From positions 496,001 to 560,000 of the forward strand of contig NZ_CP159307.1 of NCBI RefSeq assembly GCF_040448695.1: a stretch of 64,000 nucleotides of DNA, written 5' to 3'. The notes below the pieces were generated by a model, which saw only the letters and a list, made by a program, of their open reading frames with translations, ran no database searches and had not been told where the DNA came from. This document shows, piece after piece, positions 1-64,000 of the stretch (position 1 is the stretch's first letter; the number at the start of each line of letters is the position of its first letter). The position numbers and the translations under genes were made by a program. Source of the stretch: Dehalogenimonas sp. 4OHTPN (GTDB taxonomy: Bacteria; Chloroflexota; Dehalococcoidia; Dehalococcoidales; Dehalococcoidaceae).

Positions 1-396
1 GAGAATCTCCTTGAGGTCAATCCCTACTTCGAGGAAGTCGCCAGGGAGCGGGGCTTCTTCACCCCGGAGCTTATCGAGCAGCTGGTCACCTCCAACCACC
101 TCCAGGACCGAAAAGACGTCCCGGAAGATGTCCGGAAGGTCTTCGTCACCGCCCACCGGGTGTCGCCGCAGTGGCACGTCCGCATCCAGGCCGCCTTCCA
201 GCGCCACACCGACAACGCTGTGTCCAAGACGGTCAATTTCCCCCATGAGGTCAGGCGAGAGGATATCGCCAGGGTGTTCGAGATGGCCTGGGATTGGGGT
301 CTGAAAGGCATTACCGTCTACCGTGATCGAAGTCGTAACTCACAGCCGCTTTGCACGAGCGAGACCGGGCTGGAATTGGTGAAAGCTGTATTTTAA
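1..396 (+). CDS. nrdJ: Adenosylcobalamin-dependent ribonucleotide reductase, C-terminal part (partial)
   Basis: The gene runs off the left edge; frame 1 is open from base 1 to the TAA at 394-396. The last 131 residues match the end of the class II (B12-dependent) ribonucleotide reductase catalytic domain, which makes deoxyribonucleotides. Clear landmarks are the stretch VSKTVNFP and the block KGITVYRD near the end. The second nrdJ in this window (60017-62761) has the same blocks (VSKTVNFP, KGITIYRD) but continues about 220 residues further to a cysteine-rich tail. This copy stops about 23 residues after the YRD block, so it is a short form or a truncated gene. The next gene starts 21 bases downstream and encodes a DUF2795 protein. 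Confidence 0.85.
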   Translation, partial: ENLLEVNPYFEEVARERGFFTPELIEQLVTSNHLQDRKDVPEDVRKVFVTAHRVSPQWHVRIQAAFQRHTDNAVSKTVNFPHEVRREDIARVFEMAWDWGLKGITVYRDRSRNSQPLCTSETGLELVKAVF

Positions 397-417
397 AGCT
401 CATAAGGAGGCACGCAT

Positions 418-678
418 ATGACGATTAAACTGGACCGCAGTCTAGAAAAAAACCTGACGTCGCCCGCGTTCCACTACTGTCTGGATATGTCCATCGCCGA
501 TCTGGAAACTTGCCTCAACGGCATCTCCTACCCGGCCACCAGGCATGATCTGGTGAGCCAGGCCCGCCGCAATGGGGCTAAACCGGATGTCCTGGCTTTC
601 CTTCACCTGCTGCCGGAAAACAAATACCCTCAGTTCCATGATATCGCTTTTATGGCCTGGGCATTCCTTTTGGTCTAA
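418..678 (+). CDS. DUF2795 small protein
   Basis: 86-residue protein with a strong ribosome binding site (AAGGAGG) ahead of the ATG. The middle carries the DUF2795 pattern: a LNGISYPATRHDL segment, then QARRNGA, then FLHLLPENKY. Proteins of this family are small helical domains of unknown function, often in Chloroflexota and actinobacteria. It follows the ribonucleotide reductase end by 21 bases and is probably co-transcribed with it. I cannot assign a biochemical role. Confidence 0.7.
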   Translation: MTIKLDRSLEKNLTSPAFHYCLDMSIADLETCLNGISYPATRHDLVSQARRNGAKPDVLAFLHLLPENKYPQFHDIAFMAWAFLLV

Positions 679-854
679 ACATCGTGGGGTATTCCGACAC
701 TCAATAGTGCCCAAAGGATGTCGGGAAAAAATAAAACGAAGGAGGGCAATAATCATTCATAGCGTACAATGCCAAGCGATTCCATAGCACGACAGGGTTT
801 ATTCTCGCGCCGTAAAAGCTTAGACCTAATAAATTGGAGAAGAAAAGGAGATCC

Positions 855-2339
855 ATGTTTCATACAACGCTAAGCCGCAGAGATTTCATGAAAGCCTTGG
901 GGGTATCCGGGGCAGGCATAGGTGTCAGTTCGTTAACCCCGGTCTTTCGAGATTTAGACGAGGTAATGGCCGCTCCTTCCGCAAATCTTAATAGACCTTG
1001 GTGGGTAAAAGAACGAGAAATTGGTAATCCAACGGTCGAGGTTGATTGGTCATTAATCAATCGTCATGATAACACCAAGGCACTCGTGGGCGGAGGATTT
1101 GGACCGATTGTTGGCGCTGAATTGCAGGCAAAGTTGAAGGCTGAGAGCAACGCATTGCAGTTATCCGATGTGAAAAATAATACGCCCGGGGCAACCCACA
1201 AGGATTGGGCTTTGTACTCTGCATGTGGTTCCTTTGTTGAACAATCAGTGATGAACTATGTTCAGGCAACAGCAAACTGGCAGCCTGGTACTGCCCCCCA
1301 AGTTTTCACCTGGACCACACCACCTACCCCAGATTACTTCGGGACTACCCAGTTCAAAGGAACGCCCGAAGAAAATTCCCGAATGCTCAGGGCTGCCATG
1401 CGTTTTATGGGAGCTTCACAGGTAATGTTTGGGGAGCTTGCTGACCACGAGAAAAAGTTGATATTCACCAAGCACAACCGCACGAAAAAAGAAATCGTCT
1501 TTGAAAACGTTGAAAAGGGATACGAGACAGACAAGAAACACGTTGTGCCTGATAAACCTCTTTGGATCGTGTCAGTAGCAATACAGATGTCTAAAGAGCT
1601 TTTCCGCCAAGGCAGAAGCCCCCTCCGCACAGCAGCTAATGGAAGCCGGTATTACCAATGGAAAGGTGTTCAGGCTAGAACGCAGGCATTTTTGAATGTC
1701 CTGGGTTACCAGGGGATAGGATATCCAGAGTTTAGTACTGGAGTGATGCCATCCCAGGCCGATGCCATTCTTTGTGGTTTTTCGGAAGGCGCGAGAAACA
1801 ACAATGTAACGATCAGTCCGGAGTTTGGCACAGTTGTCGGATACTTCAGTCTCTTAACAGATCTACCACTCGCTCCTAACAACCCGATCGACGCTGGTTA
1901 TTTTAGGTTCTGCCATACTTGCCGAAAATGCGCTAATGAATGCCCCACTCAAGCGATTTCTCATGAATCTGAACCGAGTTGGGATATTCCTAAGTCTTCT
2001 TTGGCGCCCGACAAAGCCCCTACCTGGTCAGTCCCAGGGAAGAAAGTATTCCATACCGACTTGCCTTTGTGTTTTACCCAATTCGGCCAGCACCCAGGTT
2101 GCGGTACGTGCATGGGGACATGTACCCACAATGTAAATGGTACCGCGGGCATTCACGAGATCGTCAAAGCGACATTATCGACCACTCCAGTTTTCAATGA
2201 GTTCTTGTGGCGCGCTGACGACACTTTTGGGTACGGTGTTATACCAGTGGAAGACAGAGAAAAATGGTGGGATTATGAGTTCCCGACCTACGGGTATAGT
2301 ACCACTCTAATGTCTCACCATGGCGGCTACAACAAATAA
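855..2339 (+). CDS. rdhA: Reductive dehalogenase catalytic subunit (rdhA-1)
   Basis: A 494-residue RdhA, the corrinoid and FeS enzyme that removes halogens from organohalides as terminal electron acceptors on the outer face of the membrane. The ATG at 855 is chosen because AAAAGGAG lies just upstream; an in-frame TTG at 834 would overlap that site. Residues 7-12 (SRRDFM) begin a twin-arginine signal, followed by a hydrophobic Gly/Ala-rich segment. The first FeS motif, CHTCRKCANECP, starts near residue 353. The second starts near residue 406 as Cys, nine residues, then CGTCMGTC. The motif PWWVKERE near residue 50 is typical of the family. No rdhB anchor gene follows; a strong hairpin lies 12 bases after the stop. 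Confidence 0.95.
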   Translation: MFHTTLSRRDFMKALGVSGAGIGVSSLTPVFRDLDEVMAAPSANLNRPWWVKEREIGNPTVEVDWSLINRHDNTKALVGGGFGPIVGAELQAKLKAESNALQLSDVKNNTPGATHKDWALYSACGSFVEQSVMNYVQATANWQPGTAPQVFTWTTPPTPDYFGTTQFKGTPEENSRMLRAAMRFMGASQVMFGELADHEKKLIFTKHNRTKKEIVFENVEKGYETDKKHVVPDKPLWIVSVAIQMSKELFRQGRSPLRTAANGSRYYQWKGVQARTQAFLNVLGYQGIGYPEFSTGVMPSQADAILCGFSEGARNNNVTISPEFGTVVGYFSLLTDLPLAPNNPIDAGYFRFCHTCRKCANECPTQAISHESEPSWDIPKSSLAPDKAPTWSVPGKKVFHTDLPLCFTQFGQHPGCGTCMGTCTHNVNGTAGIHEIVKATLSTTPVFNEFLWRADDTFGYGVIPVEDREKWWDYEFPTYGYSTTLMSHHGGYNK

Positions 2340-2351
2340 GGATTCCTTCTA

Positions 2352-2386
2352 GGGGCTACCACGGCATTGTGCGTCGTGGTAGCCCC
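2352..2386 (+). terminator. Hairpin after rdhA-1
   Basis: Perfect 12-bp stem, GGGGCTACCACG pairing with CGTGGTAGCCCC, around an 11-nt loop. It has no clear T tract, so it may act as a transcript-stabilising end rather than a classical intrinsic terminator. It separates rdhA-1 from the convergent MerR gene. Confidence 0.7.
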
Positions 2387-2572
2387 ATATAGGTTAATAT
2401 GGTTAAATTTGGTCTTATCGTATTGATTGTCAGTGTTTCCTGCAGGAAGGAAACTAAAGTGCAGGCATTTAAGTTAACGCGTTATGGCTTAAATTGAAGT
2501 ACGTAGTACCACTTGTGACGGAAAGTGGAACTCACCTTCGCAAAACCGTTACTACAATGGTTCAAGTACGTC

Positions 2573-3019
2573 TTACAATATGTACACACACTGAGGACAA
2601 TCCTGGCAACTCGGACGGTCGCATTTTAAGCACGCTAATACAGATTCAAAAGCAGTGGTGTTATGTTCCTTCAAATCACTGAGAATTGACTGTTGTTCGT
2701 CGATCTTGTTGTTAGCAAGCTTTAGGGCGTTGAGAGAACGCTCAAGGATTTCCGCTTTGGTGCCGGGGGCTGGTACATTCAAACCAAGAACGGCTTTGAT
2801 GTTATCGATGCTCATGTCCAGGCGTCGGAGGGTATTGATAAAGCGCAATCTAACGACAGCGCGATTGTCATACAGTCGTAGCCCACTGGGCGTCACCGCC
2901 GTCGGTTGTAGCAGACCTTCTTCCTCGTAATATCGTACAGTCCGAAGGCTTACTCCCACATCCTTAGCAACATCACCGATTTGGAATATCACACCGGGTT
3001 TGTCAGATTCACCATTCAT
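2573..3019 (-). CDS. MerR-family transcriptional regulator
   Basis: 148-residue protein. Residues 12-32 hold the MerR winged-helix pattern (IGDVAKDVGVSLRTVRYYEEEGL), followed by a second helix-turn region and a coiled dimerisation helix around residues 85-115. The last 25 residues are cysteine-rich (CLKCDRPSCQDCPQC), which suggests metal, FeS or redox sensing. It is transcribed away from the flavin-type oxidase at 3155, with 135 bases between start codons and a near-consensus promoter there, so it probably controls that gene and itself. The inducer is unknown. Confidence 0.88.
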   Translation of the reverse strand: MNGESDKPGVIFQIGDVAKDVGVSLRTVRYYEEEGLLQPTAVTPSGLRLYDNRAVVRLRFINTLRRLDMSIDNIKAVLGLNVPAPGTKAEILERSLNALKLANNKIDEQQSILSDLKEHNTTAFESVLACLKCDRPSCQDCPQCVYIL

Positions 3020-3085
3020 AGTGCCATGATATCATATACGTCTGTTCAAGACAATGATGTAAGGGAAAGATAATCTCGTAAAGTC

Positions 3086-3114
3086 TTGACAATAACGTAG
3101 CGTAAGCTTATAAT
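3086..3114 (+). promoter_or_regulatory. Sigma-70 promoter for the PPOX-family gene
   Basis: TTGACA at 3086-3091 and TATAAT at 3109-3114, 17 bases apart: both hexamers match consensus. It lies in the divergent region between the MerR gene and the gene at 3155. A MerR regulator usually acts on stretched spacers of 19-20 bp, which this is not, so activation by DNA distortion is not implied. Confidence 0.8.
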
Positions 3115-3154
3115 CCTGTTCAACCCTACGGGGAATATTTATCGGAGGACGAGC

Positions 3155-3574
3155 ATGGCGACAATGCCCCAAGAAGTAATCGATCTATTCCAGGACCCCA
3201 CAGTACCCAAGATGATTGCTACCATCAGCCGTGACGGTGAACTCAACGTGACTCCTAAAACGAGCATGCAGGTGGTTAATTCTGGCACCCTAGCCTTTGC
3301 CGATCTCTATGGCTTGACCACACGGACTTTCAAGAATCTACAAGAGACTAAAAAAGTAGCTATTGTTGCTATGAAGGTGCCTCTGGCTCCCCCCTTTACG
3401 ACCTACCAGGTGAAAGGGACATTTCTGAAATATGAAACATCTGGATCTCTTTACGATAACTTCGCAAAAGCTTTGAAGGATGCGATGGGCGTAGATATCA
3501 CCGGGGTTGGCACAATTCATGTCGATTCTGTCTATTCCCAGGCGCCTCAGGACAAAGGTAAAAAAATCGCCTGA
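3155..3574 (+). CDS. Pyridoxamine 5'-phosphate oxidase-like flavin protein
   Basis: 139-residue protein with a clear GGAGG site before the ATG. The fold is read from the pattern MIATISRDGELNVTPKT near the start, GTLAFADLY, TRTFKNLQETKKVAI and the strand YQVKGTFLKYE. These are characteristic of the split-barrel FMN-binding family that includes pyridoxamine phosphate oxidases and general flavin reductases. The exact substrate cannot be told. It has its own promoter and is divergent from a MerR gene with many cysteines, so a role in redox or stress response is a reasonable guess. The receiver-domain gene follows after 11 bases. Confidence 0.75.
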   Translation: MATMPQEVIDLFQDPTVPKMIATISRDGELNVTPKTSMQVVNSGTLAFADLYGLTTRTFKNLQETKKVAIVAMKVPLAPPFTTYQVKGTFLKYETSGSLYDNFAKALKDAMGVDITGVGTIHVDSVYSQAPQDKGKKIA

Positions 3575-3585
3575 CACCCGGAAGT

Positions 3586-4068
3586 ATGATGAATCAAATG
3601 CGGTTATTTACACTTACCAAAGATCATACTATCACCGAAACGATATCCCTGGCCCTCCAAGTCGGATGGCCAGGGATGGAGGTAATTGCTGGCGAGGACA
3701 TTCGGGCTAGCTGCTTGTTTAGAGATATAAAACCTGAAGTTGTAGTAATCGATCTTGACCTACCTGATGCTCAAGGTTTTAGGCTGGCAAAAGACATTAG
3801 GGATTTGTCTGATGTGCCCATAATCACTTTATCTACCCATTATGTTGAGACTGAAATGGCTCGAGCAGTTTGGGCCGGTGTGGATGCGTATCTATTAAAA
3901 ACGGTCGGGATGTTTGGGATCCTCGCCTGGGTACGGTCCTTATTGAAAGGCCATTCAGTAGAAATTGATCCAAAGATATTAGGTAATATTTCCTCTCGTC
4001 CAAAACTTCAGAACTCCTTCCCCCAGAGGCGATCCGAGCAAATGACGGACTTAATCGTCGCATCATAG
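3586..4068 (+). CDS. Stand-alone response-regulator receiver protein
   Basis: 160-residue protein with one receiver domain over about residues 5-125. The phosphoacceptor aspartate is in VVVIDLDLPD, the conserved Thr/Ser in IITLST and the lysine in YLLKTV. There is no recognisable DNA-binding or enzymatic output domain; the last 30 residues look disordered. It follows the flavin-type oxidase by 11 bases and precedes a kinase-less GAF/PAS sensor. It may work as a phosphate sink or a partner for the histidine kinase encoded at 6288-7472. Confidence 0.8.
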   Translation: MMNQMRLFTLTKDHTITETISLALQVGWPGMEVIAGEDIRASCLFRDIKPEVVVIDLDLPDAQGFRLAKDIRDLSDVPIITLSTHYVETEMARAVWAGVDAYLLKTVGMFGILAWVRSLLKGHSVEIDPKILGNISSRPKLQNSFPQRRSEQMTDLIVAS

Positions 4069-4227
4069 ATGGTACGGTTCCTTGACCAACGTTACGATGC
4101 TCTTGAACCCACCTCGCAAGCGGAATAGAATTTGCTTGAATGACGATTGGAAGCCTCAAGAACATCTTGATTATCAGACTCCTCCGTTGTTAAACACATA
4201 ATCCAAAAACCGATTGATAAAATTCCG

Positions 4228-5517
4228 ATGGACCAACCTATGAAAACTTCCGGATCGCATCGTACGCCCAAATCGCAATTGCTGCTTCGCAATCGGCTCC
4301 TTGCGACCATCAACCGGGCAACCGGTATTAAATGTCTTCTGGATGATTTGCTAGTTGAAATCAAGGGTATTACCGGGTGCTCTGTAAACGCAATCAGATT
4401 ATTGGATGAAACAGGGAATATCCCTTACCGTGCCCATAGTGGGTTCGTGGACGGTTTTTTTAAGCTCGAAAATGCGCTATCGATCATCTCAGACAAATGC
4501 ATGTGTATTAATGTTATAACGGGAACGGCAGATCCACAGCTGCCATATTACACGCCTTACGGATCCTTCTATATGAATGCCACAACGAATTTTCTGTCAA
4601 CGGTTGCAGATGATGAAAAGGGGGTTACCCGTAATGCTTGCAGTGCTTTTGGTTATGAATCAGTAGCACTCATTCCGATCAAGTCTGGGGCTAAGATAAT
4701 CGGTTTGATACATATAGCCGATCAAAGAGAGGATATGGTCCCTTTGCGTTTGGTGAAACAATTGGAAGGTCTCACATATGACGTTGGGGTTGCTATCGAA
4801 AGGCTCGTGGAGCTCGATAAGATTCAAAACAGCGAGCAATATTATCGCTCCCTCGTCGACAAGGTTCCGGCAGGATATTTGGTGTTAGATGCTGAAGGGT
4901 GTATTTTGGAAGCTAATTTAAATCTACTGGAGATGATCGGTTGTATTCGCAAAGATGCGTTAAGCAAAGCTTTTATTGACTTTGTTGCGATTGAGCGGCG
5001 AGCATTATTCCGGGAATGGGTCAATCGGTTGAAAAGCCAAGGAGAATGCAGCTTCGATTGTATCCTAAATTCTAAGGATGGAGCCCATATGGAGGTTTCT
5101 ATCGCGGGACGCTCTGATTCGACAAAAGATAGCAGATTGTGGAAGGCCTATTGCGTCGTCAATGATATTACACAGCGTAAGAAAGCCGAGCAGGAGATAC
5201 GGAACCTTGCGACGCTGCCTCTAATAAATCCGAATCCCATCATTCAGGTCACTCCCGAGGGCGTTATCGTATTTGCCAATACCGCCGCCAAGCCCGTATT
5301 GGAATGTTGGCACACCAGATACGGGAAAACCCCTCCTCTCTATTGGCAACAGGCGGTTCATGAAGTGTTTCGAACGGGTACGATGAAAACGTATGAACTT
5401 CAACATCTGGGACACGTGTATGATTTAAAACTGTTCCCGGTTCCGGAACTCGGATTTATTAACATCTATGGTATTGACATCACTAAGCGGCTTCGCCAAA
5501 TGGAGCCACATAAATAG
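4228..5517 (+). CDS. GAF-PAS-PAS sensor protein without a kinase domain
   Basis: 429-residue soluble protein. Residues about 20-190 form a GAF domain (TGCSVNAIRLLDETG, then SVALIPIKSGAKIIGLIHIAD). A PAS domain spans about 205-320 (YYRSLVDKVPAGYLVLDAEG, ending VVNDITQRKKAEQE), and a second PAS-like segment follows at 330-425. It ends right after the final PAS strand with no HisKA or ATPase module, so it cannot phosphorylate a partner itself. The N-terminal cysteine cluster CMC near residue 92 could bind a cofactor. No good ribosome binding site is visible; ATG 4240 is an alternative start. Confidence 0.75.
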   Translation: MDQPMKTSGSHRTPKSQLLLRNRLLATINRATGIKCLLDDLLVEIKGITGCSVNAIRLLDETGNIPYRAHSGFVDGFFKLENALSIISDKCMCINVITGTADPQLPYYTPYGSFYMNATTNFLSTVADDEKGVTRNACSAFGYESVALIPIKSGAKIIGLIHIADQREDMVPLRLVKQLEGLTYDVGVAIERLVELDKIQNSEQYYRSLVDKVPAGYLVLDAEGCILEANLNLLEMIGCIRKDALSKAFIDFVAIERRALFREWVNRLKSQGECSFDCILNSKDGAHMEVSIAGRSDSTKDSRLWKAYCVVNDITQRKKAEQEIRNLATLPLINPNPIIQVTPEGVIVFANTAAKPVLECWHTRYGKTPPLYWQQAVHEVFRTGTMKTYELQHLGHVYDLKLFPVPELGFINIYGIDITKRLRQMEPHK

Positions 5518-5577
5518 CGAAAGGCACCTCAATTATTTTCTGATGGATTCCCTTGATTGTCACCCAAGACTTATCAT

Positions 5578-6288
5578 CTACTTGATACCGTAGTTGTGAG
5601 CGAGTACCGCAAGTTGAGTCCGATTCGACACTCCTAATTTTTTCATGCATCTATAGACATATTTTTTTACTGTTGCAGAAGTGTATTTAAGTTGGTTCCC
5701 AATGTCTTTGTTACAGTAGCCTTTTGCTAGTAAATGAAACACGAGCCTTTCTTTGTCGGTCAATGCTGCACCGAACTTTTCGTTCACGTATCTACTGTTA
5801 ATCGTTGGTTCTGTCAACTGCCGAGATATGTTGCCCATCGCCCTATAAAATATTCGGGTATCCCAAATACACAAGCCAGCACAAACCATTCTGATCGCTG
5901 ACGCCAATACCATTCTCGGGCATTCTTTTAAAATGAATCCATCTGCTTTTGACTTGATAGCTTCAGTCAAATACAATTCAGAATCATAACCGGTAAGGAG
6001 CAAAATGCCTGTAAATGGATATTCGCTCCGAATCTTTTGCATCAGAGAGAATCCATCCATGTCCGATTCGCCAAGTTGGATGTCCAATAGAACCACATCG
6101 GGTCTTAAGTCTTTAATGAGTTCGAATCCCCCGATCGGATCAGATGCCTGACCTGCGATCTTAATATCCCTTTCCTTTTGGAGCATCGTCTGCAACCCTT
6201 GCCGGACAACTTCATGGTCGTCGATTAGGGCGACTGTTATTGTCCGTCCAATTGGCAGCGTCGATTCCTGAAAAGTGTTCTGATCCAT
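5578..6288 (-). CDS. NarL/LuxR-family response regulator
   Basis: 236 residues: receiver domain at about 15-135 (acidic pair in LIDDHE, phosphoacceptor Asp in VVLLDIQLG, lysine in GFILKE) and a LuxR-type helix-turn-helix at about 170-232 (LTDKERLVFHLLAKGY, SATVKKYVYRCMKKLGV). It is a DNA-binding transcription factor. Its start overlaps the stop of the histidine kinase gene by one base, so the two are translationally coupled and form a pair. In Dehalococcoidia such pairs often sit beside rdhA operons and control them; that link is inference here. Confidence 0.92.
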   Translation of the reverse strand: MDQNTFQESTLPIGRTITVALIDDHEVVRQGLQTMLQKERDIKIAGQASDPIGGFELIKDLRPDVVLLDIQLGESDMDGFSLMQKIRSEYPFTGILLLTGYDSELYLTEAIKSKADGFILKECPRMVLASAIRMVCAGLCIWDTRIFYRAMGNISRQLTEPTINSRYVNEKFGAALTDKERLVFHLLAKGYCNKDIGNQLKYTSATVKKYVYRCMKKLGVSNRTQLAVLAHNYGIK

Positions 6289-7472
6289 TAGGGTGCACTC
6301 CTCTCTTGATCCTTCGACTCAGCCCACCTGGCTGGTTCAAGAGGAACTGCAACGTCTATTGACGTACCTTGAGTTAGATGACTATTGATCTTGAAGGTGC
6401 CACCGAGCAATTCGATCCGTTGCCGCATCCCTTCAATCCCTCCAGATTCTCCAGTCAGTATTGAATCGATATCAAAACCCTTCCCATCATCCGAAACCCG
6501 CAGATTGACAATGCCACCGCTATTTTCCACCGAAACGATTACCTGTGTTGAGGTCAGACTGTGCTTCATGATGTTTAGAATCGCTTCGTGGAAGACGCGG
6601 TACAAAGCTGTTTCAATTTGAGGTGCTAATCGTGTGTTTAGGCCACCCGTCATTTGTACTTTCAGCCCTGTTTTATCTTCCAATAGTCTAAGTTCTTGTT
6701 TTATCAATTCAATCAAGCCGTATCTTGTGAGCGTGACTGGGTACAATGATTTCATGATGTTTCTGGTTTCATTAAGAGTACTCCTTACAAATTGAAGCAC
6801 CTCATCCACCTGAAACTTCTGCGATCCAGTGGCTTCCTCCAGGACTTCGCTAAGGTAGTGGCAAATGTGCACTAAGTCCTGAACAACGCGATCGTGGAGT
6901 TCCGCTGCAAGAAGCCTACGTTCGCTTTCTTGGGCTTTAACATATTCAAGCGTTAAATTGCGTAATTTATGCTCGAAACGGATTATTTGATCTTGTTTTG
7001 ACTTGCTGTCTTGAATGCTGGCTTCAAGTTTTTCCACAATGCCTGTTAATTCTCTGGTCCTGATCTGAACCATTTCTTCAAGCCGATGCCGGTATTGGTC
7101 TAATTCTTTTTCTTTGTTAACCCGTTCTGTGTCATCTCTAACAAGACTTTGGACATAGCTCTTTCCATCGATGGTGATTAAACGACTGATGAAACCGGTA
7201 TGTACGGTATATCCATCTTCCCTTACGTAATCAAGGTTAGCCCCTCCATAACCTCGTTTAAGTATCTCTCTGAACACCATTTCTCCTGCGGTCTGTTGAT
7301 CCGGGGGGCGAGTCTCCCATACCTTCATCTTGATCAACTCTTCGAACGTTTTTCCGGTAAGAGACTGATACTCTTTGTTGCAGTCGACTATAAGTCCTGA
7401 CTCAGCATCAATGAGAGCTATACCATCGCGTGAATTGTCGAAAAGCATTTGGTACCTGGCTTCTTTTTCCAT
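6288..7472 (-). CDS. PAS-domain histidine kinase (HisKA_3 type)
   Basis: 394 residues from the ATG at 7472, which has AGGGA eight bases upstream; a GTG at 7529 would add 19 residues but has no properly spaced site. A PAS domain (MLFDNSRDGIALIDAESGLIV) occupies about residues 5-125, followed by a coiled coil. The HisKA_3 dimerisation box is ESERRLLAAELHDRVVQDL, with the phosphoacceptor histidine in ELHD, and the ATPase lobe ends in SDDGKGFD and GGIEGMRQRI. There is no membrane segment, so the signal is cytoplasmic. It is coupled by a one-base overlap to the LuxR-type regulator. Confidence 0.9.
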   Translation of the reverse strand: MEKEARYQMLFDNSRDGIALIDAESGLIVDCNKEYQSLTGKTFEELIKMKVWETRPPDQQTAGEMVFREILKRGYGGANLDYVREDGYTVHTGFISRLITIDGKSYVQSLVRDDTERVNKEKELDQYRHRLEEMVQIRTRELTGIVEKLEASIQDSKSKQDQIIRFEHKLRNLTLEYVKAQESERRLLAAELHDRVVQDLVHICHYLSEVLEEATGSQKFQVDEVLQFVRSTLNETRNIMKSLYPVTLTRYGLIELIKQELRLLEDKTGLKVQMTGGLNTRLAPQIETALYRVFHEAILNIMKHSLTSTQVIVSVENSGGIVNLRVSDDGKGFDIDSILTGESGGIEGMRQRIELLGGTFKINSHLTQGTSIDVAVPLEPARWAESKDQERSAP

Positions 7473-7739
7473 AATAAAATCCCTGCTCTGCCCGTTCGAC
7501 CTGAATCGATTATAAGTCCGCGCTGACACCTTTTGAAGGGGATCAGGGCTCGGGCGAGCGAATCAGGTTACTATATTATCGATTACCATCCACCTTTGAT
7601 ACCTCCATTGTATCACAATGCCTAGAAAATATACGCATAAAATACGATGGCAAAACCAATATTCTTCGGTAGTATTGGAGTCGTCGATAAAACTGAGAAC
7701 TTGCCAACTTAGGTAGACTCACAAAATGAATAGTACTAG

Positions 7740-7861
7740 CGGCAAGCCTCACGGTGGGGGAAACCAGGGTGCCGGCTGTTGCGACCAGCCTGCTTAATAT
7801 GCTGTGAAACCCCTCCCGTGGGCTCCCTGGGTGTAATCGGGATTCACCGCGGGGCTTGCCG
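7740..7861 (+). ncRNA. Candidate structured RNA / riboswitch-like leader
   Basis: This lies in the roughly 400-base gap before the radical SAM gene at 7881. The segment can fold into a nested set of stems closed by a perfect 9-bp helix: CGGCAAGCC (7740-7748) with GGCTTGCCG (7853-7861). Inside it are CGGTG/CACCG (7752-7756 with 7845-7849), CCAGGG/CCCTGG (7764-7769 with 7825-7830) and a hairpin GGCTG/CAGCC (7774-7778 with 7786-7790). The 3' end is 19 bases before the start codon, over the expected ribosome binding site region. I could not match it to a known riboswitch class from memory. Confidence 0.5.
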
Positions 7862-7880
7862 GATTTTTAAAGAGGACCTG

Positions 7881-8693
7881 ATGCCGACCAACATCTATAA
7901 CATAGCTTTCGCCGAGTCAGCCAGGCAAGCATATCTCCATTTCTGGGGATGCAATATCCGCTGTAGGGGCTGTATCCTCCGAAAAATTCCTTACGACTCA
8001 ATGCTCGATCGCAATATGCATCTGTACCTAGCTGAGCCCAAAGGTGAAGCGGCACCCCCGAAGAGATTTCTCGATTTTAAAAGTGTAATGGATATCTTAT
8101 CTGACCTTAGGCCGACTTCAGTCATCTTGGAAGGCCAGGAAGCATCTCTAGATCCGTCTTTCTCTTTAATCACCGAGACCCTACATGAAAGGTTCAACAC
8201 CCAGAATATCCTCCTGACTAATGGGCTGAATATGCCTGATCTTTCGCACGTCGACAAGGTAGCGGTAGGCCTTAAGTGCTTCGATGAGGGCTTGCACATC
8301 GATTATACCGGCTTTCCCAATCGGCAGATCCTTTCCAATTTCCGGAGGATCCATGCATCTGGAGTAGCTATTCTGGCCGAGACGGTGGTCATCCCCGGAT
8401 ACATAGATAAAGAAGAGGTCGAGAAACTTTCTCAGTTTATCGCCTCTGTTGATCCAAATATCCTATATCACCTTGATGCATACTCCAGGGTGGCCGACAA
8501 CCCCTGGCCGAGAGCCACAACGAAAGACATCGAGCAGACAGCAGTAGCCGCTAGGCGACACCTGCTCAATGTGCAATTTCTCCGTGACGAACCCAGGGAG
8601 TTCGACGTGAAATCCATCTTCCCGACCGAAGCCGAGCTGGATGCTCCGGAACTAGCTCCGGCTGTAGAAACCCGAGAATTGGTAGCAGGCTGA
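7881..8693 (+). CDS. Small radical SAM protein
   Basis: 270 residues from the ATG at 7881, which has GAGG five bases upstream; the open frame extends further 5' only through the structured leader. The radical SAM cluster motif is C24-x3-C28-x2-C31 in FWGCNIRCRGC, near the N-terminus as in activating-enzyme-type proteins. LEGQEAS and ILLTNGL resemble the later SAM-binding strands. The last 35 residues are acidic and unordered. The substrate is unknown. It is followed after 26 bases by a B12-type radical SAM gene and then two rdhA genes in the same direction, so a role in maturing or serving those dehalogenases is plausible but unproven. Confidence 0.8.
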   Translation: MPTNIYNIAFAESARQAYLHFWGCNIRCRGCILRKIPYDSMLDRNMHLYLAEPKGEAAPPKRFLDFKSVMDILSDLRPTSVILEGQEASLDPSFSLITETLHERFNTQNILLTNGLNMPDLSHVDKVAVGLKCFDEGLHIDYTGFPNRQILSNFRRIHASGVAILAETVVIPGYIDKEEVEKLSQFIASVDPNILYHLDAYSRVADNPWPRATTKDIEQTAVAARRHLLNVQFLRDEPREFDVKSIFPTEAELDAPELAPAVETRELVAG

Positions 8694-8719
8694 ATTATCA
8701 AGAACTGGAGAAACATGTT

Positions 8720-10228
8720 GTGAAGGTACTATTAGTAGCCGCCACCACCCCGGCCTTTCAAAGAGCTTTTGCCAACTCCAGCAACCTGCCGAATGGACTA
8801 CTGTTCATCGGCGCCATGCTGGAAAAGCACGGCCACGAGGTCCAGGTCTACGATGGTTTCATGGACGACCGCACGCCGACCGAGTTAGCCCAGTTTAAAC
8901 CGGACGTCATCGGTTTCTCGGTTATTGTCGGCCCGAACATGGAAGCCGCTATTGATTATTCAAAGCAGTTCAAATCGTTGCTGCCCGGTGTCAAAATCGC
9001 CTGGGGTAACGTCAGCCCCAGCGTGTTGACTGAGCAAACCCTAGCTGAGGAGTACATCGATTTTGCCGTTATTGGCGCCGGCGAACACACTATGGCCGAG
9101 TTGTGCGACCACCTAGAGAAAGGATCGCCGGCCAGGCTCGAGGACATCAGGGGGTTGGCTTTCAAAGACACCAGCGGCCAGGTGGTCATCAACGAGCACC
9201 GGCCTTTCGTCCGGGACATGGACGAACTGCCCGACCCAGCCTGGCACTTGGTCGATGCCGCCAGGTACCGCGAGCTTGATCTCAACACCAGCCGCGGCTG
9301 TGCCTTCCACTGCGCGTTCTGTTACAACGATTCTTTCAACAAAGGCTCGCTGGGCTACCTTTCCGCTGAACGGCTGATCGCCCAGATCCAGCACCTTCAA
9401 AAAACCTATGGCGCCAGGCACATCCGATTCAACGACGACAACTTCACCTTTAACCGCAAGCGCCTGCGCGACTTCTGTAGTTTGCTGAAGGAGAAGCGGA
9501 TCAAGCTGACCTGGAGCTGCGACTGCCGCGCCGACCTTTCGGCTGAAGACGCTGCCATGATGTCTAGGGCCGGCTGCGTTTCGGTGACCCTTGGTTTCGA
9601 GACTGGCAGCCAACGGATGCTCAACTTTATTCAAAAGGGCATTACTGTCGACCAGATGATCAAGACCTTCTGGCTCCTCATTAAGCACAAGATCCGGGCT
9701 TCCCTTTACATCATGCACGGCTTCCCCACCGAGACAGCAGAGGACTTCAAAGCGACCCACGAACTCCTAGCGAGGCTGGACAATCCTTACTACCTTTATA
9801 ACCGATTCCGCCCGTTACCGGGAACAAAACTTTTCGATTACTGCATCGATCACCGGCTTATCAACCCACCCGAGACGCTGGCTGAGTGGCCGGAATACAT
9901 GATGCAATACTCCAACCGCATCAACCTTAGCGACGTGCCTGACTCAATGATCAACGAAGCTATGGCCCATTATCTAAACACTTATGCTTTGAACCGATTC
10001 CGCTTCACCCTGAAACACGACCCAGGCTATTTCAGGATTATTCTCACCAATCCTCGCAAGTTCCTCAGGGAAGTTCTTAGCCTGATCAAGAACCAGATCT
10101 ATGTCGTCAAATCCAAAAAACATCTGTCCGGTTTTGCCGTTAGCTTGAAAGAGGCTCATGCCAAGTTGGCGTCGAAACCAGCCCGAGGAATCCGAATACA
10201 TGAGATAGGAGAATGCATAAACAATTGA
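8720..10228 (+). CDS. B12-binding-domain radical SAM protein
   Basis: 502 residues, GTG start with GGAG nine bases upstream. Residues about 1-140 form a Rossmann-like cobalamin-binding domain (LPNGLLFIGAMLEKHGHEVQVYD, then KPDVIGFSV). The usual DxHxxG lower-ligand motif is not apparent, so cobalamin would be bound without histidine or not at all. The radical SAM core starts with C194-x3-C198-x2-C201 (RGCAFHCAFC), and ITLGFETG-like and HGFPTETAED segments follow. Its family includes methylases and ring-forming enzymes of unknown substrate. The 3' end overlaps the duplicated leader ahead of rdhA-2, which starts 74 bases after the stop. Confidence 0.85.
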   Translation: MKVLLVAATTPAFQRAFANSSNLPNGLLFIGAMLEKHGHEVQVYDGFMDDRTPTELAQFKPDVIGFSVIVGPNMEAAIDYSKQFKSLLPGVKIAWGNVSPSVLTEQTLAEEYIDFAVIGAGEHTMAELCDHLEKGSPARLEDIRGLAFKDTSGQVVINEHRPFVRDMDELPDPAWHLVDAARYRELDLNTSRGCAFHCAFCYNDSFNKGSLGYLSAERLIAQIQHLQKTYGARHIRFNDDNFTFNRKRLRDFCSLLKEKRIKLTWSCDCRADLSAEDAAMMSRAGCVSVTLGFETGSQRMLNFIQKGITVDQMIKTFWLLIKHKIRASLYIMHGFPTETAEDFKATHELLARLDNPYYLYNRFRPLPGTKLFDYCIDHRLINPPETLAEWPEYMMQYSNRINLSDVPDSMINEAMAHYLNTYALNRFRFTLKHDPGYFRIILTNPRKFLREVLSLIKNQIYVVKSKKHLSGFAVSLKEAHAKLASKPARGIRIHEIGECINN

Positions 10229-10380
10229 TCCCTGGGAAAGTCCAGATGGTATGGGAAAGACCAAATCAACTCGAAAGTCGAAAACAACAAAAGGAGAAAA
10301 AATGTCAAGGTTATTCCATTCAACAGTATCCCGAAGAGATTTCATGAAGAGTCTGGGCCTTGCCGGCACTGGCATTGGGG
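10207..10380 (+). repeat. Duplicated rdhA leader, copy 1
   Basis: About 174 nt from AGGAGAATGCAT through the Tat-signal coding part of rdhA-2. It is closely similar to 11756-11930 ahead of rdhA-3, including the segments TGGGAAAGACCAA and CAACTCGAAAGT. A 44-codon frame (10213-10347) opens here with its own AGGAG and overlaps the rdhA start. Its match in copy 2 is only 25 codons. Confidence 0.85.
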
Positions 10381-11738
10381 TTGCGGCTTTGACAGCACCC
10401 ACGTTCCATGACCTTGATGAACTGGTTTCCACGGACATGGCCAATCCAAAAAAACCATGGTTCATCAAGGAGAGAGAACTCGAAAATCCGACTATGGAAG
10501 TGGATTGGGCCCAAATAAAAAGATTTACTTCAACTCATAGCGCACTTTCTAATAACACCCTCTATGATGTCAACTATACAAATGTTTTGGCAGGCGCTAT
10601 CGAAAATCGAAAAAAGTGGATGCTTGACAATAGCCCTGGCTGCACCCTAAAAGATAACGCTCTGAACAGTTCTGTTGGCCTTCCAGAGGGTTCTACAACT
10701 CCGTGGGTACCATCGGTCAAAACCCCCGAGATATTGGGTGTTCCGAGATATGAAGGCACACCCGAGGAAAACGCCCGTATGATGAGGTCTGCTCTCCGTT
10801 TCTTCGGGGCGGCTTTGGTTGGATACGTGCCCCTGACCGCAAACACCAAGAATCTTATATACAGCAATGGCTATACCTTTGAAGATACCCCAAACGGTTA
10901 TCTGGACACAAAGAAAGGCAAAGTCATTCCCAATTCGGGGATGACTGTAATTCCGATAAGTTCATTAACTCCAGTTACATCACTTATGACTGCTCCTAGC
11001 ATATTAGGTCATGCTGGTAACAATTTACAGAACAGGCTGAGAGACCAGGCGGTTAGTTCCGGATCTCGGTTCTTGGCGGCATTGGGATACGATGGCTTAT
11101 GCAGCGGAATCGGTCCGGCACCTGCCTTTAGTTCTCTCGCAGGGGGTGGGGAGATCGCAAGGACCGGGGGCGGACTTATCTCGGCAAGTTACGGCATCGG
11201 GTTAGGCACGAGTATGCTAACTACCAATTTTCCATTGGAACCCACCCGTCCAATCGATGCAGGCATCGCAAAATTCTGTTGCAGTTGTGCGAATTGTGCC
11301 GATGTTTGTCCAAGTTCATCTATTCCCACTGATCCCGAACCCACCTGGGAGTTACCGGAATATGTGTACAGTAAAATTCCGGGCAATTCGGCACAATTCT
11401 CTATTCCAGGGAAAAAGGCTTTTTGGTTCAACGCTTCGACATGTACTAGCTACAGCATGTCAATCTCACGTTGTCTCGCATGTGTATCGAGTTGTGTCTT
11501 TACAAAAATGAATGGCTCAAATATTCATGAAATCATAAAAACAATCATTGCTAACACTCCTGCTTTTGATAGGTTTTTCGCCAGTATGGACCAGATATTT
11601 GGCTATGGGAACCAAGAATTTAAGGCTGGTGTCGGACCACCAACGGGAACTTTCAATACAGCTGGCTCTGACTGGTGGACCTGGGAATTGGCACCAAACG
11701 GAGCAGAAGAGCGCTTCTTCTCAAAGATCGCACAGTGA
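10302..11738 (+). CDS. rdhA: Reductive dehalogenase catalytic subunit (rdhA-2)
   Basis: 478-residue RdhA. ATG 10302 is chosen because AAGGAG lies six bases upstream. The Tat signal is SRRDFMKSLG at residues 9-18. FeS motif one is CCSCANCADVCP near residue 325; motif two is a Cys, nine residues, then CLACVSSC. The protein is shorter than most characterised dehalogenases, and many positions differ from rdhA-1, but family blocks such as PWFIKERE and YEGTPEENARMMR are present. It sits in an operon-like run behind two radical SAM genes and directly ahead of a close paralogue, with no anchor gene. Its substrate cannot be read from sequence. Confidence 0.95.
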   Translation: MSRLFHSTVSRRDFMKSLGLAGTGIGVAALTAPTFHDLDELVSTDMANPKKPWFIKERELENPTMEVDWAQIKRFTSTHSALSNNTLYDVNYTNVLAGAIENRKKWMLDNSPGCTLKDNALNSSVGLPEGSTTPWVPSVKTPEILGVPRYEGTPEENARMMRSALRFFGAALVGYVPLTANTKNLIYSNGYTFEDTPNGYLDTKKGKVIPNSGMTVIPISSLTPVTSLMTAPSILGHAGNNLQNRLRDQAVSSGSRFLAALGYDGLCSGIGPAPAFSSLAGGGEIARTGGGLISASYGIGLGTSMLTTNFPLEPTRPIDAGIAKFCCSCANCADVCPSSSIPTDPEPTWELPEYVYSKIPGNSAQFSIPGKKAFWFNASTCTSYSMSISRCLACVSSCVFTKMNGSNIHEIIKTIIANTPAFDRFFASMDQIFGYGNQEFKAGVGPPTGTFNTAGSDWWTWELAPNGAEERFFSKIAQ

Positions 11739-11755
11739 TTAAAACAAGACGAACA

Positions 11756-11930
11756 AGGAGAATGCATGAGCTATTGACTTCCGAGAAAGTTCGGATGGCA
11801 TGGGAAAGACCAAGTCAACTCGAAAGTAGAAAACAATAAAAGGAGAAAAAAATGTCAAGGTTGTTCCATTCAACAGTATCCCGAAGAGATTTCATGAAGA
11901 GTCTAGGCCTTGCCGGCGCTGGCATCGGGG
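11756..11930 (+). repeat. Duplicated rdhA leader, copy 2
   Basis: Second copy of the leader described at 10207-10380, ahead of rdhA-3. It carries the same AGGAGAATGCAT start, and a 25-codon frame at 11762-11839 ending just before AAAAGGAG. Most codon differences between the two small frames change the amino acid, so selection for a peptide is not supported. Confidence 0.85.
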
Positions 11931-13303
11931 CAGCAGCATTGACCGCGCCGGCATTTCATGACCTAGACGAAATGATGGCGGCGGGAGATACATCTAACCC
12001 TCGAAGGCCTTGGTGGGTTAAAGAACGGGACTATGAAAATCCTACAGTCGAAATAGACTGGAGTCTCGTAAAACGCTTTGATTCAACTAAACACACCCTT
12101 GCCAACAATGCCATTTACGATCAAAACTGGCCGAAGGTTGTCACAGACACAGCTGCATTCGAGAAAAAGTGGAAGACTGAAAAAAAGCCGGGTTTTTCTA
12201 TTCAGGATTATGCTTTCCTTCGAACTGTGGGTAATCCTCCCGGTTCAACAAATCCGTGGGTTCCTGCTTCAACTTCATTCACTTCCCCCGAAACGGCTGG
12301 TGTACCGAAGTACGAAGGCACACCCGAGGAGAATTCCCAATTGTTACGAACAGCCCTTAAAGCGTTCGGGGCTTTCAGCATGTCCTACGTACCGGTGTCC
12401 CAGAACACCTTAAAACTGGTGTATTCGAACGGGTACACGATCGAAGACACTAAAGTCGGTTATAATGACGCGAAAAAGGGCAAGGTCCTCCCGAGCTCTG
12501 GAATCACCCACATTCCGATTATGTATCCGGAAATGTTGGCTGAGTTCCAGGTTGCTCCCAGCGCTTCAACCCGGGCTATTCATAGCAAAGGAAACCAGGT
12601 TACCGGCGTCGTCGTCAGTTCCGGTCAGCGGTTCCTGGCTACTCTCGGTTGGCAAGGTCTCAGCGGTTCAGTCGGTCCAACCCCGGCTTTCTTTGCTCTA
12701 GGCGGTGGCAGTGAGCAGGGACGTATCGGTGGTCAATCAATCAGCCCGACCTATGGTATGACCCAGACGCATAACATGCTATCAACCGATCTCCCGTTGG
12801 TACCGACCAAGCCGATCGACGCCGGTATCTGGAAATTTTGCCATACCTGCGGCAACTGCGCCAAAGTATGTCCCAGCGACTCAATCAATACCGATACAGA
12901 ACCCAGTTGGGAAGTCCCATCGTTTGCCAATAGCTTCGCCGAAGCAGGGATTGCCTTTTCTATCCCGGGCAAGAAGGTGTTCTGGAATAATATGTCGACA
13001 TGCGATACCCATTGTAACCTTTGCGCGGGTGGTTGTAACATATGTATGGCAAACTGCGTGTTTTCTCACCTTGAGATTGGCAGTGTCCATGAGATCGTCA
13101 AAGCCACCTTGGGTACTACTCCGGTCTTTAATACATTCTTTAAAGACATGGATCAGATCATGGGTTATGGTCTTCAGCAGTTTGGTCCTGGTATAAGCCC
13201 GCCATTGAATGGCACGTTCAATCCCAGATCCGCGGAATTCTGGCAAAAAGAGACCTTGCCATTCATGTGGGATGGCAGAGCGACTCAAAAACACGCACAA
13301 TAA
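11852..13303 (+). CDS. rdhA: Reductive dehalogenase catalytic subunit (rdhA-3)
   Basis: 483-residue RdhA with AAAGGAG before the ATG and the same Tat signal as rdhA-2 (SRRDFMKSLGLAG). FeS motif one is CHTCGNCAKVCP near residue 330. Motif two is unusually rich in cysteine: CDTHCNLCAGGCNICMANC, with six cysteines where four are needed. It ends with the family blocks SVHEIVKATLGTTPVFN and IMGYG. Gene order and the duplicated leader suggest it arose by tandem duplication with rdhA-2, followed by strong divergence of the body. A good terminator follows. Confidence 0.95.
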   Translation: MSRLFHSTVSRRDFMKSLGLAGAGIGAAALTAPAFHDLDEMMAAGDTSNPRRPWWVKERDYENPTVEIDWSLVKRFDSTKHTLANNAIYDQNWPKVVTDTAAFEKKWKTEKKPGFSIQDYAFLRTVGNPPGSTNPWVPASTSFTSPETAGVPKYEGTPEENSQLLRTALKAFGAFSMSYVPVSQNTLKLVYSNGYTIEDTKVGYNDAKKGKVLPSSGITHIPIMYPEMLAEFQVAPSASTRAIHSKGNQVTGVVVSSGQRFLATLGWQGLSGSVGPTPAFFALGGGSEQGRIGGQSISPTYGMTQTHNMLSTDLPLVPTKPIDAGIWKFCHTCGNCAKVCPSDSINTDTEPSWEVPSFANSFAEAGIAFSIPGKKVFWNNMSTCDTHCNLCAGGCNICMANCVFSHLEIGSVHEIVKATLGTTPVFNTFFKDMDQIMGYGLQQFGPGISPPLNGTFNPRSAEFWQKETLPFMWDGRATQKHAQ

Positions 13304-13339
13304 GCCTTCCCTCAAGGCGCAGGGTTGTCACAAACAGGG

Positions 13340-13371
13340 CGAGGGGGAGTTCAATGCTGAACTCCCCCTCG
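13340..13371 (+). terminator. Terminator of the rdhA-2/rdhA-3 operon
   Basis: Stem GAGGGGGAGTTCA with TGAACTCCCCCTC (14 bp when the flanking C-G is counted) around an ATGC loop, followed shortly by TTCGGTTCTTTTT. It marks the end of the transcript running from the radical SAM genes through the two dehalogenases. Confidence 0.9.
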
Positions 13372-13408
13372 TGTTCGGTTCTTTTTAATGTTCACCGGAG
13401 GTTCGAGC

Positions 13409-13804
13409 TTGAATAGAATTGGTAATATTGCCCTCATCCTTGCATGGTGCATCATCCTTATTGCGTGTTCACCAGTGGCTTCAAATCCGCCAAATACTAC
13501 TGAAAATAAACCTGAAATTCCAGCAACATCTTCGGCCATCGATTGTCTTGATAATACCGTATTACCTACAGGCAAAACCTTCTTATTAACGTTGGTAGTA
13601 ACTGGTGAGGGGACAGTCACACCTACAAAAGGGACATATACTTATACCCCGGGTACGGTTGTCGATCTTACGGCTGTTGCGTTCGAAGGTTGGGTTTTCA
13701 ATATCTGGATCGGAAATGTCGAAAATACCATGGAAAATCCTACGACTGTAAAAATGAATTGTGATCAGACAGTTATGGCATATTTCTCGGATGCGAACGA
13801 TTAG
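13409..13804 (+). CDS. Small lipoprotein with InlB-type repeat domain
   Basis: 131 residues if translation starts at TTG 13409, which has GGAGG seven bases upstream; an ATG at 13388 has no such site. The N-terminus is a lipoprotein signal ending in the lipobox LIAC, so the mature protein would be lipid-anchored on the outer face. A Pro/Thr/Asn-rich linker follows. Residues about 50-125 match the divergent InlB-type repeat (TGEGTVTPTKGTYTYTPGT, then AFEGWVFNIWIGN), a small beta domain common in cell-surface proteins. It lies between the dehalogenase operon terminator and a B12-type radical SAM gene. Its function is unknown. Confidence 0.7.
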   Translation: MNRIGNIALILAWCIILIACSPVASNPPNTTENKPEIPATSSAIDCLDNTVLPTGKTFLLTLVVTGEGTVTPTKGTYTYTPGTVVDLTAVAFEGWVFNIWIGNVENTMENPTTVKMNCDQTVMAYFSDAND

Positions 13805-13852
13805 TTATATATTCTACCTGATGGGATCTATAAGAACTGGTACCGGGTCACG

Positions 13853-16024
13853 ATGAAAGTTCTTCTTCTGTTTCCCCCGCACTTCACACCTTTCCGGCCA
13901 TACCTGGCCGGGCCGTCGCTATGTGCATACCTAAAAGAGAAGGGAATCGAAGTAATCCAGAAAGATTTCAATGTTGAAGCCTACCATCTTATGCTCTCTG
14001 AGAAATACCTCAAAGACCTTAAAAACACACTAGAACAAAAATTTGCTCTTTTTGAGGCGAAGAATAGGCTTCAACCTGGTATCGAACAGCGAACATACAA
14101 TAATATTTACATGGCCAAGGCGATGGTCGGGATTTTAGCTGGTAAAGTGGAGGCGGCAAAAAATAGCCTAAGAAGTGAAGAGACTTTCTACAGCCCAAGC
14201 GAATTGTCTCATGCCAGGGACACGCTGGACCGCGCATTCTCTGTTATCTCAGCGGCATACGCCCCAACAAGTGTCAGCTTTGCCCCGCTGGACATGCCGG
14301 CTTTCACCGGGTCTTTCGAGTCCCTCTTGGCTGCAACGATGATTCAAGCAGAAAATCCGTTTATCCAACTTTACCAAGACTATCTCACGCCATACATTAA
14401 AGAAGAGAAACCGGACGTCATTGGAATTACCATCGCTGCTGAAAGCCAGTTGATTCCGGCCTTGACCCTTTCGCGAATGCTTAAATCTAACGATGATAAA
14501 GCACATGTTTGTATCGGTGGTCACGTGGTCACGGTCTTGTCAGAGGCGATTGCAAACCATAATGAGTTCTTCAACGAATTCTTCGACAGTGCGATACTCC
14601 ACGAAGGGGAACTGCCGCTTCTGAAACTGGTAGAAGCAATAGAGCAAAACACAACACTCGAGAACGTGCCTAATCTCATGTTCCGTAACAGTGACGGTAT
14701 TCACACCACCAACGCCGCGCCTCCCCTGGACATCAATTTATTGCCAACTCCATGCTTTGATGGTCTGAATCTTAACGCATATTTTGGCCCTGAACCCGTT
14801 CTGCCGTTGCTCTCATCAAGGGGTTGTTACTGGAATAATTGCGCTTTCTGCGGCCATACTCTGGGGTGGGGTGGGCCTTACCAGCCAAGAGACGAAGAGA
14901 AAGTGGTTGATGATATTGAGTTGTTAGCTCTTAAGTACGGGGCGCGCCATTTTGCATTTTGTGACGAGGGAATTTCGCCAGAAGCCATTTCTAAGCTCTC
15001 TGATGAAATCATGAAACGGGGTCTACTGATAAATTGCTCGACAAATATAAGATTGGAAAAACAGTTCACCCCAGCATTGTGTCGCAAAATGGGTAGAGCT
15101 GGCTTTCATTTTTTATCGATGGGTTTCGAATCTTGCTGTGATCGAGTGTTAAAACTCATGGTTAAGGGCACCACAAAGAACATTGCTACTGAAGTCTGTC
15201 GTAACGTCTATGAGGCAGGGATTTGGAATCACGCCTATTTCATGATGGGATTTCCAGGGGAAACTTTATCTGAAGCTAAAGAAACCGTTGATTTTCTGAT
15301 TTCAAGTCAAGATAGAATAAGAACATTTTTCGTTGAAAATTTCAACCTCGGTAAAGGGTCTGGTATCTATAGAAATCCTGAAAAATACGGCATTACTAAA
15401 ATCAATGATGGGCCAGAGACGGAATTCCGCCTTGGTGTTTTATATTCCGTTAAGTCAGGCTTGTCTGACGATCAAGCTCGCAGCCTGGCACATTATTGTA
15501 TGCAACAAGTATCCACCTGTTATGAGAGTACCAACCTCCTTGAACTAATTGGTTATCGTTATGATAAAGATTTCATGTTGCCGCTTTATCTAGCTCACTT
15601 CGAACAAAGTGACCCGCTGCTCAAGACCACAATGCGATTACTCAATCGGAAAACTGATAAGCAAACTGCTGCAGGAATAACTCGAAATTCCATTCCCCGC
15701 CTAAAAACGAATATTGTTATTGAACGAATAAATTACGACTTATCTGCGATCAGAGAGAACATCATCCGCAGCGAGGATAGTGTCGCCCTCCCCAATCCAT
15801 CAACAGTCATCATTGAACCTAGTTCACTGAGCTTAATCTCACCTCCCGATCGGGGATTTGAGTTTCTTGCTTTATGTGACGGGAACAATACTGTATGGGA
15901 GATCGCGAGCCGGCTTGCGAGAAAATACTGGTTGAATCCGGAGATGATTGTTGGTGAATGTATTGAGTTCCTCAATACGATGGTTGAACGATGCGTTGTT
16001 GAAAATGGGACAATCGGTTCATAG
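13853..16024 (+). CDS. B12-binding radical SAM protein with C-terminal PqqD-like domain
   Basis: 723 residues. An N-terminal Rossmann-like cobalamin-binding region runs to about residue 260 and is interrupted by a long helical insert (residues 40-140). The radical SAM motif is C325-x4-C330-x2-C333 in SRGCYWNNCAFC; this extra-residue spacing is common among B12-type peptide methylases. The last 75 residues (GFEFLALCDGNNTVWEIASR, then PEMIVGECIEFLNTMVERCVV) resemble PqqD, the small domain that presents peptide substrates to maturation enzymes. If correct, the substrate is a peptide or protein. No obvious precursor peptide lies beside it. The ribosome binding site is weak. Confidence 0.75.
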   Translation: MKVLLLFPPHFTPFRPYLAGPSLCAYLKEKGIEVIQKDFNVEAYHLMLSEKYLKDLKNTLEQKFALFEAKNRLQPGIEQRTYNNIYMAKAMVGILAGKVEAAKNSLRSEETFYSPSELSHARDTLDRAFSVISAAYAPTSVSFAPLDMPAFTGSFESLLAATMIQAENPFIQLYQDYLTPYIKEEKPDVIGITIAAESQLIPALTLSRMLKSNDDKAHVCIGGHVVTVLSEAIANHNEFFNEFFDSAILHEGELPLLKLVEAIEQNTTLENVPNLMFRNSDGIHTTNAAPPLDINLLPTPCFDGLNLNAYFGPEPVLPLLSSRGCYWNNCAFCGHTLGWGGPYQPRDEEKVVDDIELLALKYGARHFAFCDEGISPEAISKLSDEIMKRGLLINCSTNIRLEKQFTPALCRKMGRAGFHFLSMGFESCCDRVLKLMVKGTTKNIATEVCRNVYEAGIWNHAYFMMGFPGETLSEAKETVDFLISSQDRIRTFFVENFNLGKGSGIYRNPEKYGITKINDGPETEFRLGVLYSVKSGLSDDQARSLAHYCMQQVSTCYESTNLLELIGYRYDKDFMLPLYLAHFEQSDPLLKTTMRLLNRKTDKQTAAGITRNSIPRLKTNIVIERINYDLSAIRENIIRSEDSVALPNPSTVIIEPSSLSLISPPDRGFEFLALCDGNNTVWEIASRLARKYWLNPEMIVGECIEFLNTMVERCVVENGTIGS

Positions 16025-16123
16025 ATCTGTATGAATAACCAATCGTCAAATCCATACTTCTTGACGATTAGTGACATTATATTTCGTTTTCCGGTCAGCC
16101 ATGAATTTGAAGTAGATATGGCA

Positions 16124-16633
16124 TTACTTGTGTGCATCGGCCAACCTCCGTTTCAGTTCATCGATGCTGCAATGATATTTAATTGCGCTCATTGGAATTC
16201 GATTAAGTCGCCGACCGACCTCAGATAGATCCGCGCGGTCCAGTCCACCCATGGTTTCAATTGAGCATTTGAGCTGGAAAGCCAGATCGTTCATCGACCC
16301 TAGAACACTACGGCTGTTGGTCTTTGCAATTGTGACGTTCCGATAGTCTTTCAGCGCACAATCAATCAGTGGCTCGGTAAGCCCTTCGCCCATCAGGTTT
16401 TTGAACAGACCCAATCTAAACAACTCTACAAAGTCTGGGAACAGCGGCCTTTTTCCAAAGCGCACGAAAAACGAATACAGGGTTTGATCGTTAGTGAAAA
16501 GCACCCATCGTTTGCGTTCTATCCGTAACAGGTTGGCGTGCCAGTCCCACAAACTGGGTGATTGATCCGGTTCGGTCAACTGACGGAGTCCAATCTTCTC
16601 CAAGAGCTTAGCAGTACATCTTATGATTGCCAC
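16124..16633 (-). CDS. DUF6933-type protein
   Basis: 169 residues, GTG start with GAGG nine bases upstream. The opening IIRCTAKLLEKIGL, followed by WDWHANLLRIERKRWVLFTNDQTLYSFF, is the pattern of the DUF6933 family, small proteins of unknown function. It is convergent with the B12-type radical SAM gene. No signal peptide or membrane segment is seen. Confidence 0.6.
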   Translation of the reverse strand: MAIIRCTAKLLEKIGLRQLTEPDQSPSLWDWHANLLRIERKRWVLFTNDQTLYSFFVRFGKRPLFPDFVELFRLGLFKNLMGEGLTEPLIDCALKDYRNVTIAKTNSRSVLGSMNDLAFQLKCSIETMGGLDRADLSEVGRRLNRIPMSAIKYHCSIDELKRRLADAHK

Positions 16634-16819
16634 AACATCTTACCTCGGATCAAGGTGTAGCGAACTATATCGCCGCAAAGATTATAGCTCATCCCCAGCT
16701 AGCAGGCTGTTACTTTATTGCCATTGAACTTTCCTCAGGTTCTCGCTTGCAATAAATGGCGAGAGATCGGCGTGAGTAGAACATTCTGACCTAATAAGAG
16801 AATCAGAGACAGCACAGAA

Positions 16820-16842
16820 GGGAGCTTCAGACTCCCTTTTTT
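16820..16842 (+). terminator. Intrinsic terminator at the island's left border
   Basis: GGGAG, a 7-base loop, CTCCC, then six T. The same AGGGAG...CTCCCT arms occur in the terminator at the right side (20961-20997). It has no obvious upstream gene on the + strand and may insulate the island. Confidence 0.65.
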
Positions 16843-16867
16843 GATTTTCCGACGTTTCGATTCACCC

Positions 16868-16885
16868 GGGGGGGGGGGGGGGGGG
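16868..16885. repeat. Homopolymer of 18 G
   Basis: Eighteen consecutive G after CCC, about 140 bases upstream of the sigma-like gene. Such runs are unstable in replication and in sequencing; the exact length should be treated as uncertain. Confidence 0.9.
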
Positions 16886-16985
16886 ATATCGACATAATAG
16901 CTATTTCTTAAGGATGAACAAAATGACTTTTTGTTTGACAATGAAGCTGGAAAAACACGCAAACGCACCTTAACAACTGAACATG

Positions 16986-17012
16986 AAAAGCCTTGACCTG
17001 AACGCTTGCCCT
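16986..17012 (+). repeat. 27-nt inverted repeat, left arm
   Basis: Reads AAAAGCCTTGACC followed by TGAACGCTTGCCCT. Its reverse complement recurs at 17949-17975 with a single mismatch. The two arms flank the sigma-like gene exactly. Confidence 0.92.
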
Positions 17013-17026
17013 GAAAGGGGGAAAAC

Positions 17027-17860
17027 GTGAGTTCAAGCGTAACAGTAGCGGGGGAATACAATCGGCCTGGGGGCTTCTGTAACCGATGTCACAAGGTTTG
17101 GGTGCTAAAAGAGCGGCAAGGCGTTTGCCGATGGTGCGGAAAGATCGCCACCTGTCAGACCAAAGAGACAAGCGCCTTGCGTAGTTTCAAGTCTAGCCGA
17201 AGCACCAGACCAAAGCAAACCGAAGCGGTCGGGTATGACCACCTTAGCGGCCAATGGCTTACCTTCTATACCATAGCCTCGAAGTTCAGCCACAAGGCCA
17301 AGCCGGACGAGCGGGATGACCTGCTCCATGACATTATCATCACCCTTGCCGATGTCGAGCGGAATAACGGATACCATCCCTTCACCGAAACCGCCATGTA
17401 TCGCATCGCCAGCCGCGCCCAAGCATTGTACTGGCGCAAGCGTTACCGGATAGACAACGGCCTTACCTGCGGGGACTGTAGCAAGGCGCAACGGCAGAAG
17501 TGTAAAGAGAACTGGCTCTTTTCGGCGTGTCCCAAAGCCGTCAAACTCGAAAGCCTGAATAAGCCCGTCATAGACGATGAAGGCAACACCACCGAACTCG
17601 GCGATCTGATTGCCGACGACAGGGCGTTAGACCTCGATGCCTGGCTGGATGCCGGCACTTTTCTGCTCCATTGTCCCGACAGGCTAATCGCCATCGCCGA
17701 AAAGCGGCGGGACGGGCAAGCCCTTACCAATGCCGAAATGATTTACCTTTGCCGCTTTCGGAAAATGGAACAACAAAGACTGTTTGAGGGTGAAAGGTTT
17801 CGGCCTTATTCCGCAACTAATACAGTGGGAGCTTCGGCTATGCCAGCGAATTGCGGGTAG
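17027..17860 (+). CDS. Sigma-factor-like zinc-ribbon protein of a mobile element
   Basis: 277 residues, GTG start with GGGGG seven bases upstream. An N-terminal zinc ribbon is visible (CNRCHKVW, then CRWCGK). Residues about 85-135 (DERDDLLHDIIITLADVERN, then AMYRIASRAQALYWRKRYR) resemble region 2 of extracytoplasmic-type sigma factors. A second cysteine set follows (CGDCSKAQRQKCKEN). The C-terminal half has no clear region 4, so its role as a working sigma factor is uncertain; a related replication or recombination role is possible. The start lies just inside the left arm of the inverted repeat. The clamp gene follows after 27 bases. Confidence 0.55.
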   Translation: MSSSVTVAGEYNRPGGFCNRCHKVWVLKERQGVCRWCGKIATCQTKETSALRSFKSSRSTRPKQTEAVGYDHLSGQWLTFYTIASKFSHKAKPDERDDLLHDIIITLADVERNNGYHPFTETAMYRIASRAQALYWRKRYRIDNGLTCGDCSKAQRQKCKENWLFSACPKAVKLESLNKPVIDDEGNTTELGDLIADDRALDLDAWLDAGTFLLHCPDRLIAIAEKRRDGQALTNAEMIYLCRFRKMEQQRLFEGERFRPYSATNTVGASAMPANCG

Positions 17861-17887
17861 CCGATAGCTTACTACTAGGCGAAGCCG

Positions 17888-19240
17888 ATGGAGTTGCCCA
17901 CCTATCGGATAGCAAGAGGGGGTCGGACAATCGAACAACTGAATATTGAGGGCAAGCGTTCAGGTCAGGGCTTTTTAGCGCACAAGGCTGTACTGGTCAA
18001 CGCCTTATCAAGGACACTCGCCGAAAGGGCGATGCTTCTTGACCTCACCATTGGGCGGAAAGGCTTTCTTACTTACCTCAAGTCTTTAGGCGGGTCGAAC
18101 ATCGTGAAAATCGTCCCGTCTAACGGCGATGCCAGCGTATCGCGGGTCGCCGGAAAATGCCTTAAGGTGGTCTGCGGAGCCAACACCAGCTACCTTGACA
18201 ACATGGCCTGGGTCGGCGAAAAAACACCCCTTACCCTGTGCGACATCAGGGTAAGCCCGTCATACTCGGTAAGTCCCAACCTCGGCGCGACAGAGCTATC
18301 GGAAGCCCTTTCAAGGGTACTGCCGTTTACCTCGGATGAGAACACCCGCCCCGTACTTCAATGCGTTCTCTTCCGGGTCAAGGACGGCAAGCTAACCCTC
18401 GTTAGCGCCGACGGCTACCGACTCGCCGTACTCAAACTGGACTTCGACGGGGATGAAGGACAAGCTCTCGTTAGTCGCGATGAGCTAAAGGGCGTCACCG
18501 CCGCTCTTCGACGGGCGCGACGGGTAAGGCTGTCACTTGAAAAGAGGAAAGACAGCGAGGGGATGGACCTCAATCTGGACACGGAGCTAATCCGCTATGG
18601 ATGGCGGGGATGCGCCGGTAACTTTCCAGACTATGAGAAGCTCATACCCGCCGACTTTAGCGCCCGCGCCAGCTTCGACACCAATGAGGCGCTCAAGGCG
18701 GTAAGCTCACTCAAGGTCATTGCCAACGTCAAAGCCTACGCCATAGACCTCACCATCGGCAACGGCAAGGTGGTCATGGCAAACACCGACGACAAGGGCG
18801 AGGCCGAGATACCCGCCGACACTACCGGCGAGCCTATCAAGATAAGGCTTGACGGGGGTTATCTCGCCGAAGCTCTGAGGGCTTGCGGCGGGATGGTGGA
18901 GCTAAAACTCGTTGACGCGAAGTCACCGATGCTTTTTGCCGCGCCGGACTATGAGCTGGTGGTCATGCCGATGCTTCTGCCGGAAGCCAAGAAGCCGAAG
19001 GTCGAAGCCAAGGCCGCCGAGACTCCCCACGAAAGCGGGGACAAGACAGAAGCGAGCCAACCCGCCGAACCCGCCGAACCGAAGGTTGAGATAGTCGAAG
19101 CGGTCGCCGAGCCGGATGCCGAGCCGGTCGCCGCCGAGGAAGTCGCCCAAGCTGTCGCCGAGGCCGAGGCCATCACGAAGGCCGAGAAGCCCAAGACCAA
19201 GAAGCATAGCAAGGCGAAAGAACCAGTCGCCGTTGCCTAA
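17888..19240 (+). CDS. Orphan DNA sliding-clamp (DnaN-like) protein
   Basis: 450 residues. Residues about 130-365 match the second and third domains of the DNA polymerase III beta clamp: FTSDENTRPVLQCVLFRVKDG, LTLVSADGYRLAVLKL, the strand FPDYEKLIP and, near the end, YELVVMPML in place of the usual C-terminal MPM(R)L. The first 130 residues do not look like the usual domain I. After about residue 370 comes an 80-residue Ala/Glu/Lys/Pro-rich tail. Clamps tether polymerases to DNA; this copy is in a mobile island, so it may serve island replication or bind host clamp partners. The right arm of the inverted repeat lies inside its N-terminal coding region, encoding GKRSGQGF. Confidence 0.72.
   Translation: MELPTYRIARGGRTIEQLNIEGKRSGQGFLAHKAVLVNALSRTLAERAMLLDLTIGRKGFLTYLKSLGGSNIVKIVPSNGDASVSRVAGKCLKVVCGANTSYLDNMAWVGEKTPLTLCDIRVSPSYSVSPNLGATELSEALSRVLPFTSDENTRPVLQCVLFRVKDGKLTLVSADGYRLAVLKLDFDGDEGQALVSRDELKGVTAALRRARRVRLSLEKRKDSEGMDLNLDTELIRYGWRGCAGNFPDYEKLIPADFSARASFDTNEALKAVSSLKVIANVKAYAIDLTIGNGKVVMANTDDKGEAEIPADTTGEPIKIRLDGGYLAEALRACGGMVELKLVDAKSPMLFAAPDYELVVMPMLLPEAKKPKVEAKAAETPHESGDKTEASQPAEPAEPKVEIVEAVAEPDAEPVAAEEVAQAVAEAEAITKAEKPKTKKHSKAKEPVAVA
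17949..17975 (-). repeat. 27-nt inverted repeat, right arm
   Basis: Reverse complement of 16986-17012 with 26 of 27 bases identical. It lies in the 5' coding part of the clamp gene. A looser, same-orientation relative of the left arm is at 19239-19264 (AAAGCCTGAACTG, then AAACGCTTGAACT). Confidence 0.92.
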
Positions 19241-19252
19241 AGCCTGAACTGA

Positions 19253-19266
19253 AACGCTTGAACTCA
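19253..19266 (-). repeat. 14-nt inverted match to the sigma-like gene start
   Basis: ACGCTTGAACTCAC here is the exact reverse complement of GTGAGTTCAAGCGT at 17027-17040. Together with the 27-nt arms it repeats the core ACGCTTG four times around the two genes, like iterons or sites for a common binding protein. Confidence 0.8.
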
Positions 19267-19283
19267 CAAAACAGCCGCACATG

Positions 19284-19306
19284 AAGGGGCTTTAACGCCC
19301 CTTTTT
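19284..19306 (+). terminator. Terminator after the clamp gene
   Basis: AAGGGGC, loop TTTAAC, GCCCCTTTTT: a standard intrinsic terminator 44 bases after the clamp stop codon. Confidence 0.88.
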
Positions 19307-19323
19307 GTGCTTCTTTTTTCGTA

Positions 19324-19366
19324 GGGGATATTCCTACCTGTGCTGGTGGGAATATCCCCTTTTGTT
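19324..19366 (+). terminator. Second hairpin with T-rich tail
   Basis: GGGGATATTCC (19324-19334) pairs with GGAATATCCCC (19349-19359), extended by TACC/GGTG, and is followed by TTTTGTTTT. It is a second strong stop directly after the clamp terminator. Confidence 0.75.
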
Positions 19367-19413
19367 TTGGCTGAAATACCGGCGAGGGCAAGAAAGGCGA
19401 AACGGAGAGAAGG

Positions 19414-19626
19414 ATGAAAGAACAAAGGATACCGGAACTCGGCGAGCATGCCGACCGCGGTTTCCGGCTGGAAAACCTTGACGACCACATGGTGGCGCTC
19501 TACCACGAGGATGAGGAACTGGGCGTTTTCAGCCAGATCGGAGCGACGGCGGAGAGCATCCAGAAGGAATGCGCCAGGCATCTTACCGCCAGACATGGCG
19601 GGGAAGGCATCGAGAAAACCGAATAA
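19414..19626 (+). CDS. Small hypothetical protein of the mobile island
   Basis: 70 residues, acidic and charged, with an AGAAGG site before the ATG. The sequence RLENLDDHMVALYHEDEELGVFSQIGATAESIQKECARHL looks like a compact beta-then-helix domain, but I do not recognise the family. It comes after two terminators and so needs its own promoter. Its neighbours are other small island genes. Confidence 0.6.
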   Translation: MKEQRIPELGEHADRGFRLENLDDHMVALYHEDEELGVFSQIGATAESIQKECARHLTARHGGEGIEKTE

Positions 19627-19715
19627 GGCCGCCCAGGGCGTAGAGAAGGGGTCGAGAAGCATGAAGTACCGACCCCTTACTCTTGCCCGAAGACGATGGA
19701 AAGGAGGTGATAAAT

Positions 19716-20018
19716 ATGGATGCGCTGCTGGTAACCAATCCCACTGTCCCGCTAGGCCAGGTGGTGGCCACCCGGGGAGTGTATGCCTTGGCCGGAGAAA
19801 ACCCCAAGTTCGCTGAGTTCATGCCCCGCTGCCTGAACCGCCACGCCAAAGGCGATTGGGGCGACCTCGATGAGGCAGACAACCAAGAGAACGAGCTGAG
19901 CCTGGAGCAAGGCTTCAGACTGCTCTCGTCTTATGAGAGCGAGGGCTTACCTAAGATTTGGATCATCACCGAAGCCGACCGGTCATCAACGACAATTCTT
20001 TTCCCCGATGAGTACTGA
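19716..20018 (+). CDS. Plasmid-related protein family (mobile-element marker)
   Basis: 100 residues from ATG 19716, which has the very strong site AAAGGAGGTGATA; a frame extension to 19683 is ignored. The pattern PLGQVVATRGVYALAG, RHAKGDWGDLDEADNQENE, LSLEQGFRLLSSY and KIWIITEADRSSTTILFPDEY matches a widespread small family seen on plasmids and integrative elements in many phyla. Its function is not known; it is a marker of mobile DNA and supports calling 16.6-21.1 kb an integrated element. Confidence 0.78.
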   Translation: MDALLVTNPTVPLGQVVATRGVYALAGENPKFAEFMPRCLNRHAKGDWGDLDEADNQENELSLEQGFRLLSSYESEGLPKIWIITEADRSSTTILFPDEY

Positions 20019-20099
20019 CTCAAGAACCTGTGTGCCAGTTAGGTGTTATCAAAGCAGGCAAATACGAAGGGGTAACAATGCCCGAATAGAGGTGAAACT

Positions 20100-20396
20100 A
20101 TGCCTATCAAATGGAGTGCCCTTAAGGTAAGTGAAGCAATGGACATGGTCGAGGAGTTCATTGACCAGGCCGCCGAACCGCTGGAACAGGCCAGGATTGT
20201 AGCAATTGCAGCAAGAGGAATAGACGACATCCCACAATACGTCGACGAGCGCCTTGCACATCTCATCGGCGATATTGGGCGTATTGACCATATCAAGGGC
20301 TCTATTTCGGAAGTCCGAAAATCCTTACCTATCGGCGCCGCGGCGGAAGAGCAGAAGAGAATCGAAAGCGGCAACCAGCTCGTCCTGGTGGCCTAA
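20100..20396 (+). CDS. Small hypothetical helical protein
   Basis: 98 residues, ATG preceded by GAGGTG. Predicted mostly helical (SEAMDMVEEFIDQAAEPLEQARIVAIAARG, shown here in part by AMDMVEEFIDQAAEPLEQA). No family recognised. Its binding site overlaps the TAG of a three-codon frame (ATG CCC GAA TAG) upstream. Confidence 0.6.
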   Translation: MPIKWSALKVSEAMDMVEEFIDQAAEPLEQARIVAIAARGIDDIPQYVDERLAHLIGDIGRIDHIKGSISEVRKSLPIGAAAEEQKRIESGNQLVLVA

Positions 20397-20462
20397 ACCA
20401 ATAACCACTACCAAATTCAAAGGGATACCCATGCCCAATACTGAACGGAAGGAGTAACAAGC

Positions 20463-20936
20463 ATGGCAGGTCAACTCGATCTGTTTCAGGGCGTTAAGCT
20501 GGCGGAGCCGGTGCCGAAAACCACGGTCAGACTTGGCCGGAAAGCCGCCCAGATACCGCTACGGAAGAAGCAGCGGGTAGCCGCAAAGCGTCTCATGGAA
20601 ATACTTAAAGAACTGGAGGGTAAGGACATTTACCTTGGCTCCTACAGTGCCGGCGGCGGCCATTTCTGGCTCGATAATCTGAAGCTATCTAAGCTTAGAG
20701 TCGATGGGTTCAGGACGGAATCTGATGTATCCTGCCCGCCATCGGTCATCGTTTTGTGGGGGAGTAAAGGGGCCTGCGTCAGGATATTCACGGACTGCTT
20801 GTTAGCAGTCCGTGAACAAGAGTATCAGAATTACCATCACTATCTCCTCGACTTTTGGAACGGCTTTGGCCAATGCCCGATAAACGGTTACAGATCACAC
20901 TACGCATGTTTGGCTGTCACCAAGTTCAAGGGCTGA
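20463..20936 (+). CDS. Hypothetical protein of the mobile island
   Basis: 157 residues with AAGGAG seven bases before the ATG. The first 50 residues are basic (RLGRKAAQIPLRKKQRVAAKRL), then a mixed domain with GSYSAGGGHFWLDNLKLSKLR. No family recognised. A perfect 12-bp hairpin lies inside the coding region at 20787-20816. The strong terminator 25 bases after the stop suggests it is the last gene of the island transcript. Confidence 0.6.
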   Translation: MAGQLDLFQGVKLAEPVPKTTVRLGRKAAQIPLRKKQRVAAKRLMEILKELEGKDIYLGSYSAGGGHFWLDNLKLSKLRVDGFRTESDVSCPPSVIVLWGSKGACVRIFTDCLLAVREQEYQNYHHYLLDFWNGFGQCPINGYRSHYACLAVTKFKG

Positions 20937-20958
20937 TCGACAGGAGAAAGCTCAAATT

Positions 20959-20997
20959 AAAGGGAGTCTGGGGGTTCGTCCCGGCTCCCTTTTTTTA
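20959..20997 (+). terminator. Terminator at the end of the island operon
   Basis: AGGGAG (20961-20966) with CTCCCT (20985-20990), an inner GGGG/CCCG stem capped by TTCG, then seven T. A strong intrinsic terminator. Confidence 0.92.
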
Positions 20998-21016
20998 TAG
21001 AAAAGGAGCGAGAATA

Positions 21017-21036
21017 CCCGCCAGCTTGCTGGCGGG
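21017..21036. repeat. Palindromic hairpin 1 (CAGCTTGCTG core)
   Basis: CCCGCCAGC-TT-GCTGGCGGG, a perfect 9-bp stem. A related hairpin sits 45 bases on. Paired hairpins of this kind are seen at ends of IS200/IS605-type elements and as REP sequences. Confidence 0.8.
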
Positions 21037-21080
21037 ATGAATCGCAAGGGCGGGGTGGCCCGTTTCTTCCCCTCCTGATG

Positions 21081-21100
21081 CCCCCCAGCTTGCTGGGGGG
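21081..21100. repeat. Palindromic hairpin 2 (CAGCTTGCTG core)
   Basis: CCCCCCAGC-TT-GCTGGGGGG, the partner of 21017-21036 with compensating arm changes that preserve pairing. The rest of the gap to 21355 holds no gene I can support; minus-strand reading frames near here are short and broken. Confidence 0.8.
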
Positions 21101-21355
21101 GGTAATTCACTTCACAATCCTCGACTCGGGGCGGGCCAGATTCACCGTGACGGTGGTCGATTTGACCCTTATAAGTACGATTCATCGGCCATCGGCATGA
21201 AGTAAGTGAAATTCATCTAATTTTATCCCACAAGATATCTGAAACTAGTCTAACAATTGCTGTGGTCTGAAATAAAGCAAAAGTGGCGAATGCTTTAGAA
21301 TGATGAGCCGGACCTGGCTTCGCGGCTACAGAGAAGGGATACCATAAGGGCTTGT

Positions 21356-22033
21356 GTGTTTGGCAGCCCGCGGCTCCACATCATGCTCAAAAGAGAGGGA
21401 CTGGTAGTCAACCACAAGCGGACCGAACGCATCTACAGGGAAGAGGGATTGGCTTTAAGAAGGAAGAGACGCCGTAAAGGAGCTGCCAGCGCCCGTGTTG
21501 TGATGTCGGCGCCATCTCGTCCCAATCAGAAGTGGAGCATGGATTTTGTGACTGACAGCATCGTAACCGGCCGGCGCTTCCGGGCCCTGGCCATCGTCGA
21601 TGATTATTCCCGGGAATGCCCTGCAATCGAGGTCGATACCTCGCTGGGTGGCGTCAGGGTGATCAGCGTCCTGGAAAGACTGGCGGCTATGCGCGGCTTG
21701 CCCGAAGCCATCACCGTGGTGGATAACGGGCCAGAATTTGCCGGTAAAGCTATGGATGAGTGGGCGTTTCGCAAAGGGGTCAAGCTCAGCTTCATCCGCC
21801 CCGGCAAACCTATTGAAAACACCTTCGCAGAAAGCTTCAACGGCAGACTACGCGACGAATGCCTGAACACAAACTGGTTTCTGAATCTAAAACATGCCAG
21901 AGAAGTTATCGAGGCATGGAGAATGGATTATAATACTGTCAGACCTCATAGCTCATTGGATGGATTGGCACACCAGGAATTCATGGAACTAGACGGAAAC
22001 ACTAAGATGCATCTGGCACTAAAGATGGGGTAA
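21356..22033 (+). pseudogene. IS3-family transposase OrfB, 5'-truncated
   Basis: 225 residues of an IS3-type DDE transposase. The three catalytic positions are visible: Asp in WSMDFV, Asp in VVDNGPEF and Glu in [17 protein letters not shown]; the C-terminal [13 protein letters not shown] is typical. The N-terminal helix-turn-helix part is mostly absent: the frame is open back to 21299 but gives an unrelated sequence, and no OrfA precedes it. I therefore read it as the remnant of an IS inserted at the island's right side. Terminal inverted repeats were not found. Confidence 0.85.
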
Positions 22034-22140
22034 GGTCAACGGATGCTTTTCGTTCGACTTACTCTCTTGTATTTTTTCGCTCCATTTTAATAGTATCCGT
22101 TTTAACGATCTGATTTTCTATGTATTTTCAATTTTTACTC

Positions 22141-23001
22141 TTAACTCTTTGCCCAGATAGACTTAAGAGTAACCCATTGTTCGGGACAATGTCTAATATA
22201 CCTTTCCATGACCTGAGCTATTTGCTCTACGTTTTTTACTACCGCGCCGTTTCCAGTGGTGAAAACATCGATGGCTGGTTCTACATATATAACATATTTA
22301 CCATTATCTTCGCGTCGATTAAAGATGGGGACAATAGCCGCTCCGGTGCGCATGGCCATTCTGACAGCTACCGTGGGCAGAGTAGCCTCCTCACCAAAGA
22401 AGACCGATGTTATGCCTTTCCCTTTGATGTTACGGTCGCAAGCCATCAATATTGCTTCACCGCTTCGCAGTAGCTGCATCATTGATTCCAGCGCACCCGG
22501 TCGGCCTGGCATGAAAGCGACGCCATGGCTCTCTCTCAAGGCAGTAACATGATTAAGCAGAGGCGGCGGTTTCAAAGCCTCTACCAAGACTGTTGTTTTG
22601 ACCGATCGAATGGCAAATATCTGTGCCGCGATATCAAAACTGCCCAGGTGAGCCGTGACCAACACAACACCCCACTTCCGCTCTAGAGCATCTTTAAGAT
22701 GTTGCCAGCCATGGACAGTTAAATGGCGCTCGATTTCATCAAGTTCCATGTGCGGTAACTTTATAAGGTCAAAATAGTTTTTGGCTGTATTCTTTAGTAC
22801 TTCGCGCACAGCCCTTCTTAGGACAATATCATCTACGTTAAACCCCAGGACATGCCTCATATTGTCAGCAACTCCAACCCTCGCTGTAGGGAAGAAGGTG
22901 TAAGCGAAATCTGCGACTAGACTCGCGACAAAGTAGCCAAGGTTTCTAGGTAAGTAGGACAGACTGAATCCTGCAATCTTAAACGCATAATATTTCCACA
23001 T
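22141..23001 (-). CDS. Lysophospholipid acyltransferase family protein (LpxL/HtrB-like)
   Basis: 286 residues from ATG 23001, which has GAGAGGG eight bases upstream; a TTG at 23043 is a weaker option. It begins with a hydrophobic segment (FKIAGFSLSYLPRNLGYFVAS) and contains the acyltransferase box TAHLGSFD (HxxxxD), then GRPGALESMMQLLRSGEAI and FFGEEATLPTVAVRMA. This superfamily transfers acyl chains to lipid acceptors at the inner membrane face. Dehalococcoidia lack classical lipid A, so the acceptor is more likely a glycolipid or phosphoglycolipid. It is divergent from tatA-like genes across a 53-nt shared element. Confidence 0.88.
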   Translation of the reverse strand: MWKYYAFKIAGFSLSYLPRNLGYFVASLVADFAYTFFPTARVGVADNMRHVLGFNVDDIVLRRAVREVLKNTAKNYFDLIKLPHMELDEIERHLTVHGWQHLKDALERKWGVVLVTAHLGSFDIAAQIFAIRSVKTTVLVEALKPPPLLNHVTALRESHGVAFMPGRPGALESMMQLLRSGEAILMACDRNIKGKGITSVFFGEEATLPTVAVRMAMRTGAAIVPIFNRREDNGKYVIYVEPAIDVFTTGNGAVVKNVEQIAQVMERYIRHCPEQWVTLKSIWAKS

Positions 23002-23046
23002 TTGGTCATCCCTCTCTGTGGCATAACTGTTAGCGTCGGTCAAAAC

Positions 23047-23099
23047 TTGACACCTATCTGGAAGTATATTACCATATAATTTGGTTTCTTTGGAAGTTT
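23047..23099 (+). promoter_or_regulatory. 53-nt shared promoter/operator element, copy A
   Basis: Starts TTGACACC, contains GTATA-N-TACCATATA and ends CTTTGGAA-N-TTT. It matches 27107-27159 at roughly four of five positions without gaps. It lies in the divergent gap between the acyltransferase and the first tatA-like gene. Confidence 0.75.
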
Positions 23100-23231
23100 A
23101 CCCCAGTCATAACGAGATTGTGTTATGCGAACGTCATATAGAGAAGGAAAGGCGGCACAGGTAAAGCACGCCTCCGATAGTCTCCTTGTAACTGCACCTA
23201 AGACGGAGTACACCTCAAAAGTAGGTATAGT

Positions 23232-23465
23232 GTGCCATTCAGACTGGGCCCCTTGGAACTATGTATTATTCTGGTAATCATTCTCCTCATCTTCGGCGTC
23301 GGGAAACTGCCTCAGGTGGGTGAAGCTATTGGCAAAAGTCTTAAGTCGTTCAGGGATGGATCCTCCGGCGAAGATGAAGAAAAGCCAAAAGAAGTGAAGT
23401 CGGCAACAATTACCGGGACACCAGAGGCGGTCGTCTCCAAAACGGAAGATACTCCTAAGGCTTAG
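23232..23465 (+). CDS. tatA: Twin-arginine translocase subunit TatA/E
   Basis: 77 residues, GTG start. A single N-terminal membrane helix (LELCIILVIILLIFGVGKLP) is followed by an amphipathic helix (GEAIGKSLKSFRDG) and an acidic tail, the TatA plan. TatA forms the pore for export of folded proteins with twin-arginine signals, such as the RdhA proteins here. The next gene encodes a second, related subunit; no TatC is in the window. Confidence 0.88.
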   Translation: MPFRLGPLELCIILVIILLIFGVGKLPQVGEAIGKSLKSFRDGSSGEDEEKPKEVKSATITGTPEAVVSKTEDTPKA

Positions 23466-23530
23466 CTTTGGGAGGGGAGAAGTGGTTCCTGAAGTTTTAG
23501 CATGTAGAAGTTAAAGGGTAATAACCAACA

Positions 23531-23794
23531 ATGAACTTTTTCGGTCTAGGTACTTTTGAGATCGTTACTATTCTCATCGTAGCTACCCTTGTCTTCGGTC
23601 CCAATCGCATCCCCGAATTCGCTAAAAAGGCTGGGGAGTTCATGCGCAGTTTTCAAAAAATCACTAGTGATATGACCAAGGAGTTCACCAAAGCCATCGA
23701 TAGTTCACCAACTAAACCTTCTGACACTGGTAAACCTCCTGACTCCTTCAGTGGCATAACCTTGGACAAATATTTTAAAACAAACGATAAATAA
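23531..23794 (+). CDS. Twin-arginine translocase subunit TatA/B-like
   Basis: 87 residues: membrane helix FEIVTILIVATLVFGPNRIPE, then the amphipathic helix AKKAGEFMRSFQKIT and a polar tail. The FGPNRIPE turn is closer to TatB than to TatA, and this copy is therefore a possible TatB partner of the gene 66 bases upstream. The two probably form one transcript with the polyprenyl synthase gene. Confidence 0.82.
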   Translation: MNFFGLGTFEIVTILIVATLVFGPNRIPEFAKKAGEFMRSFQKITSDMTKEFTKAIDSSPTKPSDTGKPPDSFSGITLDKYFKTNDK

Positions 23795-23861
23795 TAAATG
23801 ACAAAAACAGGTATAGAATACAGAAGGGGAAATTTGAAGTACTGAGGTTACTGAAAGTAAT

Positions 23862-24833
23862 TTGGACTACAAACTTATATATACACCGGTGGCCAGGGAC
23901 TTAGCCGATGTCGAGGCTAATCTTTCCGACCTAACTGAGCAGTGGAGAAGCGATTTTCCTGAGCTCCATGCCATGCTGCATCATGTCTTGCGCGGCGGTA
24001 AAATCTTGAGGCCGGCTCTGACCTTTCTGGCTGGCCGGTGCATCGATGGGGTAACGAGTCGTATGCTCAATATGGCTACCGCCAATGAACTACTGCACAT
24101 CGCTACCTTAGTGCACGATGACGCCATCGATAAAGCGGATTTCCGTCGGGGAAGAGAGACGGCGAACAAGCTATGGGGAGTGGAAAAGGCCATTCTACTG
24201 GGTGATTTTTTATTTGCTCGGGCTTCTGAGTTCGCTGCTACTACCCATGAACTCCGAGTGGTGAAGCTTTTCTCTAGTACATTGCGAATTATTTCGGTGG
24301 GTGAACTCAAGCAGGCTCGGGCTGCTTTCAGTTTGGAACAAAGCTTGCAGGGGTATATGGACCGCATTGCATGCAAGACGGCGGCACTGTTAAAGATGTC
24401 CTGTGAATCCGGAGCCATTCTGGCTGGAGGTACCGAGGAACAGATTCAGGTTTTGAGCGATTTCGGATTTAATCTGGGGCTGGCATTTCAAATTGTTGAC
24501 GATATCTTGGATTTTACCGGTACCGAGGTTGAGTTGGGCAAACCAGTGGGCTCGGATTTGCGACAGGGAACGATCACACTACCGCCGCTCCTTTTAATGG
24601 AAAGATACCCAGCCGCCAATCCGATTTCAGATTTCATACGAGGCGTGGCACGCAATAATAAAATCGCAGAGGCCATCGACATGATAAAAAGTGGTGGCTT
24701 TATTGAAGAAAGCTACCGCCATGCCTTGAAATATTCGACACAGGCTCAAGAAATGCTTAACCGCCTGCCAGAAAGCCCCTATCGTGGGGCATTGAGGGCT
24801 CTGACCGACTACCTTATCGAACGACGAGTCTAA
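23862..24833 (+). CDS. Polyprenyl diphosphate synthase
   Basis: 323 residues, TTG start. Both aspartate-rich motifs of trans-prenyl synthases are present: HDDAID near residue 86 (DDxxD) and VDDILD near residue 215. GGKILRPAL and the KTAALLKMSCESGAILAG block agree. The enzyme chains isopentenyl units into a long prenyl diphosphate. The residues before the first DDxxD are not bulky enough for me to fix chain length. It could supply the UbiA-type prenyltransferase at 50229, or lipid carriers for the membrane genes next to it. Confidence 0.92.
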   Translation: MDYKLIYTPVARDLADVEANLSDLTEQWRSDFPELHAMLHHVLRGGKILRPALTFLAGRCIDGVTSRMLNMATANELLHIATLVHDDAIDKADFRRGRETANKLWGVEKAILLGDFLFARASEFAATTHELRVVKLFSSTLRIISVGELKQARAAFSLEQSLQGYMDRIACKTAALLKMSCESGAILAGGTEEQIQVLSDFGFNLGLAFQIVDDILDFTGTEVELGKPVGSDLRQGTITLPPLLLMERYPAANPISDFIRGVARNNKIAEAIDMIKSGGFIEESYRHALKYSTQAQEMLNRLPESPYRGALRALTDYLIERRV

Positions 24834-24903
24834 GGTGTAGACGCCAAGACCAATAAACCACAAAAATCTCTCTAACTGGGCATTGAAAATGGTGCAAGAC
24901 CAC

Positions 24904-24934
24904 TTTTAACCAATATTTTGTATGTTGGTTAAAA
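24904..24934 (+). terminator. Terminator after the polyprenyl synthase gene
   Basis: TTTTAACCAA (24904-24913) pairs with TTGGTTAAAA (24925-24934) around an 11-nt loop; with the A/T arms it can act in both directions. It lies 70 bases after the stop and 50 before the IS insertion. Confidence 0.7.
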
Positions 24935-24985
24935 AAGGTTACAATCCACCCACTCCATCCGTGTTTCCGGTGGAGTCCGACTCTA

Positions 24986-26628
24986 GAGCCTGTCTCAAAA
25001 TGAGGGACAGGATTTAATATGCGAAACTCCAAGCGGATAGCATTACAGGATTTAGACCGAAGTTTCGGTGCATTTGGACATTGGTGGCCAGGTTATCCGC
25101 GATTTCTACCCTGGCTCTGGTGCTTCGTCTCCCTGACTTAGCCCAAACGCGCCATAGGGTTCGCAAGTTAAACGCAGTTGCCAGTAAGTTGAACTCCGCT
25201 CTGACGTTGGCCAGACCGCGCAACAGGAATCTCCTGGCATTCATCTGGTCTTTGAGGATTCCGAAGGTAGGTTCACTCAGTTCCCGGCGAAGGGCGTACA
25301 AACTGCGTGCTTCGTCCGAGCGCATCCACTGTCGATGTTTGAGCAACAGTACCTCGGAAGAGCTAATCCGGAGTGCACGCCCCGCATGTTTGTCCTTGGT
25401 ACAAACGCCGAAGGCGGGACAAGCCCGGCAGACCGTCCTCGATGCTCGATATATGCGGATCGAGTGTGAACCAGTGAGCTTGGACCTGCGCAGCCCGCGG
25501 AAAGGAAGCCGTTGGCCATGGGGGCAAGTGTAAATGTCGCTGGCGGCATCATAGTCAAACTGGTCTTTGAAATAAGGACCAGTACAAGAATCCTTATATC
25601 GTTCCCCCATCACCAGGAGTTGACCTCGCTGTTCACCGGCTTCCAGGCCGGCAGCGGTATGGTAGCCGCCATCAGCCAGGGTAACAGGGGCCCGTTGCCC
25701 TGTTATCTCTTCGGCTCGCTCCAGCATGGGAACCAATTGGCCTGAGTCTGAAGCACTGTTCACGACCTCGGCAGCCGTAATCAGCATGCCATTTCCCTTG
25801 GCTGTCTCAGGGTTTAATGAAGAGACCATTGCCTGGGCATTGTAGCCGGTGATAATCCCGCTTCGCCCCTTCATCAGCTGGGCATCTTCATCGGTTAGAT
25901 TCACCCGTTTTACTCTTTCCTGTTGCGCTAGGCGATTCATGGCGCCTTTAACCCGCTGCTGTAACTCTTTGGCCGTCTGCAATGCTTCCGGTAACCGCGG
26001 TTGGGGAGAGTCATCGCCGCCCTCGTTTCGTGCCTCCAGTTCGGAGATTGCCGCTTCCGTACGATTGAGTAAACGCTGTAATGCGGCGACATCATAGGTA
26101 CGGTCACCGGCCGCATTGGCCACTATTTTCGTCCTATCCACCGCCTGCACCGCCAAGTCAATCAAGTCCAGTTCGACAGCGGTGGCCACTGTGTATTTCA
26201 GTAGTCTCCGCATCGCATCACGGTGAGCCTGGTAGAATCGCCACAGGGTATTGTGATCGGGGCGCTGCCATCCCGTTAGCCACAGATACGGCACCTGGTC
26301 TCGGCAGGCTGCTTCAAGTCTGCGTGAGGAACGAATCCCCGTCATGAAACCATGCAACCAGACACACAGTAGTGCCCTCGGATGATAAGCCGGGGCACCC
26401 AACGGCTCTCCGTCGATCCCAATTTCTAATTCTATCTAGGCCGCACGGTCAAGTGTATCCACAAGCTCGGCCACGAACCGCGCAGGATGATCGTTGGGAA
26501 TCAGTTCTCCAAGAGTCGGGGGCAACATCCATGCTTGTTCGCGGTTTAATGGTCTCAGCGGCATTGGGCTCACCTCATTACTGATTGGCCCAATTTTACC
26601 AAATTGGCTTGAATTATAAGACAGGCTC
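24986..26628. mobile_element. IS1182-type insertion sequence, complete ends
   Basis: 1643 bp. The left end GAGCCTGTCTCAAAAT and the reverse complement of the right end, GAGCCTGTCTTATAAT, agree at 14 of 16 positions and form terminal inverted repeats. TCTA occurs on both sides (24982-24985 and 26629-26632), a 4-bp target duplication. The element carries one transposase gene on the minus strand. It landed between the polyprenyl synthase and the DUF2089 regulator. Confidence 0.88.
25014..26564 (-). pseudogene. IS1182-family transposase with in-frame amber codon
   Basis: The frame reads from ATG 26564 ([20 protein letters not shown]) to the stop at 25014, 516 codons, with TAG at codon 43 (26438-26436) between DTLDRAA and IELEIGIDGEPLGAPAYHPR. 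Everything else is intact: the DUF772-type N-terminal segment, catalytic blocks VDRTKIVANA, TLADGGYHTA and the C-terminal SEPTFGILKDQMNARRFLLRGL. The downstream part alone opens only with a TTG and lacks the N-terminal domain. So a single nonsense mutation probably inactivated it, though readthrough cannot be ruled out. Confidence 0.88.
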
Positions 26629-26690
26629 TCTACCCCGTCTCCACGTCGTAGATACAGTTACGTTCTAAACAAAGGGTATTAATTATTCCC

Positions 26691-27062
26691 TCATGCAAGC
26701 CTCTTTAGAGCCTCATCTGCATTAATTTTGCCCTGTTCCAGCATGTCCAACAGGCTTTCCTGCTCAGACATAGCTGTAAGTTTCGAGTTAATCTCCACCA
26801 TTCTCAACTTGCTGGCGACCTTAACAAGACGGTTCTTGACCGTTGGATAGCTGATGCCGAAGAGCCGTCCCACTTCCTTCATCGAACCGTGGGCTCCGAC
26901 GAAAGCCATGATGAAGACTTGATCTTCCCTCCCGAGTTGAGCTAGTGGTGGTAAAGCAAATTCCCCTTCGATCGCGATATTGCTATCGGCAATTTTCACT
27001 CGTTCAACAGTGATCGGTGAACCGTTGGTTAGCCCAGTTAATTCGCTCCAATCCCTAATCAT
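26691..27062 (-). CDS. DUF2089 helix-turn-helix regulator
   Basis: 123 residues from ATG 27062, chosen because GAGGAG lies upstream and because longer starts would run into the 53-nt regulatory element. The family core is clear: IEGEFALPPLAQLG, then the helix-turn-helix FVGAHGSMKEVGRLFGISYPTVKNRLVKV. Unlike many members, it lacks the N-terminal CxxC zinc pairs. The C-terminal MLEQGKINADEALKRLA is a typical short helix. It is divergent from the patatin gene and probably regulates the shared element copy between them. Confidence 0.85.
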   Translation of the reverse strand: MIRDWSELTGLTNGSPITVERVKIADSNIAIEGEFALPPLAQLGREDQVFIMAFVGAHGSMKEVGRLFGISYPTVKNRLVKVASKLRMVEINSKLTAMSEQESLLDMLEQGKINADEALKRLA

Positions 27063-27106
27063 GCTCTCCTCAACAATGCATTTATCGATCTTAACATCCG
27101 GGAAAT

Positions 27107-27159
27107 TTGACACCATTCCTGACGTATAGTACCATATATTATGGTTACTTTGGAAATTT
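27107..27159 (+). promoter_or_regulatory. 53-nt shared promoter/operator element, copy B
   Basis: Same layout as 23047-23099: TTGACACC, GTATA-N-TACCATATA and CTTTGGAA-N-TTT. In this copy the centre is a perfect palindrome, CCATA-TAT-TATGG. It lies between the DUF2089 gene and the patatin gene. Confidence 0.75.
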
Positions 27160-27207
27160 CTAGCTGTATCAAAGTTGTGACACACGAACGTGACATGAAG
27201 TAAAACC

Positions 27208-28053
27208 ATGACAGTGAGAGCTGGGGCATTGGGTAGTTTGCTTAAGGATAGAAAAATCGGGCTGGCACTTAGCAGTGGCGCGGCGCGAGGACTGGCTCAC
27301 ATCGGCGTACTGGAGATGTTAGAGGAAGAAGAGATCCACATCGACATGCTTGCCGGTACGAGCATGGGAGCACTGATCGGTGCTGTCTACGCAGAGCGAC
27401 AGGACATTGACCGGATGAAACATCTAGCAATAGAATTGGGCTTAAAGAGGTTTTCCTTTTTAGCAGATCCCGTGTTACCAAAATACGGTTTGATTCGCGG
27501 GCGGAAGATTGGAAACATGTTAAGATCGATTATCGGCGATGTTGAGTTTGGGGATTTGAAGATACCATTTGCTTGTTCGGCGGTTGATATTAATAGCAAT
27601 CAAGAGGTCGTAATTAAGCAGGGCAAAGTGAGAGAGGGTGTGAGGGCGAGTTGCTCTATTCCCATTTTACTTACTCCCAGTAAATTAGAAGGAAGATATT
27701 TAGTTGATGGTGGTTTGCTCGATCCGGTGCCTGTAAAAATCCTCAAGGATATGGGGGCAGACCCTATCATCGCAGTAAATGTAATACCGAATGGTCAAAA
27801 TACGTTTTTGGGTGCTAGCCAGAATAATCGGAGGAAAAATGGACCTAATATACTTAGTATAGCGATCCAAACGGTAAACATTATTAGTAGCCAGAGATTA
27901 AAGTCCAGTCTCAGTGGCGCCGATGTTATCATAGAGCCTCAAGTTACACACATTAGCTGGGGTGATTTCCATCGTGCTGAAGAGTGCATCGTTCAAGGTC
28001 GATTGGCCGCTCAGGTATCCATACCGGAGATAAAAAGGTTGCTGGCCGGTTGA
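27208..28053 (+). CDS. Patatin-like phospholipase
   Basis: 281 residues. The oxyanion segment is LSSGAARGLAHIGVL, the nucleophile elbow GTSMG (Ser near 52) and the catalytic aspartate is in VDGGLLDPVP. This is the RssA/NTE-like bacterial patatin type, which hydrolyses lipid esters in the cytoplasm. No signal peptide. It is headed by the 53-nt element and divergent from a DUF2089 regulator, which ties it to the acyltransferase and Tat gene promoter at 23 kb, suggesting a shared membrane-lipid response. Confidence 0.92.
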   Translation: MTVRAGALGSLLKDRKIGLALSSGAARGLAHIGVLEMLEEEEIHIDMLAGTSMGALIGAVYAERQDIDRMKHLAIELGLKRFSFLADPVLPKYGLIRGRKIGNMLRSIIGDVEFGDLKIPFACSAVDINSNQEVVIKQGKVREGVRASCSIPILLTPSKLEGRYLVDGGLLDPVPVKILKDMGADPIIAVNVIPNGQNTFLGASQNNRRKNGPNILSIAIQTVNIISSQRLKSSLSGADVIIEPQVTHISWGDFHRAEECIVQGRLAAQVSIPEIKRLLAG

Positions 28054-28100
28054 TTTTTCACAAAATATATATTTCCAGTGCATAATGCGCATCGCTGGGG

Positions 28101-28823
28101 TTGAATAAGGTTATGAAACTGACATTTAGGCAGAAGATTTTTCTCAGTAAGCTCCTCGACGCTTATCGGGACATGAAAGAGCCTGTTCACTATAGCGTCA
28201 TTGCCAATCGACTGGGTCTGAACAACTCTACAGCCTATGATATGTTGAGGCTCCTTGAGAAAAAAGGTATGGTGACTTCAGAGTACGATACGCCGAAGGA
28301 GACTGCTGGGCCTGGACGGTCTAGTATACGTTTCGTTCCTACTGCCGAAACCATCGAGCTTTTCGCTCACCTGGCAGGTGACATACGGGAGCAAGATGAG
28401 TGGGATGATATAAAAACTCGCGTCCTAACGAACTTGAGCAGGGGAGAGGCGAACGATTATAAGGATATTTTAAACGAATTACTTGCCAGGATGCCAGAAC
28501 CGCGTTCATCACTTGTGCGATGCACCGAAGTCATGACGGCTTTATTACTGAAACTCAGAGAATCCAAACAGAATTTGACTGAGCAAAGCTCAGTGGATAA
28601 TCTACTGAAGGCGCCGGCCAGCAAGTTGCGCATGAGTATACTGGCCGGGCTCATCCTGGGGCTATCGTATACCGATCAGGAAACTCAGAGATTTCTGGGT
28701 ATTTATCAGGAATACGCCGAAAAATATGAAGCATCGCTGCAGGGATTAAGCCGTGACAGTTTATTCAAGCTGCATCGGTTTACCCGCGATGTCTGGAATA
28801 TTCTAAAAACACCGACATTTTAA
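28101..28823 (+). CDS. Winged-helix transcriptional regulator
   Basis: 240 residues (ATG 28113 is an alternative to the TTG at 28101). Residues about 15-75 form a winged helix (VHYSVIANRLGLNNSTAYDM, LRLLEKKGMVTSEYD). The rest is an all-helical region without known ligand-binding domain; it includes AGLILGLSYTDQETQRFLGI. It follows the patatin gene by 47 bases and precedes the PAP2-like and MMPL genes, so it probably controls this membrane block. The effector is unknown. Confidence 0.72.
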   Translation: MNKVMKLTFRQKIFLSKLLDAYRDMKEPVHYSVIANRLGLNNSTAYDMLRLLEKKGMVTSEYDTPKETAGPGRSSIRFVPTAETIELFAHLAGDIREQDEWDDIKTRVLTNLSRGEANDYKDILNELLARMPEPRSSLVRCTEVMTALLLKLRESKQNLTEQSSVDNLLKAPASKLRMSILAGLILGLSYTDQETQRFLGIYQEYAEKYEASLQGLSRDSLFKLHRFTRDVWNILKTPTF

Positions 28824-28839
28824 TTTTTTTTCATCAATA

Positions 28840-28863
28840 TTTTGGTTATTTATGGAATTTGGA
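28840..28863 (+). promoter_or_regulatory. Partial match to the 53-nt element (copy C)
   Basis: TTTTGGTTATTTATGGAATTTGG resembles the 3' third of copies A and B (TTGGTT...CTTTGGAA-N-TTT) with one inserted base. It precedes the PAP2-like gene by about 90 bases. Weak on its own. Confidence 0.35.
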
Positions 28864-28950
28864 TTAATGAAAGTAGCTAACCAGACGGAAATACGGCATC
28901 TGTCAATTGATTGCAGAGGCTAACCGTGAATAACACTATGAGGTTGAAAC

Positions 28951-29562
28951 ATGGCAAGCGCCAAAATTAAGACTGGCGAAATCGCCAAAATAGTGTCCCA
29001 AGTGCTGCATCCTTATGTAATCCTTGTACCGGTGGTGGTGTTGCTTGCCGTGAGCTTCAGCCGGGAAGACTGGGTTAAATGGAGTGTCATAGCTCTGTTA
29101 CCAGCCTATCTCTTCCCCCTCCTGTATATGCAGGCGAGGGTTGTTCTAGTTGCTCGTACTACCGGGGTCAAGGTAACTCATCGCTCTCTTTTTAGAGAGC
29201 GATCCAGAGAGATGATTTTTTTGATATGCCTCTTCGGCCTGCCCAGCGCATTGATACTCTTTTCTCTCGACGCTCCTCCGAGCATTATGGCTACCCTGAT
29301 TGGGCTCAGCGCAACAGCGCTATTGATTACCTTTATAAATTTACGCTATCGAGCCAGCTTCCACCTTTCTCTTTTCACCAGCGTGGTCACCTCTATCGCT
29401 ATCGTATTCGGCCCACCAGCGTTAGTTGTTGCCGTCCTTATCCCGGTACTGGGGATTTCTCGCTACCAGCTGGGGGAGCACACTCCTTTGCAGTTAGTAA
29501 CCGGGTTTGTAATTGGCTTGGTGGTTACTGCGGCCGTCTTCCAGGGATTTAACCTTCTCTAA
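28951..29562 (+). CDS. PAP2-like membrane protein
   Basis: 203 residues with about five to six membrane segments (YVILVPVVVLLAVSF, IALLPAYLFPLLYMQ, EMIFLICLFGLPSALILF, IMATLIGLSATALLITF and more). The part RASFHLSLFTS and then GISRYQLGEHTPLQLVTGFVIG resembles motifs 2 and 3 of PAP2 phosphatases (SxH and SRxxxxxHxxxD), but the last Asp is Gln, so activity is doubtful. It could act on prenyl or lipid phosphates. It precedes the MMPL transporter gene by 37 bases. Confidence 0.65.
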   Translation: MASAKIKTGEIAKIVSQVLHPYVILVPVVVLLAVSFSREDWVKWSVIALLPAYLFPLLYMQARVVLVARTTGVKVTHRSLFRERSREMIFLICLFGLPSALILFSLDAPPSIMATLIGLSATALLITFINLRYRASFHLSLFTSVVTSIAIVFGPPALVVAVLIPVLGISRYQLGEHTPLQLVTGFVIGLVVTAAVFQGFNLL

Positions 29563-29599
29563 TAAGGTAATAACTAACTAACTAAGAAAAGGAAAATAG

Positions 29600-31909
29600 A
29601 TGGAGCGGTATTTTCGAAAGTTAGGCGTTTTCATTGAAAGCAAACGCGTACTGGTTATCACTGTCAGTGTAATACTTATTATTGCCTCGCTTTTTGGTGC
29701 CACACAACTCAAGCTGGCTACCGGTGTTGAAACCTACTTATCCACCGGTTCTCAGACCTACCAAGATTACATGAGGTTTAACCAGCATTTCGGCAGCAGC
29801 GTCGTAGTAGTCCTGGTGACAGGAAATGATTTGACTCAACTACTGCAGCCCGCCAACGTGGCGGCGATGGAGACCATCGAGAACCAGATGGGGAACAATC
29901 CAAACGTTGTTTCGGCTCTAGGACCTACTTTTCTCATAAAACAGGCGGTTGCACAACAAACTGGAACCCCTGTTTTACCGCTTGACCCCAAAATACTTCA
30001 GTCCATAGTCGTAGATCCCGAGAATGGCCAGATTCGGCCCCAATTCAGCAGAGTCCTGCCTGATGGCCAGCACGCCCTGATCGCCATAGTGCTCAAGGGA
30101 GACTTGTCATTGGATGGCCAAAAACTGGTAAGCGAAGAAGTTGAAAACATAGTCGCCACTGCCGGTTTCTCCGGAGTTGGAGCCGTAGTCACCGGTATGC
30201 CTGCTGTCTTTAGCCAGCTAGAAGATATGATGTCCAGCAGCCTGCGCAATATGTTCCTGCTTTCTATACTGTTAATGCTTGTAATCTTGGCCGTGGTCTT
30301 CAGTGTTCGTGGTTTCTTTGCTTGGAGATGGTTGCCACTGGGTATTGTGCTTATTGGAATCATATATACCTTTGGAATTATGGGCGTGATCAACGTTCCT
30401 ATAACTATGGTTACCATGGCAGTGTTTCCCATATTAATCGGCCTTGGGGTAGACTACGCCATCCAATTCCACAACCGCTATGACGAAGAGGCCAGGCGAG
30501 GCGAAACTGTAGCTGAAGCCATTATAGATTCTGTTACCCATATTGGGCCGTCAATTGGTATCGCTATTATTGCGGCCTCTCTTGGTTTTGCCGCTCTGTT
30601 CTTCTCGCCTGTTCCCATGGTCCGTGATTTCGGGCTTATGTTGATTATTGGCGTCATAGCCGCCTACCTTGTAGCGCTGTTTTTACTTCTGGGTATCCTG
30701 TATCTGCATGATCGACGCAATGCAACCAAAACCACAATAAACAAAGGAATGGCCAAGGCGAAGCAGGAGAAAGTTGGCTTTGTGGAAAGGGGTCTCCAAC
30801 ACCTTGCACCCTGGGTGATCAGAAATACAGCCATCATCATCCCTTTGGCCTTATTATTGACCATCGGTGGCCTGATAAGTGACTCCTACATTGCCACCGA
30901 AACCGATGAGACCAAGTTTATATCTCAGGATGTTCCAGCGGTAAAGAATCTGCTGGCTCTTGAGAAAATAGCCGGCGGAGTCAGTTCAATCAATATGCTG
31001 GTCGAATCTAAGGACATCACTGATCCGTTGGTTATAGCCTGGATGGTGCAACTGGAACAGCGTATTACCTCGGAGCAGCCCGAGTTTGTTACTGGCACTA
31101 GCAGTATTGCTGACCTAATTCTGCAGGCTACCGGCGGAGTGATGCCTCAAAGCTCCGTGCAGGTCAAGCAGATCTTGGGGCAACTTCCTGTACCCATCAA
31201 GAGGAACTTAATCACCGATGATTACACCGCCGGTAATCTTGTGATTAGCGTTGAGCAGTTAGAGATTGCCAAGATTCAGGAGCTCAGGGACCAATTGACC
31301 GGATATGTAGTCAACCCTCCGGCCGGCGTAAATGTCATCCTGACAGGAACGCCCATAATCGGGATCGAGCTCTTTAACGCCCTGACCGGGGGGCGGATAC
31401 AGATGACCCTCATAGGAGTTGGCTTGATCTTTTTGGTTCTCCTTGGTCTCTTCAAGTTCAATCTGCTGCGCGCCGTTCTGGCGGTCCTGCCCATAGGGCT
31501 TATTCTCGGTTGGTCAAGCGGCATAATGTATCTATTGGGAATCAAATATACTCCCCTCACCTCTACCCTGGGAGCGCTGATCTTGGGTATCGGGGTTGAA
31601 TTCACTATCTTGCTGATGATGCGGTACTACGAAGAGAGGCGCAAGGGCGAAGGACCAGAGGAAGCGATGACCACGGCCATGACCAAGATCGGTCGTGCCA
31701 TTATCGCCTCAGGACTTACTATAATCGGTGGCTTTGGCGCGTTATTGATCGCCAAGGATTTTCTGATACTTCGTGACTTCGGCATCGTCACCATGATCAA
31801 TGTCTTTTTTGCCTTAGTCAGCACCCTGTTCGTATTACCGACTCTGATTGTCTGGGTCGACACCTGGCAGGAGAAACAACGACTGGCTGTAAAGTCGATC
31901 CGGAAATAG
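29600..31909 (+). CDS. MMPL/RND-type lipid exporter (HAE3/HpnN-like)
   Basis: 769 residues arranged as a tandem repeat: one N-terminal membrane helix, a periplasmic-type loop, five helices, and the same again from about residue 405. Each half has a helix-4-like motif, GLGVDYAIQFHNRYDEE and GIGVEFTILLMMRYYEER, typical of the superfamily. At this size and with its sterol-sensing-like helices it is nearest to the HAE3/HpnN group that moves hydrophobic lipids such as hopanoids. The neighbouring PAP2-like, acyltransferase and prenyl genes support a lipid cargo. AAAAGGAAAA precedes the ATG. Confidence 0.85.
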   Translation: MERYFRKLGVFIESKRVLVITVSVILIIASLFGATQLKLATGVETYLSTGSQTYQDYMRFNQHFGSSVVVVLVTGNDLTQLLQPANVAAMETIENQMGNNPNVVSALGPTFLIKQAVAQQTGTPVLPLDPKILQSIVVDPENGQIRPQFSRVLPDGQHALIAIVLKGDLSLDGQKLVSEEVENIVATAGFSGVGAVVTGMPAVFSQLEDMMSSSLRNMFLLSILLMLVILAVVFSVRGFFAWRWLPLGIVLIGIIYTFGIMGVINVPITMVTMAVFPILIGLGVDYAIQFHNRYDEEARRGETVAEAIIDSVTHIGPSIGIAIIAASLGFAALFFSPVPMVRDFGLMLIIGVIAAYLVALFLLLGILYLHDRRNATKTTINKGMAKAKQEKVGFVERGLQHLAPWVIRNTAIIIPLALLLTIGGLISDSYIATETDETKFISQDVPAVKNLLALEKIAGGVSSINMLVESKDITDPLVIAWMVQLEQRITSEQPEFVTGTSSIADLILQATGGVMPQSSVQVKQILGQLPVPIKRNLITDDYTAGNLVISVEQLEIAKIQELRDQLTGYVVNPPAGVNVILTGTPIIGIELFNALTGGRIQMTLIGVGLIFLVLLGLFKFNLLRAVLAVLPIGLILGWSSGIMYLLGIKYTPLTSTLGALILGIGVEFTILLMMRYYEERRKGEGPEEAMTTAMTKIGRAIIASGLTIIGGFGALLIAKDFLILRDFGIVTMINVFFALVSTLFVLPTLIVWVDTWQEKQRLAVKSIRK

Positions 31910-31973
31910 GAGGGAGAATGTTGTAAAGCAAATCCCTATTAATAGTCAATTAGCAACTTAGAAGGAGGGAGTG

Positions 31974-32111
31974 ATGAGAATCAAAGAGGCGTTACGGTGG
32001 TTGTTCGAAAAAATGACAGACCCCATAGTCAGCTTATGGGATTGGAAGGCAAGGGTTTGGTTTCGTATGGGATGGTCACGACCGCTAAAAATTAAGGAAA
32101 CAAAGAAATAA
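31974..32111 (+). CDS. 45-residue tryptophan-rich small protein
   Basis: A short frame with a very strong site (AAGGAGGGAG) five to six bases ahead of the ATG. It begins MRIKEALRWLFEKMTDPIV and continues SLWDWKARVWFRMGWSRP with a lysine-rich end. Five tryptophans in 45 residues and alternating charge suggest an amphipathic, membrane-surface peptide. It sits 64 bases after the MMPL gene and probably shares its transcript. No family recognised. Confidence 0.6.
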   Translation: MRIKEALRWLFEKMTDPIVSLWDWKARVWFRMGWSRPLKIKETKK

Positions 32112-32293
32112 TTGGGCTAGATTCAGTGATACCTCATCATAGGGACAAGACTGTGTGCTCAATCAAACCAATCCAGGTGATATTGGTTGAAAAGGGGGAG
32201 GGGAAATGATATAGTTCGCGACCTTGATTAGGCCCGCATATCTGTATTATGTTGACATTATTGGTCGTATCCGACTATAAGAGGAGGGTTAAT

Positions 32294-33130
32294 ATGGCTA
32301 TTAAAGTAGTTACCGATAGCACCGCTGATATTCCGTCTCAGTTGGTAAAAGATCTGGGCATCGTGGTAGTACCTTCATACGTGATCTTTGGAAGTAAATC
32401 ATATCGTGGCGGGATCGATATAGCCGCGGACGAGTTCTATCGTAAGCTTCTTCATGAGCCTGTGCTGCCTACCACCTCCCAGCCCACCCCGCAGGATTTC
32501 GTAGAAGTCTATAACCAGCTTGCCAAGGAAGCCGACGGTATTATCTCTATTCATATTTCTTCCAAACTGAGTGGCACAATCAACTCCGCCGAACACGCCA
32601 AAAAGCTGGCCAATGTCAATTGCCCTATTGAAGTCATTGATACACAGAACCTAACAATGGCGTTGGGTTTGATTGTCATCGCTGCCGCCAGAATGACCAG
32701 AGCAGGCAAGGGATTGACTGAAGTCGCCGATGCCGTCAGAAAGATGGTGCCTAGTACCAGGCTACTGATCCTCTTTGACACGCTGGAATACTTAGCCAAG
32801 GGCGGCCGGATTGGCAAGGCCAAGTCAATGCTCGGTTCAATACTGAATGTTAAACCGCTGCTGACACTCAAAGAGGGTGAATTTGTGCCGGCGACCCAGG
32901 CGCACAGTCGCACCAAGGGCAAGGAAAAACTGTTAGAGTTCCTAAAAAATGCTAAAGATATCGAAGACCTAGCAATTATCTACAGCACCACTCCCGATGA
33001 GGCAAAAGAGCTAGCCGCTAGTATCACGGCAATCCCCCAAGCCCGCATAATCATCGCCCAGGTGGGTCCGGTGCTGGGCGTTCACAGTGGGCCAGGGGCG
33101 CTGGGCATTGCGCTGAGAACCAAGGAATAG
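32294..33130 (+). CDS. DegV family fatty-acid-binding protein
   Basis: 278 residues from ATG 32294, preceded by AAGAGGAGG. KVVTDSTADIPSQL at the start, TSQPTPQDFVEVY, ISSKLSGTINSA and GRIGKAKSMLGSILNVKPLL are family landmarks. DegV proteins bind a fatty acid and in Firmicutes work as FakB, delivering it to a kinase; no FakA is in the window. A lipid-binding role fits its neighbours. Confidence 0.93.
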   Translation: MAIKVVTDSTADIPSQLVKDLGIVVVPSYVIFGSKSYRGGIDIAADEFYRKLLHEPVLPTTSQPTPQDFVEVYNQLAKEADGIISIHISSKLSGTINSAEHAKKLANVNCPIEVIDTQNLTMALGLIVIAAARMTRAGKGLTEVADAVRKMVPSTRLLILFDTLEYLAKGGRIGKAKSMLGSILNVKPLLTLKEGEFVPATQAHSRTKGKEKLLEFLKNAKDIEDLAIIYSTTPDEAKELAASITAIPQARIIIAQVGPVLGVHSGPGALGIALRTKE

Positions 33131-33347
33131 GTTTAGGGGTAGTCGTCAGTGCCCAATTTCGGTATGGTTCTTCCGCCGTTAGGGTGTTGGCCAACTTGTA
33201 ATTAAATAGCAAACGTTATTTAGAAGCTATCTAAGGGCATCGACCGGGCCCACTTTTTGGGGCAAGCCACGGGAAGGTTATTGAAAAGACCCTGGCCGGT
33301 GCGACAGGGCTATTATGAAACCAGCCAGTTCTCGGTATCGTCTCCTT

Positions 33348-33423
33348 TGGTGGAGCTGAGGGGACTCGAACCCCTGACATCCTCCTTGCAAAGGAGGCGC
33401 TCTCCCAGCTGAGCTACAGCCCC
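33348..33423 (-). tRNA. tRNA-Ala (anticodon TGC)
   Basis: On the minus strand: acceptor GGGGCTG pairs with CAGCTCC (one G-T pair), D-arm GCTCAGCTGGGAGAGC, anticodon stem CCTCC/GGAGG around TTTGCAA (anticodon TGC), T-arm CAGGGGTTCGAGTCCCCT. CCA is encoded (33348-33350). All arms are intact. Confidence 0.97.
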
Positions 33424-33474
33424 ATGTGACGGGTGGGATTATACCAGCCCCCCGGAATCAGGCGCAAAGCGCTG

Positions 33475-34128
33475 TCAGCGGGCTGGGTCTTCGGTCAGCC
33501 TAACATAAATTGCGTCAGACATTTCCCGGTCGGTGGCGAACTGGCTCATGCCTGCCTGGAAAACGTATGACGGGAAGCTCTGGATCAACTTGACCGGAGC
33601 CCCCGGCAGGACGCCCATCGCCATCAATTTTTGCAGCTTGTCGGCTTCCGGCGCGTAGAGATAAGCGACCGTACCACTCTGGCCCGGACGCAGTTCGGAT
33701 AACGGTGAGACCAGCTTCTGCGGGCGGGAGGCCGCCGCCTGGCAGCATTTGCCCGGCGGGATCGGCTTGTTATGCGGGCATACTTTGGGGTGCCCCAAAA
33801 GGACGCAGATGTTCTCGTCGAGTCCCTTATCCAGCAGATGCTCGAACTTGCAGGCCTTGTCGTGCATCATTTTATCGCGAGTGCCCAGGACGTCATATAA
33901 CAGGCGTTCCGCCAGGCGATGGCGCCGTACCACGCTGCGGGCTTCCGGCAGACCTTTCTCAGTCAAAGAGAGTAAACCGTCACCGCCTGAGACCACCAGC
34001 CCGTCCTCGATAAGCTGTTCGAGGGCTTTGCGGGCTTGAAAATCGGCGGCGCTGACCCCGGCTTTATCCTCCTGCGTCTTGATCCACAGGCTCTCCAGGA
34101 TCTCCTCGCCGTGCTCGTCGATGTTCAT
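33475..34128 (-). CDS. DtxR/MntR-type metal regulator with FeoA domain
   Basis: 217 residues. The N-terminal winged helix and dimerisation region includes DGLVVSGGDGLLSLTEKGLPEA and HRLAERLLYDVLG. Metal-ligand type residues occur in KACKFEHLLDKGLDENICVLLGHPKVCPHN. The last 75 residues are an SH3-like FeoA domain (LSPL..LRPGQSGTVAYLY, MAMGVLPGAPVKLI). Such proteins repress iron uptake when iron is present. Its ATG overlaps the zinc-ribbon gene's stop by four bases, and feoB lies just upstream in the same operon. Confidence 0.9.
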   Translation of the reverse strand: MNIDEHGEEILESLWIKTQEDKAGVSAADFQARKALEQLIEDGLVVSGGDGLLSLTEKGLPEARSVVRRHRLAERLLYDVLGTRDKMMHDKACKFEHLLDKGLDENICVLLGHPKVCPHNKPIPPGKCCQAAASRPQKLVSPLSELRPGQSGTVAYLYAPEADKLQKLMAMGVLPGAPVKLIQSFPSYVFQAGMSQFATDREMSDAIYVRLTEDPAR

Positions 34129-34322
34129 CGTTTTCTCCTCAGTTTCTTAATGGCGGCAAATAGTCTCGGCTCTGCCGGTGTCTCATAAGCGCAGTTGGGA
34201 CAGCGCACCAGCCGGCAGCTTTTCCCCATGGGGCAGGAGCCGCAGTAGGCGGTGCCGGAGGCGGCGTCAAACTCGAAGCCGCAGAAGGGGCATTTTATCC
34301 TGTCGGCAGGTGCGTTGTTCAT
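34125..34322 (-). CDS. Small zinc-ribbon protein of the feo operon
   Basis: 65 residues with CPFCGFEF, CGSCPMGKSC and CPNC motifs, enough for one or two zinc sites. It overlaps feoB upstream and the DtxR-type gene downstream by four bases each, so all three are translationally coupled. Small cysteine proteins (FeoC-like) occur in some feo operons, but this one lacks the FeoC winged-helix fold. Confidence 0.75.
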   Translation of the reverse strand: MNNAPADRIKCPFCGFEFDAASGTAYCGSCPMGKSCRLVRCPNCAYETPAEPRLFAAIKKLRRKR

Positions 34323-36364
34323 AGATTGACCCCTAGGAGCTTCAGCGCGCGGTCAAGTCCCAGTCCGACCAGGAAGGCAAAGGGGAAGATAAAGCCGGCA
34401 ATGGCTACCGCCGTCTTCCAGCCTCGCTCTTTGATCATCACCATGAACTGGGCGATGCAGGGGACGAACAGGGTCATGACTACCGCCGATACCAGCAGGG
34501 CGTTGCCGAAGAGCAGCCCCTGGGCGGTCAGGTCATACAGCCCGGCGGCGCCGAAGTCCCGGCGGAAGAAGCCGATGACGAAGGCCACCGCCGCCTCGGC
34601 GGGGATGCCGACGAACTCAACGACTGGTGTAAGTCCGCTAATCAAGATGCCAAGGAGGCCGACGGCATCGCCGGCCCACAGCACTACGCTGGCTACGATG
34701 AAGAACGGGATGACCTCTTTCAAATACCACTCCAGCCGGGCGTAGGTTTTTTGCAGTACGTTGGACAGGCGCGGCAGCCGGAGGGGCGGCACTTCCATGT
34801 AGAAGCAGGCGCGCTGACCCGGGATGATTCTGGAAGCCAGCCAGCCGACAAGGACAAAGACGGCGCCGACGACGCCCAACCAGGTCAGCAGCATGCCGGA
34901 AGAGACGGAAAGGATGCCGAAAATGACGCCAAGCTGGGCGGAGCAGGGGATGGCCAGGGCCAGAAGCAGGGTGGTGATGACCCGCTCCCGTTTCGTTTCC
35001 TGGGTGCGGGTGACGATGGTGGCCATGGTATCGCAGCCCAGGCCCAGGACGATGGGAATGACCGCCCGGCCGTTCAAGCCTATAAACTTGAAGACGCGGT
35101 CAATTAGCATCGCCAGCCGCGGCAGGTAGCCGGAGTCCTCGATCATCGAAAAGACGATGAAAAAGGTGGACACTATGGGCAGAATGATACCGATGGCATA
35201 GGTTATACCCAGGGTGATGATGCCGTAATCGCCGACGAAAAGATCGGAGATAATCTGGACAGGAATCAAGTCCTGCAGGGTGTTCTGGAAGAAGGGATTG
35301 ATGAGCCCGCCGAAGACCCTTTCCTCCAGCAGACCCACCAGCGTGCCGGCGCCGAAGACGCCGACGATGAAATACATGGCGTACAGCACCGCCGCCAGAA
35401 TGAGCCCGCCGGTGAACGGGTGCATCATGGCCCGGGAAAGGCGCTCGCCGAAGCGGAGTTTCCCGGACGCCTGCCGCGACATGACGCTTGCCGCCAGTTT
35501 CGTGGCCGCCCGCTGCTGGGCCAGCGCCAGAACGTAGGCCGGGGCCTGATTCATGGACAGCCTGGCGCGGTCAACGATGGCATCGATCTGCGAGCCAACC
35601 GATACTTCGCTAACTACCGATTGACGTATTTGCTCATCCTCTCTTAAAAGCAGCAGGGCGATCGACCGGCTGGAAATGCGCTCGGCTGGCGGGCTGCCGT
35701 TGACCAGCGGCTTCAGATCAGCGACGGCGTTTTCAATTAATGCGTCATAGACTATCGGCAGCGCCAGGCTGATGGTTTGGTAACGCAGGATTGCCTGTTT
35801 GAGTTCGGTAATGCCCCGCCCGAGGGATGCCGCGGTGCCGATGACCGGGACACCCAGTTCGGCGGCAAGTTTCCCGGTATTGATGCCGATGCCGTGGGCC
35901 GCCGCCTCGTCCATCATGTTCAGGACGACGATGACCGGCAGTCCCGCCTCGATGAGCTGGAAAGTCATAGGAAGCATCCGCTCCAGGTTTTTGGCGTCGA
36001 TGACATGGAGCACCACGTCCGGCTTCTCCTGGAGCAGGATAGCCCGGGCTACCCGCTCTTCCTCGGTAATGGAGTGAAGGGAGTACATGCCGGGGGTGTC
36101 GATAACCTCCACCGGGCGGTTGCTGAAAATGGCCTGGCCGCGGAAGATGTCAACGGTAGTGCCGGGGTAGTTGGAAATGATGACGCGCCGTCCGGTCAGG
36201 GCGTGGAAGACGGAACTCTTGCCGACGTTGGGGCTGCCGACCAGGGCGACCTTCAAGGCCGACCGCGCCGAGTCTAAGCGCCGCTGCTTTTCCGGCCGCG
36301 GACCGTGGCAGGCGGGGCAGCTTTCAACGGGTGTGTCGAAGGAATCGGGGCGCTTGGTGGACAT
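34319..36364 (-). CDS. feoB: Ferrous iron transporter FeoB
   Basis: 681 residues from ATG 36364, two bases after the fur stop; a GTG at 36397 would overlap fur. A CPAC pair precedes the GTPase domain: G1 GSPNVGKSS, G2 region NYPGTTVD, G3 DTPGMYS and G4 VLNMMDE. The membrane part has the two Gate motifs, including VLGLGCDTMA and VPCIAQF. FeoB moves Fe2+ across the inner membrane; iron is needed for the FeS enzymes of this organism. The operon order is fur, feoB, zinc-ribbon, dtxR-feoA. Confidence 0.95.
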   Translation of the reverse strand: MSTKRPDSFDTPVESCPACHGPRPEKQRRLDSARSALKVALVGSPNVGKSSVFHALTGRRVIISNYPGTTVDIFRGQAIFSNRPVEVIDTPGMYSLHSITEEERVARAILLQEKPDVVLHVIDAKNLERMLPMTFQLIEAGLPVIVVLNMMDEAAAHGIGINTGKLAAELGVPVIGTAASLGRGITELKQAILRYQTISLALPIVYDALIENAVADLKPLVNGSPPAERISSRSIALLLLREDEQIRQSVVSEVSVGSQIDAIVDRARLSMNQAPAYVLALAQQRAATKLAASVMSRQASGKLRFGERLSRAMMHPFTGGLILAAVLYAMYFIVGVFGAGTLVGLLEERVFGGLINPFFQNTLQDLIPVQIISDLFVGDYGIITLGITYAIGIILPIVSTFFIVFSMIEDSGYLPRLAMLIDRVFKFIGLNGRAVIPIVLGLGCDTMATIVTRTQETKRERVITTLLLALAIPCSAQLGVIFGILSVSSGMLLTWLGVVGAVFVLVGWLASRIIPGQRACFYMEVPPLRLPRLSNVLQKTYARLEWYLKEVIPFFIVASVVLWAGDAVGLLGILISGLTPVVEFVGIPAEAAVAFVIGFFRRDFGAAGLYDLTAQGLLFGNALLVSAVVMTLFVPCIAQFMVMIKERGWKTAVAIAGFIFPFAFLVGLGLDRALKLLGVNL

Positions 36365-36366
36365 AC

Positions 36367-36771
36367 CTAGACCGTTTTCTTCTGGCACTCGGGGCACAAT
36401 CCCGTGAGCGAGATCTCGCCTCCGCGGATTAAAAAGCCACCTGCCTGCGTTACCGCGGCGACAATCTCGGATATTGGGAGTGAAAATTCAACCACCCGGC
36501 CGCAGTCGGTGCAGATCAGGTGATGATGATGTTCCTGATGGGAAATCTCATAGTGGTGATGGTTCTGGTCCAGGTGCCGTTCCTCAACCAGTCCGCTCTC
36601 CTTGAATTTGGCAAGTGCCCGGTACACCGTAGACAGGGAGATCCGCGGCAACTTCTTCCTGGCGCGCTGGTAGATCTCATCGGCGTCAAGATGTCCCTTG
36701 CCGGCCCGGATGATGTCCAGGATGACAGCCCGCTGGCCGGTGGCTTTTAAAGCGGTTTTACCGAGCGGCAT
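36367..36771 (-). CDS. Fur-family metal regulator
   Basis: 134 residues. The winged helix ends at STVYRALAKFKESGLVEE; the metal site HHHYEISHQEHHHHLICTDCG and the C-terminal CPEC pair are complete, so structural zinc and a regulatory site are present. It heads the feoB operon. A palindrome GCAAATG-ATTAG-CATTTGC lies 20-40 bases upstream of its ATG and is a probable autoregulatory site. Whether it senses iron, zinc or peroxide cannot be told; the feoB link suggests iron. Confidence 0.92.
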   Translation of the reverse strand: MPLGKTALKATGQRAVILDIIRAGKGHLDADEIYQRARKKLPRISLSTVYRALAKFKESGLVEERHLDQNHHHYEISHQEHHHHLICTDCGRVVEFSLPISEIVAAVTQAGGFLIRGGEISLTGLCPECQKKTV

Positions 36772-36790
36772 TACCGCCTCCGGGATATAC

Positions 36791-36809
36791 GCAAATGATT
36801 AGCATTTGC
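36791..36809 (-). promoter_or_regulatory. Fur-box-like palindrome
   Basis: 7-bp inverted repeat GCAAATG/CATTTGC with a 5-base spacer, upstream of the fur gene. Size and A/T content suit a Fur-family operator, and downstream genes are iron genes. Confidence 0.65.
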
Positions 36810-36937
36810 AATTATTATATGAGAAACGGGGAAGGGTGTCAAAAAACCGACCGCTGATTCATCGCCGGGATGACAGCTTCAAGAAAGTTGCACGTGTTAT
36901 TAAAAGCGCCGGCGGGTAGACCGGGTTTTTAGCTGGG

Positions 36938-37654
36938 TCAAATCCCGCCGCCGTCGAATTCCTTGGCCAGGGCTTCTAGCTTCTCTTTTAGTTCGTCGGT
37001 GGGTGCCACGATGCCGCCGATTTTTTCAAGGGCTTCGCAGCGTTTTTCCAGTTTGGCTTGCTCTGCCAGGATGTAGCGCACCGCTTCGGCCACCGGATCG
37101 GGAAGATGGCCGTGTTCCAGGTCGGTGACGATTTTAGGCTTGTGTTCCTCGACAACCCGGCCGGGTATGCCAACGACGGTAGAACCCGGCGGCACGCTCT
37201 TGACCACGACAGAGCCCGCTCCGACTCGGCCGCCCTCGCCGATGGTGATATTGCCCAGCACGGTGGCGTTGGAGCCGATGACCACGTTGTTCTCCAGGGT
37301 CGGGTGCCGCTTGCCCTTGGACAGGCTGGTGCCGCCCAGGACCACGCCCTTGTAGAGCAGCACATCGTCGCCGATAATAGAAGTCTCGCCAATGACCACG
37401 CCCATGCCGTGGTCTATAAAGAACCGTTTGCCGATGGTGGCGCCGGGGTGGATTTCGATGCCGGTGAGGAAGCGGGTCCAGTGGGACAGCCAGCGGGCCA
37501 GAAAGTGCCACCTGATTTTCCAGAACCAGTGGAAGACACGGTAGCCCCATAAAGCATGCAAGCCGGGATAGCAGAAGATAACCTCGAAAACGCCCCGGGC
37601 CGCCGGGTCCTTGTCGAACACGTTCCGGATGTCTTCCCGAATGGTCTTAAACAT
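36938..37654 (-). CDS. cysE: Serine O-acetyltransferase
   Basis: 238 residues. The start ([21 protein letters not shown]) is the short bacterial EpsC/CysE type without the long helical N-terminus. Hexapeptide repeats follow: [38 protein letters not shown] and [14 protein letters not shown]. The catalytic His-Asp region is FFIDHGMG. It makes O-acetylserine for cysteine synthesis, relevant to FeS and the cysteine desulfurase at 45 kb. The last 50 residues form an extra charged helix. Confidence 0.95.
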
Positions 37655-37702
37655 ACGTTCGCCTTTGAGCGGCGTTATTATACGCCGGGAAGGGTAAAAT
37701 AG

Positions 37703-38053
37703 CTACGGAGCGGCGGGTTCGTCGGCTTTCGCCTCCAGCGACTCGTCCAGCCATTCGAAGTAGGGCTCTGAACCTCCGATGACCGGCAGGGCGATGATCT
37801 CCGGATTGTCGTAGGAGTGGATCTCTTTGACAGCTTCGATGACATCGCTGAGGAAACCAGCCTGAGTTTTGACCATGAGCAGGCTCTCGGTGGCGTTTTC
37901 GATTTCGCCCTTCCACCAGTAGCTTGAATTCATGCCGTCCATGATACTGACGCAGGCCGCCTTTTTTTGTTCCAGCAGCACCTTGGCGATAAGCCTGGCC
38001 TCTTCGTTGTCCGCCGCGGTGACCATCACCAGGACGTGATTAAAATCGTTCAC
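37703..38053 (-). CDS. cutA: CutA1 divalent-cation tolerance protein
   Basis: 116 residues. Family marks: VLVMVTAADNEEARLIAKVLLEQ, KKAACVSI, SSYWWKGEIE and VIEAVKEIHSYDNPEIIALPV. CutA forms stable trimers; its metal-tolerance role is not well defined. It abuts nadA (gap of zero bases), so the two are co-translated. Confidence 0.95.
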   Translation of the reverse strand: MNDFNHVLVMVTAADNEEARLIAKVLLEQKKAACVSIMDGMNSSYWWKGEIENATESLLMVKTQAGFLSDVIEAVKEIHSYDNPEIIALPVIGGSEPYFEWLDESLEAKADEPAAP

Positions 38054-38965
38054 CTAAACCTTGACCTCCAGCATTCTCTCGATTGCCCGGCGGGCTTTTG
38101 CCGCGACTTCCGCTTCCACCTCCACCCTGGGTGCCTCGGTCTCCAGGGCATAAAGCACTTTATCGAGCGTGATCAGCTTCATGTTGGGGCATACCGCCTG
38201 CTCGGAAACCGGGTAGAACTTCTTGCCCGGGTTCTCCTTCCTGAGGCGGTGGATGATGCCCATCTCCGTGCCGACGATGAACTCCTTGACCCCCGGATCG
38301 CGGGCATAGCGGATCATGCCGCCGGTAGATAACACTGCGTCGGCGACCGCCGCCACCTCCGGCCGGCATTCCGGATGGACCATAGCCCTGGCGCCGGGAT
38401 GCTCCGCTTTGAGTTCAAGTATGTACTCCGGCAGGATACGGGCGTGGGTGGGGCAGTAGCCCGGCCAGAAATGAATTCTTTTGTTCGTCTGCTGCTGGAC
38501 GTAGTAGCCAAGGTACTGGTCAGGGACGAAGATGATCTCCTCCTCCGGCAGGCTCTCAACTACTTTGACCGCGTTGGCCGAGGTGCAGCAGATGTCGCTT
38601 TCGGCTTTCACCTCGGCGGTGGAATTGACGTAGCACACCACCGGCCGGCCCGGCAGTTTGTCCTTCATCCGCCGCAGGCCGGCGGCGGTGATCATGTCGG
38701 CCATGGGGCAGCCGGCATGGGCGTCCGGCAACAGCACTTTGGACTCCGGCGAGATGATGGCTGCCGTCTCGGCCATGAAGTGAACGCCGCAGAAGACGAT
38801 GATTTTGGCCTTGACTTCAGCCGCCCGCTGCGACAACTCCAGCGAGTCGCCGACGAAATCGGCGATGTCCTGTATCTCGCCCAGCTGATAGTTGTGGGCC
38901 AGGATGACGGCGCCTTTCTCAGCGGCTAAAGTCCTGATCTTGTTGACGATGCTGTCAGTGTTCAT
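38054..38965 (-). CDS. nadA: Quinolinate synthase
   Basis: 303 residues. NadA condenses iminoaspartate with dihydroxyacetone phosphate in NAD synthesis and holds a [4Fe-4S] cluster. The three cluster cysteines are in FCGVHFMAE, ICCTSAN and VCPNMK; AHNYQLGEIQDIADFVGDS near the start and HPECRPEV are typical. No nadB or nadC is nearby. Located between cutA and fdhD in the same direction. Confidence 0.96.
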   Translation of the reverse strand: MNTDSIVNKIRTLAAEKGAVILAHNYQLGEIQDIADFVGDSLELSQRAAEVKAKIIVFCGVHFMAETAAIISPESKVLLPDAHAGCPMADMITAAGLRRMKDKLPGRPVVCYVNSTAEVKAESDICCTSANAVKVVESLPEEEIIFVPDQYLGYYVQQQTNKRIHFWPGYCPTHARILPEYILELKAEHPGARAMVHPECRPEVAAVADAVLSTGGMIRYARDPGVKEFIVGTEMGIIHRLRKENPGKKFYPVSEQAVCPNMKLITLDKVLYALETEAPRVEVEAEVAAKARRAIERMLEVKV

Positions 38966-38980
38966 ATTCTTCTCATTTTT

Positions 38981-39787
38981 TCATTCAGGGCCCCCGGTGC
39001 CGGGCCCCTTATCAGTGAATATTCGTTCCGGGTTGGCGTAGATGTTCATCCGATGGCCACGCACGAAGCCTATGAGGGTGATGCCAAGTTTTTCGGCTAG
39101 TTTCACCCCGGAATCGGTGGGAGCGCTCCGGGAGATGAGGAATGGTATGCCGCGCCGGGCGGTCTTGAGGAGTATCTCGGACGAGATCCGCCCGGAAACC
39201 AGCAGAATTCTGTCCTCTGTCCCGATGCCTTCGAGGAGGCACCGGCCGAATACCTTGTCGACGGCATTGTGCCGGCCGATATCCTCGGAGAACAACTCGA
39301 TGCCGCCGGGCGCCGCCAGGGCGGCGGCGTGAACGCCGCCGGTCGTCTTAAAAACCTCGCTTCTCTCCTGGAAATCTTTCATCAGTCGGTAGATCTGGTC
39401 GGGGTGCAGTTTCATCGAGGAAACAACCGGCCGGCTGGCAACATCGGCAGCCGAGTAGAATGTCGCCCCCCGGCCGCAGCCGGAGGAGATGAAGCGTTTC
39501 CAGATCCGGCCTGCCTCGCCGCTGCTTTTTGTCGTTACCCTTGCGATGCCGCGTACGCCGTCAATGGTCATCGAGGTAATATCCCCTGCCGACTCGATAA
39601 GTCCCTCGGCGGCTAAAAAACCGGCCGCCAGATAGTTCTCCTCGGCCGGGGAGCAGAGCATGGTCACCAGTTCCATATCGTTGAAAAATATGGTCAGCGC
39701 CGCCTCCCGCGCGACCTCGTCGCCGATAGGCTCCGCCGTTGCCTCAGACACGCGGATCACGTCCAACCTGGCGGTGTTATCAGTCAA
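38981..39787 (-). CDS. fdhD: Formate dehydrogenase sulfurtransferase FdhD
   Basis: 268 residues. FdhD moves sulfur from a cysteine desulfurase to the molybdenum/tungsten cofactor of formate dehydrogenase. Landmarks are EENYLAAGFLAAEGLI, SSGCGRG (a single cysteine where many members have CxxC), TGGVHAAAL, EDIGRHNAVDKV and SGRISSEILLKTARRGIP. Formate-type respiratory oxidoreductases are present in Dehalococcoidia, but none is in this window. Overlaps the methyltransferase stop by eight bases. Confidence 0.94.
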   Translation of the reverse strand: MTDNTARLDVIRVSEATAEPIGDEVAREAALTIFFNDMELVTMLCSPAEENYLAAGFLAAEGLIESAGDITSMTIDGVRGIARVTTKSSGEAGRIWKRFISSGCGRGATFYSAADVASRPVVSSMKLHPDQIYRLMKDFQERSEVFKTTGGVHAAALAAPGGIELFSEDIGRHNAVDKVFGRCLLEGIGTEDRILLVSGRISSEILLKTARRGIPFLISRSAPTDSGVKLAEKLGITLIGFVRGHRMNIYANPERIFTDKGPGTGGPE

Positions 39788-40469
39788 GGTTCCCTGCTTC
39801 AGTTGTCTTTATGCTGCTGATAATCTGGAACATGCCCCCGAGCGCCCATTTTTGAAAAATCACATCGAGGCCGGAGGCGATGATTTCCGCCGCCAGACTG
39901 CCCTTCATCATTTTATAAGCGGTGTCGTTCTCAAACAGCCTGACGAAAGCTGAAATAGGCAGCTTGAAAATGATATTTTTCGGCAGGCCGTAGTCCAGCG
40001 CCAGAAATTTGCCGCCGGGTTTCAGTACCCGCCTGACTTCCTTGAGCGCCGCGGCCCGGATTTCCCTGGGCAGCTCATGAAGCCCGTAAGAGCAAAAGAC
40101 ATGGTCGAAAACGCCTTCGCTAAACGGCAAGGCGTCGACGCTGGCGCGTTGGAAACTAACCCAGGCGGCCACATTCTTTTTCTGGGCGACGGCCAGCATA
40201 TCCGGCGAAAGATCAACGCCGATCACCTGTCCCTGACACACCTCGGGGGCGATGAGCGCGGTTGTCGATCCCGTGCCGCAGCATATGTCCAGCACCCGGT
40301 CGGTATCCTTGAGGCCGGCCATGGCCACAAATTTTTGCCTGAAACGCCTCTCTCCGCCGAAGGGGACAAAGGAAAGCCTGACAACGCGATCATACAGTTT
40401 CGCCCAGCGCCGCCAGAAGCTGACGCTGTAATACGAGGGTATTCGGGTGGATTGGATTTGTTCCGGCAT
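39780..40469 (-). CDS. UbiE/MenG-like class I methyltransferase
   Basis: 229 residues. SAM site VLDICCGTGSTTALIA near residue 65, then VIGVDLSPDML, VDALPFSEGVFDHVFCSYGLHE and RRVLKPGGKFLALDYG, the UbiE plan. The N-terminal WAKLYDRVVRLSF is also typical. The substrate is unknown; C-methylation of quinone rings is the family prototype. It is the first gene of the fdhD-nadA-cutA run. Confidence 0.85.
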   Translation of the reverse strand: MPEQIQSTRIPSYYSVSFWRRWAKLYDRVVRLSFVPFGGERRFRQKFVAMAGLKDTDRVLDICCGTGSTTALIAPEVCQGQVIGVDLSPDMLAVAQKKNVAAWVSFQRASVDALPFSEGVFDHVFCSYGLHELPREIRAAALKEVRRVLKPGGKFLALDYGLPKNIIFKLPISAFVRLFENDTAYKMMKGSLAAEIIASGLDVIFQKWALGGMFQIISSIKTTEAGNLD

Positions 40470-40600
40470 AATCTCTCCTCAGGGGAATAAGAGCATTATA
40501 CGGAGGCGGCAGGTGACGGGCAAGGGCGGCTCCCGGCGGGCACGTCTGGCTTATCCCCGGCCATGTCCGCTGCCTTGGGCGTATGGTAATATTTAGCCTG

Positions 40601-41491
40601 ATGGGTGATTCCAATTCAGATACGGCGCGGCGGGCTCATCCGGCGGTGAGCCGGCTTTCGCTGGGCCTTGAAACGCGCGCCCTGCTTGAGCGTCACGGCC
40701 TGGCTGCCCTCAAGAGCATGGGGCAGAATTTCCTCACCGACCGGGGAGTGTTGGATAAAATTCTGGCCGCCGCCGCGGTCGGGCCTGAAGACACCGTCGT
40801 CGAGGTCGGCCCAGGCTTGGGCGTATTGACCAGGGCGCTGGCCGAGCGTGCCGGCCGGGTTATCGCCGTCGAATTGGACCGGGGCATGGCCGCCTTGCTC
40901 AGGGAAAACTTTGACGGGGAATCCAATGTCGCCATTGTCGAAGGCGATATTCTGAAGACCGATATTGAAGCGCTGGCCGGCGGCGCGCCTTACATTGTCG
41001 TCGCAAATCTCCCGTATTACATTACTTCACCGGCACTGCGTCATTTTCTTGAAAACCCCCATCCTCCAGGGAAACTGGTGGTGATGGTGCAGAAAGAGGT
41101 GGCGCAGCAGATCACTGCCCGTCCGCCGGAGATGAGCCTGCTTTCCATAGCCGTCCAGTTTTTCGGTGTGCCGAAGCTGGTGAGCCGGGTCCCGGCCGGC
41201 GCGTTCTACCCGCCGCCCAGGGTTGACTCGGCGCTGCTCCGCATCGACGTCCTGCCGGTTCGGCGTTTAAGCCTGGAGGAAACCGCCGGTTTTTTTAAGG
41301 TCGCCAGAGCCGGCTTCGCCACCCGGCGCAAACAACTGGTGAACGCGCTCGCGGGAGGGCTCGGCATCGGGAAAACTGAAGCCGCGGCATGCCTGGCGGC
41401 GGCGGGTGTAGACCCGTCCCGGCGCGCCGAGACTTTGTCCGTTGAAGATTGGGTTGCCCTGTATCGGGCTTGCCGGAGCGCCGGTGCTTAA
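40601..41491 (+). CDS. rsmA: 16S rRNA dimethyladenosine transferase RsmA (KsgA)
   Basis: 296 residues from ATG 40601. RsmA dimethylates two adenines near the 3' end of 16S rRNA. KSMGQNFLTD, VEVGPGLGVLTRALAE, VEGDILK and the catalytic NLPYYITSP are all present. An extended -10 (TGGTAATAT) ends eight bases before this ATG, and no ribosome binding site is visible, so translation may be leaderless; ATG 40583 is an alternative. ispE overlaps its end by eight bases. Confidence 0.93.
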   Translation: MGDSNSDTARRAHPAVSRLSLGLETRALLERHGLAALKSMGQNFLTDRGVLDKILAAAAVGPEDTVVEVGPGLGVLTRALAERAGRVIAVELDRGMAALLRENFDGESNVAIVEGDILKTDIEALAGGAPYIVVANLPYYITSPALRHFLENPHPPGKLVVMVQKEVAQQITARPPEMSLLSIAVQFFGVPKLVSRVPAGAFYPPPRVDSALLRIDVLPVRRLSLEETAGFFKVARAGFATRRKQLVNALAGGLGIGKTEAAACLAAAGVDPSRRAETLSVEDWVALYRACRSAGA

Positions 41492-42341
41492 GCTGCTGGC
41501 TCCCGCCAAAATCAACCTTTGCCTGGAGGTCATAGGCCGCCGTTCTGACGGCTACCATGAGATAAAAAGCATCATTCAGACGATAGACCTGGCGGATGAA
41601 CTTCTCTTCGAGCCGGCCGATACTCTATCCATTTCAGCGGACGCCCCCGGCTGGAGGGCTGAACAGAGCCTGGTCTCCAAAGCGGCCCGGTTGCTTCAGG
41701 AACGAACCGGGACCAGTCTCGGCGCCCGGGTCAGGCTGGCCAAGCGCATCCCGCTGGTATCGGGACTGGGGGGTGACTCCTCCGACGGCGCCGCGGCCCT
41801 GAAAGGATTCAACCGGCTGTGGCATCTGGGGTTGTCCGAGGCCGATTTGATGGAAATCGGGGCGGCGCTGGGGTCCGATGTTCCCTTCTTTTTTTGCGGC
41901 GGCACCGTGCTGGCAGAAGGCCGCGGCGAACTGCTGGCGCCGCTGCGGCCGTATCCCGGCAGCTGGGCGGTCATCCTGATGCCGCCGCTCAGGGTTGAAG
42001 GCGGCAAGACGGCCAGGCTTTATGCCTCGCTTCGCCCGGAGGATTTTTCGGACGGGTCGCTGACTGAGGAATTCGCCCGTTGGCTCATGGAGGGTCGCGC
42101 GGTCCCTCCGGAGATGTTCCATAACACTTTCGAGAGGGCGGCTTTCGAACTCTGGCCGGATTTCGGCCGCTACCGCTGGCGCTTTATCGAGGCCGGAGCG
42201 ACAAGGGTCTTCCTGTCGGGCGCCGGGCCGAGCTTGTTCAGCCTTCACACCGATCACTCCGAGGCGGAACGTATAGCCGCCAATCTTGAGGAGCAAGGCC
42301 TTAAGAGCTTCCTGGCGCGGACCGCGGGGCATTTGGAATAG
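41484..42341 (+). CDS. ispE: 4-diphosphocytidyl-2-C-methylerythritol kinase
   Basis: 285 residues from GTG 41484, with GGAG five bases upstream and overlapping the rsmA stop (GTGCTTAA). IspE phosphorylates an intermediate of the MEP isoprenoid pathway. The GHMP-kinase marks are PAKINLCLEVIGRRSDGYHE, the ATP loop PLVSGLGGDSSDGAAAL and the C-terminal VFLSGAGPSLFSL. It feeds the prenyl genes elsewhere in the window. The rsmA-ispE order is common in bacteria. Confidence 0.95.
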   Translation: MLKLLAPAKINLCLEVIGRRSDGYHEIKSIIQTIDLADELLFEPADTLSISADAPGWRAEQSLVSKAARLLQERTGTSLGARVRLAKRIPLVSGLGGDSSDGAAALKGFNRLWHLGLSEADLMEIGAALGSDVPFFFCGGTVLAEGRGELLAPLRPYPGSWAVILMPPLRVEGGKTARLYASLRPEDFSDGSLTEEFARWLMEGRAVPPEMFHNTFERAAFELWPDFGRYRWRFIEAGATRVFLSGAGPSLFSLHTDHSEAERIAANLEEQGLKSFLARTAGHLE

Positions 42342-42388
42342 CCGCCGCGGCAGGATATTATTAAAGATATACTGGAGAGGAGCCGGAT

Positions 42389-42889
42389 ATGGGAACGACG
42401 GAGAATCTTGGCGCGGCTTTTGCCGGAGAAAGCCAGGCTAATAGAAAGTACCTCTTTTTTGCGGAAAAAGCGGAAGCCGAAGGGCAGTCTCAGGTAGCCC
42501 GGCTTTTTCGGGCTGCCGCTGAAGCGGAAACGGTGCACGCCCGCAACCATCTCAACGTGTTGAGAGGCATCGGCGGAACGGCCGACAACCTGAAAGCGGC
42601 CATCGGCGGCGAACACTGGGAATTCACCCAGATGTATCCCGGCTTTATTGACCAGTCACGCAAGGACGCAAACGCTTCCGCGGAGCGCAGTTTTTCCACC
42701 GCCAATGCCGTTGAGGAGATCCATCACGCCCTGTTTCAGAAGGCTCTGGCTGACCTGCACGTAGGCGTCAAAGCTGAAGCCCGCCCCTATTTTGTCTGTC
42801 AGGTGTGCGGCAACACAGTGCTGGGTGAGGCTCCCGATTTTTGCCCCATCTGCGGGGCGCCGAAATCCAAGTTCAAGCAGGTAGATTAA
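42389..42889 (+). CDS. Rubrerythrin
   Basis: 166 residues. The diiron helices carry GESQANRKYLFFAEKAE, ETVHARNHLNVL and NAVEEIHHALF; the last 40 residues are a rubredoxin-type domain (CQVCGNTVLGEAPDFCPICGAP). Rubrerythrin reduces peroxide in anaerobes. GAGAGG precedes the ATG. The stop overlaps the 3' end of the convergent tRNA nucleotidyltransferase gene by four bases. Confidence 0.95.
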   Translation: MGTTENLGAAFAGESQANRKYLFFAEKAEAEGQSQVARLFRAAAEAETVHARNHLNVLRGIGGTADNLKAAIGGEHWEFTQMYPGFIDQSRKDANASAERSFSTANAVEEIHHALFQKALADLHVGVKAEARPYFVCQVCGNTVLGEAPDFCPICGAPKSKFKQVD

Positions 42890-44127
42890 CGGCCGGCAAG
42901 CCAATCGCGGACAAACGCTTCCTCCTCGCTGCGGGTGCTCAGAGCGCCGTCGAGGCGCCGGTCGCGAAGGTCTTCTAGCAGGCGTTTGATGTCCGGCCCC
43001 CGGCTGACACCCAGGCGTTTCAGGTCTTCGCCGGTGAGATCCGTGGCGACGCACCGCCATTCATCCTGGAAGCGCTCGACATCATATGCCGCGCCCAGGC
43101 CGAAGGCTGCTTGGGCAGCGGTTAAAGCCTCATCCGCGATGCCGTCCAGCAGGTGATACACCAGGCTCGGTTTAGTCCCGACGGCAGTCAATGTCGCTTC
43201 CGCCTGGACCAGTTTCCCGGCATCGCGTACGGCACGGGCTTGATGCTTGGTCAGCCTGAGCCTGCCGATGAACTCTTCCTGGTGAGTGGTATCCAGCCGC
43301 CATGCGAGCAGCGCCAGGTAAGCTTCCGGCGGCGGTTGTTCAACCAGCGACCGCAACCTTGAACAAGCTTCCATCAGCCACTGGTCGCCCCGAAGCGCCG
43401 GATGCCACGTCCGCAGCAAGCCCAATTCACCACCCCGGCGGAAGACTTTTTCCGGCGCCGGTTCTCTCAAGACGCATTCGAGTTCGTATCGCAGCCGGTC
43501 GGCGGTGATGGTTTCCAGCAGGGGAAGGCCGCGCTGAAGGAGGCCCAGCGTGATCGGTTCAATCTTAAAGCCCAGGCGCTGTTCGTATCTTACGCCCCGC
43601 CACAGGCGGGTGGCGTCGTCAATGAAACTCCGGACATGCAGCACCCTGATTAGCTTGCTCTCAAGGTCGGGCCGGCCGCCGCACGGATCGATTAAACGCC
43701 CGAAATCATCCGGGTTCAACGAGACCGCCATGGCATTTACGGTGAAGTCCCTCCGGGCAAGGTCCTGGATAATCGGCCCGGGCCGGGTTGAGGGCAGCGC
43801 GCCCGGGCGGGGGTAGGTCTCCTGCCGGCTGCGGGCGATGTCAATGACGTATCCGCCCCAAAACAGCCTGGCGGTATTGAACCGGTGGTGAACGTCAACG
43901 TCCGAAGGGGATGCTGCCAGAGCCCCTGCCAGCTCAATGGCATCGCCCTCGACGCTCAAATCCAGGTCGCCCCCGTTCCAGCCCAGCATCAGATCGCGGA
44001 CGGCGCCGCCTACCAGATAAAGGCGCCACCCTCGCGCCGCCGCCGCGGCGGCGGCACCCTGCATGAATTCGGCAGCATCAGCCGGCAGCAGCGCCTTCAA
44101 TTCCCGGGCCAGGTTGAGTTCAGTCAT
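42886..44127 (-). CDS. CCA-adding enzyme / poly(A) polymerase family nucleotidyltransferase
   Basis: 413 residues from ATG 44127. The class II nucleotidyltransferase core is GGAVRDLMLGWNGGDLDLSVEG (catalytic Asp pair in GDLDLS), then RRDFTVNAMAVSLN and the RxxRY-like GVRYEQRLGFKI. Such enzymes add CCA to tRNA or A-tails to RNA; the two cannot be separated by eye. TATAAT lies nine bases upstream of the ATG and no ribosome binding site is seen, so the mRNA may be leaderless. Confidence 0.9.
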   Translation of the reverse strand: MTELNLARELKALLPADAAEFMQGAAAAAAARGWRLYLVGGAVRDLMLGWNGGDLDLSVEGDAIELAGALAASPSDVDVHHRFNTARLFWGGYVIDIARSRQETYPRPGALPSTRPGPIIQDLARRDFTVNAMAVSLNPDDFGRLIDPCGGRPDLESKLIRVLHVRSFIDDATRLWRGVRYEQRLGFKIEPITLGLLQRGLPLLETITADRLRYELECVLREPAPEKVFRRGGELGLLRTWHPALRGDQWLMEACSRLRSLVEQPPPEAYLALLAWRLDTTHQEEFIGRLRLTKHQARAVRDAGKLVQAEATLTAVGTKPSLVYHLLDGIADEALTAAQAAFGLGAAYDVERFQDEWRCVATDLTGEDLKRLGVSRGPDIKRLLEDLRDRRLDGALSTRSEEEAFVRDWLAGR

Positions 44128-44170
44128 CAAGCCCCAATTATACACGAAGTCCTGCCCGGAATCGTAAGGT

Positions 44171-44199
44171 TTGACATCCGGCCAGCCAGCTATTAATAT
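44171..44199 (+). promoter_or_regulatory. Promoter and possible operator of the Rrf2 gene
   Basis: TTGACA (44171-44176), 17 bases, TAATAT (44194-44199). Downstream, GTATC-TT-GATAC (44220-44231) is a small palindrome, a plausible self-binding site. Confidence 0.75.
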
Positions 44200-44267
44200 G
44201 AGAAAGTTCCTAACGTTTGGTATCTTGATACGCTATCAGTGGTTTATCGCCGCAGGGAGATTGGACG

Positions 44268-44723
44268 ATGAAATTATCAGCCCGGGGCCGGCATTCGATG
44301 GAAGCGATGTTCGATCTGGCCATTCACTACGGAGAGGGACCCATCCTCATCCGTGATATTGCCATGCGCCGCCGGATTTCCGAACAGTACCTGGCCCAGC
44401 TTTTTATCCCCCTGCGCATCGCTGGGCTGGTACGGAGTGTCAGAGGCGCCAACGGCGGATTTGTGTTGGCCAAGGAACCCTCCGAGATCCGCCTGTCTGA
44501 GGTCGTCCGGGCTACCGAGGGTTCCACCGCCCCTTCGGAATGTGTTGATGATGCCCGTGTCTGCTGGAAGGGCGAGCACTGCGTGACGCGCCAGGTTTGG
44601 ACCCAGATCAAACAGGCGACCGACGGCATTCTCAATTCCCTCACCCTTGCCGACATGGTCGAACGCTGGCGCCAGAGCGGAGTGCCCGAGGTGCCGGAAG
44701 AGGAAGGCCTCTTAAGTGCCTGA
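44268..44723 (+). CDS. Rrf2/IscR-family regulator
   Basis: 151 residues. Winged helix at 1-75 (MKLSARGRHSMEAMFDLAIH, RRISEQYLAQLFIPLRIAG, RGANGGFVLAKEP). Three cysteines follow near residues 91-106 (SECVDDARVCWKGEHC), the spacing for an FeS cluster as in IscR. It sits ahead of a small zinc-type protein and a cysteine desulfurase, so it most likely senses FeS status and controls that operon. Confidence 0.92.
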   Translation: MKLSARGRHSMEAMFDLAIHYGEGPILIRDIAMRRRISEQYLAQLFIPLRIAGLVRSVRGANGGFVLAKEPSEIRLSEVVRATEGSTAPSECVDDARVCWKGEHCVTRQVWTQIKQATDGILNSLTLADMVERWRQSGVPEVPEEEGLLSA

Positions 44724-44940
44724 CCGGACCTGTCACTGCTACGGCTGCGGACGTAATCAGGGTGTCGACCCATCAGAACTGCCTTGTTTCGCGCTCAAGG
44801 GCTGGTATATCTTATCCCACCTGGAGGGGCCGGAAGACATTAAACGCTACGGCTTCTGTTCAATCACCTGTTTACAGCGCTGGGTTAACGAACACGCCCC
44901 GTCCGTCCCTGAAATCTTCCTCAGCATTGACGAATTCTAA
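44716..44940 (+). CDS. Small cysteine-rich protein of the isc-like operon
   Basis: 74 residues, GTG start overlapping the Rrf2 gene by eight bases. It has CHCYGCGRNQG and FCSITCLQRW motifs, enough for one zinc or FeS site. No family recognised. Coupled to the Rrf2 gene and 58 bases before the cysteine desulfurase. Confidence 0.7.
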   Translation: MPDRTCHCYGCGRNQGVDPSELPCFALKGWYILSHLEGPEDIKRYGFCSITCLQRWVNEHAPSVPEIFLSIDEF

Positions 44941-44962
44941 CCCCCTTAAAACCGGGCGTCGA

Positions 44963-44990
44963 TTGCCTTCAACTGACCTTCTGCTATAAT
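44963..44990 (+). promoter_or_regulatory. Promoter of the cysteine desulfurase gene (leaderless layout)
   Basis: TTGCCT (44963-44968), 16 bases, TATAAT (44985-44990). The start ATG is only eight bases after the -10 box, so transcription would begin at or very near the A of ATG. Confidence 0.75.
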
Positions 44991-44998
44991 CAGGTCGC

Positions 44999-46156
44999 AT
45001 GAAACGCTGTTATTTCGACTACGCCGCCACCACACCGGTCGCTCCGGAAGTGCTGGAGGCGATGCTGCCCTATTTCAAAGACCGCTCCGGTAACCCTTCG
45101 GCGATCTACGCCGAGGGCCAGTTGGCGAGGCAGGCGGTGGAACATGCCCGCGCCTCCGTCGCCGGGTTAATTAATGCCCGGCCGGATGAAGTGGTTTTTC
45201 TTTCCGGCGGCACCGAAGCTGACAATACGGCTCTTTCCGGCGTCGCCGCCGGCGGGTGCAAAGGCCGTCATGTCATCACTACCGCCATTGAACACCACGC
45301 TGTACTGGAAACCTGCCATCAGTTGGAAAAGATCGGGATGGCGGTAACCTACCTGCCGGTCGGCGCAGATGGGCGGCTGGACCCGGCAGAGGTGCGGCAG
45401 GCCATCCGTCCGGATACGGCGCTGGTCTCGGTGATCATGGCGAACAACGAGATAGGCACGCTCCAGGACTTGGCTGAAATATCTGGAATCACCCGTGAAC
45501 ATGGGATTCTGCTGCACACCGATGCGGTTCAGGCTGTCGGCCGGGTCCCGGTCGATGTACAGGCACTGGGGGTGGACCTCCTGTCGATATCGGCGCACAA
45601 GCTCTACGGCCCGAAGGGCATCGGGGCTCTCTATATACGCAAAGGCACCCGGATTGTTCCGATTGTTTGGGGAGGCGGCCAGGAGCGCGGGCGCAGGAGC
45701 GGGACGGAAAACGTCCCCGGCATCGTCGGCCTGGGCAAAGCCGCGGAGATGGCGGTTTCAATGATGGCTTCGGAGGCGGTCAGGCTGACTGCCCTCCGCG
45801 ACAAATTAATCGCCGGGGTGCTTTCCGCGGTGCCCGCTACCCGGCTGAACGGCCACTCTTCACACCGGCTGCCGAATAACGCCAATTTCTCGTTCGACCA
45901 TGTTGAGGGCGAGAGCGTCTGCCTCAACCTTGATCTGGAAGGCATCTCGGCTTCGCCGGGATCCGCCTGTTCCTCCACCAGCACGGCGCCGTCCCACGTC
46001 TTGCTGGCTCTGGGATTACCGCCCCATCAGGCTTTCGGCTCGCTCAGATTATCACTGGGGCGCTGGACGACTGAGGCGGACATCGAACGGGTGCTTGCCG
46101 TCCTGCCTGAGGTCGTCGCCCGACTCCGGGCGATGTCGCCTTTCCGTAGCCAATAA
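44999..46156 (+). CDS. Cysteine desulfurase (NifS/IscS type)
   Basis: 385 residues. YFDYAATTPV at the start, the PLP lysine in SAHKLYGPKGIGALY, HTDAVQAVG and the mobile-loop cysteine in SPGSACSSTS identify it. It releases sulfur from cysteine for FeS clusters and, through FdhD, for formate dehydrogenase. Loop length is the short NifS/IscS type. It follows the Rrf2 regulator but has its own promoter. Confidence 0.95.
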   Translation: MKRCYFDYAATTPVAPEVLEAMLPYFKDRSGNPSAIYAEGQLARQAVEHARASVAGLINARPDEVVFLSGGTEADNTALSGVAAGGCKGRHVITTAIEHHAVLETCHQLEKIGMAVTYLPVGADGRLDPAEVRQAIRPDTALVSVIMANNEIGTLQDLAEISGITREHGILLHTDAVQAVGRVPVDVQALGVDLLSISAHKLYGPKGIGALYIRKGTRIVPIVWGGGQERGRRSGTENVPGIVGLGKAAEMAVSMMASEAVRLTALRDKLIAGVLSAVPATRLNGHSSHRLPNNANFSFDHVEGESVCLNLDLEGISASPGSACSSTSTAPSHVLLALGLPPHQAFGSLRLSLGRWTTEADIERVLAVLPEVVARLRAMSPFRSQ

Positions 46157-46168
46157 CTCGACGGAGGG

Positions 46169-47266
46169 TTATTCGGCTGGGGTCGGTGATACCGGAGCCG
46201 GCGGTTCTTTTCCCTGAGCTTCAAGGTATGGCTTTATCCGTTCGATGGCCGGGAAACCTGACAATACCACGGTCACATCGATCAGTCCCTTTTCGATCGG
46301 GTAATCACCGTATCTGATTGAGGCTCCGGGGGCGATGCTCTTCAGATACTCGCCGAGGAATTTGATTAGATCTGTGCCGATCTCTTTTTCCGGCGCTGAA
46401 ACCAGGTATAAAGCCTTGGTGGCGGTCTTGGTGTCGCATTGGACGGATAGTTCACTGATAGCCTCGTCCATGGCTTTGCGGCCGCTCATATTCTCGTCGC
46501 CCTCTTTATCCCAGGGCATCGTGATCAGGGGGATCAGGGTTTTGCCATAGCCGATGGCTGTCCATCCCGAGAGCATCTGCAGGATGTCGCTGGCGGCCAG
46601 CATGCCGACGCCGATGTGGCTGCGCTTCTTCTCTTCGCCGGCGCAAAGCAGGCTGTAGAACGGCCCGGCGATGGCCTTGTTGATCTCGGCGATATTGGCG
46701 CTCCAGGACATACCCTTTTTAACATACCGCTGATTCTCAATCAGGAAAACGGCGTCCATATTGACTTTGGCGCTGCGCAGGCAGTGGGTGGTGTTTTCCA
46801 CATTGATTTTTTCCAGCGCTTCCTCATGCTCGAAAGGCAGGACGCAGATGCCGAAAACCGCCTGATCGCGGTAGCGTTCCTTGAGTATCTCGGCGATGAC
46901 CGGCATGCAGCCCGCCGCGGTGCCGCCGGCCGTGCCGCCCAGCAGCAGGAAGGCGTCGGATTCGGCAAATTGCTTTGACTGGCGGATGGCGTCGATGACC
47001 TTGAAACCCTCTTCCCGGGCAATTTGGGCGGCCAGGGCAGCCTGTTTACCGACACCGCGGCCTTTGGTCTTGTTTTCGCCGATTACCAGCCGGTGTTTAG
47101 CTTTGATCGATGCCAGGCCGCGGAGTGACGAGGCATCGGTATCCACCGCGAAAGCCCCGGTCAGGATATCGACTTTGCGGAAACTGCGGGCTCTTTCGTG
47201 AAGACGGACGAATTCGTCGGCCAGCCGCCCGCCGCACTGTCCCAGGCCGATTACCATCAGTTTCAT
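46169..47266 (-). CDS. Tubulin/FtsZ-superfamily GTPase (CetZ-like)
   Basis: 365 residues from ATG 47266 with GGAGG seven bases upstream. VIGLGQCGGRLADEFVR is the first nucleotide loop; LLGGTAGGTAAGCMPVIAEIL is the tubulin signature loop in altered form (GGTAGGTAAG rather than GGGTGTG). PFEHEEALEKINVENT and NIAEINKAIAG follow. It differs from ordinary FtsZ: it has a long divergent C-terminal half, and lacks the conserved FtsZ tail. The nearest described relatives by layout are archaeal CetZ-type proteins. Its job could be cell shape or membrane organisation. Confidence 0.72.
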   Translation of the reverse strand: MKLMVIGLGQCGGRLADEFVRLHERARSFRKVDILTGAFAVDTDASSLRGLASIKAKHRLVIGENKTKGRGVGKQAALAAQIAREEGFKVIDAIRQSKQFAESDAFLLLGGTAGGTAAGCMPVIAEILKERYRDQAVFGICVLPFEHEEALEKINVENTTHCLRSAKVNMDAVFLIENQRYVKKGMSWSANIAEINKAIAGPFYSLLCAGEEKKRSHIGVGMLAASDILQMLSGWTAIGYGKTLIPLITMPWDKEGDENMSGRKAMDEAISELSVQCDTKTATKALYLVSAPEKEIGTDLIKFLGEYLKSIAPGASIRYGDYPIEKGLIDVTVVLSGFPAIERIKPYLEAQGKEPPAPVSPTPAE

Positions 47267-47604
47267 GGTGTTCCTCCTCGATTTTATTCCGGCTGTTGGT
47301 GGAAATGGGAAGCCGATTCCAGAGGGAGCCGCGGGTTTCCACTCTTTTGATTCTAACCCCCGATCCGCAGAATAGCAATAGATAGATGACATAATAATTA
47401 TATTCAATCAGTGTTGCGCATGTTTTAAGCCGTTCGCGTCAGGTTGTATTTGACATCTCGGGGCGACAAACCTATTATTTATTACCGTTCGTAACGATAA
47501 ATGCCAGGTCTGCAAGATATATTTCCACCAGCGGCGTTTCTCATTTATTCCAGGGCCGGCTTGCGACCTTTCGGCGTGCATTTAGATAAGACAGAGGAGT
47601 GCTG
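47267..47604. other. Divergent intergenic region
   Basis: About 340 bases between the tubulin-like gene and the methyltransferase operon, holding the + promoter at 47450-47478 and a small palindrome CGTT-CGT-AACG at 47486-47496. No gene. Confidence 0.7.
47450..47478 (+). promoter_or_regulatory. Promoter of the cyclase/UbiA operon
   Basis: TTGACA (47450-47455), 17 bases, TATTAT (47473-47478), 127 bases before the first start codon. The palindrome CGTTCGTAACG just after it overlaps the expected start site and could be an operator. Confidence 0.8.
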
Positions 47605-48372
47605 ATGGAGACTGTGGCGCCGGTAAAGGACCCGGGGTTCGATTCCGAAGAAGCTAAAAAACGTAAGAAGTACATGGTGGACCTGTTCGTGGTCCAGGCT
47701 AAGAATTATGATTTCCACGATGATGTCTACGGCCTGTATGCCCACCGGTTGTGGGTACGCACCATGGTCAAGATTATCGAAAAGTTCCTGAAGGGCAGGA
47801 AGCGCGCCGACATGCTGGATATGGGCTGCGGTACCGGCTTCGTCACCTTCAACGTCGCCCGCAAGCTGCCCAAGGTGGAAAGTATCGAGTCCTTCGACCT
47901 GTCCCCGGATATGATCGCCGTGGCCAAAGAGCGCTATGAGAAGGGTTTTAAAGGCCGCAAGATTAAGTTTTGGGTGGCCGACGCGGAAGTCCCCTTCGGT
48001 AAAAGCAAGTACGACATCGTCACCACCTCCTTCGCCTACCGCAATTTCGCCAACAAGCACCTGGCCACCCAGAACGTCTTCAATTCTCTTAAGCCGGGCG
48101 GCATCTTTGTTATCCAGGACCTGACCAAGCCCGAGAAGCACCCCATGAAGGGGCTGTACGCCTTCTATATGAAGTTCATCCTGCCGGTCATCGCCAGGAT
48201 CCTGGGCACCGAGAAATCGGCCGCCGGCTGGCTTAAAAAGAGTACCGACATGATGCCGACCAACGCTCAAATCCAGAAAATCCTGGAAGACAACGGCTTC
48301 ACAAGCTGTTACTACAAGAGCCTTTCAGGCGGCATCGCCTGCATCATCGTCGGCTTCAAGCCGGGAGGTTAG
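47605..48372 (+). CDS. UbiE-like methyltransferase A
   Basis: 255 residues from ATG 47605 with AGAGGAG upstream. SAM motif MLDMGCGTGFVTFNVA near residue 72, then SFDLSPDMIAVAKERY, FAYRNFANK and LKPGGIFVIQDLTKPEKHP. FRNF-type and TKPE segments are UbiE/MenG hallmarks, so C-methylation of a prenylated ring is the family default. It is a close paralogue of the next gene, two bases on; both begin with the same DPGFDSE..AKKRK block. First gene of the operon that includes a cyclase and a prenyltransferase. Confidence 0.85.
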   Translation: METVAPVKDPGFDSEEAKKRKKYMVDLFVVQAKNYDFHDDVYGLYAHRLWVRTMVKIIEKFLKGRKRADMLDMGCGTGFVTFNVARKLPKVESIESFDLSPDMIAVAKERYEKGFKGRKIKFWVADAEVPFGKSKYDIVTTSFAYRNFANKHLATQNVFNSLKPGGIFVIQDLTKPEKHPMKGLYAFYMKFILPVIARILGTEKSAAGWLKKSTDMMPTNAQIQKILEDNGFTSCYYKSLSGGIACIIVGFKPGG

Positions 48373-48374
48373 GG

Positions 48375-49142
48375 ATGGCGGCGGAAACAGCCGAGAGACA
48401 CCTGCAGGACCCCGGATTTGATTCCGAGGCTGCCAAAAAACGAAAGGCTTACATGCTGGAGCTTTTCGGCTACCAGGCGCCGAAATATGACCTGCACGAC
48501 GACATCATCGGCCTGGGCATCCACCGCCGCTGGGTCAAGGATGTCCTTAAAATCATCGGCCACTATAAAAAAGACAAATCCAACCTGAGGATGCTGGATC
48601 TGGCCTGCGGCACCGGCTTCGTTACCTTTAACACCGCCCGCCATTTTACTGACATTGACATCGACGCCTTCGACCTGGTGCCGGAGATGGTTGAGGTGGC
48701 TAAAAAGCGCTACGATAAAAGTTTCCAGGGCCGCCCGATTAAGTTCTGGGTTGGAGATTCCGAGGTGCCCTACGGCGAAAACAAGTACGATATCATCACC
48801 ACCTGTTTCGCCTTCCGCAACTTCCTCAACAAAAACCTAGCGGCGCAGAATGTCTTCAAGGCGCTCAAACCAGGCGGTGTCTTCATTATTCAGGATATGA
48901 CCAAGCCGGAGAAGCAACCGCTGCGGGCGCTGTACCTCTTTGCCCTGAAATATCTGCTGCCCGTCGCCGGGACCATCCTGGGCACCGCCAAGGGCTCGCC
49001 GCGCTACCTATACAACTCGGTTATGCTGCTGCCCAAGAATACCGATATCGCCAAAATCCTTACCGACAACGGTTTTAAAGACGTCTGGCACCGCTACCAG
49101 AGCGGCGGTATGGGCACGGTCGTCGTAGGTTATAAAAAATGA
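48375..49142 (+). CDS. UbiE-like methyltransferase B
   Basis: 255 residues. Same plan as the preceding gene: MLDLACGTGFVTFNTA, AFDLVPEMVEVAKKRY, FAFRNFLNK, LKPGGVFIIQDMTKPEKQP. The two proteins are similar along the whole length, so they arose by tandem duplication and may methylate two positions of one compound or form a heteromer. Its stop overlaps the cyclase start (ATGA). Confidence 0.85.
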   Translation: MAAETAERHLQDPGFDSEAAKKRKAYMLELFGYQAPKYDLHDDIIGLGIHRRWVKDVLKIIGHYKKDKSNLRMLDLACGTGFVTFNTARHFTDIDIDAFDLVPEMVEVAKKRYDKSFQGRPIKFWVGDSEVPYGENKYDIITTCFAFRNFLNKNLAAQNVFKALKPGGVFIIQDMTKPEKQPLRALYLFALKYLLPVAGTILGTAKGSPRYLYNSVMLLPKNTDIAKILTDNGFKDVWHRYQSGGMGTVVVGYKK

Positions 49143-50245
49143 TGAATGAAACGGCATACATGAAAACCCTGCAATATGACATCGGCGGCGGCCGGTCGCG
49201 GCCGATATATATCGGCCGGGGCATCCTCGACCGTTTATCCGAGTGCGCCGCGCCGCTTAAAGCCGATAAATTTTTCATTATCACCGACGACACCGTCGCC
49301 AAAACCTACGCTGAACCGGTCACCGCCGAACTCCGCAAGGTCGCTGAGACCCATGTATTTGTCTTCCCCGCCGGCGAACAGTCCAAGACGCTGAATACCC
49401 TTGAACAGCTGGGTGCCAAGATTTTGGATGCCCGCGCCACCAAATCTTCGGTCATCGTCTGCCTCGGCGGCGGCGTCGTCGGCAACCTCGGCGGCTTGCT
49501 GGCTGCGTTACTTTTTCGCGGCATCCGCTTCTTTCACGTGCCGACGACCATGGTGGCCCAGATCGACTCGGCTATCGGCCAGAAGCAGGCGGTCAACTAT
49601 AAGCGCGGCAAGAACCTTTTCGGCCAGTATTATCCCCCGGAGTTCGTCTTTATCGACTTTGCGTTCCTGCGTAATCTGCCGGCCCGGCAGATCCGGGCCG
49701 GCCTGGCCGAATCGGTCAAACACGGGCTGTGTCAGGAAGAGAGTTTCTTCGAGTACATCCGTGAGCTGGCGCCGGAGTTTTCCTGGGATGACATCGAGTA
49801 CATTTCCACCCATACCATAGAATTAAAGCTGGAGCTGCTGCTTATTGACCCCTATGAGGGCAAGCTGGACCCGCAGCTTGAGTTAGGCCATACTATCGGC
49901 CATGCCGTCGAGATCCGTAAAAACGGCCAGCTGCTGCACGGCGAAGCTATCGCTATAGGTATGACTGTCGAAGCCAAAATTTCGGCCGCCCTGGGTTTCA
50001 TGGATCCGGGCCTGGCGGCCCGAATCGAAAATATTTTTCAGAAGATCGGCCTGCCGACGCGTATCCCCGCCGACATCTCCATCGATGAAATCCTGGAAAC
50101 GCTCACCTTCGACAACAAGCGGCGCACCGCCATCAACGATTTCTTCCTGCTGGCCAGGTTCTGTGAGTTCCACAAAGAGAACGGCAAGATCGCCTGCAAG
50201 GTGCCGGAAGCGGTGTTGAGGCAAGTCCTTGAGAGCGCTTACTAA
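49139..50245 (+). CDS. Sugar-phosphate cyclase, dehydroquinate-synthase superfamily (DOI-synthase-like)
   Basis: 368 residues. It has the NAD site LGGGVVGNLGGLLAALLFRG, RAGLAESVKHG and the metal ligands in LGHTIGHAVE and LLHGEAIAIGM. Two positions differ from true AroB: the loop DSSVGGKTAVN reads DSAIGQKQAVN, and the LNLGHT or LNFGHT asparagine is glutamate (LELGHT). In 2-deoxy-scyllo-inosose synthases a KQAVN loop and a glutamate at this place are known features, so a non-shikimate carbocycle is likely. The substrate is unproven. Translationally coupled to the methyltransferase before it and overlapping ubiA after it. Confidence 0.78.
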   Translation: MMNETAYMKTLQYDIGGGRSRPIYIGRGILDRLSECAAPLKADKFFIITDDTVAKTYAEPVTAELRKVAETHVFVFPAGEQSKTLNTLEQLGAKILDARATKSSVIVCLGGGVVGNLGGLLAALLFRGIRFFHVPTTMVAQIDSAIGQKQAVNYKRGKNLFGQYYPPEFVFIDFAFLRNLPARQIRAGLAESVKHGLCQEESFFEYIRELAPEFSWDDIEYISTHTIELKLELLLIDPYEGKLDPQLELGHTIGHAVEIRKNGQLLHGEAIAIGMTVEAKISAALGFMDPGLAARIENIFQKIGLPTRIPADISIDEILETLTFDNKRRTAINDFFLLARFCEFHKENGKIACKVPEAVLRQVLESAY

Positions 50246-51155
50246 TCCGGCTTCGGTGTCGGCAGGCGTCTGGCTGCAGGCAGCCCGCCTGAAGTTCCTG
50301 CCCCAGGGCGTCTTTCCGGTGATCATCGCCGGAGCGGCGGCCTACTCGGCCGGGTTGTTCATTCCGCTTCACTTCGCCATCGCCCTGCTGGCCGCTGCCG
50401 CGGTGCAGATCGGCCTGACCATGTTCAACGATACCCTCGATTTCCAGTACGGCACCGATCGGACAACCATCGGCGCCAAGAACCCTTTTTCGGGCGGTTC
50501 GGGCGCCCTGACTTCCGGCCTCGTCAAGCCGCGGCAGGCGATGGCTGTCATCGTCGGGCTGTATCTCTTCGCTCTGGCCTGCGGCATCGGGCTGGCTTTC
50601 GCTTCCGGCGTTGAGAGCCTGTACATCGCCGCGTTGGGGGCTTTTATCTCCATCGCCTACTCGGCCAAGCCTTTCCGCCTGGCTTACCGCGGTCTCGGGG
50701 AACTGGCAATGCTCATCGGGTATGGCCCGGTGTTAACCGCCTGGGCTTACTACATTCACGCCTCGACGGTCACCCTGGATATTGTCCTGGCCGGAATCAT
50801 CCCCGGGCTGTGCATGTGGACGATGATCCTGATCAACGAAATCCCGGACTACGCCGAGGATTTTGCCGCCGGCAAGAAGAACCTGACCTACAGGCTGGGT
50901 CCGGCAGGCTCGAAGAACCTATTTCAAGCCTCGCTGGCCGCGGTCTACCTCTACATCGCTGTTCTCATCGCCGCTGGAACACTGCCGAAGGCGGCGGTCC
51001 TGGCCTTCCTGGGGATACCACTGGCCATTGGAGCGGCGGTGACCGCCCACCGGGAGTATGCTGATCCCTTGAAGGTTGCCAAAGCTAACAAGTACATGGT
51101 ATTAATATACTCTCTCACCAATGCGGCCGTAGCCGCGGCATTCTTGACGGCATGA
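50229..51155 (+). CDS. UbiA-family membrane prenyltransferase
   Basis: 308 residues with about eight to nine membrane helices; TTG start overlapping the cyclase end. Both aspartate motifs are present: FNDTLDFQYGTD (NDxxDxxxD) and INEIPDYAEDFAAGKKN (DxxxD). The second motif and the GKKNLTYRLG segment are like MenA-type enzymes, which attach a prenyl chain to an aromatic ring. Dehalococcoidia are thought not to use quinones for respiration, so the acceptor could be the carbocycle made by the cyclase. It would use chains from the polyprenyl synthase at 23862. Confidence 0.88.
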   Translation: MRALTNPASVSAGVWLQAARLKFLPQGVFPVIIAGAAAYSAGLFIPLHFAIALLAAAAVQIGLTMFNDTLDFQYGTDRTTIGAKNPFSGGSGALTSGLVKPRQAMAVIVGLYLFALACGIGLAFASGVESLYIAALGAFISIAYSAKPFRLAYRGLGELAMLIGYGPVLTAWAYYIHASTVTLDIVLAGIIPGLCMWTMILINEIPDYAEDFAAGKKNLTYRLGPAGSKNLFQASLAAVYLYIAVLIAAGTLPKAAVLAFLGIPLAIGAAVTAHREYADPLKVAKANKYMVLIYSLTNAAVAAAFLTA

Positions 51156-51244
51156 GCCAGACGTTTTCAACGATGACCGCGCGCGGCGTTTTACAGTAGA
51201 AGATGGCGTTAAGACCGCCGGCCTCAAAATAGCAAGGATGGAAA

Positions 51245-51871
51245 ATGGTAGAACCGAAGTTTTTTGAGACGATCGCCCCGGCTTATGATTTCCTGACCCG
51301 GCTGTTCATGGGAGGCACTTATGAGAGCATGCGGAAGCGCATGCTGAATGAGGATACATCCCAGATGGACATTCTGGACCTGTGCTGCGGCACCGGCTAT
51401 ATCAGCAATTCCATCAACGCCAGGCGTATCGTCGGGCTCGACCAATCGGAAGCCATGCTGGCGCGCAACGCCAGGGTGAAGAGGGACAACAAGGAACTGA
51501 TCAAAGGCAACGCTTATCAGATCAATTTCAAAGAAGGCGAGTTTGACCGTATTTACAACTCCAGCGCTTCTCATGAGTTCAAACTGTTCTCTCGCCTACT
51601 GAAAAAAAGCTTTCATGCGCTTAAGCCCGGCGGCAAGATCATCATTTTCGACATTTACCAGCCCAAGAACAGGCTGCTGCGTCTATTCATGAACACTTTC
51701 GTGAAATACGTTGTTGAACGGGGCATCATGTTCGTCCATACCAAAGAAGAATGGGCGCGGATGGTCACTGAAGCCGGTTTTGAGATTGAAGAACTCGAAC
51801 CGGTGAGGGGCTTTTATATCTTCGTCAAAGCCCGGAAACCGGAGCAGGCGGGGTTGCCGGCTGCGGGTTAA
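51245..51871 (+). CDS. Class I methyltransferase C of the cyclase operon
   Basis: 208 residues. ILDLCCGTGYISNSI is the SAM loop, then GLDQSEAMLARN and LKPGGKIIIFDIYQPKNR. It is more distant from the two UbiE-like paralogues upstream and lacks their FRNF block. It follows ubiA by about 90 bases in the same direction and probably belongs to the same pathway. The TKEEWARMVTEAGFEI end is typical of small-molecule methylases. Confidence 0.82.
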   Translation: MVEPKFFETIAPAYDFLTRLFMGGTYESMRKRMLNEDTSQMDILDLCCGTGYISNSINARRIVGLDQSEAMLARNARVKRDNKELIKGNAYQINFKEGEFDRIYNSSASHEFKLFSRLLKKSFHALKPGGKIIIFDIYQPKNRLLRLFMNTFVKYVVERGIMFVHTKEEWARMVTEAGFEIEELEPVRGFYIFVKARKPEQAGLPAAG

Positions 51872-51938
51872 AGCCCTTACATCAAACGGGCTGACGGTGT
51901 ATAATACACCAGTATTTTCTTGAGGGAGTAAACGGCAA

Positions 51939-52262
51939 ATGGGACTGACACTGGGTGAAGCTATCCGTCACATCACCAACAAGAATTACGCCTTGGTGGC
52001 CGGAGACCTTTTTGAGGATTGTTTCGGCCGCAAGTACGGCACGTCCGCGGCCATCCCGGCTAAAGACAAAGCGCAGTGGCCGATCAAGCTGGAGGAGAAA
52101 CTCAAATCCATCCACCAGCTCAAACTCGCGGAGGGCGAGTACAAGCGGACCCGCCAGGATATTGCCTCAGACACCTATCTGGAAGTCAAGGAATGGCTCG
52201 AGGATTCCATCGGCATCCCCCATCCCGAGATCGACCGCACATTCAAACTCGGCATAAAATAG
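51939..52262 (+). CDS. Hypothetical protein
   Basis: 107 residues with GAGGGAG before the ATG and TATAAT at 51899-51904. Mostly helical and charged (LGEAIRHITNKNYALVAGDLFEDCFGRK, then LEEKLKSIHQLKLAEGEYKR). No family recognised. A hairpin, CTTCTTCTGAAGGGCTGG-type, follows it before YqeY. Confidence 0.6.
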   Translation: MGLTLGEAIRHITNKNYALVAGDLFEDCFGRKYGTSAAIPAKDKAQWPIKLEEKLKSIHQLKLAEGEYKRTRQDIASDTYLEVKEWLEDSIGIPHPEIDRTFKLGIK

Positions 52263-52407
52263 TTTTGCTTTCGCTTTGAACTCAGTCCAGTCCTTCTTCT
52301 GAAGGGCTGGATTATTTTTAAGAGATGTCTCGCGTCTGGACAGGGATTTGACACGCCAGGTGATGCCTCATAGAATCGATGAAACGGATAAAGATAAGGA
52401 ACCGCAG

Positions 52408-52854
52408 ATGAGCCTGAAAGAAACCCTGCCCCTGGAACTCAAAGACGCTCTCCGCTCCGGCAACAAGGTTAAGCTGGACACTCTCCGCCTGATCCTTTCG
52501 GCGGTTAACTACGCCGAGATCGAGCAGCAGAAGCAACTCGACGACCCCGGCGTTCACGCCGTCATCGCTAAAATGATCAAACAGCGCCGCGAGAGCATCG
52601 ACGCTTTCAAAGCGGGCAACCGGCAGGATCTGGCGGACCGAGAACAGGCCGAACTGTCAATTCTCGAGAGCTATATGCTCAGGCAGTTGACCCGTGAAGA
52701 AATCACCGCCGAAGCCAAAAAGATCATCGCCGAGGTGGGGGCTAACAAGCCGCAGGATATGGGCAAGGTCATGGGCAGGCTGTCGCCGATGTTGAAGGGC
52801 AAAGCCGACGGCAAGGAAGTGGCTTCGGTGGTGACGGAGTTACTCAAGCAGTAG
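52408..52854 (+). CDS. GatB/YqeY-domain protein
   Basis: 148 residues from ATG 52408 (AAGGA upstream). KEALRSGNKVKLDTLRLILSA-type start, EIEQQKQLDD, VIAKMIKQRRESIDAFKAGNR and MGKVMGRLSPMLKGKADGKEV are YqeY marks. The family is related to the tail domain of GatB and is thought to bind tRNA; its cellular role is not settled. Confidence 0.93.
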   Translation: MSLKETLPLELKDALRSGNKVKLDTLRLILSAVNYAEIEQQKQLDDPGVHAVIAKMIKQRRESIDAFKAGNRQDLADREQAELSILESYMLRQLTREEITAEAKKIIAEVGANKPQDMGKVMGRLSPMLKGKADGKEVASVVTELLKQ

Positions 52855-52986
52855 CTGCCGGCGATATTTCCAACTTCAGGTAGGCACAGCTGGCAGCTTC
52901 GATCTGTCCTCGCGGAGTCTAACTGTTGATTTCCAACCTGAATTAAAACAGCCTATAATTGGCTCATCCATCCAGGAGGTGCCCCC

Positions 52987-53742
52987 TTGGCAGACAGAGA
53001 AGAACGCGTCATGATCTTCATTGACGGGTCAAATATGTATCACTCGCTGAAAGCTTATTTCCATCGTTCCGACATAGACCTAAACAAGTTTTGCGAGAAA
53101 CTGGTCAACAAGCGCAAATTGGTTCGCATCTACTATTACAATGCCGAAGTCGGTCAGCGCGAGGAGCCGGAGCGCTATAAGGACCAGCGGGCTTTCTTCG
53201 ACAGCGTCGAGGCCATCCCGTATACCGAATTAAGGTTGGGCCGCCTGGTGTACACCAACGCCTGGCCGAACACCCCGCCCTATGAGAAGGGCGTCGATGT
53301 CATGCTGGCCACCGACATGCTGACCCACTGTTTCAAGGGCAACTACGATACTGCCATCCTGGTCGCCGGAGACTCTGACTTCGTCGGGGCCTTACAGGCG
53401 GTCAAGGACTACGGCAAACATGTCGAGGCCGCCCTCTTCGGCGAGGAACGGACCTCGGTGCCGCTGCGCAAGGTAGCCGATGTCGTCCATATCATTGACG
53501 GCAACCTCCTCAGGGGCTGCTGGAAGGCGCCGCCGCCCCAGCCCCGCCAGCATCGCCCGCACCACCCCCGGCCGCCGCAGCCCCAGCAGCCGCAGCAAGC
53601 TCAATCACAAACGCCGCTGCAGGCTCCCCCGCCTTTTACACCGACCCTTTCACCGCAGCCGCCGGCGCCTCCGCCATCGCACCAGCTGCCGCCGTCGCCC
53701 CCGCCTCAGTTTCTGCCGCGGCCCTTCAACCCCGATGGCTGA
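52987..53742 (+). CDS. NYN-domain (LabA/DUF88-type) nuclease with proline-rich tail
   Basis: 251 residues, TTG start with GGAGGTG upstream. The PIN-like acidic site is MIFIDGSNMYHSL, KGVDVMLATDML and LVAGDSDFVGAL, complete for an RNA-cleaving NYN domain (residues 8-175). The remaining 75 residues are almost only Pro, Gln, His and Ala, an unusual disordered tail. NYN proteins of this type are RNA-processing enzymes. The radical SAM gene starts 18 bases later, so they are likely co-transcribed. Confidence 0.85.
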   Translation: MADREERVMIFIDGSNMYHSLKAYFHRSDIDLNKFCEKLVNKRKLVRIYYYNAEVGQREEPERYKDQRAFFDSVEAIPYTELRLGRLVYTNAWPNTPPYEKGVDVMLATDMLTHCFKGNYDTAILVAGDSDFVGALQAVKDYGKHVEAALFGEERTSVPLRKVADVVHIIDGNLLRGCWKAPPPQPRQHRPHHPRPPQPQQPQQAQSQTPLQAPPPFTPTLSPQPPAPPPSHQLPPSPPPQFLPRPFNPDG

Positions 53743-53759
53743 ACCGGGAGTGGCTTGCC

Positions 53760-55286
53760 TTGGTCTGGGATAGAGCGCTGAAAGACCGGCTGGCTGCCGA
53801 AACCGGCGCTCGGGTCCGGGATTGGGGCGGCGGCCTGCCGCTGGTGGTGGTTTACGCCAATAGCTACCGCGTCGCCATGTCCAACCTGGGCGTTCACGCC
53901 CTTTATAAATGGTTTAACGACCGGGAAAACTTACTCGCCGAGCGTGTTTTCTGGGATACCGACCGTCTTTCCACCTCCGGAGCCCTGTCCGTCGAGAGCC
54001 GCCGCCCGCTGACGGATTTTTCCGCGCTTTTATTCTCCATTTCCTGGGAGCTTGACTTCCTGAACCTGCCGCCGATGCTGCGCGCCGCCGGCATGCCGGT
54101 TTATTCGAAGGACCGGGACGAATCCCATCCGCTGGTTATCGGCGGCGGCGCGGCGCTGACCGCCAACCCGCTGCCGGCAGCCCCGTTTTTCGATGCCGTC
54201 TGTATCGGCGAGGCCGAAGCCATCCTGCCCGGATTATGCATGACTCTGGAGCAAACGGTCGGCCTCTCCCGGCAAGAACAGCTTGAACGCCTGGCGGCGG
54301 TGCCGGGCGTGTTCGTGCCGTCACTCCCGGCCGAGGCTAAACGCCGGTATGTTCAAGAGCTGGACCTTTTCCCGGTCGGCACCCAGGTCTTTACTGCGGA
54401 CACCGAATTCGGCGACATGTTCATGATGGAAGTGCAGCGCGGCTGCCGTTTTTCCTGCCGTTTCTGCCTGGTGGCCGCCGCTTTCTGCCCTTTCCGCTGG
54501 CGCTCCCTAAATTCATTACTGGACCAGGCGGCCGGCGCCCGTAAATACCGCGATCGGGTAGCTCTGGTTGGCCCGGTAGCCGCAGAACACCCTCACTTCG
54601 CTGAAGTGCTGCGCGGTTTGCGGGAACTGGGCTACGGCCTGTCGGCCGGCTCGATGCGGGTCAAGCCGATATCCGAGGAAATCCTCGATGAACTGGTCAA
54701 AGGCGGCGTCAAGAGCCTGACTGTCGCCCCGGAGGCCGGTACCCCGGAACTGCGCCGCGCCATAGGCAAAGGGTTCTCGGATGAGGATGTTATTGAAGCG
54801 ATCGGCAAGATCGGCCGGGCCGGTATCAGGCAGCTGACCCTATACTCGATGGTCGGCCTGCCCGGTGAGACCGATGCCGACGTCCGCGCCCTGGCCGCCC
54901 TGGCGCTGCGCTGCAAAGCCGAAGCTGACCGCCATGCCGTTGTTTTGTCGCTCAATGTCTCAGCCTTCGTCCCCAAGCCCCACACCCCCTTTGAGCGCCT
55001 GCCGATGGCGGATTCACCGGACATTGACCGGCGCTTCGACCTGCTGGAGCGGGCGCTGCAGGGCCGCGGCGTTAAAGTCAAAGCGGACAACGCCGCCTGG
55101 GCTCAGGTCCAGGCGGCTCTCTCGAGGGGGGATGAGAAGCTGGCGCCGGTGATCGAAAAACTGGATAAGATTTCGCTGGCCGGCTGGCGCCGGTCGCTGA
55201 AGGCCGCGGGGCTTTCGCCAGCGGATTTTGCCGCCCGGCGCTACGGGCCGGGTGAACCTCTGGCCTGGGACGTCATCAAAATGTAG
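53760..55286 (+). CDS. Radical SAM protein with N-terminal B12-like fold
   Basis: 508 residues, TTG start with GGGAG 11 bases upstream. The N-terminal part (VVYANSYRVAMSNLGVHALYKW, then LLFSISWELDFLNLPPML, IGGGAALTANPLPAAPFFD) matches the family often found fused or next to a DUF2344 protein in anaerobes. The cluster motif is C229-x3-C233-x2-C236 (RGCRFSCRFC). SLTVAPEAGTPELRRAIGKG and YSMVGLPGETDADV follow. Substrate unknown; tRNA or protein modification has been proposed for relatives. A large terminator follows. Confidence 0.88.
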   Translation: MVWDRALKDRLAAETGARVRDWGGGLPLVVVYANSYRVAMSNLGVHALYKWFNDRENLLAERVFWDTDRLSTSGALSVESRRPLTDFSALLFSISWELDFLNLPPMLRAAGMPVYSKDRDESHPLVIGGGAALTANPLPAAPFFDAVCIGEAEAILPGLCMTLEQTVGLSRQEQLERLAAVPGVFVPSLPAEAKRRYVQELDLFPVGTQVFTADTEFGDMFMMEVQRGCRFSCRFCLVAAAFCPFRWRSLNSLLDQAAGARKYRDRVALVGPVAAEHPHFAEVLRGLRELGYGLSAGSMRVKPISEEILDELVKGGVKSLTVAPEAGTPELRRAIGKGFSDEDVIEAIGKIGRAGIRQLTLYSMVGLPGETDADVRALAALALRCKAEADRHAVVLSLNVSAFVPKPHTPFERLPMADSPDIDRRFDLLERALQGRGVKVKADNAAWAQVQAALSRGDEKLAPVIEKLDKISLAGWRRSLKAAGLSPADFAARRYGPGEPLAWDVIKM

Positions 55287-55303
55287 CCTCGGAGCGCCGT
55301 ATA

Positions 55304-55333
55304 AAAAGCGCGCGGGTTAACCCGCGCGCTTTT
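55304..55333. terminator. Bidirectional terminator
   Basis: Perfect 15-bp inverted repeat without loop spacer: AAAAGCGCGCGGGTT and AACCCGCGCGCTTTT. It serves the radical SAM gene on + and the membrane-protein gene on -. Confidence 0.92.
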
Positions 55334-55352
55334 GTCGTTCGATCGGTGAATT

Positions 55353-55709
55353 TTAGCTTTTCAGGATGCGCACCGTCTGGATGGCCGGCAGCATGATGAT
55401 GTAGATGAAAAGCACCACCACCAGCAGGGTGTTGCCCTCGATTCCGCCGTCCGTCACGCTGACCTTGATCAGGGCGCCGGCCGCCGCCAGGTAGAGCAGC
55501 ACCGAAAAAATAGTCTCGATGCGGATGATCCAGCGCGGCACCAGCTGCAGCGCCCCGGATAGGGCGACCATGAACCCGATAATGATGAACAGTACCCCCA
55601 GGATGCTGGCCGCCACCCCGAAGGTGTCGCCGGAAGTGATGATGAACAAAGAACCCACGGTCACATATGCGATTGACTGCGTCAGACGGCCGAAGATGTT
55701 TTCTCTCAC
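55353..55709 (-). CDS. Four-helix small membrane protein
   Basis: 118 residues with four predicted membrane helices (AYVTVGSLFIITSG, VAASILGVLFIIIGFMVAL, IETIFSVLLYLAAAGAL, TLLVVVLFIYIIMLPAI). No family recognised. It lies 140 bases downstream of rdhA-4 in the same direction, but a strong terminator separates them and it lacks the three-helix, roughly 90-residue layout of RdhB, so I do not call it an anchor protein. Confidence 0.7.
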   Translation of the reverse strand: MRENIFGRLTQSIAYVTVGSLFIITSGDTFGVAASILGVLFIIIGFMVALSGALQLVPRWIIRIETIFSVLLYLAAAGALIKVSVTDGGIEGNTLLVVVLFIYIIMLPAIQTVRILKS

Positions 55710-55798
55710 AGGCGCTCCTTATTAACCCGGTCTGCTGCCGATTGCCGGAAATTATACACTGCTTTACTCAGTTTGTAATCAATTATTCCAGGTGAAAA

Positions 55799-55828
55799 GA
55801 ACGAGGTGGGCATTTGCCCACCTCGTTC
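55799..55828 (-). terminator. Terminator of rdhA-4
   Basis: GAACGAGGTGGGC with GCCCACCTCGTTC (13 bp) around ATTT; on the minus strand the stem is followed by TTTTC. A strong intrinsic terminator 22 bases after the rdhA-4 stop. Confidence 0.92.
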
Positions 55829-55849
55829 TTGCGTCCGATTCGGGAGCGT

Positions 55850-57412
55850 TTAGCCTTTGTTGTAGCCGCCGTGCCGGGAAGTGACGGCGGTGCTGTAACC
55901 GTGTGAAGGCAGGGACATTTCCCACCATTCCTCTTTTTCTTCGTCATTCTTGAGGCCTAAGCCGAAGACTTCGTGCATCTCGGCGAAGAAACTGTTGAAC
56001 AGCGGAGTCACCGCCGATGTGCTGCGGACCAGATCATGGATCATGGCGTCGTCCGCGGAGTTGAAGACGCAGGAGCCGAAGCAGCGCAGGCAGGCGTCAA
56101 TCGATTTGCGATAGCCGGCGCAGGAGATCATGTCGGTCCAGTAGGTCTTGCGGCCTAATTTGAAGTACTCGCTCTCGCCGGGGGTCGGTTTGTCCCAGCC
56201 GAGGCCGGGCAGCGGCGGATCCTTAGGCGTGATGGATGATGGGTATGGATCATAGGATATTTCGCGGCCGCCCTTGGGTTCAATGGAGTTGGACGGGCAG
56301 TATTTGGCGCAGGTGCCGCAGGAATGACAGAAGCGCCAGATGCCGGCGTCGATAGGTTTGGTTTCTTCCAGCGGCAGGTCGGTCAGGATGTGGAAGAAGC
56401 CGGTCCAGCTTCCGTGTTCCGGGTTGATGGCCATGATGGTGTGCCTGGAGTTCTCCGCCAGGCCGGAAAATACCGCGCCGGCTTCGGAAGGAATTCCGCG
56501 GTAAGGGTTATCCGCCAGACCCTGGTAACCCAGACCGCGGAGGAATTCCTGGGTATTGGGCCTGATGACGGTGGTCATGCGGTAGCGGCAGTTGTTGGCG
56601 GCGCCGAAAAGCTGAGAATGGGCGGTGCGGGCCAGTTCTTTGGGCATCGGGATGGTGAAGGTGACTTCCCACAGGTCCTTGTTGGGGATGTAGAAGGTCC
56701 CGGTAGCCGAATCCACGTAGCCGGTGGGGACATCCGCGAAAACCATCGGCTTGGTGACCGTCGTCGGCACGTTGAACTTCGGCGGGTAGTACGAATAAGA
56801 AATATTGTCGCCATGGGTGCCGACCAGTTTCTTGTGATGGTCATCCAGCTTAGAAATGCCGATATCCTGGGCGCCGTACAGCTTCATCGCCGCCCGCAGC
56901 ATCTTGGTATTCTCCTCCGGCGTGCCTTCCCACTTGGGTACGCCGAGCTGCTCCGGGGTCTTAGCCCGCTGCGGGCCGATAAAGGCGGGGGTGTTGGCGC
57001 CTCTGAAGGTGTCTTCCCATTTGCCGTAGGCCGAATTTTCGCGGTTGGCGCCGTTGGCCAGCGCGTAATCGCGCAGGCTGTAGCCCGGCTCGCCGGCCTT
57101 CATCCGGTCGGTGGCTGAAGGCATGGTCATGGCTTTCCATTCATCGAGGCCGTAGTACCTTGCCTGGATGATGTCGGACTGAGTGCTGTGGAAGCCGTGG
57201 TGGCGGGCCATCAGGTCCCAGTCAACGTCAACGGTGGGGTGATCCTTCTCCTTGACCCACCAGGAGCGCTTGGGAGTGCTGCCCTTGGCAGCGGCAACCT
57301 CGTCCAGGTCATGGAATCCGGGGGCTGCCATAGCCGCGGCGCCGACGCCCCCGGCCAGGCCTACATTTTTAAGAAATTCGCGGCGGGAGACCGTGCTGTG
57401 AAATACGGACAT
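55850..57412 (-). CDS. rdhA: Reductive dehalogenase catalytic subunit (rdhA-4)
   Basis: 520 residues from ATG 57412, with AAGGAG six bases upstream. Tat signal SRREFLKNVGLAGG. FeS motif one is CHSCGTCAKYCP near residue 363; motif two is a Cys, nine residues, then CLRCFGSC. The protein is longer than the other three and its gene is visibly richer in G+C, so it looks like a resident gene, while rdhA-1 to -3 may be later arrivals. No anchor gene follows before the terminator. A short leader frame of ten codons (57486-57454) with its own AAAGGAG precedes it. Confidence 0.95.
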   Translation of the reverse strand: MSVFHSTVSRREFLKNVGLAGGVGAAAMAAPGFHDLDEVAAAKGSTPKRSWWVKEKDHPTVDVDWDLMARHHGFHSTQSDIIQARYYGLDEWKAMTMPSATDRMKAGEPGYSLRDYALANGANRENSAYGKWEDTFRGANTPAFIGPQRAKTPEQLGVPKWEGTPEENTKMLRAAMKLYGAQDIGISKLDDHHKKLVGTHGDNISYSYYPPKFNVPTTVTKPMVFADVPTGYVDSATGTFYIPNKDLWEVTFTIPMPKELARTAHSQLFGAANNCRYRMTTVIRPNTQEFLRGLGYQGLADNPYRGIPSEAGAVFSGLAENSRHTIMAINPEHGSWTGFFHILTDLPLEETKPIDAGIWRFCHSCGTCAKYCPSNSIEPKGGREISYDPYPSSITPKDPPLPGLGWDKPTPGESEYFKLGRKTYWTDMISCAGYRKSIDACLRCFGSCVFNSADDAMIHDLVRSTSAVTPLFNSFFAEMHEVFGLGLKNDEEKEEWWEMSLPSHGYSTAVTSRHGGYNKG

Positions 57413-57734
57413 CTGTTTCTCCTTAATTAATGATAATTGCCGTCTTTCCGGAGTCACCCGGCCTGTTCCCGGGAGTCAAAGGGCATATTCTTCTCCTTTC
57501 AGGTTAGATTATTATGACTTGGTGGTTGAGCCCCGAGACGAAAAGGTACCAAAATCTGGGTTGTGGCACGGCTTCACTCAATAATCCTTGCCGGGATTAA
57601 ATTAGTGAGGATTTTATCTGAGACAGGCGTTGAAATGCAGTTAAATTGTGTTAAGCCAGCTCAACACAATAAAAAACCGAAGGGGCGGGATAATTATCCC
57701 GCCCCTTCGTATAAGACTCTTGCCGATGCCTGTG
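57413..57734. other. Leader and intergenic region upstream of rdhA-4
   Basis: About 320 bases. The part next to rdhA-4 contains a ten-codon frame on the minus strand (57486-57454, MPFDSREQAG) with AAAGGAG five bases ahead. The far end holds a large palindromic terminator (57678-57709). No gene; I see no strong sigma-70 promoter. Confidence 0.6.
57678..57709. terminator. Bidirectional terminator between rdhA-4 leader and SHOCT gene
   Basis: Perfect 16-bp arms CGAAGGGGCGGGATAA and TTATCCCGCCCCTTCG. It lies 25 bases beyond the SHOCT gene stop (minus strand), with AAAAAA on the far side giving a T run for that direction. Confidence 0.92.
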
Positions 57735-57974
57735 TTATTGCAGGTGTTTTTTGATCGTTTCGAACTGCTCCTGGGTGATTTCGCCTTTGGCGTAGCGCTC
57801 CTTGGCTATATCCAGCGGCTCCCGCCGCGGCGCCCCACCCCCGGCATGGATAGTTCCGGACCGGGTCAGCGTGACCACGCCCCAGATTACTAGAGCGATT
57901 ATGGCAATCCAGAAAATAAACATGAAGAACCCCCCAAAACCCCAGTTGGCCATATGATCAGACCAGTACCACAT
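57735..57974 (-). CDS. SHOCT-domain membrane protein
   Basis: 79 residues: one membrane helix (GGFFMFIFWIAIIALVIWGVVTL), a Gly/Pro/Arg linker, and a C-terminal SHOCT motif (PLDIAKERYAKGEITQEQFETIKKHL). SHOCT modules are short oligomerisation units of membrane proteins. GGAGGAG precedes the start. Function unknown. Confidence 0.88.
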   Translation of the reverse strand: MWYWSDHMANWGFGGFFMFIFWIAIIALVIWGVVTLTRSGTIHAGGGAPRREPLDIAKERYAKGEITQEQFETIKKHLQ

Positions 57975-58046
57975 AATCTCCTCCTAACAGTGGAATTATA
58001 CCACCGTTTTAGGGGAGTCAAAGTGACGTGGGTTACAATGCCTGAC

Positions 58047-58481
58047 TCAGCAGGTGCCTTTTTCCAGCACCAGAGAGATGACGCTGATGTCCTTCCGCAG
58101 CGTCCAGCCGAGGCTCTCCCAGAACTTGATGCCCGCCGCGTTGTCGTTGAAGATAAACAGGTGGCACTTGTTGATGCCCGCCGCCCGCAGCGCCTCAAGC
58201 GTCGCTTCCGCCAGCCGCCGCCCGATGCCGCGTTTGCGATAGTCCGGATGAACCGCAAGGTGATGAATGTACCCCCGCCGCCCGTCATGCCCTCCCAGTA
58301 TGGTGCCGACCAGCTTTTCCCCGTCCCACGCACCGAAGCTGCAGCCGGGGTTGCGCTCAAGGTATTTGGTTATGCCGCAGCGGGAGTCCGCGTCGGAAAG
58401 CCCGATGCCCTCACAGGCTTGCCACAGGGCGAGGGCATCGGCGTAAGAGGCTGGGGTGAGGGGGCGGAGGATAGTTTGCAT
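58047..58481 (-). CDS. GNAT-family N-acetyltransferase
   Basis: 144 residues from ATG 58481. The acetyl-CoA loop is IHHLAVHPDYRKRGIGRRLAE, and INKCHLFIFNDNAAGIKFWESLGW completes the fold. The acceptor is unknown. It is next to the defence genes but is G+C-rich like the chromosome, so it is probably not part of that system. Confidence 0.88.
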   Translation of the reverse strand: MQTILRPLTPASYADALALWQACEGIGLSDADSRCGITKYLERNPGCSFGAWDGEKLVGTILGGHDGRRGYIHHLAVHPDYRKRGIGRRLAEATLEALRAAGINKCHLFIFNDNAAGIKFWESLGWTLRKDISVISLVLEKGTC

Positions 58482-58503
58482 AATCAGGATATTGATAGGT
58501 GTC

Positions 58504-59094
58504 TCAAATACGGCTGAACGAAAAACTCCCAAAGGTTAATCGATCACGTCCGGTGTAATAGCTCCCTTCGAGATCAACCTGATTCAGACTGAAATGGAGT
58601 TTACCTGTACCGTGATGGATGTGCATGGTGGTCATTGCGTGTGGTTTCGGTTCGCATAGATATTCGTATACCAAACTGAGGCCAGATGGTTCATCCGGTA
58701 AAAAAGCGGCCATCCGTGTTCTAGAAATAGAAGTCGATGTTTCTATCGACAAAGCCATTTGAGTCCAGGTTTGGGCGATGGTTAAATATGCATCGATTGG
58801 GTTCGAATGACCGGAATCGCTCGATACTATTTTACCTTTCCAACGGCCTTGCAGAGTTGGGACAGAGATAGATAGGAGATGACGGATTAATTGATTTTTC
58901 CACAAAGATCTATCGAAAACGGTCTGAAAGATGGCAAATGTCCCTAGTACGGATGGGGTTCCAAACCACCAAGGGATACTTACTGAAGTTTGGAGCAATA
59001 CCCAATGTAAAGCCCAGACCAAGATCAGGCTTAAAAAGGCGATAACTAATATAACGCGAACTCTCTCCCCGTGATTGTGAGAATATGCGTGCAT
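58504..59094 (-). CDS. CBASS effector Cap15 (2TM beta-barrel)
   Basis: 196 residues from ATG 59094, one base after the CD-NTase stop (a TTG at 59118 would overlap it). Two N-terminal membrane helices (VILVIAFLSLILVWALHWVLL; WFGTPSVLGTFAIFQTVF) are followed by a beta-rich domain: LQGRWKGKIVSS, TIAQTWTQMALSIET, MHIHHGTGKLHF and LEGSYYTGRDRLTFGSFSF. This is the layout of Cap15 (S-2TM-beta), which oligomerises on binding a cyclic dinucleotide and breaks the host inner membrane. Its gene partner, a CD-NTase, is directly upstream. A+T-rich. Confidence 0.85.
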   Translation of the reverse strand: MHAYSHNHGERVRVILVIAFLSLILVWALHWVLLQTSVSIPWWFGTPSVLGTFAIFQTVFDRSLWKNQLIRHLLSISVPTLQGRWKGKIVSSDSGHSNPIDAYLTIAQTWTQMALSIETSTSISRTRMAAFLPDEPSGLSLVYEYLCEPKPHAMTTMHIHHGTGKLHFSLNQVDLEGSYYTGRDRLTFGSFSFSRI

Positions 59095-59095
59095 G

Positions 59096-59959
59096 TTAGT
59101 TTGAGTTCCAGAATTCAATCAATTTATTAACAAAACCTTTTGCTTGGTCAATGTGCCATTGTTCGGGTCCATTTCCGCAGATTGGGCCCCTGAGGCTTGG
59201 GAAAGTGCATATGGTGAGTTCAGAGGTGTACAGCCAATTAACTGTGTTACAGAAGGTGTGTTGGAATGTGTTTCCGAACTGTGAATCCGGGACATTGAAC
59301 AGGAGAGACTCTAATAAATAGGATGGGACTGCTTTAATATCCATCTCGTTATTATCTGATAGATAATTACGTATATTTTTGAACAATCTCACCGTTCTTT
59401 TGAACCATTCACCCGTTCTCTCGTTCTTATCGACGCATTTATCATAGTGGATTTTTGGATAACTGATTATCAAATCGCTCTTGTTTTGTGGCTTAATCGC
59501 TATCCCGTTAATGGGTTCTAAACTAAGATCAGCATCGTACCAACGGTATTGGATACTTACCACAATATCGGCGGGAATTCGCCCTGAGGAGGGGTCTATA
59601 TTAATGCATTTGTTACCAGGTTTGACAAAGGGGCCATATTGACTAGTGAGAGCGCTGATCACATCCGAACGAAATAGGTCCCAACCATAGTTAGAAGGAG
59701 TAATTCCCAGGGATTTCTTTTGAATATCATTAAGGTTAGACCAAAAAGAAGAAGTAAGTTCGACAACTATATCGACATCACTATCTCCTCGTGTGTTGGT
59801 GTTGTTTTTGTATGAACCTTGGAGGTAAATATCAAACTCTATATCGGATGGCATAACCTCTGGCCTAAGAGCATAACGAATAGATTCGTAGGTTATGCTG
59901 GAGGAAGTAGTTGGGCCTTGATGAGACCAAGTATTTAATTGCGCCTCACTTATTGCCAT
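59096..59959 (-). CDS. CBASS cyclic-nucleotide synthase (CD-NTase)
   Basis: 287 residues from ATG 59959 with GGAGGAG upstream. The nucleotidyltransferase site is QGSYKNNTNTRGDSDVDIVV, with Gly-Ser at 48-49 and catalytic aspartates at 61 and 63; a third acid lies in RIPADIVVSIQYRW. IPSYLLESLLF-type helix VPSYLLESLLFNVP follows. Such enzymes make cyclic di- or trinucleotides on phage infection. With the adjacent Cap15 gene it forms a two-gene (type I) CBASS. The product and clade cannot be read by eye. Base composition is much richer in A+T than flanking genes, a sign of transfer. Confidence 0.87.
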   Translation of the reverse strand: MAISEAQLNTWSHQGPTTSSSITYESIRYALRPEVMPSDIEFDIYLQGSYKNNTNTRGDSDVDIVVELTSSFWSNLNDIQKKSLGITPSNYGWDLFRSDVISALTSQYGPFVKPGNKCINIDPSSGRIPADIVVSIQYRWYDADLSLEPINGIAIKPQNKSDLIISYPKIHYDKCVDKNERTGEWFKRTVRLFKNIRNYLSDNNEMDIKAVPSYLLESLLFNVPDSQFGNTFQHTFCNTVNWLYTSELTICTFPSLRGPICGNGPEQWHIDQAKGFVNKLIEFWNSN

Positions 59960-60016
59960 ATTCTCCTCCAAAATAACAACGAACGTTCTCATTTGATCGT
60001 TCGCTACACCATCGCC

Positions 60017-62761
60017 CTAGCACTTCGTAAACCCGCAGCCGGGGCAGATGAAACACCCCTCCTGGTAGACCAGGATACTGCCGCATTCCACGCACTGGCC
60101 GGCCACGTTCTTCACGATGCCGAAGTCCTTGATGACTTTCTTTTCCCCGTGGCCGTTGCCGTTCCCGTTGCCGTTGGCCTCCGCCTTGCCCTCGAGTTTG
60201 ACTGAGAGTCCGCTGTTGATGTAGTTCTCCAGCACCGTGGCAATGGCGTCGGCGCAGGACAGCACGCTCTTGCCGTTGTCCCAGGCTATTGACGGGCAGC
60301 GGATGCCCTTGAGCTGCTTGGCCACGTCGTCAATCGGCACGCCGGAGCGGAGCGCCAGGGACGCCAGGCGGCAGGTGGACTCCAGCTGCGCCGTCGCGCA
60401 GCCTCCCGCCTTGCCCAGGTGGGAAAAGACCTCGCAGATGCCGGTGGAATCGGTGTTGATGGTAATGTACATGTTGCCGCAGCCGGTCTTGACCTTCTCG
60501 GTGAAGCCGGTGGTGACTTTGGCGCGCTCGCGGGGGCCCATCGGCTTGGCCGGGGCGGCCGGCACGGCGGCTTCGGGCTTAACCTCGGCTTTGCCGGTGG
60601 ACATCGGCTGGTCGGCTTTGCAGCCGTCGCGGTAAATGGTTATGCCTTTAAGCCCTTCGTCGAAGGCCATCAGGTATACTTTGTCCACGTCGGCCACGGT
60701 GGCGGCGGCCGGGAAGTTCACCGTTTTGGAAACCGCGTTGTCGGTGTACTTCTGGAACACCGCCTGCATCCTGACGTGGCCTTCCGGGGTGATGTTGTGC
60801 GCCGTGACGAAGAGCTTCTTCGCCGCCTCGGGCACTTCTTTGAAGTCCTCCAGGTGTGCGCCGGAGGCCAGTTTCTCCATCATCTCCTTGCTGAAGAAGC
60901 CGCCCTCGACGGAGGCGCGCTCGAAGTAGGGGTTGACCTCCACCATCTTCGTCCCGTCCATGATGTTGCGGGTGAAGCACAGGGCGAAATGCGGCTCGAT
61001 GCCGGAAGAGCAGCCGGCGATGATGGACAGCGTCCCCGTCGGGGCGATGGTGGTGCAGGAGGCGTTGCGCATCTTGACCCGACCGTCGTAGACGGACTTT
61101 TCATAGGCCGGGAAGGTCCCTCGGCTCGCTGCCAGCTCCTCCGATGCCTTGTGGGACTCCGCCTGGATGAAGCCCATGACCGATTCGGCGGCCTCGAGCG
61201 CCTCCGGCGAATCGTAGGCGATGCCGAGGTCTATCAGCATGTCGGCGAAGCCCATGACCCCCAGGCCGATCTTGCGCGTCTGGCGCGTCCGCTCGGCGAT
61301 CTGCGGCAGCGGAAACTTGTTGACGTCAATGACGTCGTCCAGGAAGCGGACGGCGGTGCGCACGGTGTAGCCCAGCCGGTCGTAGTCTATGGATTTCCTG
61401 CCGTTGCCTTTGGTCATCTTCGACAGGTTGATCGAGCCCAGGTTGCAGGACTCGTAGGGCAAAAGCGGCTGCTCGCCGCAGGGGTTGGTGGACTCGATCT
61501 TACCGAGGTGCGGCGTCGGGTTGCCGGCGTTGATGCGGTCGATGAACACCACGCCCGGGTCGCCGGTTTTCCAGGCCAGGTTGACGATCTGGTCGAAGAT
61601 GTCGCGGGCTTTTTTCTTCTCGACGACTTCTTTGTTGTGGGGATTGATCAGACTGTACTCGCCGTTGGCCCGGACGGCCTCCATGAAGGCGTCGGTTACC
61701 GCCACCGACAGGTTGAAGTTGGTCAGCACGCCGGCGGTCTGTTTGGCCTTGATGAAGCGCTCGATATCCGGGTGGTCCACGGAAAGGATGGCCATGTTGG
61801 CCCCTCTGCGGGTGCCGCCCTGCTTGATGACGTCGGTGGCCACGTCGAAGGCGCGCATGAAGGACACCGGGCCGGAGGCTACGCCGCCGGTGGAGCCGAC
61901 GCGGTCTTTCTCCGGCCGGAGGCGCGAGAAAGAGAAGCCGGTGCCGCCGCCGGACTTGTGGATCATGGCGGTGTGCTTCACGGCGTCGAAAATGCTCTCG
62001 ATGGCGTCCTCGATGGGCAGGACGAAGCAGGCGGACAGCTGCCCCAGCTCGCGCCCGGCGTTCATCAGGGTGGGGGAGTTGGGCAGGAATTCCAGCCGCG
62101 CCATCAGGCCGTAAAATTCATCCTCCACGGCGCGGATATTGATTTTCGGGTTGTAAGCCAGCTCGGCGGCGGCGACAGTCCGGGCGACGCGCCGCAGCAT
62201 ATCCTCCGCCTTCTCGATAGGATTCCCGGCCTTGTCTTTTTTCAGATAGCGCTTCTCCAGCACCGCCAGCGCGTTGGCCGAAAGCTCGACTCTCTCCGGA
62301 ATGATGTTTCGGATTTCGGTTTTCGGTTTTCGTGCTTCGGATTTCGTATTTCGGGTGGCGGCTGGCATGTTCTTCTCCTGTTTTGATGTTTTAGTCGCGG
62401 CGACGGCAGTTGGCGGTACCGGGGGCAGCGGCGGCTTGGGCGCCTCGATAACATCCGTTCGTCCTGAGCTTGTCGAAGGATGAACGGCAGGGTTTGCCGG
62501 CTTTACGCCCTCGACGGCGTCCTTGACCAGGTTCTCGATCTCGTCCTCGGTCACCGCTATAGACACCCTGGCCTGCTGCGCGACGAAAGCCTCCATGCCG
62601 GGCAGGGCGGCGGCGGGTTTTTCGAGCCGCTCGATGATCCGGGCGGTAATCTGCTCGATGCGGGCGCGGTCGGCGATGCCCATGGCCGAAGCCTGGTTGA
62701 AGATTAAGCTGGCGATGCGGTTTTTATCCACGATTGGTTTGCCCGATGGCTGCGGCGTCAT
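60017..62761 (-). CDS. nrdJ: Adenosylcobalamin-dependent ribonucleoside-diphosphate reductase
   Basis: 914 residues. Catalytic parts: SPTLMNAGRELGQLSACFVLP, GGGTGFSFSRLRP, ESTNPCGEQPLLPYESCNLGS and CTTIAPTGTLSIIAGCSSGIEP. The C-terminus carries the redox and zinc cysteines CVECGSILVYQEGCFICPGC. It makes deoxynucleotides with B12. Residues about 95-150 are low-complexity and carry two in-frame repetitive elements (see repeats). It is paired with nrdR upstream in the same direction, 77 bases apart. A second nrdJ fragment is at the left edge of the window. Confidence 0.95.
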   Translation of the reverse strand: MTPQPSGKPIVDKNRIASLIFNQASAMGIADRARIEQITARIIERLEKPAAALPGMEAFVAQQARVSIAVTEDEIENLVKDAVEGVKPANPAVHPSTSSGRTDVIEAPKPPLPPVPPTAVAATKTSKQEKNMPAATRNTKSEARKPKTEIRNIIPERVELSANALAVLEKRYLKKDKAGNPIEKAEDMLRRVARTVAAAELAYNPKINIRAVEDEFYGLMARLEFLPNSPTLMNAGRELGQLSACFVLPIEDAIESIFDAVKHTAMIHKSGGGTGFSFSRLRPEKDRVGSTGGVASGPVSFMRAFDVATDVIKQGGTRRGANMAILSVDHPDIERFIKAKQTAGVLTNFNLSVAVTDAFMEAVRANGEYSLINPHNKEVVEKKKARDIFDQIVNLAWKTGDPGVVFIDRINAGNPTPHLGKIESTNPCGEQPLLPYESCNLGSINLSKMTKGNGRKSIDYDRLGYTVRTAVRFLDDVIDVNKFPLPQIAERTRQTRKIGLGVMGFADMLIDLGIAYDSPEALEAAESVMGFIQAESHKASEELAASRGTFPAYEKSVYDGRVKMRNASCTTIAPTGTLSIIAGCSSGIEPHFALCFTRNIMDGTKMVEVNPYFERASVEGGFFSKEMMEKLASGAHLEDFKEVPEAAKKLFVTAHNITPEGHVRMQAVFQKYTDNAVSKTVNFPAAATVADVDKVYLMAFDEGLKGITIYRDGCKADQPMSTGKAEVKPEAAVPAAPAKPMGPRERAKVTTGFTEKVKTGCGNMYITINTDSTGICEVFSHLGKAGGCATAQLESTCRLASLALRSGVPIDDVAKQLKGIRCPSIAWDNGKSVLSCADAIATVLENYINSGLSVKLEGKAEANGNGNGNGHGEKKVIKDFGIVKNVAGQCVECGSILVYQEGCFICPGCGFTKC
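62306..62357. repeat. TTCGG/TTTCG-type repeat inside nrdJ
   Basis: Tandem units of TTCGG and TTTCG encode KSEARKPKTEIRN-like peptide on the minus strand, in frame within the nrdJ linker. Such degenerate short repeats look like an inserted repetitive element. Confidence 0.7.
62455..62487. repeat. GAACGG-flanked palindromic repeat inside nrdJ
   Basis: CCGTTC, then GTCCTGAGCTTGTCGAAGGAT, then GAACGG: an imperfect palindrome of the kind read as PSTSSGRTD, which is a widespread bacterial intergenic repeat. Here it sits in frame in the coding region. Confidence 0.8.
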
Positions 62762-62838
62762 AAGCTGTCCTTTACGTTAATGTCTTTGCAAGGACTCGCC
62801 CGCACGGCGAGTCCTTGGCAATCTGATTCGGCCTGTCA

Positions 62839-63390
62839 TCATTTGCCCTGCCCTTTGGCTGACAGCGACAGATGCCGCCCGCCGCGCCCCTGGCCGACGC
62901 CGTCCTCTTCGGGCAGCAGCGGCAGCTGGGAGCGGGGCGCCGGATCGCGGTCAATCAGCCGGTCCACCATCTCCTTGAACTCGGTGACATCGGTGAACTT
63001 GCGGTACACCGAGGCGAAGCGGATATAGGCGATATTGTCCGCAACCTTCAACTTCTCCATCACCTTGTCGCCGACAAGCGTCGTCGGTATCTCCGCGCGG
63101 CCGGTCTCGATCAGCTCGGCCTCGATCTCGTCGGCGATACGGTCAACCGTGCCTGCCGGCAGGGGGCGCTTCTCGCAAGCCTTGTGCAGGCCGCCCAGCA
63201 GCTTCTCCTTGCTCCACTCCTCGCGGCGGCCGTCGCGCTTGAGGACGAACAGGGCGGCCGGCTGGATGCGTTCGTAGGTGGTGAAGCGGAAACCGCAGCC
63301 CAGGCACTCGCGGCGGCGGCGGATGCCGTCCTCCACTTCGCGTGAGTCAACCACTTTAAGTTCCGGGTTTTTGCAGTTGGGGCAGTTCAT
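62839..63390 (-). CDS. nrdR: Transcriptional repressor NrdR
   Basis: 183 residues from ATG 63390. Zinc ribbon MNCPNCKNPELKVVDSREVEDGIRRRRECLGC and the ATP-cone domain (VLKRDGRREEWSKEKLLGGL, then CEKRPLPAGTVDRIADEIE) are complete. It senses dATP/ATP and represses ribonucleotide reductase genes. A longer tail of 30 residues (QGRGGRHLSLSAKGQGK) is unusual. Paired NrdR-box-like sites lie just upstream. Confidence 0.95.
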   Translation of the reverse strand: MNCPNCKNPELKVVDSREVEDGIRRRRECLGCGFRFTTYERIQPAALFVLKRDGRREEWSKEKLLGGLHKACEKRPLPAGTVDRIADEIEAELIETGRAEIPTTLVGDKVMEKLKVADNIAYIRFASVYRKFTDVTEFKEMVDRLIDRDPAPRSQLPLLPEEDGVGQGRGGRHLSLSAKGQGK

Positions 63391-63426
63391 CGGCGCTTTC
63401 CGCGGGGCTGTCTTTTGTTCTAAAAA

Positions 63427-63474
63427 CCACAACCTGTTGTGGTCGCCGGTATAAAGTACCACTAGCTGTTGGGT
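63427..63474 (-). promoter_or_regulatory. Paired NrdR-box-like operator
   Basis: Box 1 CCACAACCTGTTGTGG (63427-63442) and box 2 CCACTAGCTGTTGGGT (63459-63474) have centres 32 bp apart, three helical turns, the standard NrdR arrangement. They overlap an nrdR promoter read as TTGACT (63481-63476) and TTTATA (63455-63450). Confidence 0.75.
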
Positions 63475-63560
63475 AAGTCAATAGGTAAAAAGTATTTTTT
63501 TTGGGAAATGCGCCGTGCCCCTCCCGGAAAAAATTTACCCCTAAAAACGACAAAACCCGC

Positions 63561-63592
63561 TTGACAGCTTGAAGGAACTGGTGTGCTATAAT
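63561..63592 (+). promoter_or_regulatory. Extended -10 promoter upstream of pheS
   Basis: TTGACA (63561-63566) and TGCTATAAT (-10 at 63587-63592). The 20-base spacer is long, but the TG-extended -10 compensates. A transcript from here would carry about 250 nt of leader before pheS. Confidence 0.6.
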
Positions 63593-63799
63593 CCGGCTCC
63601 CCAGTAATACATGAGAGGATTACCCAGCTTGGAAAACACCGCTGCGGCACATATTCGTTCTTTATTTCATCGATTTCCGCCTGCCGCGTTCAGCCTGGAA
63701 AAAGCCAAACGCGGGAAAGCGGTATCGTTTCCATCGATATATAATATTTTCCTTGAAACTAAAAACTATTCACCGCCGGCGCCCGGAGCGCCGTGCTAT

Positions 63800-63829
63800 T
63801 TGACCAATCGCGGCGCAAGTGGTTATAAT
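63800..63829 (+). promoter_or_regulatory. pheS promoter
   Basis: TTGACC (63800-63805), 18 bases, TATAAT (63824-63829), 22 bases before the ATG. No ribosome binding site is seen in the short leader. Confidence 0.78.
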
Positions 63830-63851
63830 CCAACTCTTGTAAGTAGCTCGA

Positions 63852-64000
63852 ATGACTGAAAATATCTCCCTCGATAATTTAAAGCACAGCGCCCTCGCTG
63901 AGCTGGCCGCGGTCTCCACCGCCGAAGCGCTGGAAGCCTGGCGCGTCGCCTGGCTGGGCAAGAAGAGCCAGTTGAATACCGTCCTGCGCGGCCTGGCCGC
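63852..64000 (+). CDS. pheS: Phenylalanyl-tRNA synthetase alpha subunit, N-terminal part (partial)
   Basis: The first 49 residues before the right edge. MTENISLDNLKHSALAEL and then ALEAWRVAWLGKKSQLNTVLRGL match the N-terminal coiled coil of bacterial PheS (the usual pattern is LGKKGxLTxxLRxL). The enzyme charges tRNA-Phe. It has its own promoter and a short leader with no clear ribosome binding site. Confidence 0.85.
   Translation, partial: MTENISLDNLKHSALAELAAVSTAEALEAWRVAWLGKKSQLNTVLRGLA

Follow-up and report, generated by a model that had tools for sequence, protein, structure and literature searches.

A conserved five-gene operon of the Dehalococcoidaceae with a cyclase related to 2-deoxy-scyllo-inosose synthase: a candidate pathway for an unknown prenyl-ring lipid

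Layout and distribution of the operon

The window, that is, the whole 64,000-nucleotide stretch of DNA analysed here, belongs to a complete genome of 1.75 Mb and carries on its forward (+) strand, between 47599 and 51871, an operon of five genes (Table 1). These encode two tandem methyltransferases (MTA and MTB), a sugar-phosphate cyclase, a prenyltransferase of the UbiA superfamily and a third methyltransferase (MTC). The first-pass annotation had described a tight five-gene order, and the list of open reading frames confirms it: MTA and MTB are separated by 2 bases, the genes for MTB and the cyclase share a 4-base ATGA overlap, those for the cyclase and UbiA overlap by 17 bases, and an 89-base gap, replaced by a 1-base overlap in the relative L041, precedes MTC. 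The operon proposed there stands, but its start, placed at 47605, does not quite fit, as the MTA reading frame opens with GTG at 47599 or starts a few codons further in. All five proteins pass the Pfam cut-offs for their families, whereas their NCBIfam scores all fall short of the curated cut-offs for known enzymes, some narrowly and others widely.

Table 1. Coordinates of the operon genes and of an upstream promoter match in the window
Feature	Position	Strand	Evidence
Methyltransferase A (MTA), UbiE/COQ5 family, 257 aa	47599..48372	+	PF01209 149.9 bits; TIGR01934 157.0 bits; invariant R148-N149
Methyltransferase B (MTB), tandem paralogue of A, 255 aa	48375..49142	+	PF01209 125 bits; alignment with A
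Sugar-phosphate cyclase, sister clade of 2-deoxy-scyllo-inosose synthase (DOIS), 368 aa	49139..50245	+	Trees; active-site columns; PF01761/PF24621
UbiA-superfamily prenyltransferase, MenA-like, 308 aa	50229..51155	+	PF01040 89 bits; two intact Asp-rich motifs
Methyltransferase C (MTC), distant UbiE-like class I SAM methyltransferase, 208 aa	51245..51871	+	PF08241/PF01209; final gene in conserved order
Sigma-70-like promoter match, TTGACA-17-TATTAT, upstream of MTA	47450..47478	+	11/12 consensus bases; consensus only, no evidence of function

Gene content, gene order and distribution could be observed directly across the order. The cyclase is present in 14 of 156 genomes, namely all 11 examined members of the window's family, drawn from two genera, plus three MAGs that belong to two other families. 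Its identity to the orthologues in the 13 other genomes amounts to 65-99%, and the operon is therefore not a chance arrangement. The order MTA, MTB, cyclase, UbiA is found in 14/14 loci and extends to MTC in 13/13 loci whose contig reaches that gene; in L046 only the first 22 residues of MTC precede the contig end, and in G035 the contig stops inside UbiA. Loss of this order had been named as a finding that would refute the initial reading, and it is in fact kept wherever the contigs permit. At E<=1e-70, a search of 400 genomes of the phylum returned only three distant cyclase matches beyond the carriers, and no relative was found in the viral contigs scanned with the cyclase. Likewise, at E<=1e-40 the MTA/MTB family occurs, among 294 genomes of the class, only in operon carriers and always as a pair.

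The genes flanking the operon are alike in G008/G009 and G022, which points to vertical descent among some of the carriers. G022 and three relatives belonging to the second genus have an IspE-like gene directly downstream of the operon and a gene for an all-trans polyprenyl diphosphate synthase about 7 kb upstream of it.

Relatives and content place the window's genome, by inference, among the Dehalococcoidaceae as Dehalogenimonas-like. Genomes of this family contain 18-36 matches each to the reductive dehalogenase RdhA. At least five such matches are present in 12 of the 14 carriers, against none of 47 non-carrier relatives, a count that ignores relatedness. The link between operon and RdhA is only suggestive, and it could reflect shared ancestry within one family plus three genomes. 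Homologues of the complex I 49-kDa subunit (PF00346) are encoded by all 11 family members but also by most relatives without the operon, and are therefore not a specific correlate of it.

Phylogenetic placement and active site of the cyclase

The cyclase comprises the domains DHQ_synthase (PF01761) and DHQS_C (PF24621), and is one of exactly two proteins of this family in the genome. The other is AroB, whose gene lies elsewhere and adjoins that of a DAHP synthase; it has the motifs GGKVAVN and NFGHT, passes the aroB model TIGR01357 with 362.3 bits, and clusters in the tree with AroB proteins from the same order.

A divergent second dehydroquinate synthase (DHQS), within an operon making a chorismate-derived quinone, must be considered here, as TIGR01357 is also the best curated model for the operon cyclase and the top PDB matches, by sequence and by fold, are DHQS. 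The score of 287.9 bits remains, however, below the cut-off of 305, whereas the genome's AroB passes it, and an annotated DOIS behaves alike with this model (262.6 bits, likewise below 305). Maximum-likelihood trees were built from 44 and from 41 proteins; in them, the operon cyclases group with the DOIS rows, which are BtrC (2d2x) and the annotated DOIS of Sodalis and Streptomyces, with supports of 100/100 and 100/99, respectively. The smaller tree omits three long-branch rows (G068, the Leptospira AroB and the Nostoc DDGS-like protein) without any change in the result; the rows for BtrC, 3zok (Actinidia chinensis DHQS) and 3qbd are matched segments from PDB searches and not full-length sequences. 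Both trees separate the cyclase from AroB, EboD and the sedoheptulose-7-phosphate cyclases, and AU tests reject its grouping with Dehalococcoidia AroB (p 0.004) and with all AroB (p 0.033). Together with the replacement of the carboxylate-site Arg by Asp, described below, these data leave the notion of a second DHQS hardly tenable. A cyclase nested within AroB, or the lack of a separate AroB, would also have overturned the first-pass annotation, and neither is the case.

On sequence evidence, the cyclase stands as sister to DOIS, without proven DOIS activity: the operon proteins form a supported clade of their own, which is not nested among the DOIS rows and shares about 30-40% identity with them. 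The first-pass annotation did not make this distinction between a sister of DOIS and a proven DOIS. Gene context differs as well, since DOIS, known from aminoglycoside pathways (BtrC, PDB 2d2x/2gru), is accompanied by aminocyclitol genes and the operon cyclase by genes for prenyl and methyl transfer.

The active-site columns were read from an alignment of the 14 orthologues; the Arg264 and Asn268 sites are numbered as in A. nidulans DHQS. The KQAVN and LELGHT motifs noted at the outset are present, as SAIGQKQAVN and PQLELGHTIGH, and their likeness to DOIS and not to DHQS is borne out. The GN of GGG..GN, the KQ of KQAVN and a DNKR near the C-terminus are found in 14/14 orthologues and are common to DOIS but not to AroB; so is Glu248, which occupies the Asn268 site in 14/14 orthologues and is of DOIS type and not of AroB type. 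The Arg264 site holds Asp244 in all 14, where BtrC has Gly and sedoheptulose cyclases have Glu or Asp. Further differences from BtrC are a GQ before KQAVN and a His after the metal-loop Lys. No variation is seen at the metal ligands E191, H251 and H267, at Arg127 on the phosphate side or at the catalytic Lys and Asn positions, and the cyclase is therefore expected to be active.

In the A. nidulans enzyme, the substrate carboxylate is contacted by Arg264. With a DOIS-like Glu, and Asp in place of this carboxylate-gripping Arg, the substrate is inferred to be probably a sugar phosphate without the carboxylate of DAHP. Glucose 6-phosphate, or a close relative, is most likely and constitutes the first candidate; in the absence of an enzyme assay, Asp leaves room for another, and because this residue differs from that of BtrC the substrate may differ as well.

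An AlphaFold2 model of the cyclase (mean pLDDT 85) adopts the DHQS/DOIS fold. Structural comparison gave Z values of 32-42 with DHQS and 35-37 with DOIS; it does not separate the two and served only as confirmation of the fold. Because glycerol-1-phosphate dehydrogenase (G1PDH) shares this fold, we also considered that the cyclase could act as a G1PDH which, with UbiA, would make archaeal-type ether lipids. This candidate was rejected: both DHQS domains are present, and the G1PDH model gives 51.8 bits for a cut-off of 413.

The prenyltransferase and the three methyltransferases

The UbiA protein retains both Asp-rich motifs in the alignment (NDTLDFQYGTD and NEIPDYAED). It is closest to MenA-type NCBIfam models, with a best score of 130.5 bits (cut-off 264) and 80.4 bits against TIGR00751 (cut-off 102.15). 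We observed no other UbiA-superfamily protein in the window's genome or in any other carrier; this operon must therefore be the source of whatever prenyl-ring lipid a UbiA enzyme produces in these bacteria. Of the 14 carriers, 13 encode all-trans polyprenyl diphosphate synthases, which could provide the prenyl chain; the exception is a fragmented MAG. Elsewhere in the class, the most similar UbiA proteins are fusion proteins of another sort (L131), which offer no clue to the pathway.

MTA and MTB are 55% identical and both keep the RN motif (SFAYRNF and CFAFRNF, respectively) typical of UbiE-type C-methyltransferases. Against TIGR01934, for which the cut-off is 158.35 bits, MTA scores 157.0, MTB 144.6 and MTC 72.1 bits; all three pass the cut-off of PF01209. 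The earlier description of three methyltransferases can be refined accordingly: MTA and MTB are of UbiE type, and MTC is a more distant relative. The probable target of MTA is a carbon in the ring of the prenylated product.

The combination of a MenA-type UbiA enzyme with UbiE-type methyltransferases that modify a prenylated ring recalls the MenA and MenG/UbiE end of menaquinone synthesis. The operon departs from it in its sub-threshold matches, in the extra cyclase and two more methyltransferases, and in the lack of PF02621 genes (MqnA/MqnD, futalosine menaquinone route), which were detected in none of the 14 carriers and in 4 of 61 relatives. A salvage route could nevertheless be envisaged, in which UbiA and a UbiE-type methyltransferase turn 1,4-dihydroxy-2-naphthoate (DHNA), imported from the community, into menaquinone, with the cyclase engaged in an unrelated step. 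UbiA does score best with MenA models, and MTA and MTB with MenG/UbiE models; moreover, menA and ubiE without a full pathway have been so interpreted in other Chloroflexi (PMC5736913). We regard such salvage as decidedly improbable, given that every NCBIfam MenA and UbiE score falls under its curated cut-off and that quinones have not been found in Dehalococcoides (PMC10772276). Salvage would also leave unexplained the second and third methyltransferases, as well as the overlap-linked cyclase gene that lies between the methyltransferase and UbiA genes in every carrier.

A proposed pathway and the possible nature of its product

Taking the five genes as a unit, we consider it likely, though by no means settled, that they form one dedicated pathway for a prenylated and methylated six-membered-ring membrane compound. 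The best reading is that the ring is sugar-derived, where known quinones use chorismate. In the proposed scheme, the cyclase, with NAD and a metal, would close a sugar phosphate that lacks the carboxylate of DAHP into a ketone ring bearing several hydroxyl groups, which would next undergo dehydration or aromatisation, either spontaneously or through enzymes encoded elsewhere. UbiA would then transfer to the ring the polyprenyl tail of an all-trans polyprenyl diphosphate, after which MTA and MTB may methylate ring carbons, and MTC would contribute a third methyl, onto carbon or oxygen. The substrate, the order of the steps, the aromatisation and the product itself are inferences from the families and residues observed. 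The methylated, prenylated carbocycle put forward by the first-pass annotation has thus gained support from the enzyme families but has not been demonstrated, no product being known.

Two points bear on the weak side of this scheme. The chief gap is dehydration or aromatisation, as none of the operon's five genes encodes an aromatising dehydratase. In addition, the acceptor of MenA-type UbiA enzymes is normally a carboxylated aromatic, which the cyclase would not directly supply.

The nearest known kind of system is the ebo operon of cyanobacteria, Bacteroidetes and eustigmatophyte plastids, which encodes the UbiA-like prenyltransferase EboC and the sugar-phosphate cyclase EboD, and whose product is unknown, an isoprenoid-cyclitol having been proposed (PMC5133447). 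Both are conserved operons that combine a UbiA-superfamily enzyme with a sugar-phosphate cyclase other than AroB. That ebo already pairs these two activities had escaped the first-pass annotation.

By analogy, the product studied here could be a prenylated cyclitol that is not aromatic and that serves in protection or export, with no function as a redox carrier. We compared the operon with three ebo loci (L109, L114 and L115), and the resemblance did not extend further. The operon cyclase falls in the DOIS clade and EboD near the EEVS/DDGS clade, a different and likewise supported one. The MenA-like UbiA is only 19-23% identical to EboC and matches other models, with no match to the EboC model NF035940, which a true EboC fits with 342.5 bits. 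The partner genes are three UbiE-type methyltransferases here and EboA/B/E/F in ebo; a Pfam scan of the five genes and five neighbouring ORFs found none of the EboA, EboB, EboE or EboF families. Differing from ebo in the clade of its cyclase, the type of its UbiA and the genes that accompany them, the operon is not an ebo operon. The UbiE-type C-methyltransferases, in turn, suggest an enolic or aromatic ring, and an ebo-type cyclitol appears unlikely.

For the prenylated and methylated ring that we favour, the most likely role is that of a lipid-soluble carrier of redox equivalents or protons, or of a membrane protectant, in organohalide respirers without known quinone pathways. The carrier function taken alone is an inference that we hold tentatively, as somewhat less than an even prospect. 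The view that this lineage respires without quinones, adopted by the first-pass annotation, agrees with the literature: Dehalococcoides and Dehalogenimonas are reported not to synthesise quinones (PMC5736913), and Dehalococcoides needs no quinone supplement for growth, is insensitive to HQNO and has no detected membrane quinones (reviewed in PMC10772276). Those tests were limited in that they were aimed at known quinones. The OmeB subunit of D. mccartyi has a predicted quinone site (PMC10772276), and a 2026 survey counts Chloroflexota with the lineages in which no quinone pathway has been recognised and suggests the existence of undiscovered quinones (PMC13386864). It is this combination, a predicted quinone pocket in D. 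mccartyi, an organism described as quinone-free, and the prospect of undiscovered quinones, that makes the carrier idea worth testing. In its most specific and slightly more doubtful form, the product would represent a new class of lipid carrier in respiration, its ring formed straight from a sugar phosphate by the DOIS-like cyclase instead of from chorismate, and it may serve the quinone-type sites of OmeB (NrfD-family) and of the 11-subunit complex I. Should the product prove to be a respiratory carrier and its ring sugar-derived, a new category would become possible.

In this regard, the operon offers a concrete candidate pathway for an unknown prenyl-ring lipid in organohalide-respiring Dehalococcoidaceae. 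If the carrier hypothesis holds true, the model of energy conservation changes for bacteria used in chlorinated-solvent bioremediation; even without a carrier role, a lineage-wide pathway for an unknown prenyl-ring lipid, with a ring that is probably sugar-derived, would remain. Literature searches combining Dehalococcoides with DOIS retrieved nothing, and those combining it with UbiA/UbiE or prenyltransferase retrieved nothing on the operon.

A chemical precedent for the pairing exists in the actinomycete BE-40644 cluster, in which an EEVS-derived ring is farnesylated by a member of the UbiA superfamily (PMC5133447). As proposed for the operon, a ring formed by a sugar-phosphate cyclase is prenylated there by a UbiA-superfamily enzyme; the BE-40644 system differs in relying on EEVS and a C7 substrate, and in yielding a secondary metabolite instead of belonging to a lineage-wide operon.

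Genomic surroundings of the operon

Both genomes holding operon loci L041/L042, together with carrier G022, have ThiL/TsaE/TsaB/Ndk-like genes upstream of the operon and KsgA-, IspE- and rubrerythrin-like genes downstream, all named by eye. The tubulin-like gene of the window, whose product carries a CetZ C-terminal domain and has 4b46/4b45 as its top PDB matches, adjoins the operon only in the window and in carrier G007 among the loci compared. CetZ proteins are best known from archaea. As regards reductive dehalogenases, 36 PF13486 matches are found in the genome, two of them inside the window.

Features in the window and in compared loci and genomes
Feature	Location	Strand	Remarks
Tubulin/FtsZ-family protein, CetZ C-terminal domain	window 46169-47407	-	PF21011, 52.3 bits
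Reductive dehalogenase match	window 993-1871	+	PF13486
Reductive dehalogenase match	window 56369-57271	-	PF13486
Operon flank genes	L041/L042 10.3-12.8 kb; L044 13.5-15.9 kb		names by eye
DOIS-like cyclase	L053 5923-7062		KQGVN, LEYGHT; Clostridia MAG (SKW257)
DOIS-like cyclase	L063 1456-2622	-	KQALN, KQYGHT; G068, another Chloroflexota genome
DOIS gene	L097 5893-7053		Streptomyces plasmid
UbiA-domain fusion	L131 1357-2898	-	513 aa
Third polyprenyl synthase match	G000:C1:1120697-1121173	-	PF00348; in-frame TGA

DOIS-like cyclases in other settings

The clostridial cyclase gene lies immediately 3' of a large NRPS-like gene, and the two could possibly represent an unknown cyclitol-peptide cluster. 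No UbiA or methyltransferase neighbours accompany the G068 cyclase in the short stretch read. In the Streptomyces plasmid, the DOIS gene adjoins an MFS transporter, other aminoglycoside genes being absent from its listed neighbours.

UbiA fusion and polyprenyl synthase copies

The L131 protein joins an N-terminal flavin-nucleotide-binding-like domain (PNPOx-type, judged by eye) to its UbiA domain, and open frames of similar length are found repeatedly across many Dehalococcoidia. Regarding the polyprenyl synthases, putative tail suppliers for UbiA, the interrupted third match is probably a decayed copy; weaker second or third PF00348 copies, without stops, are present in genomes G003, G004 and G007.
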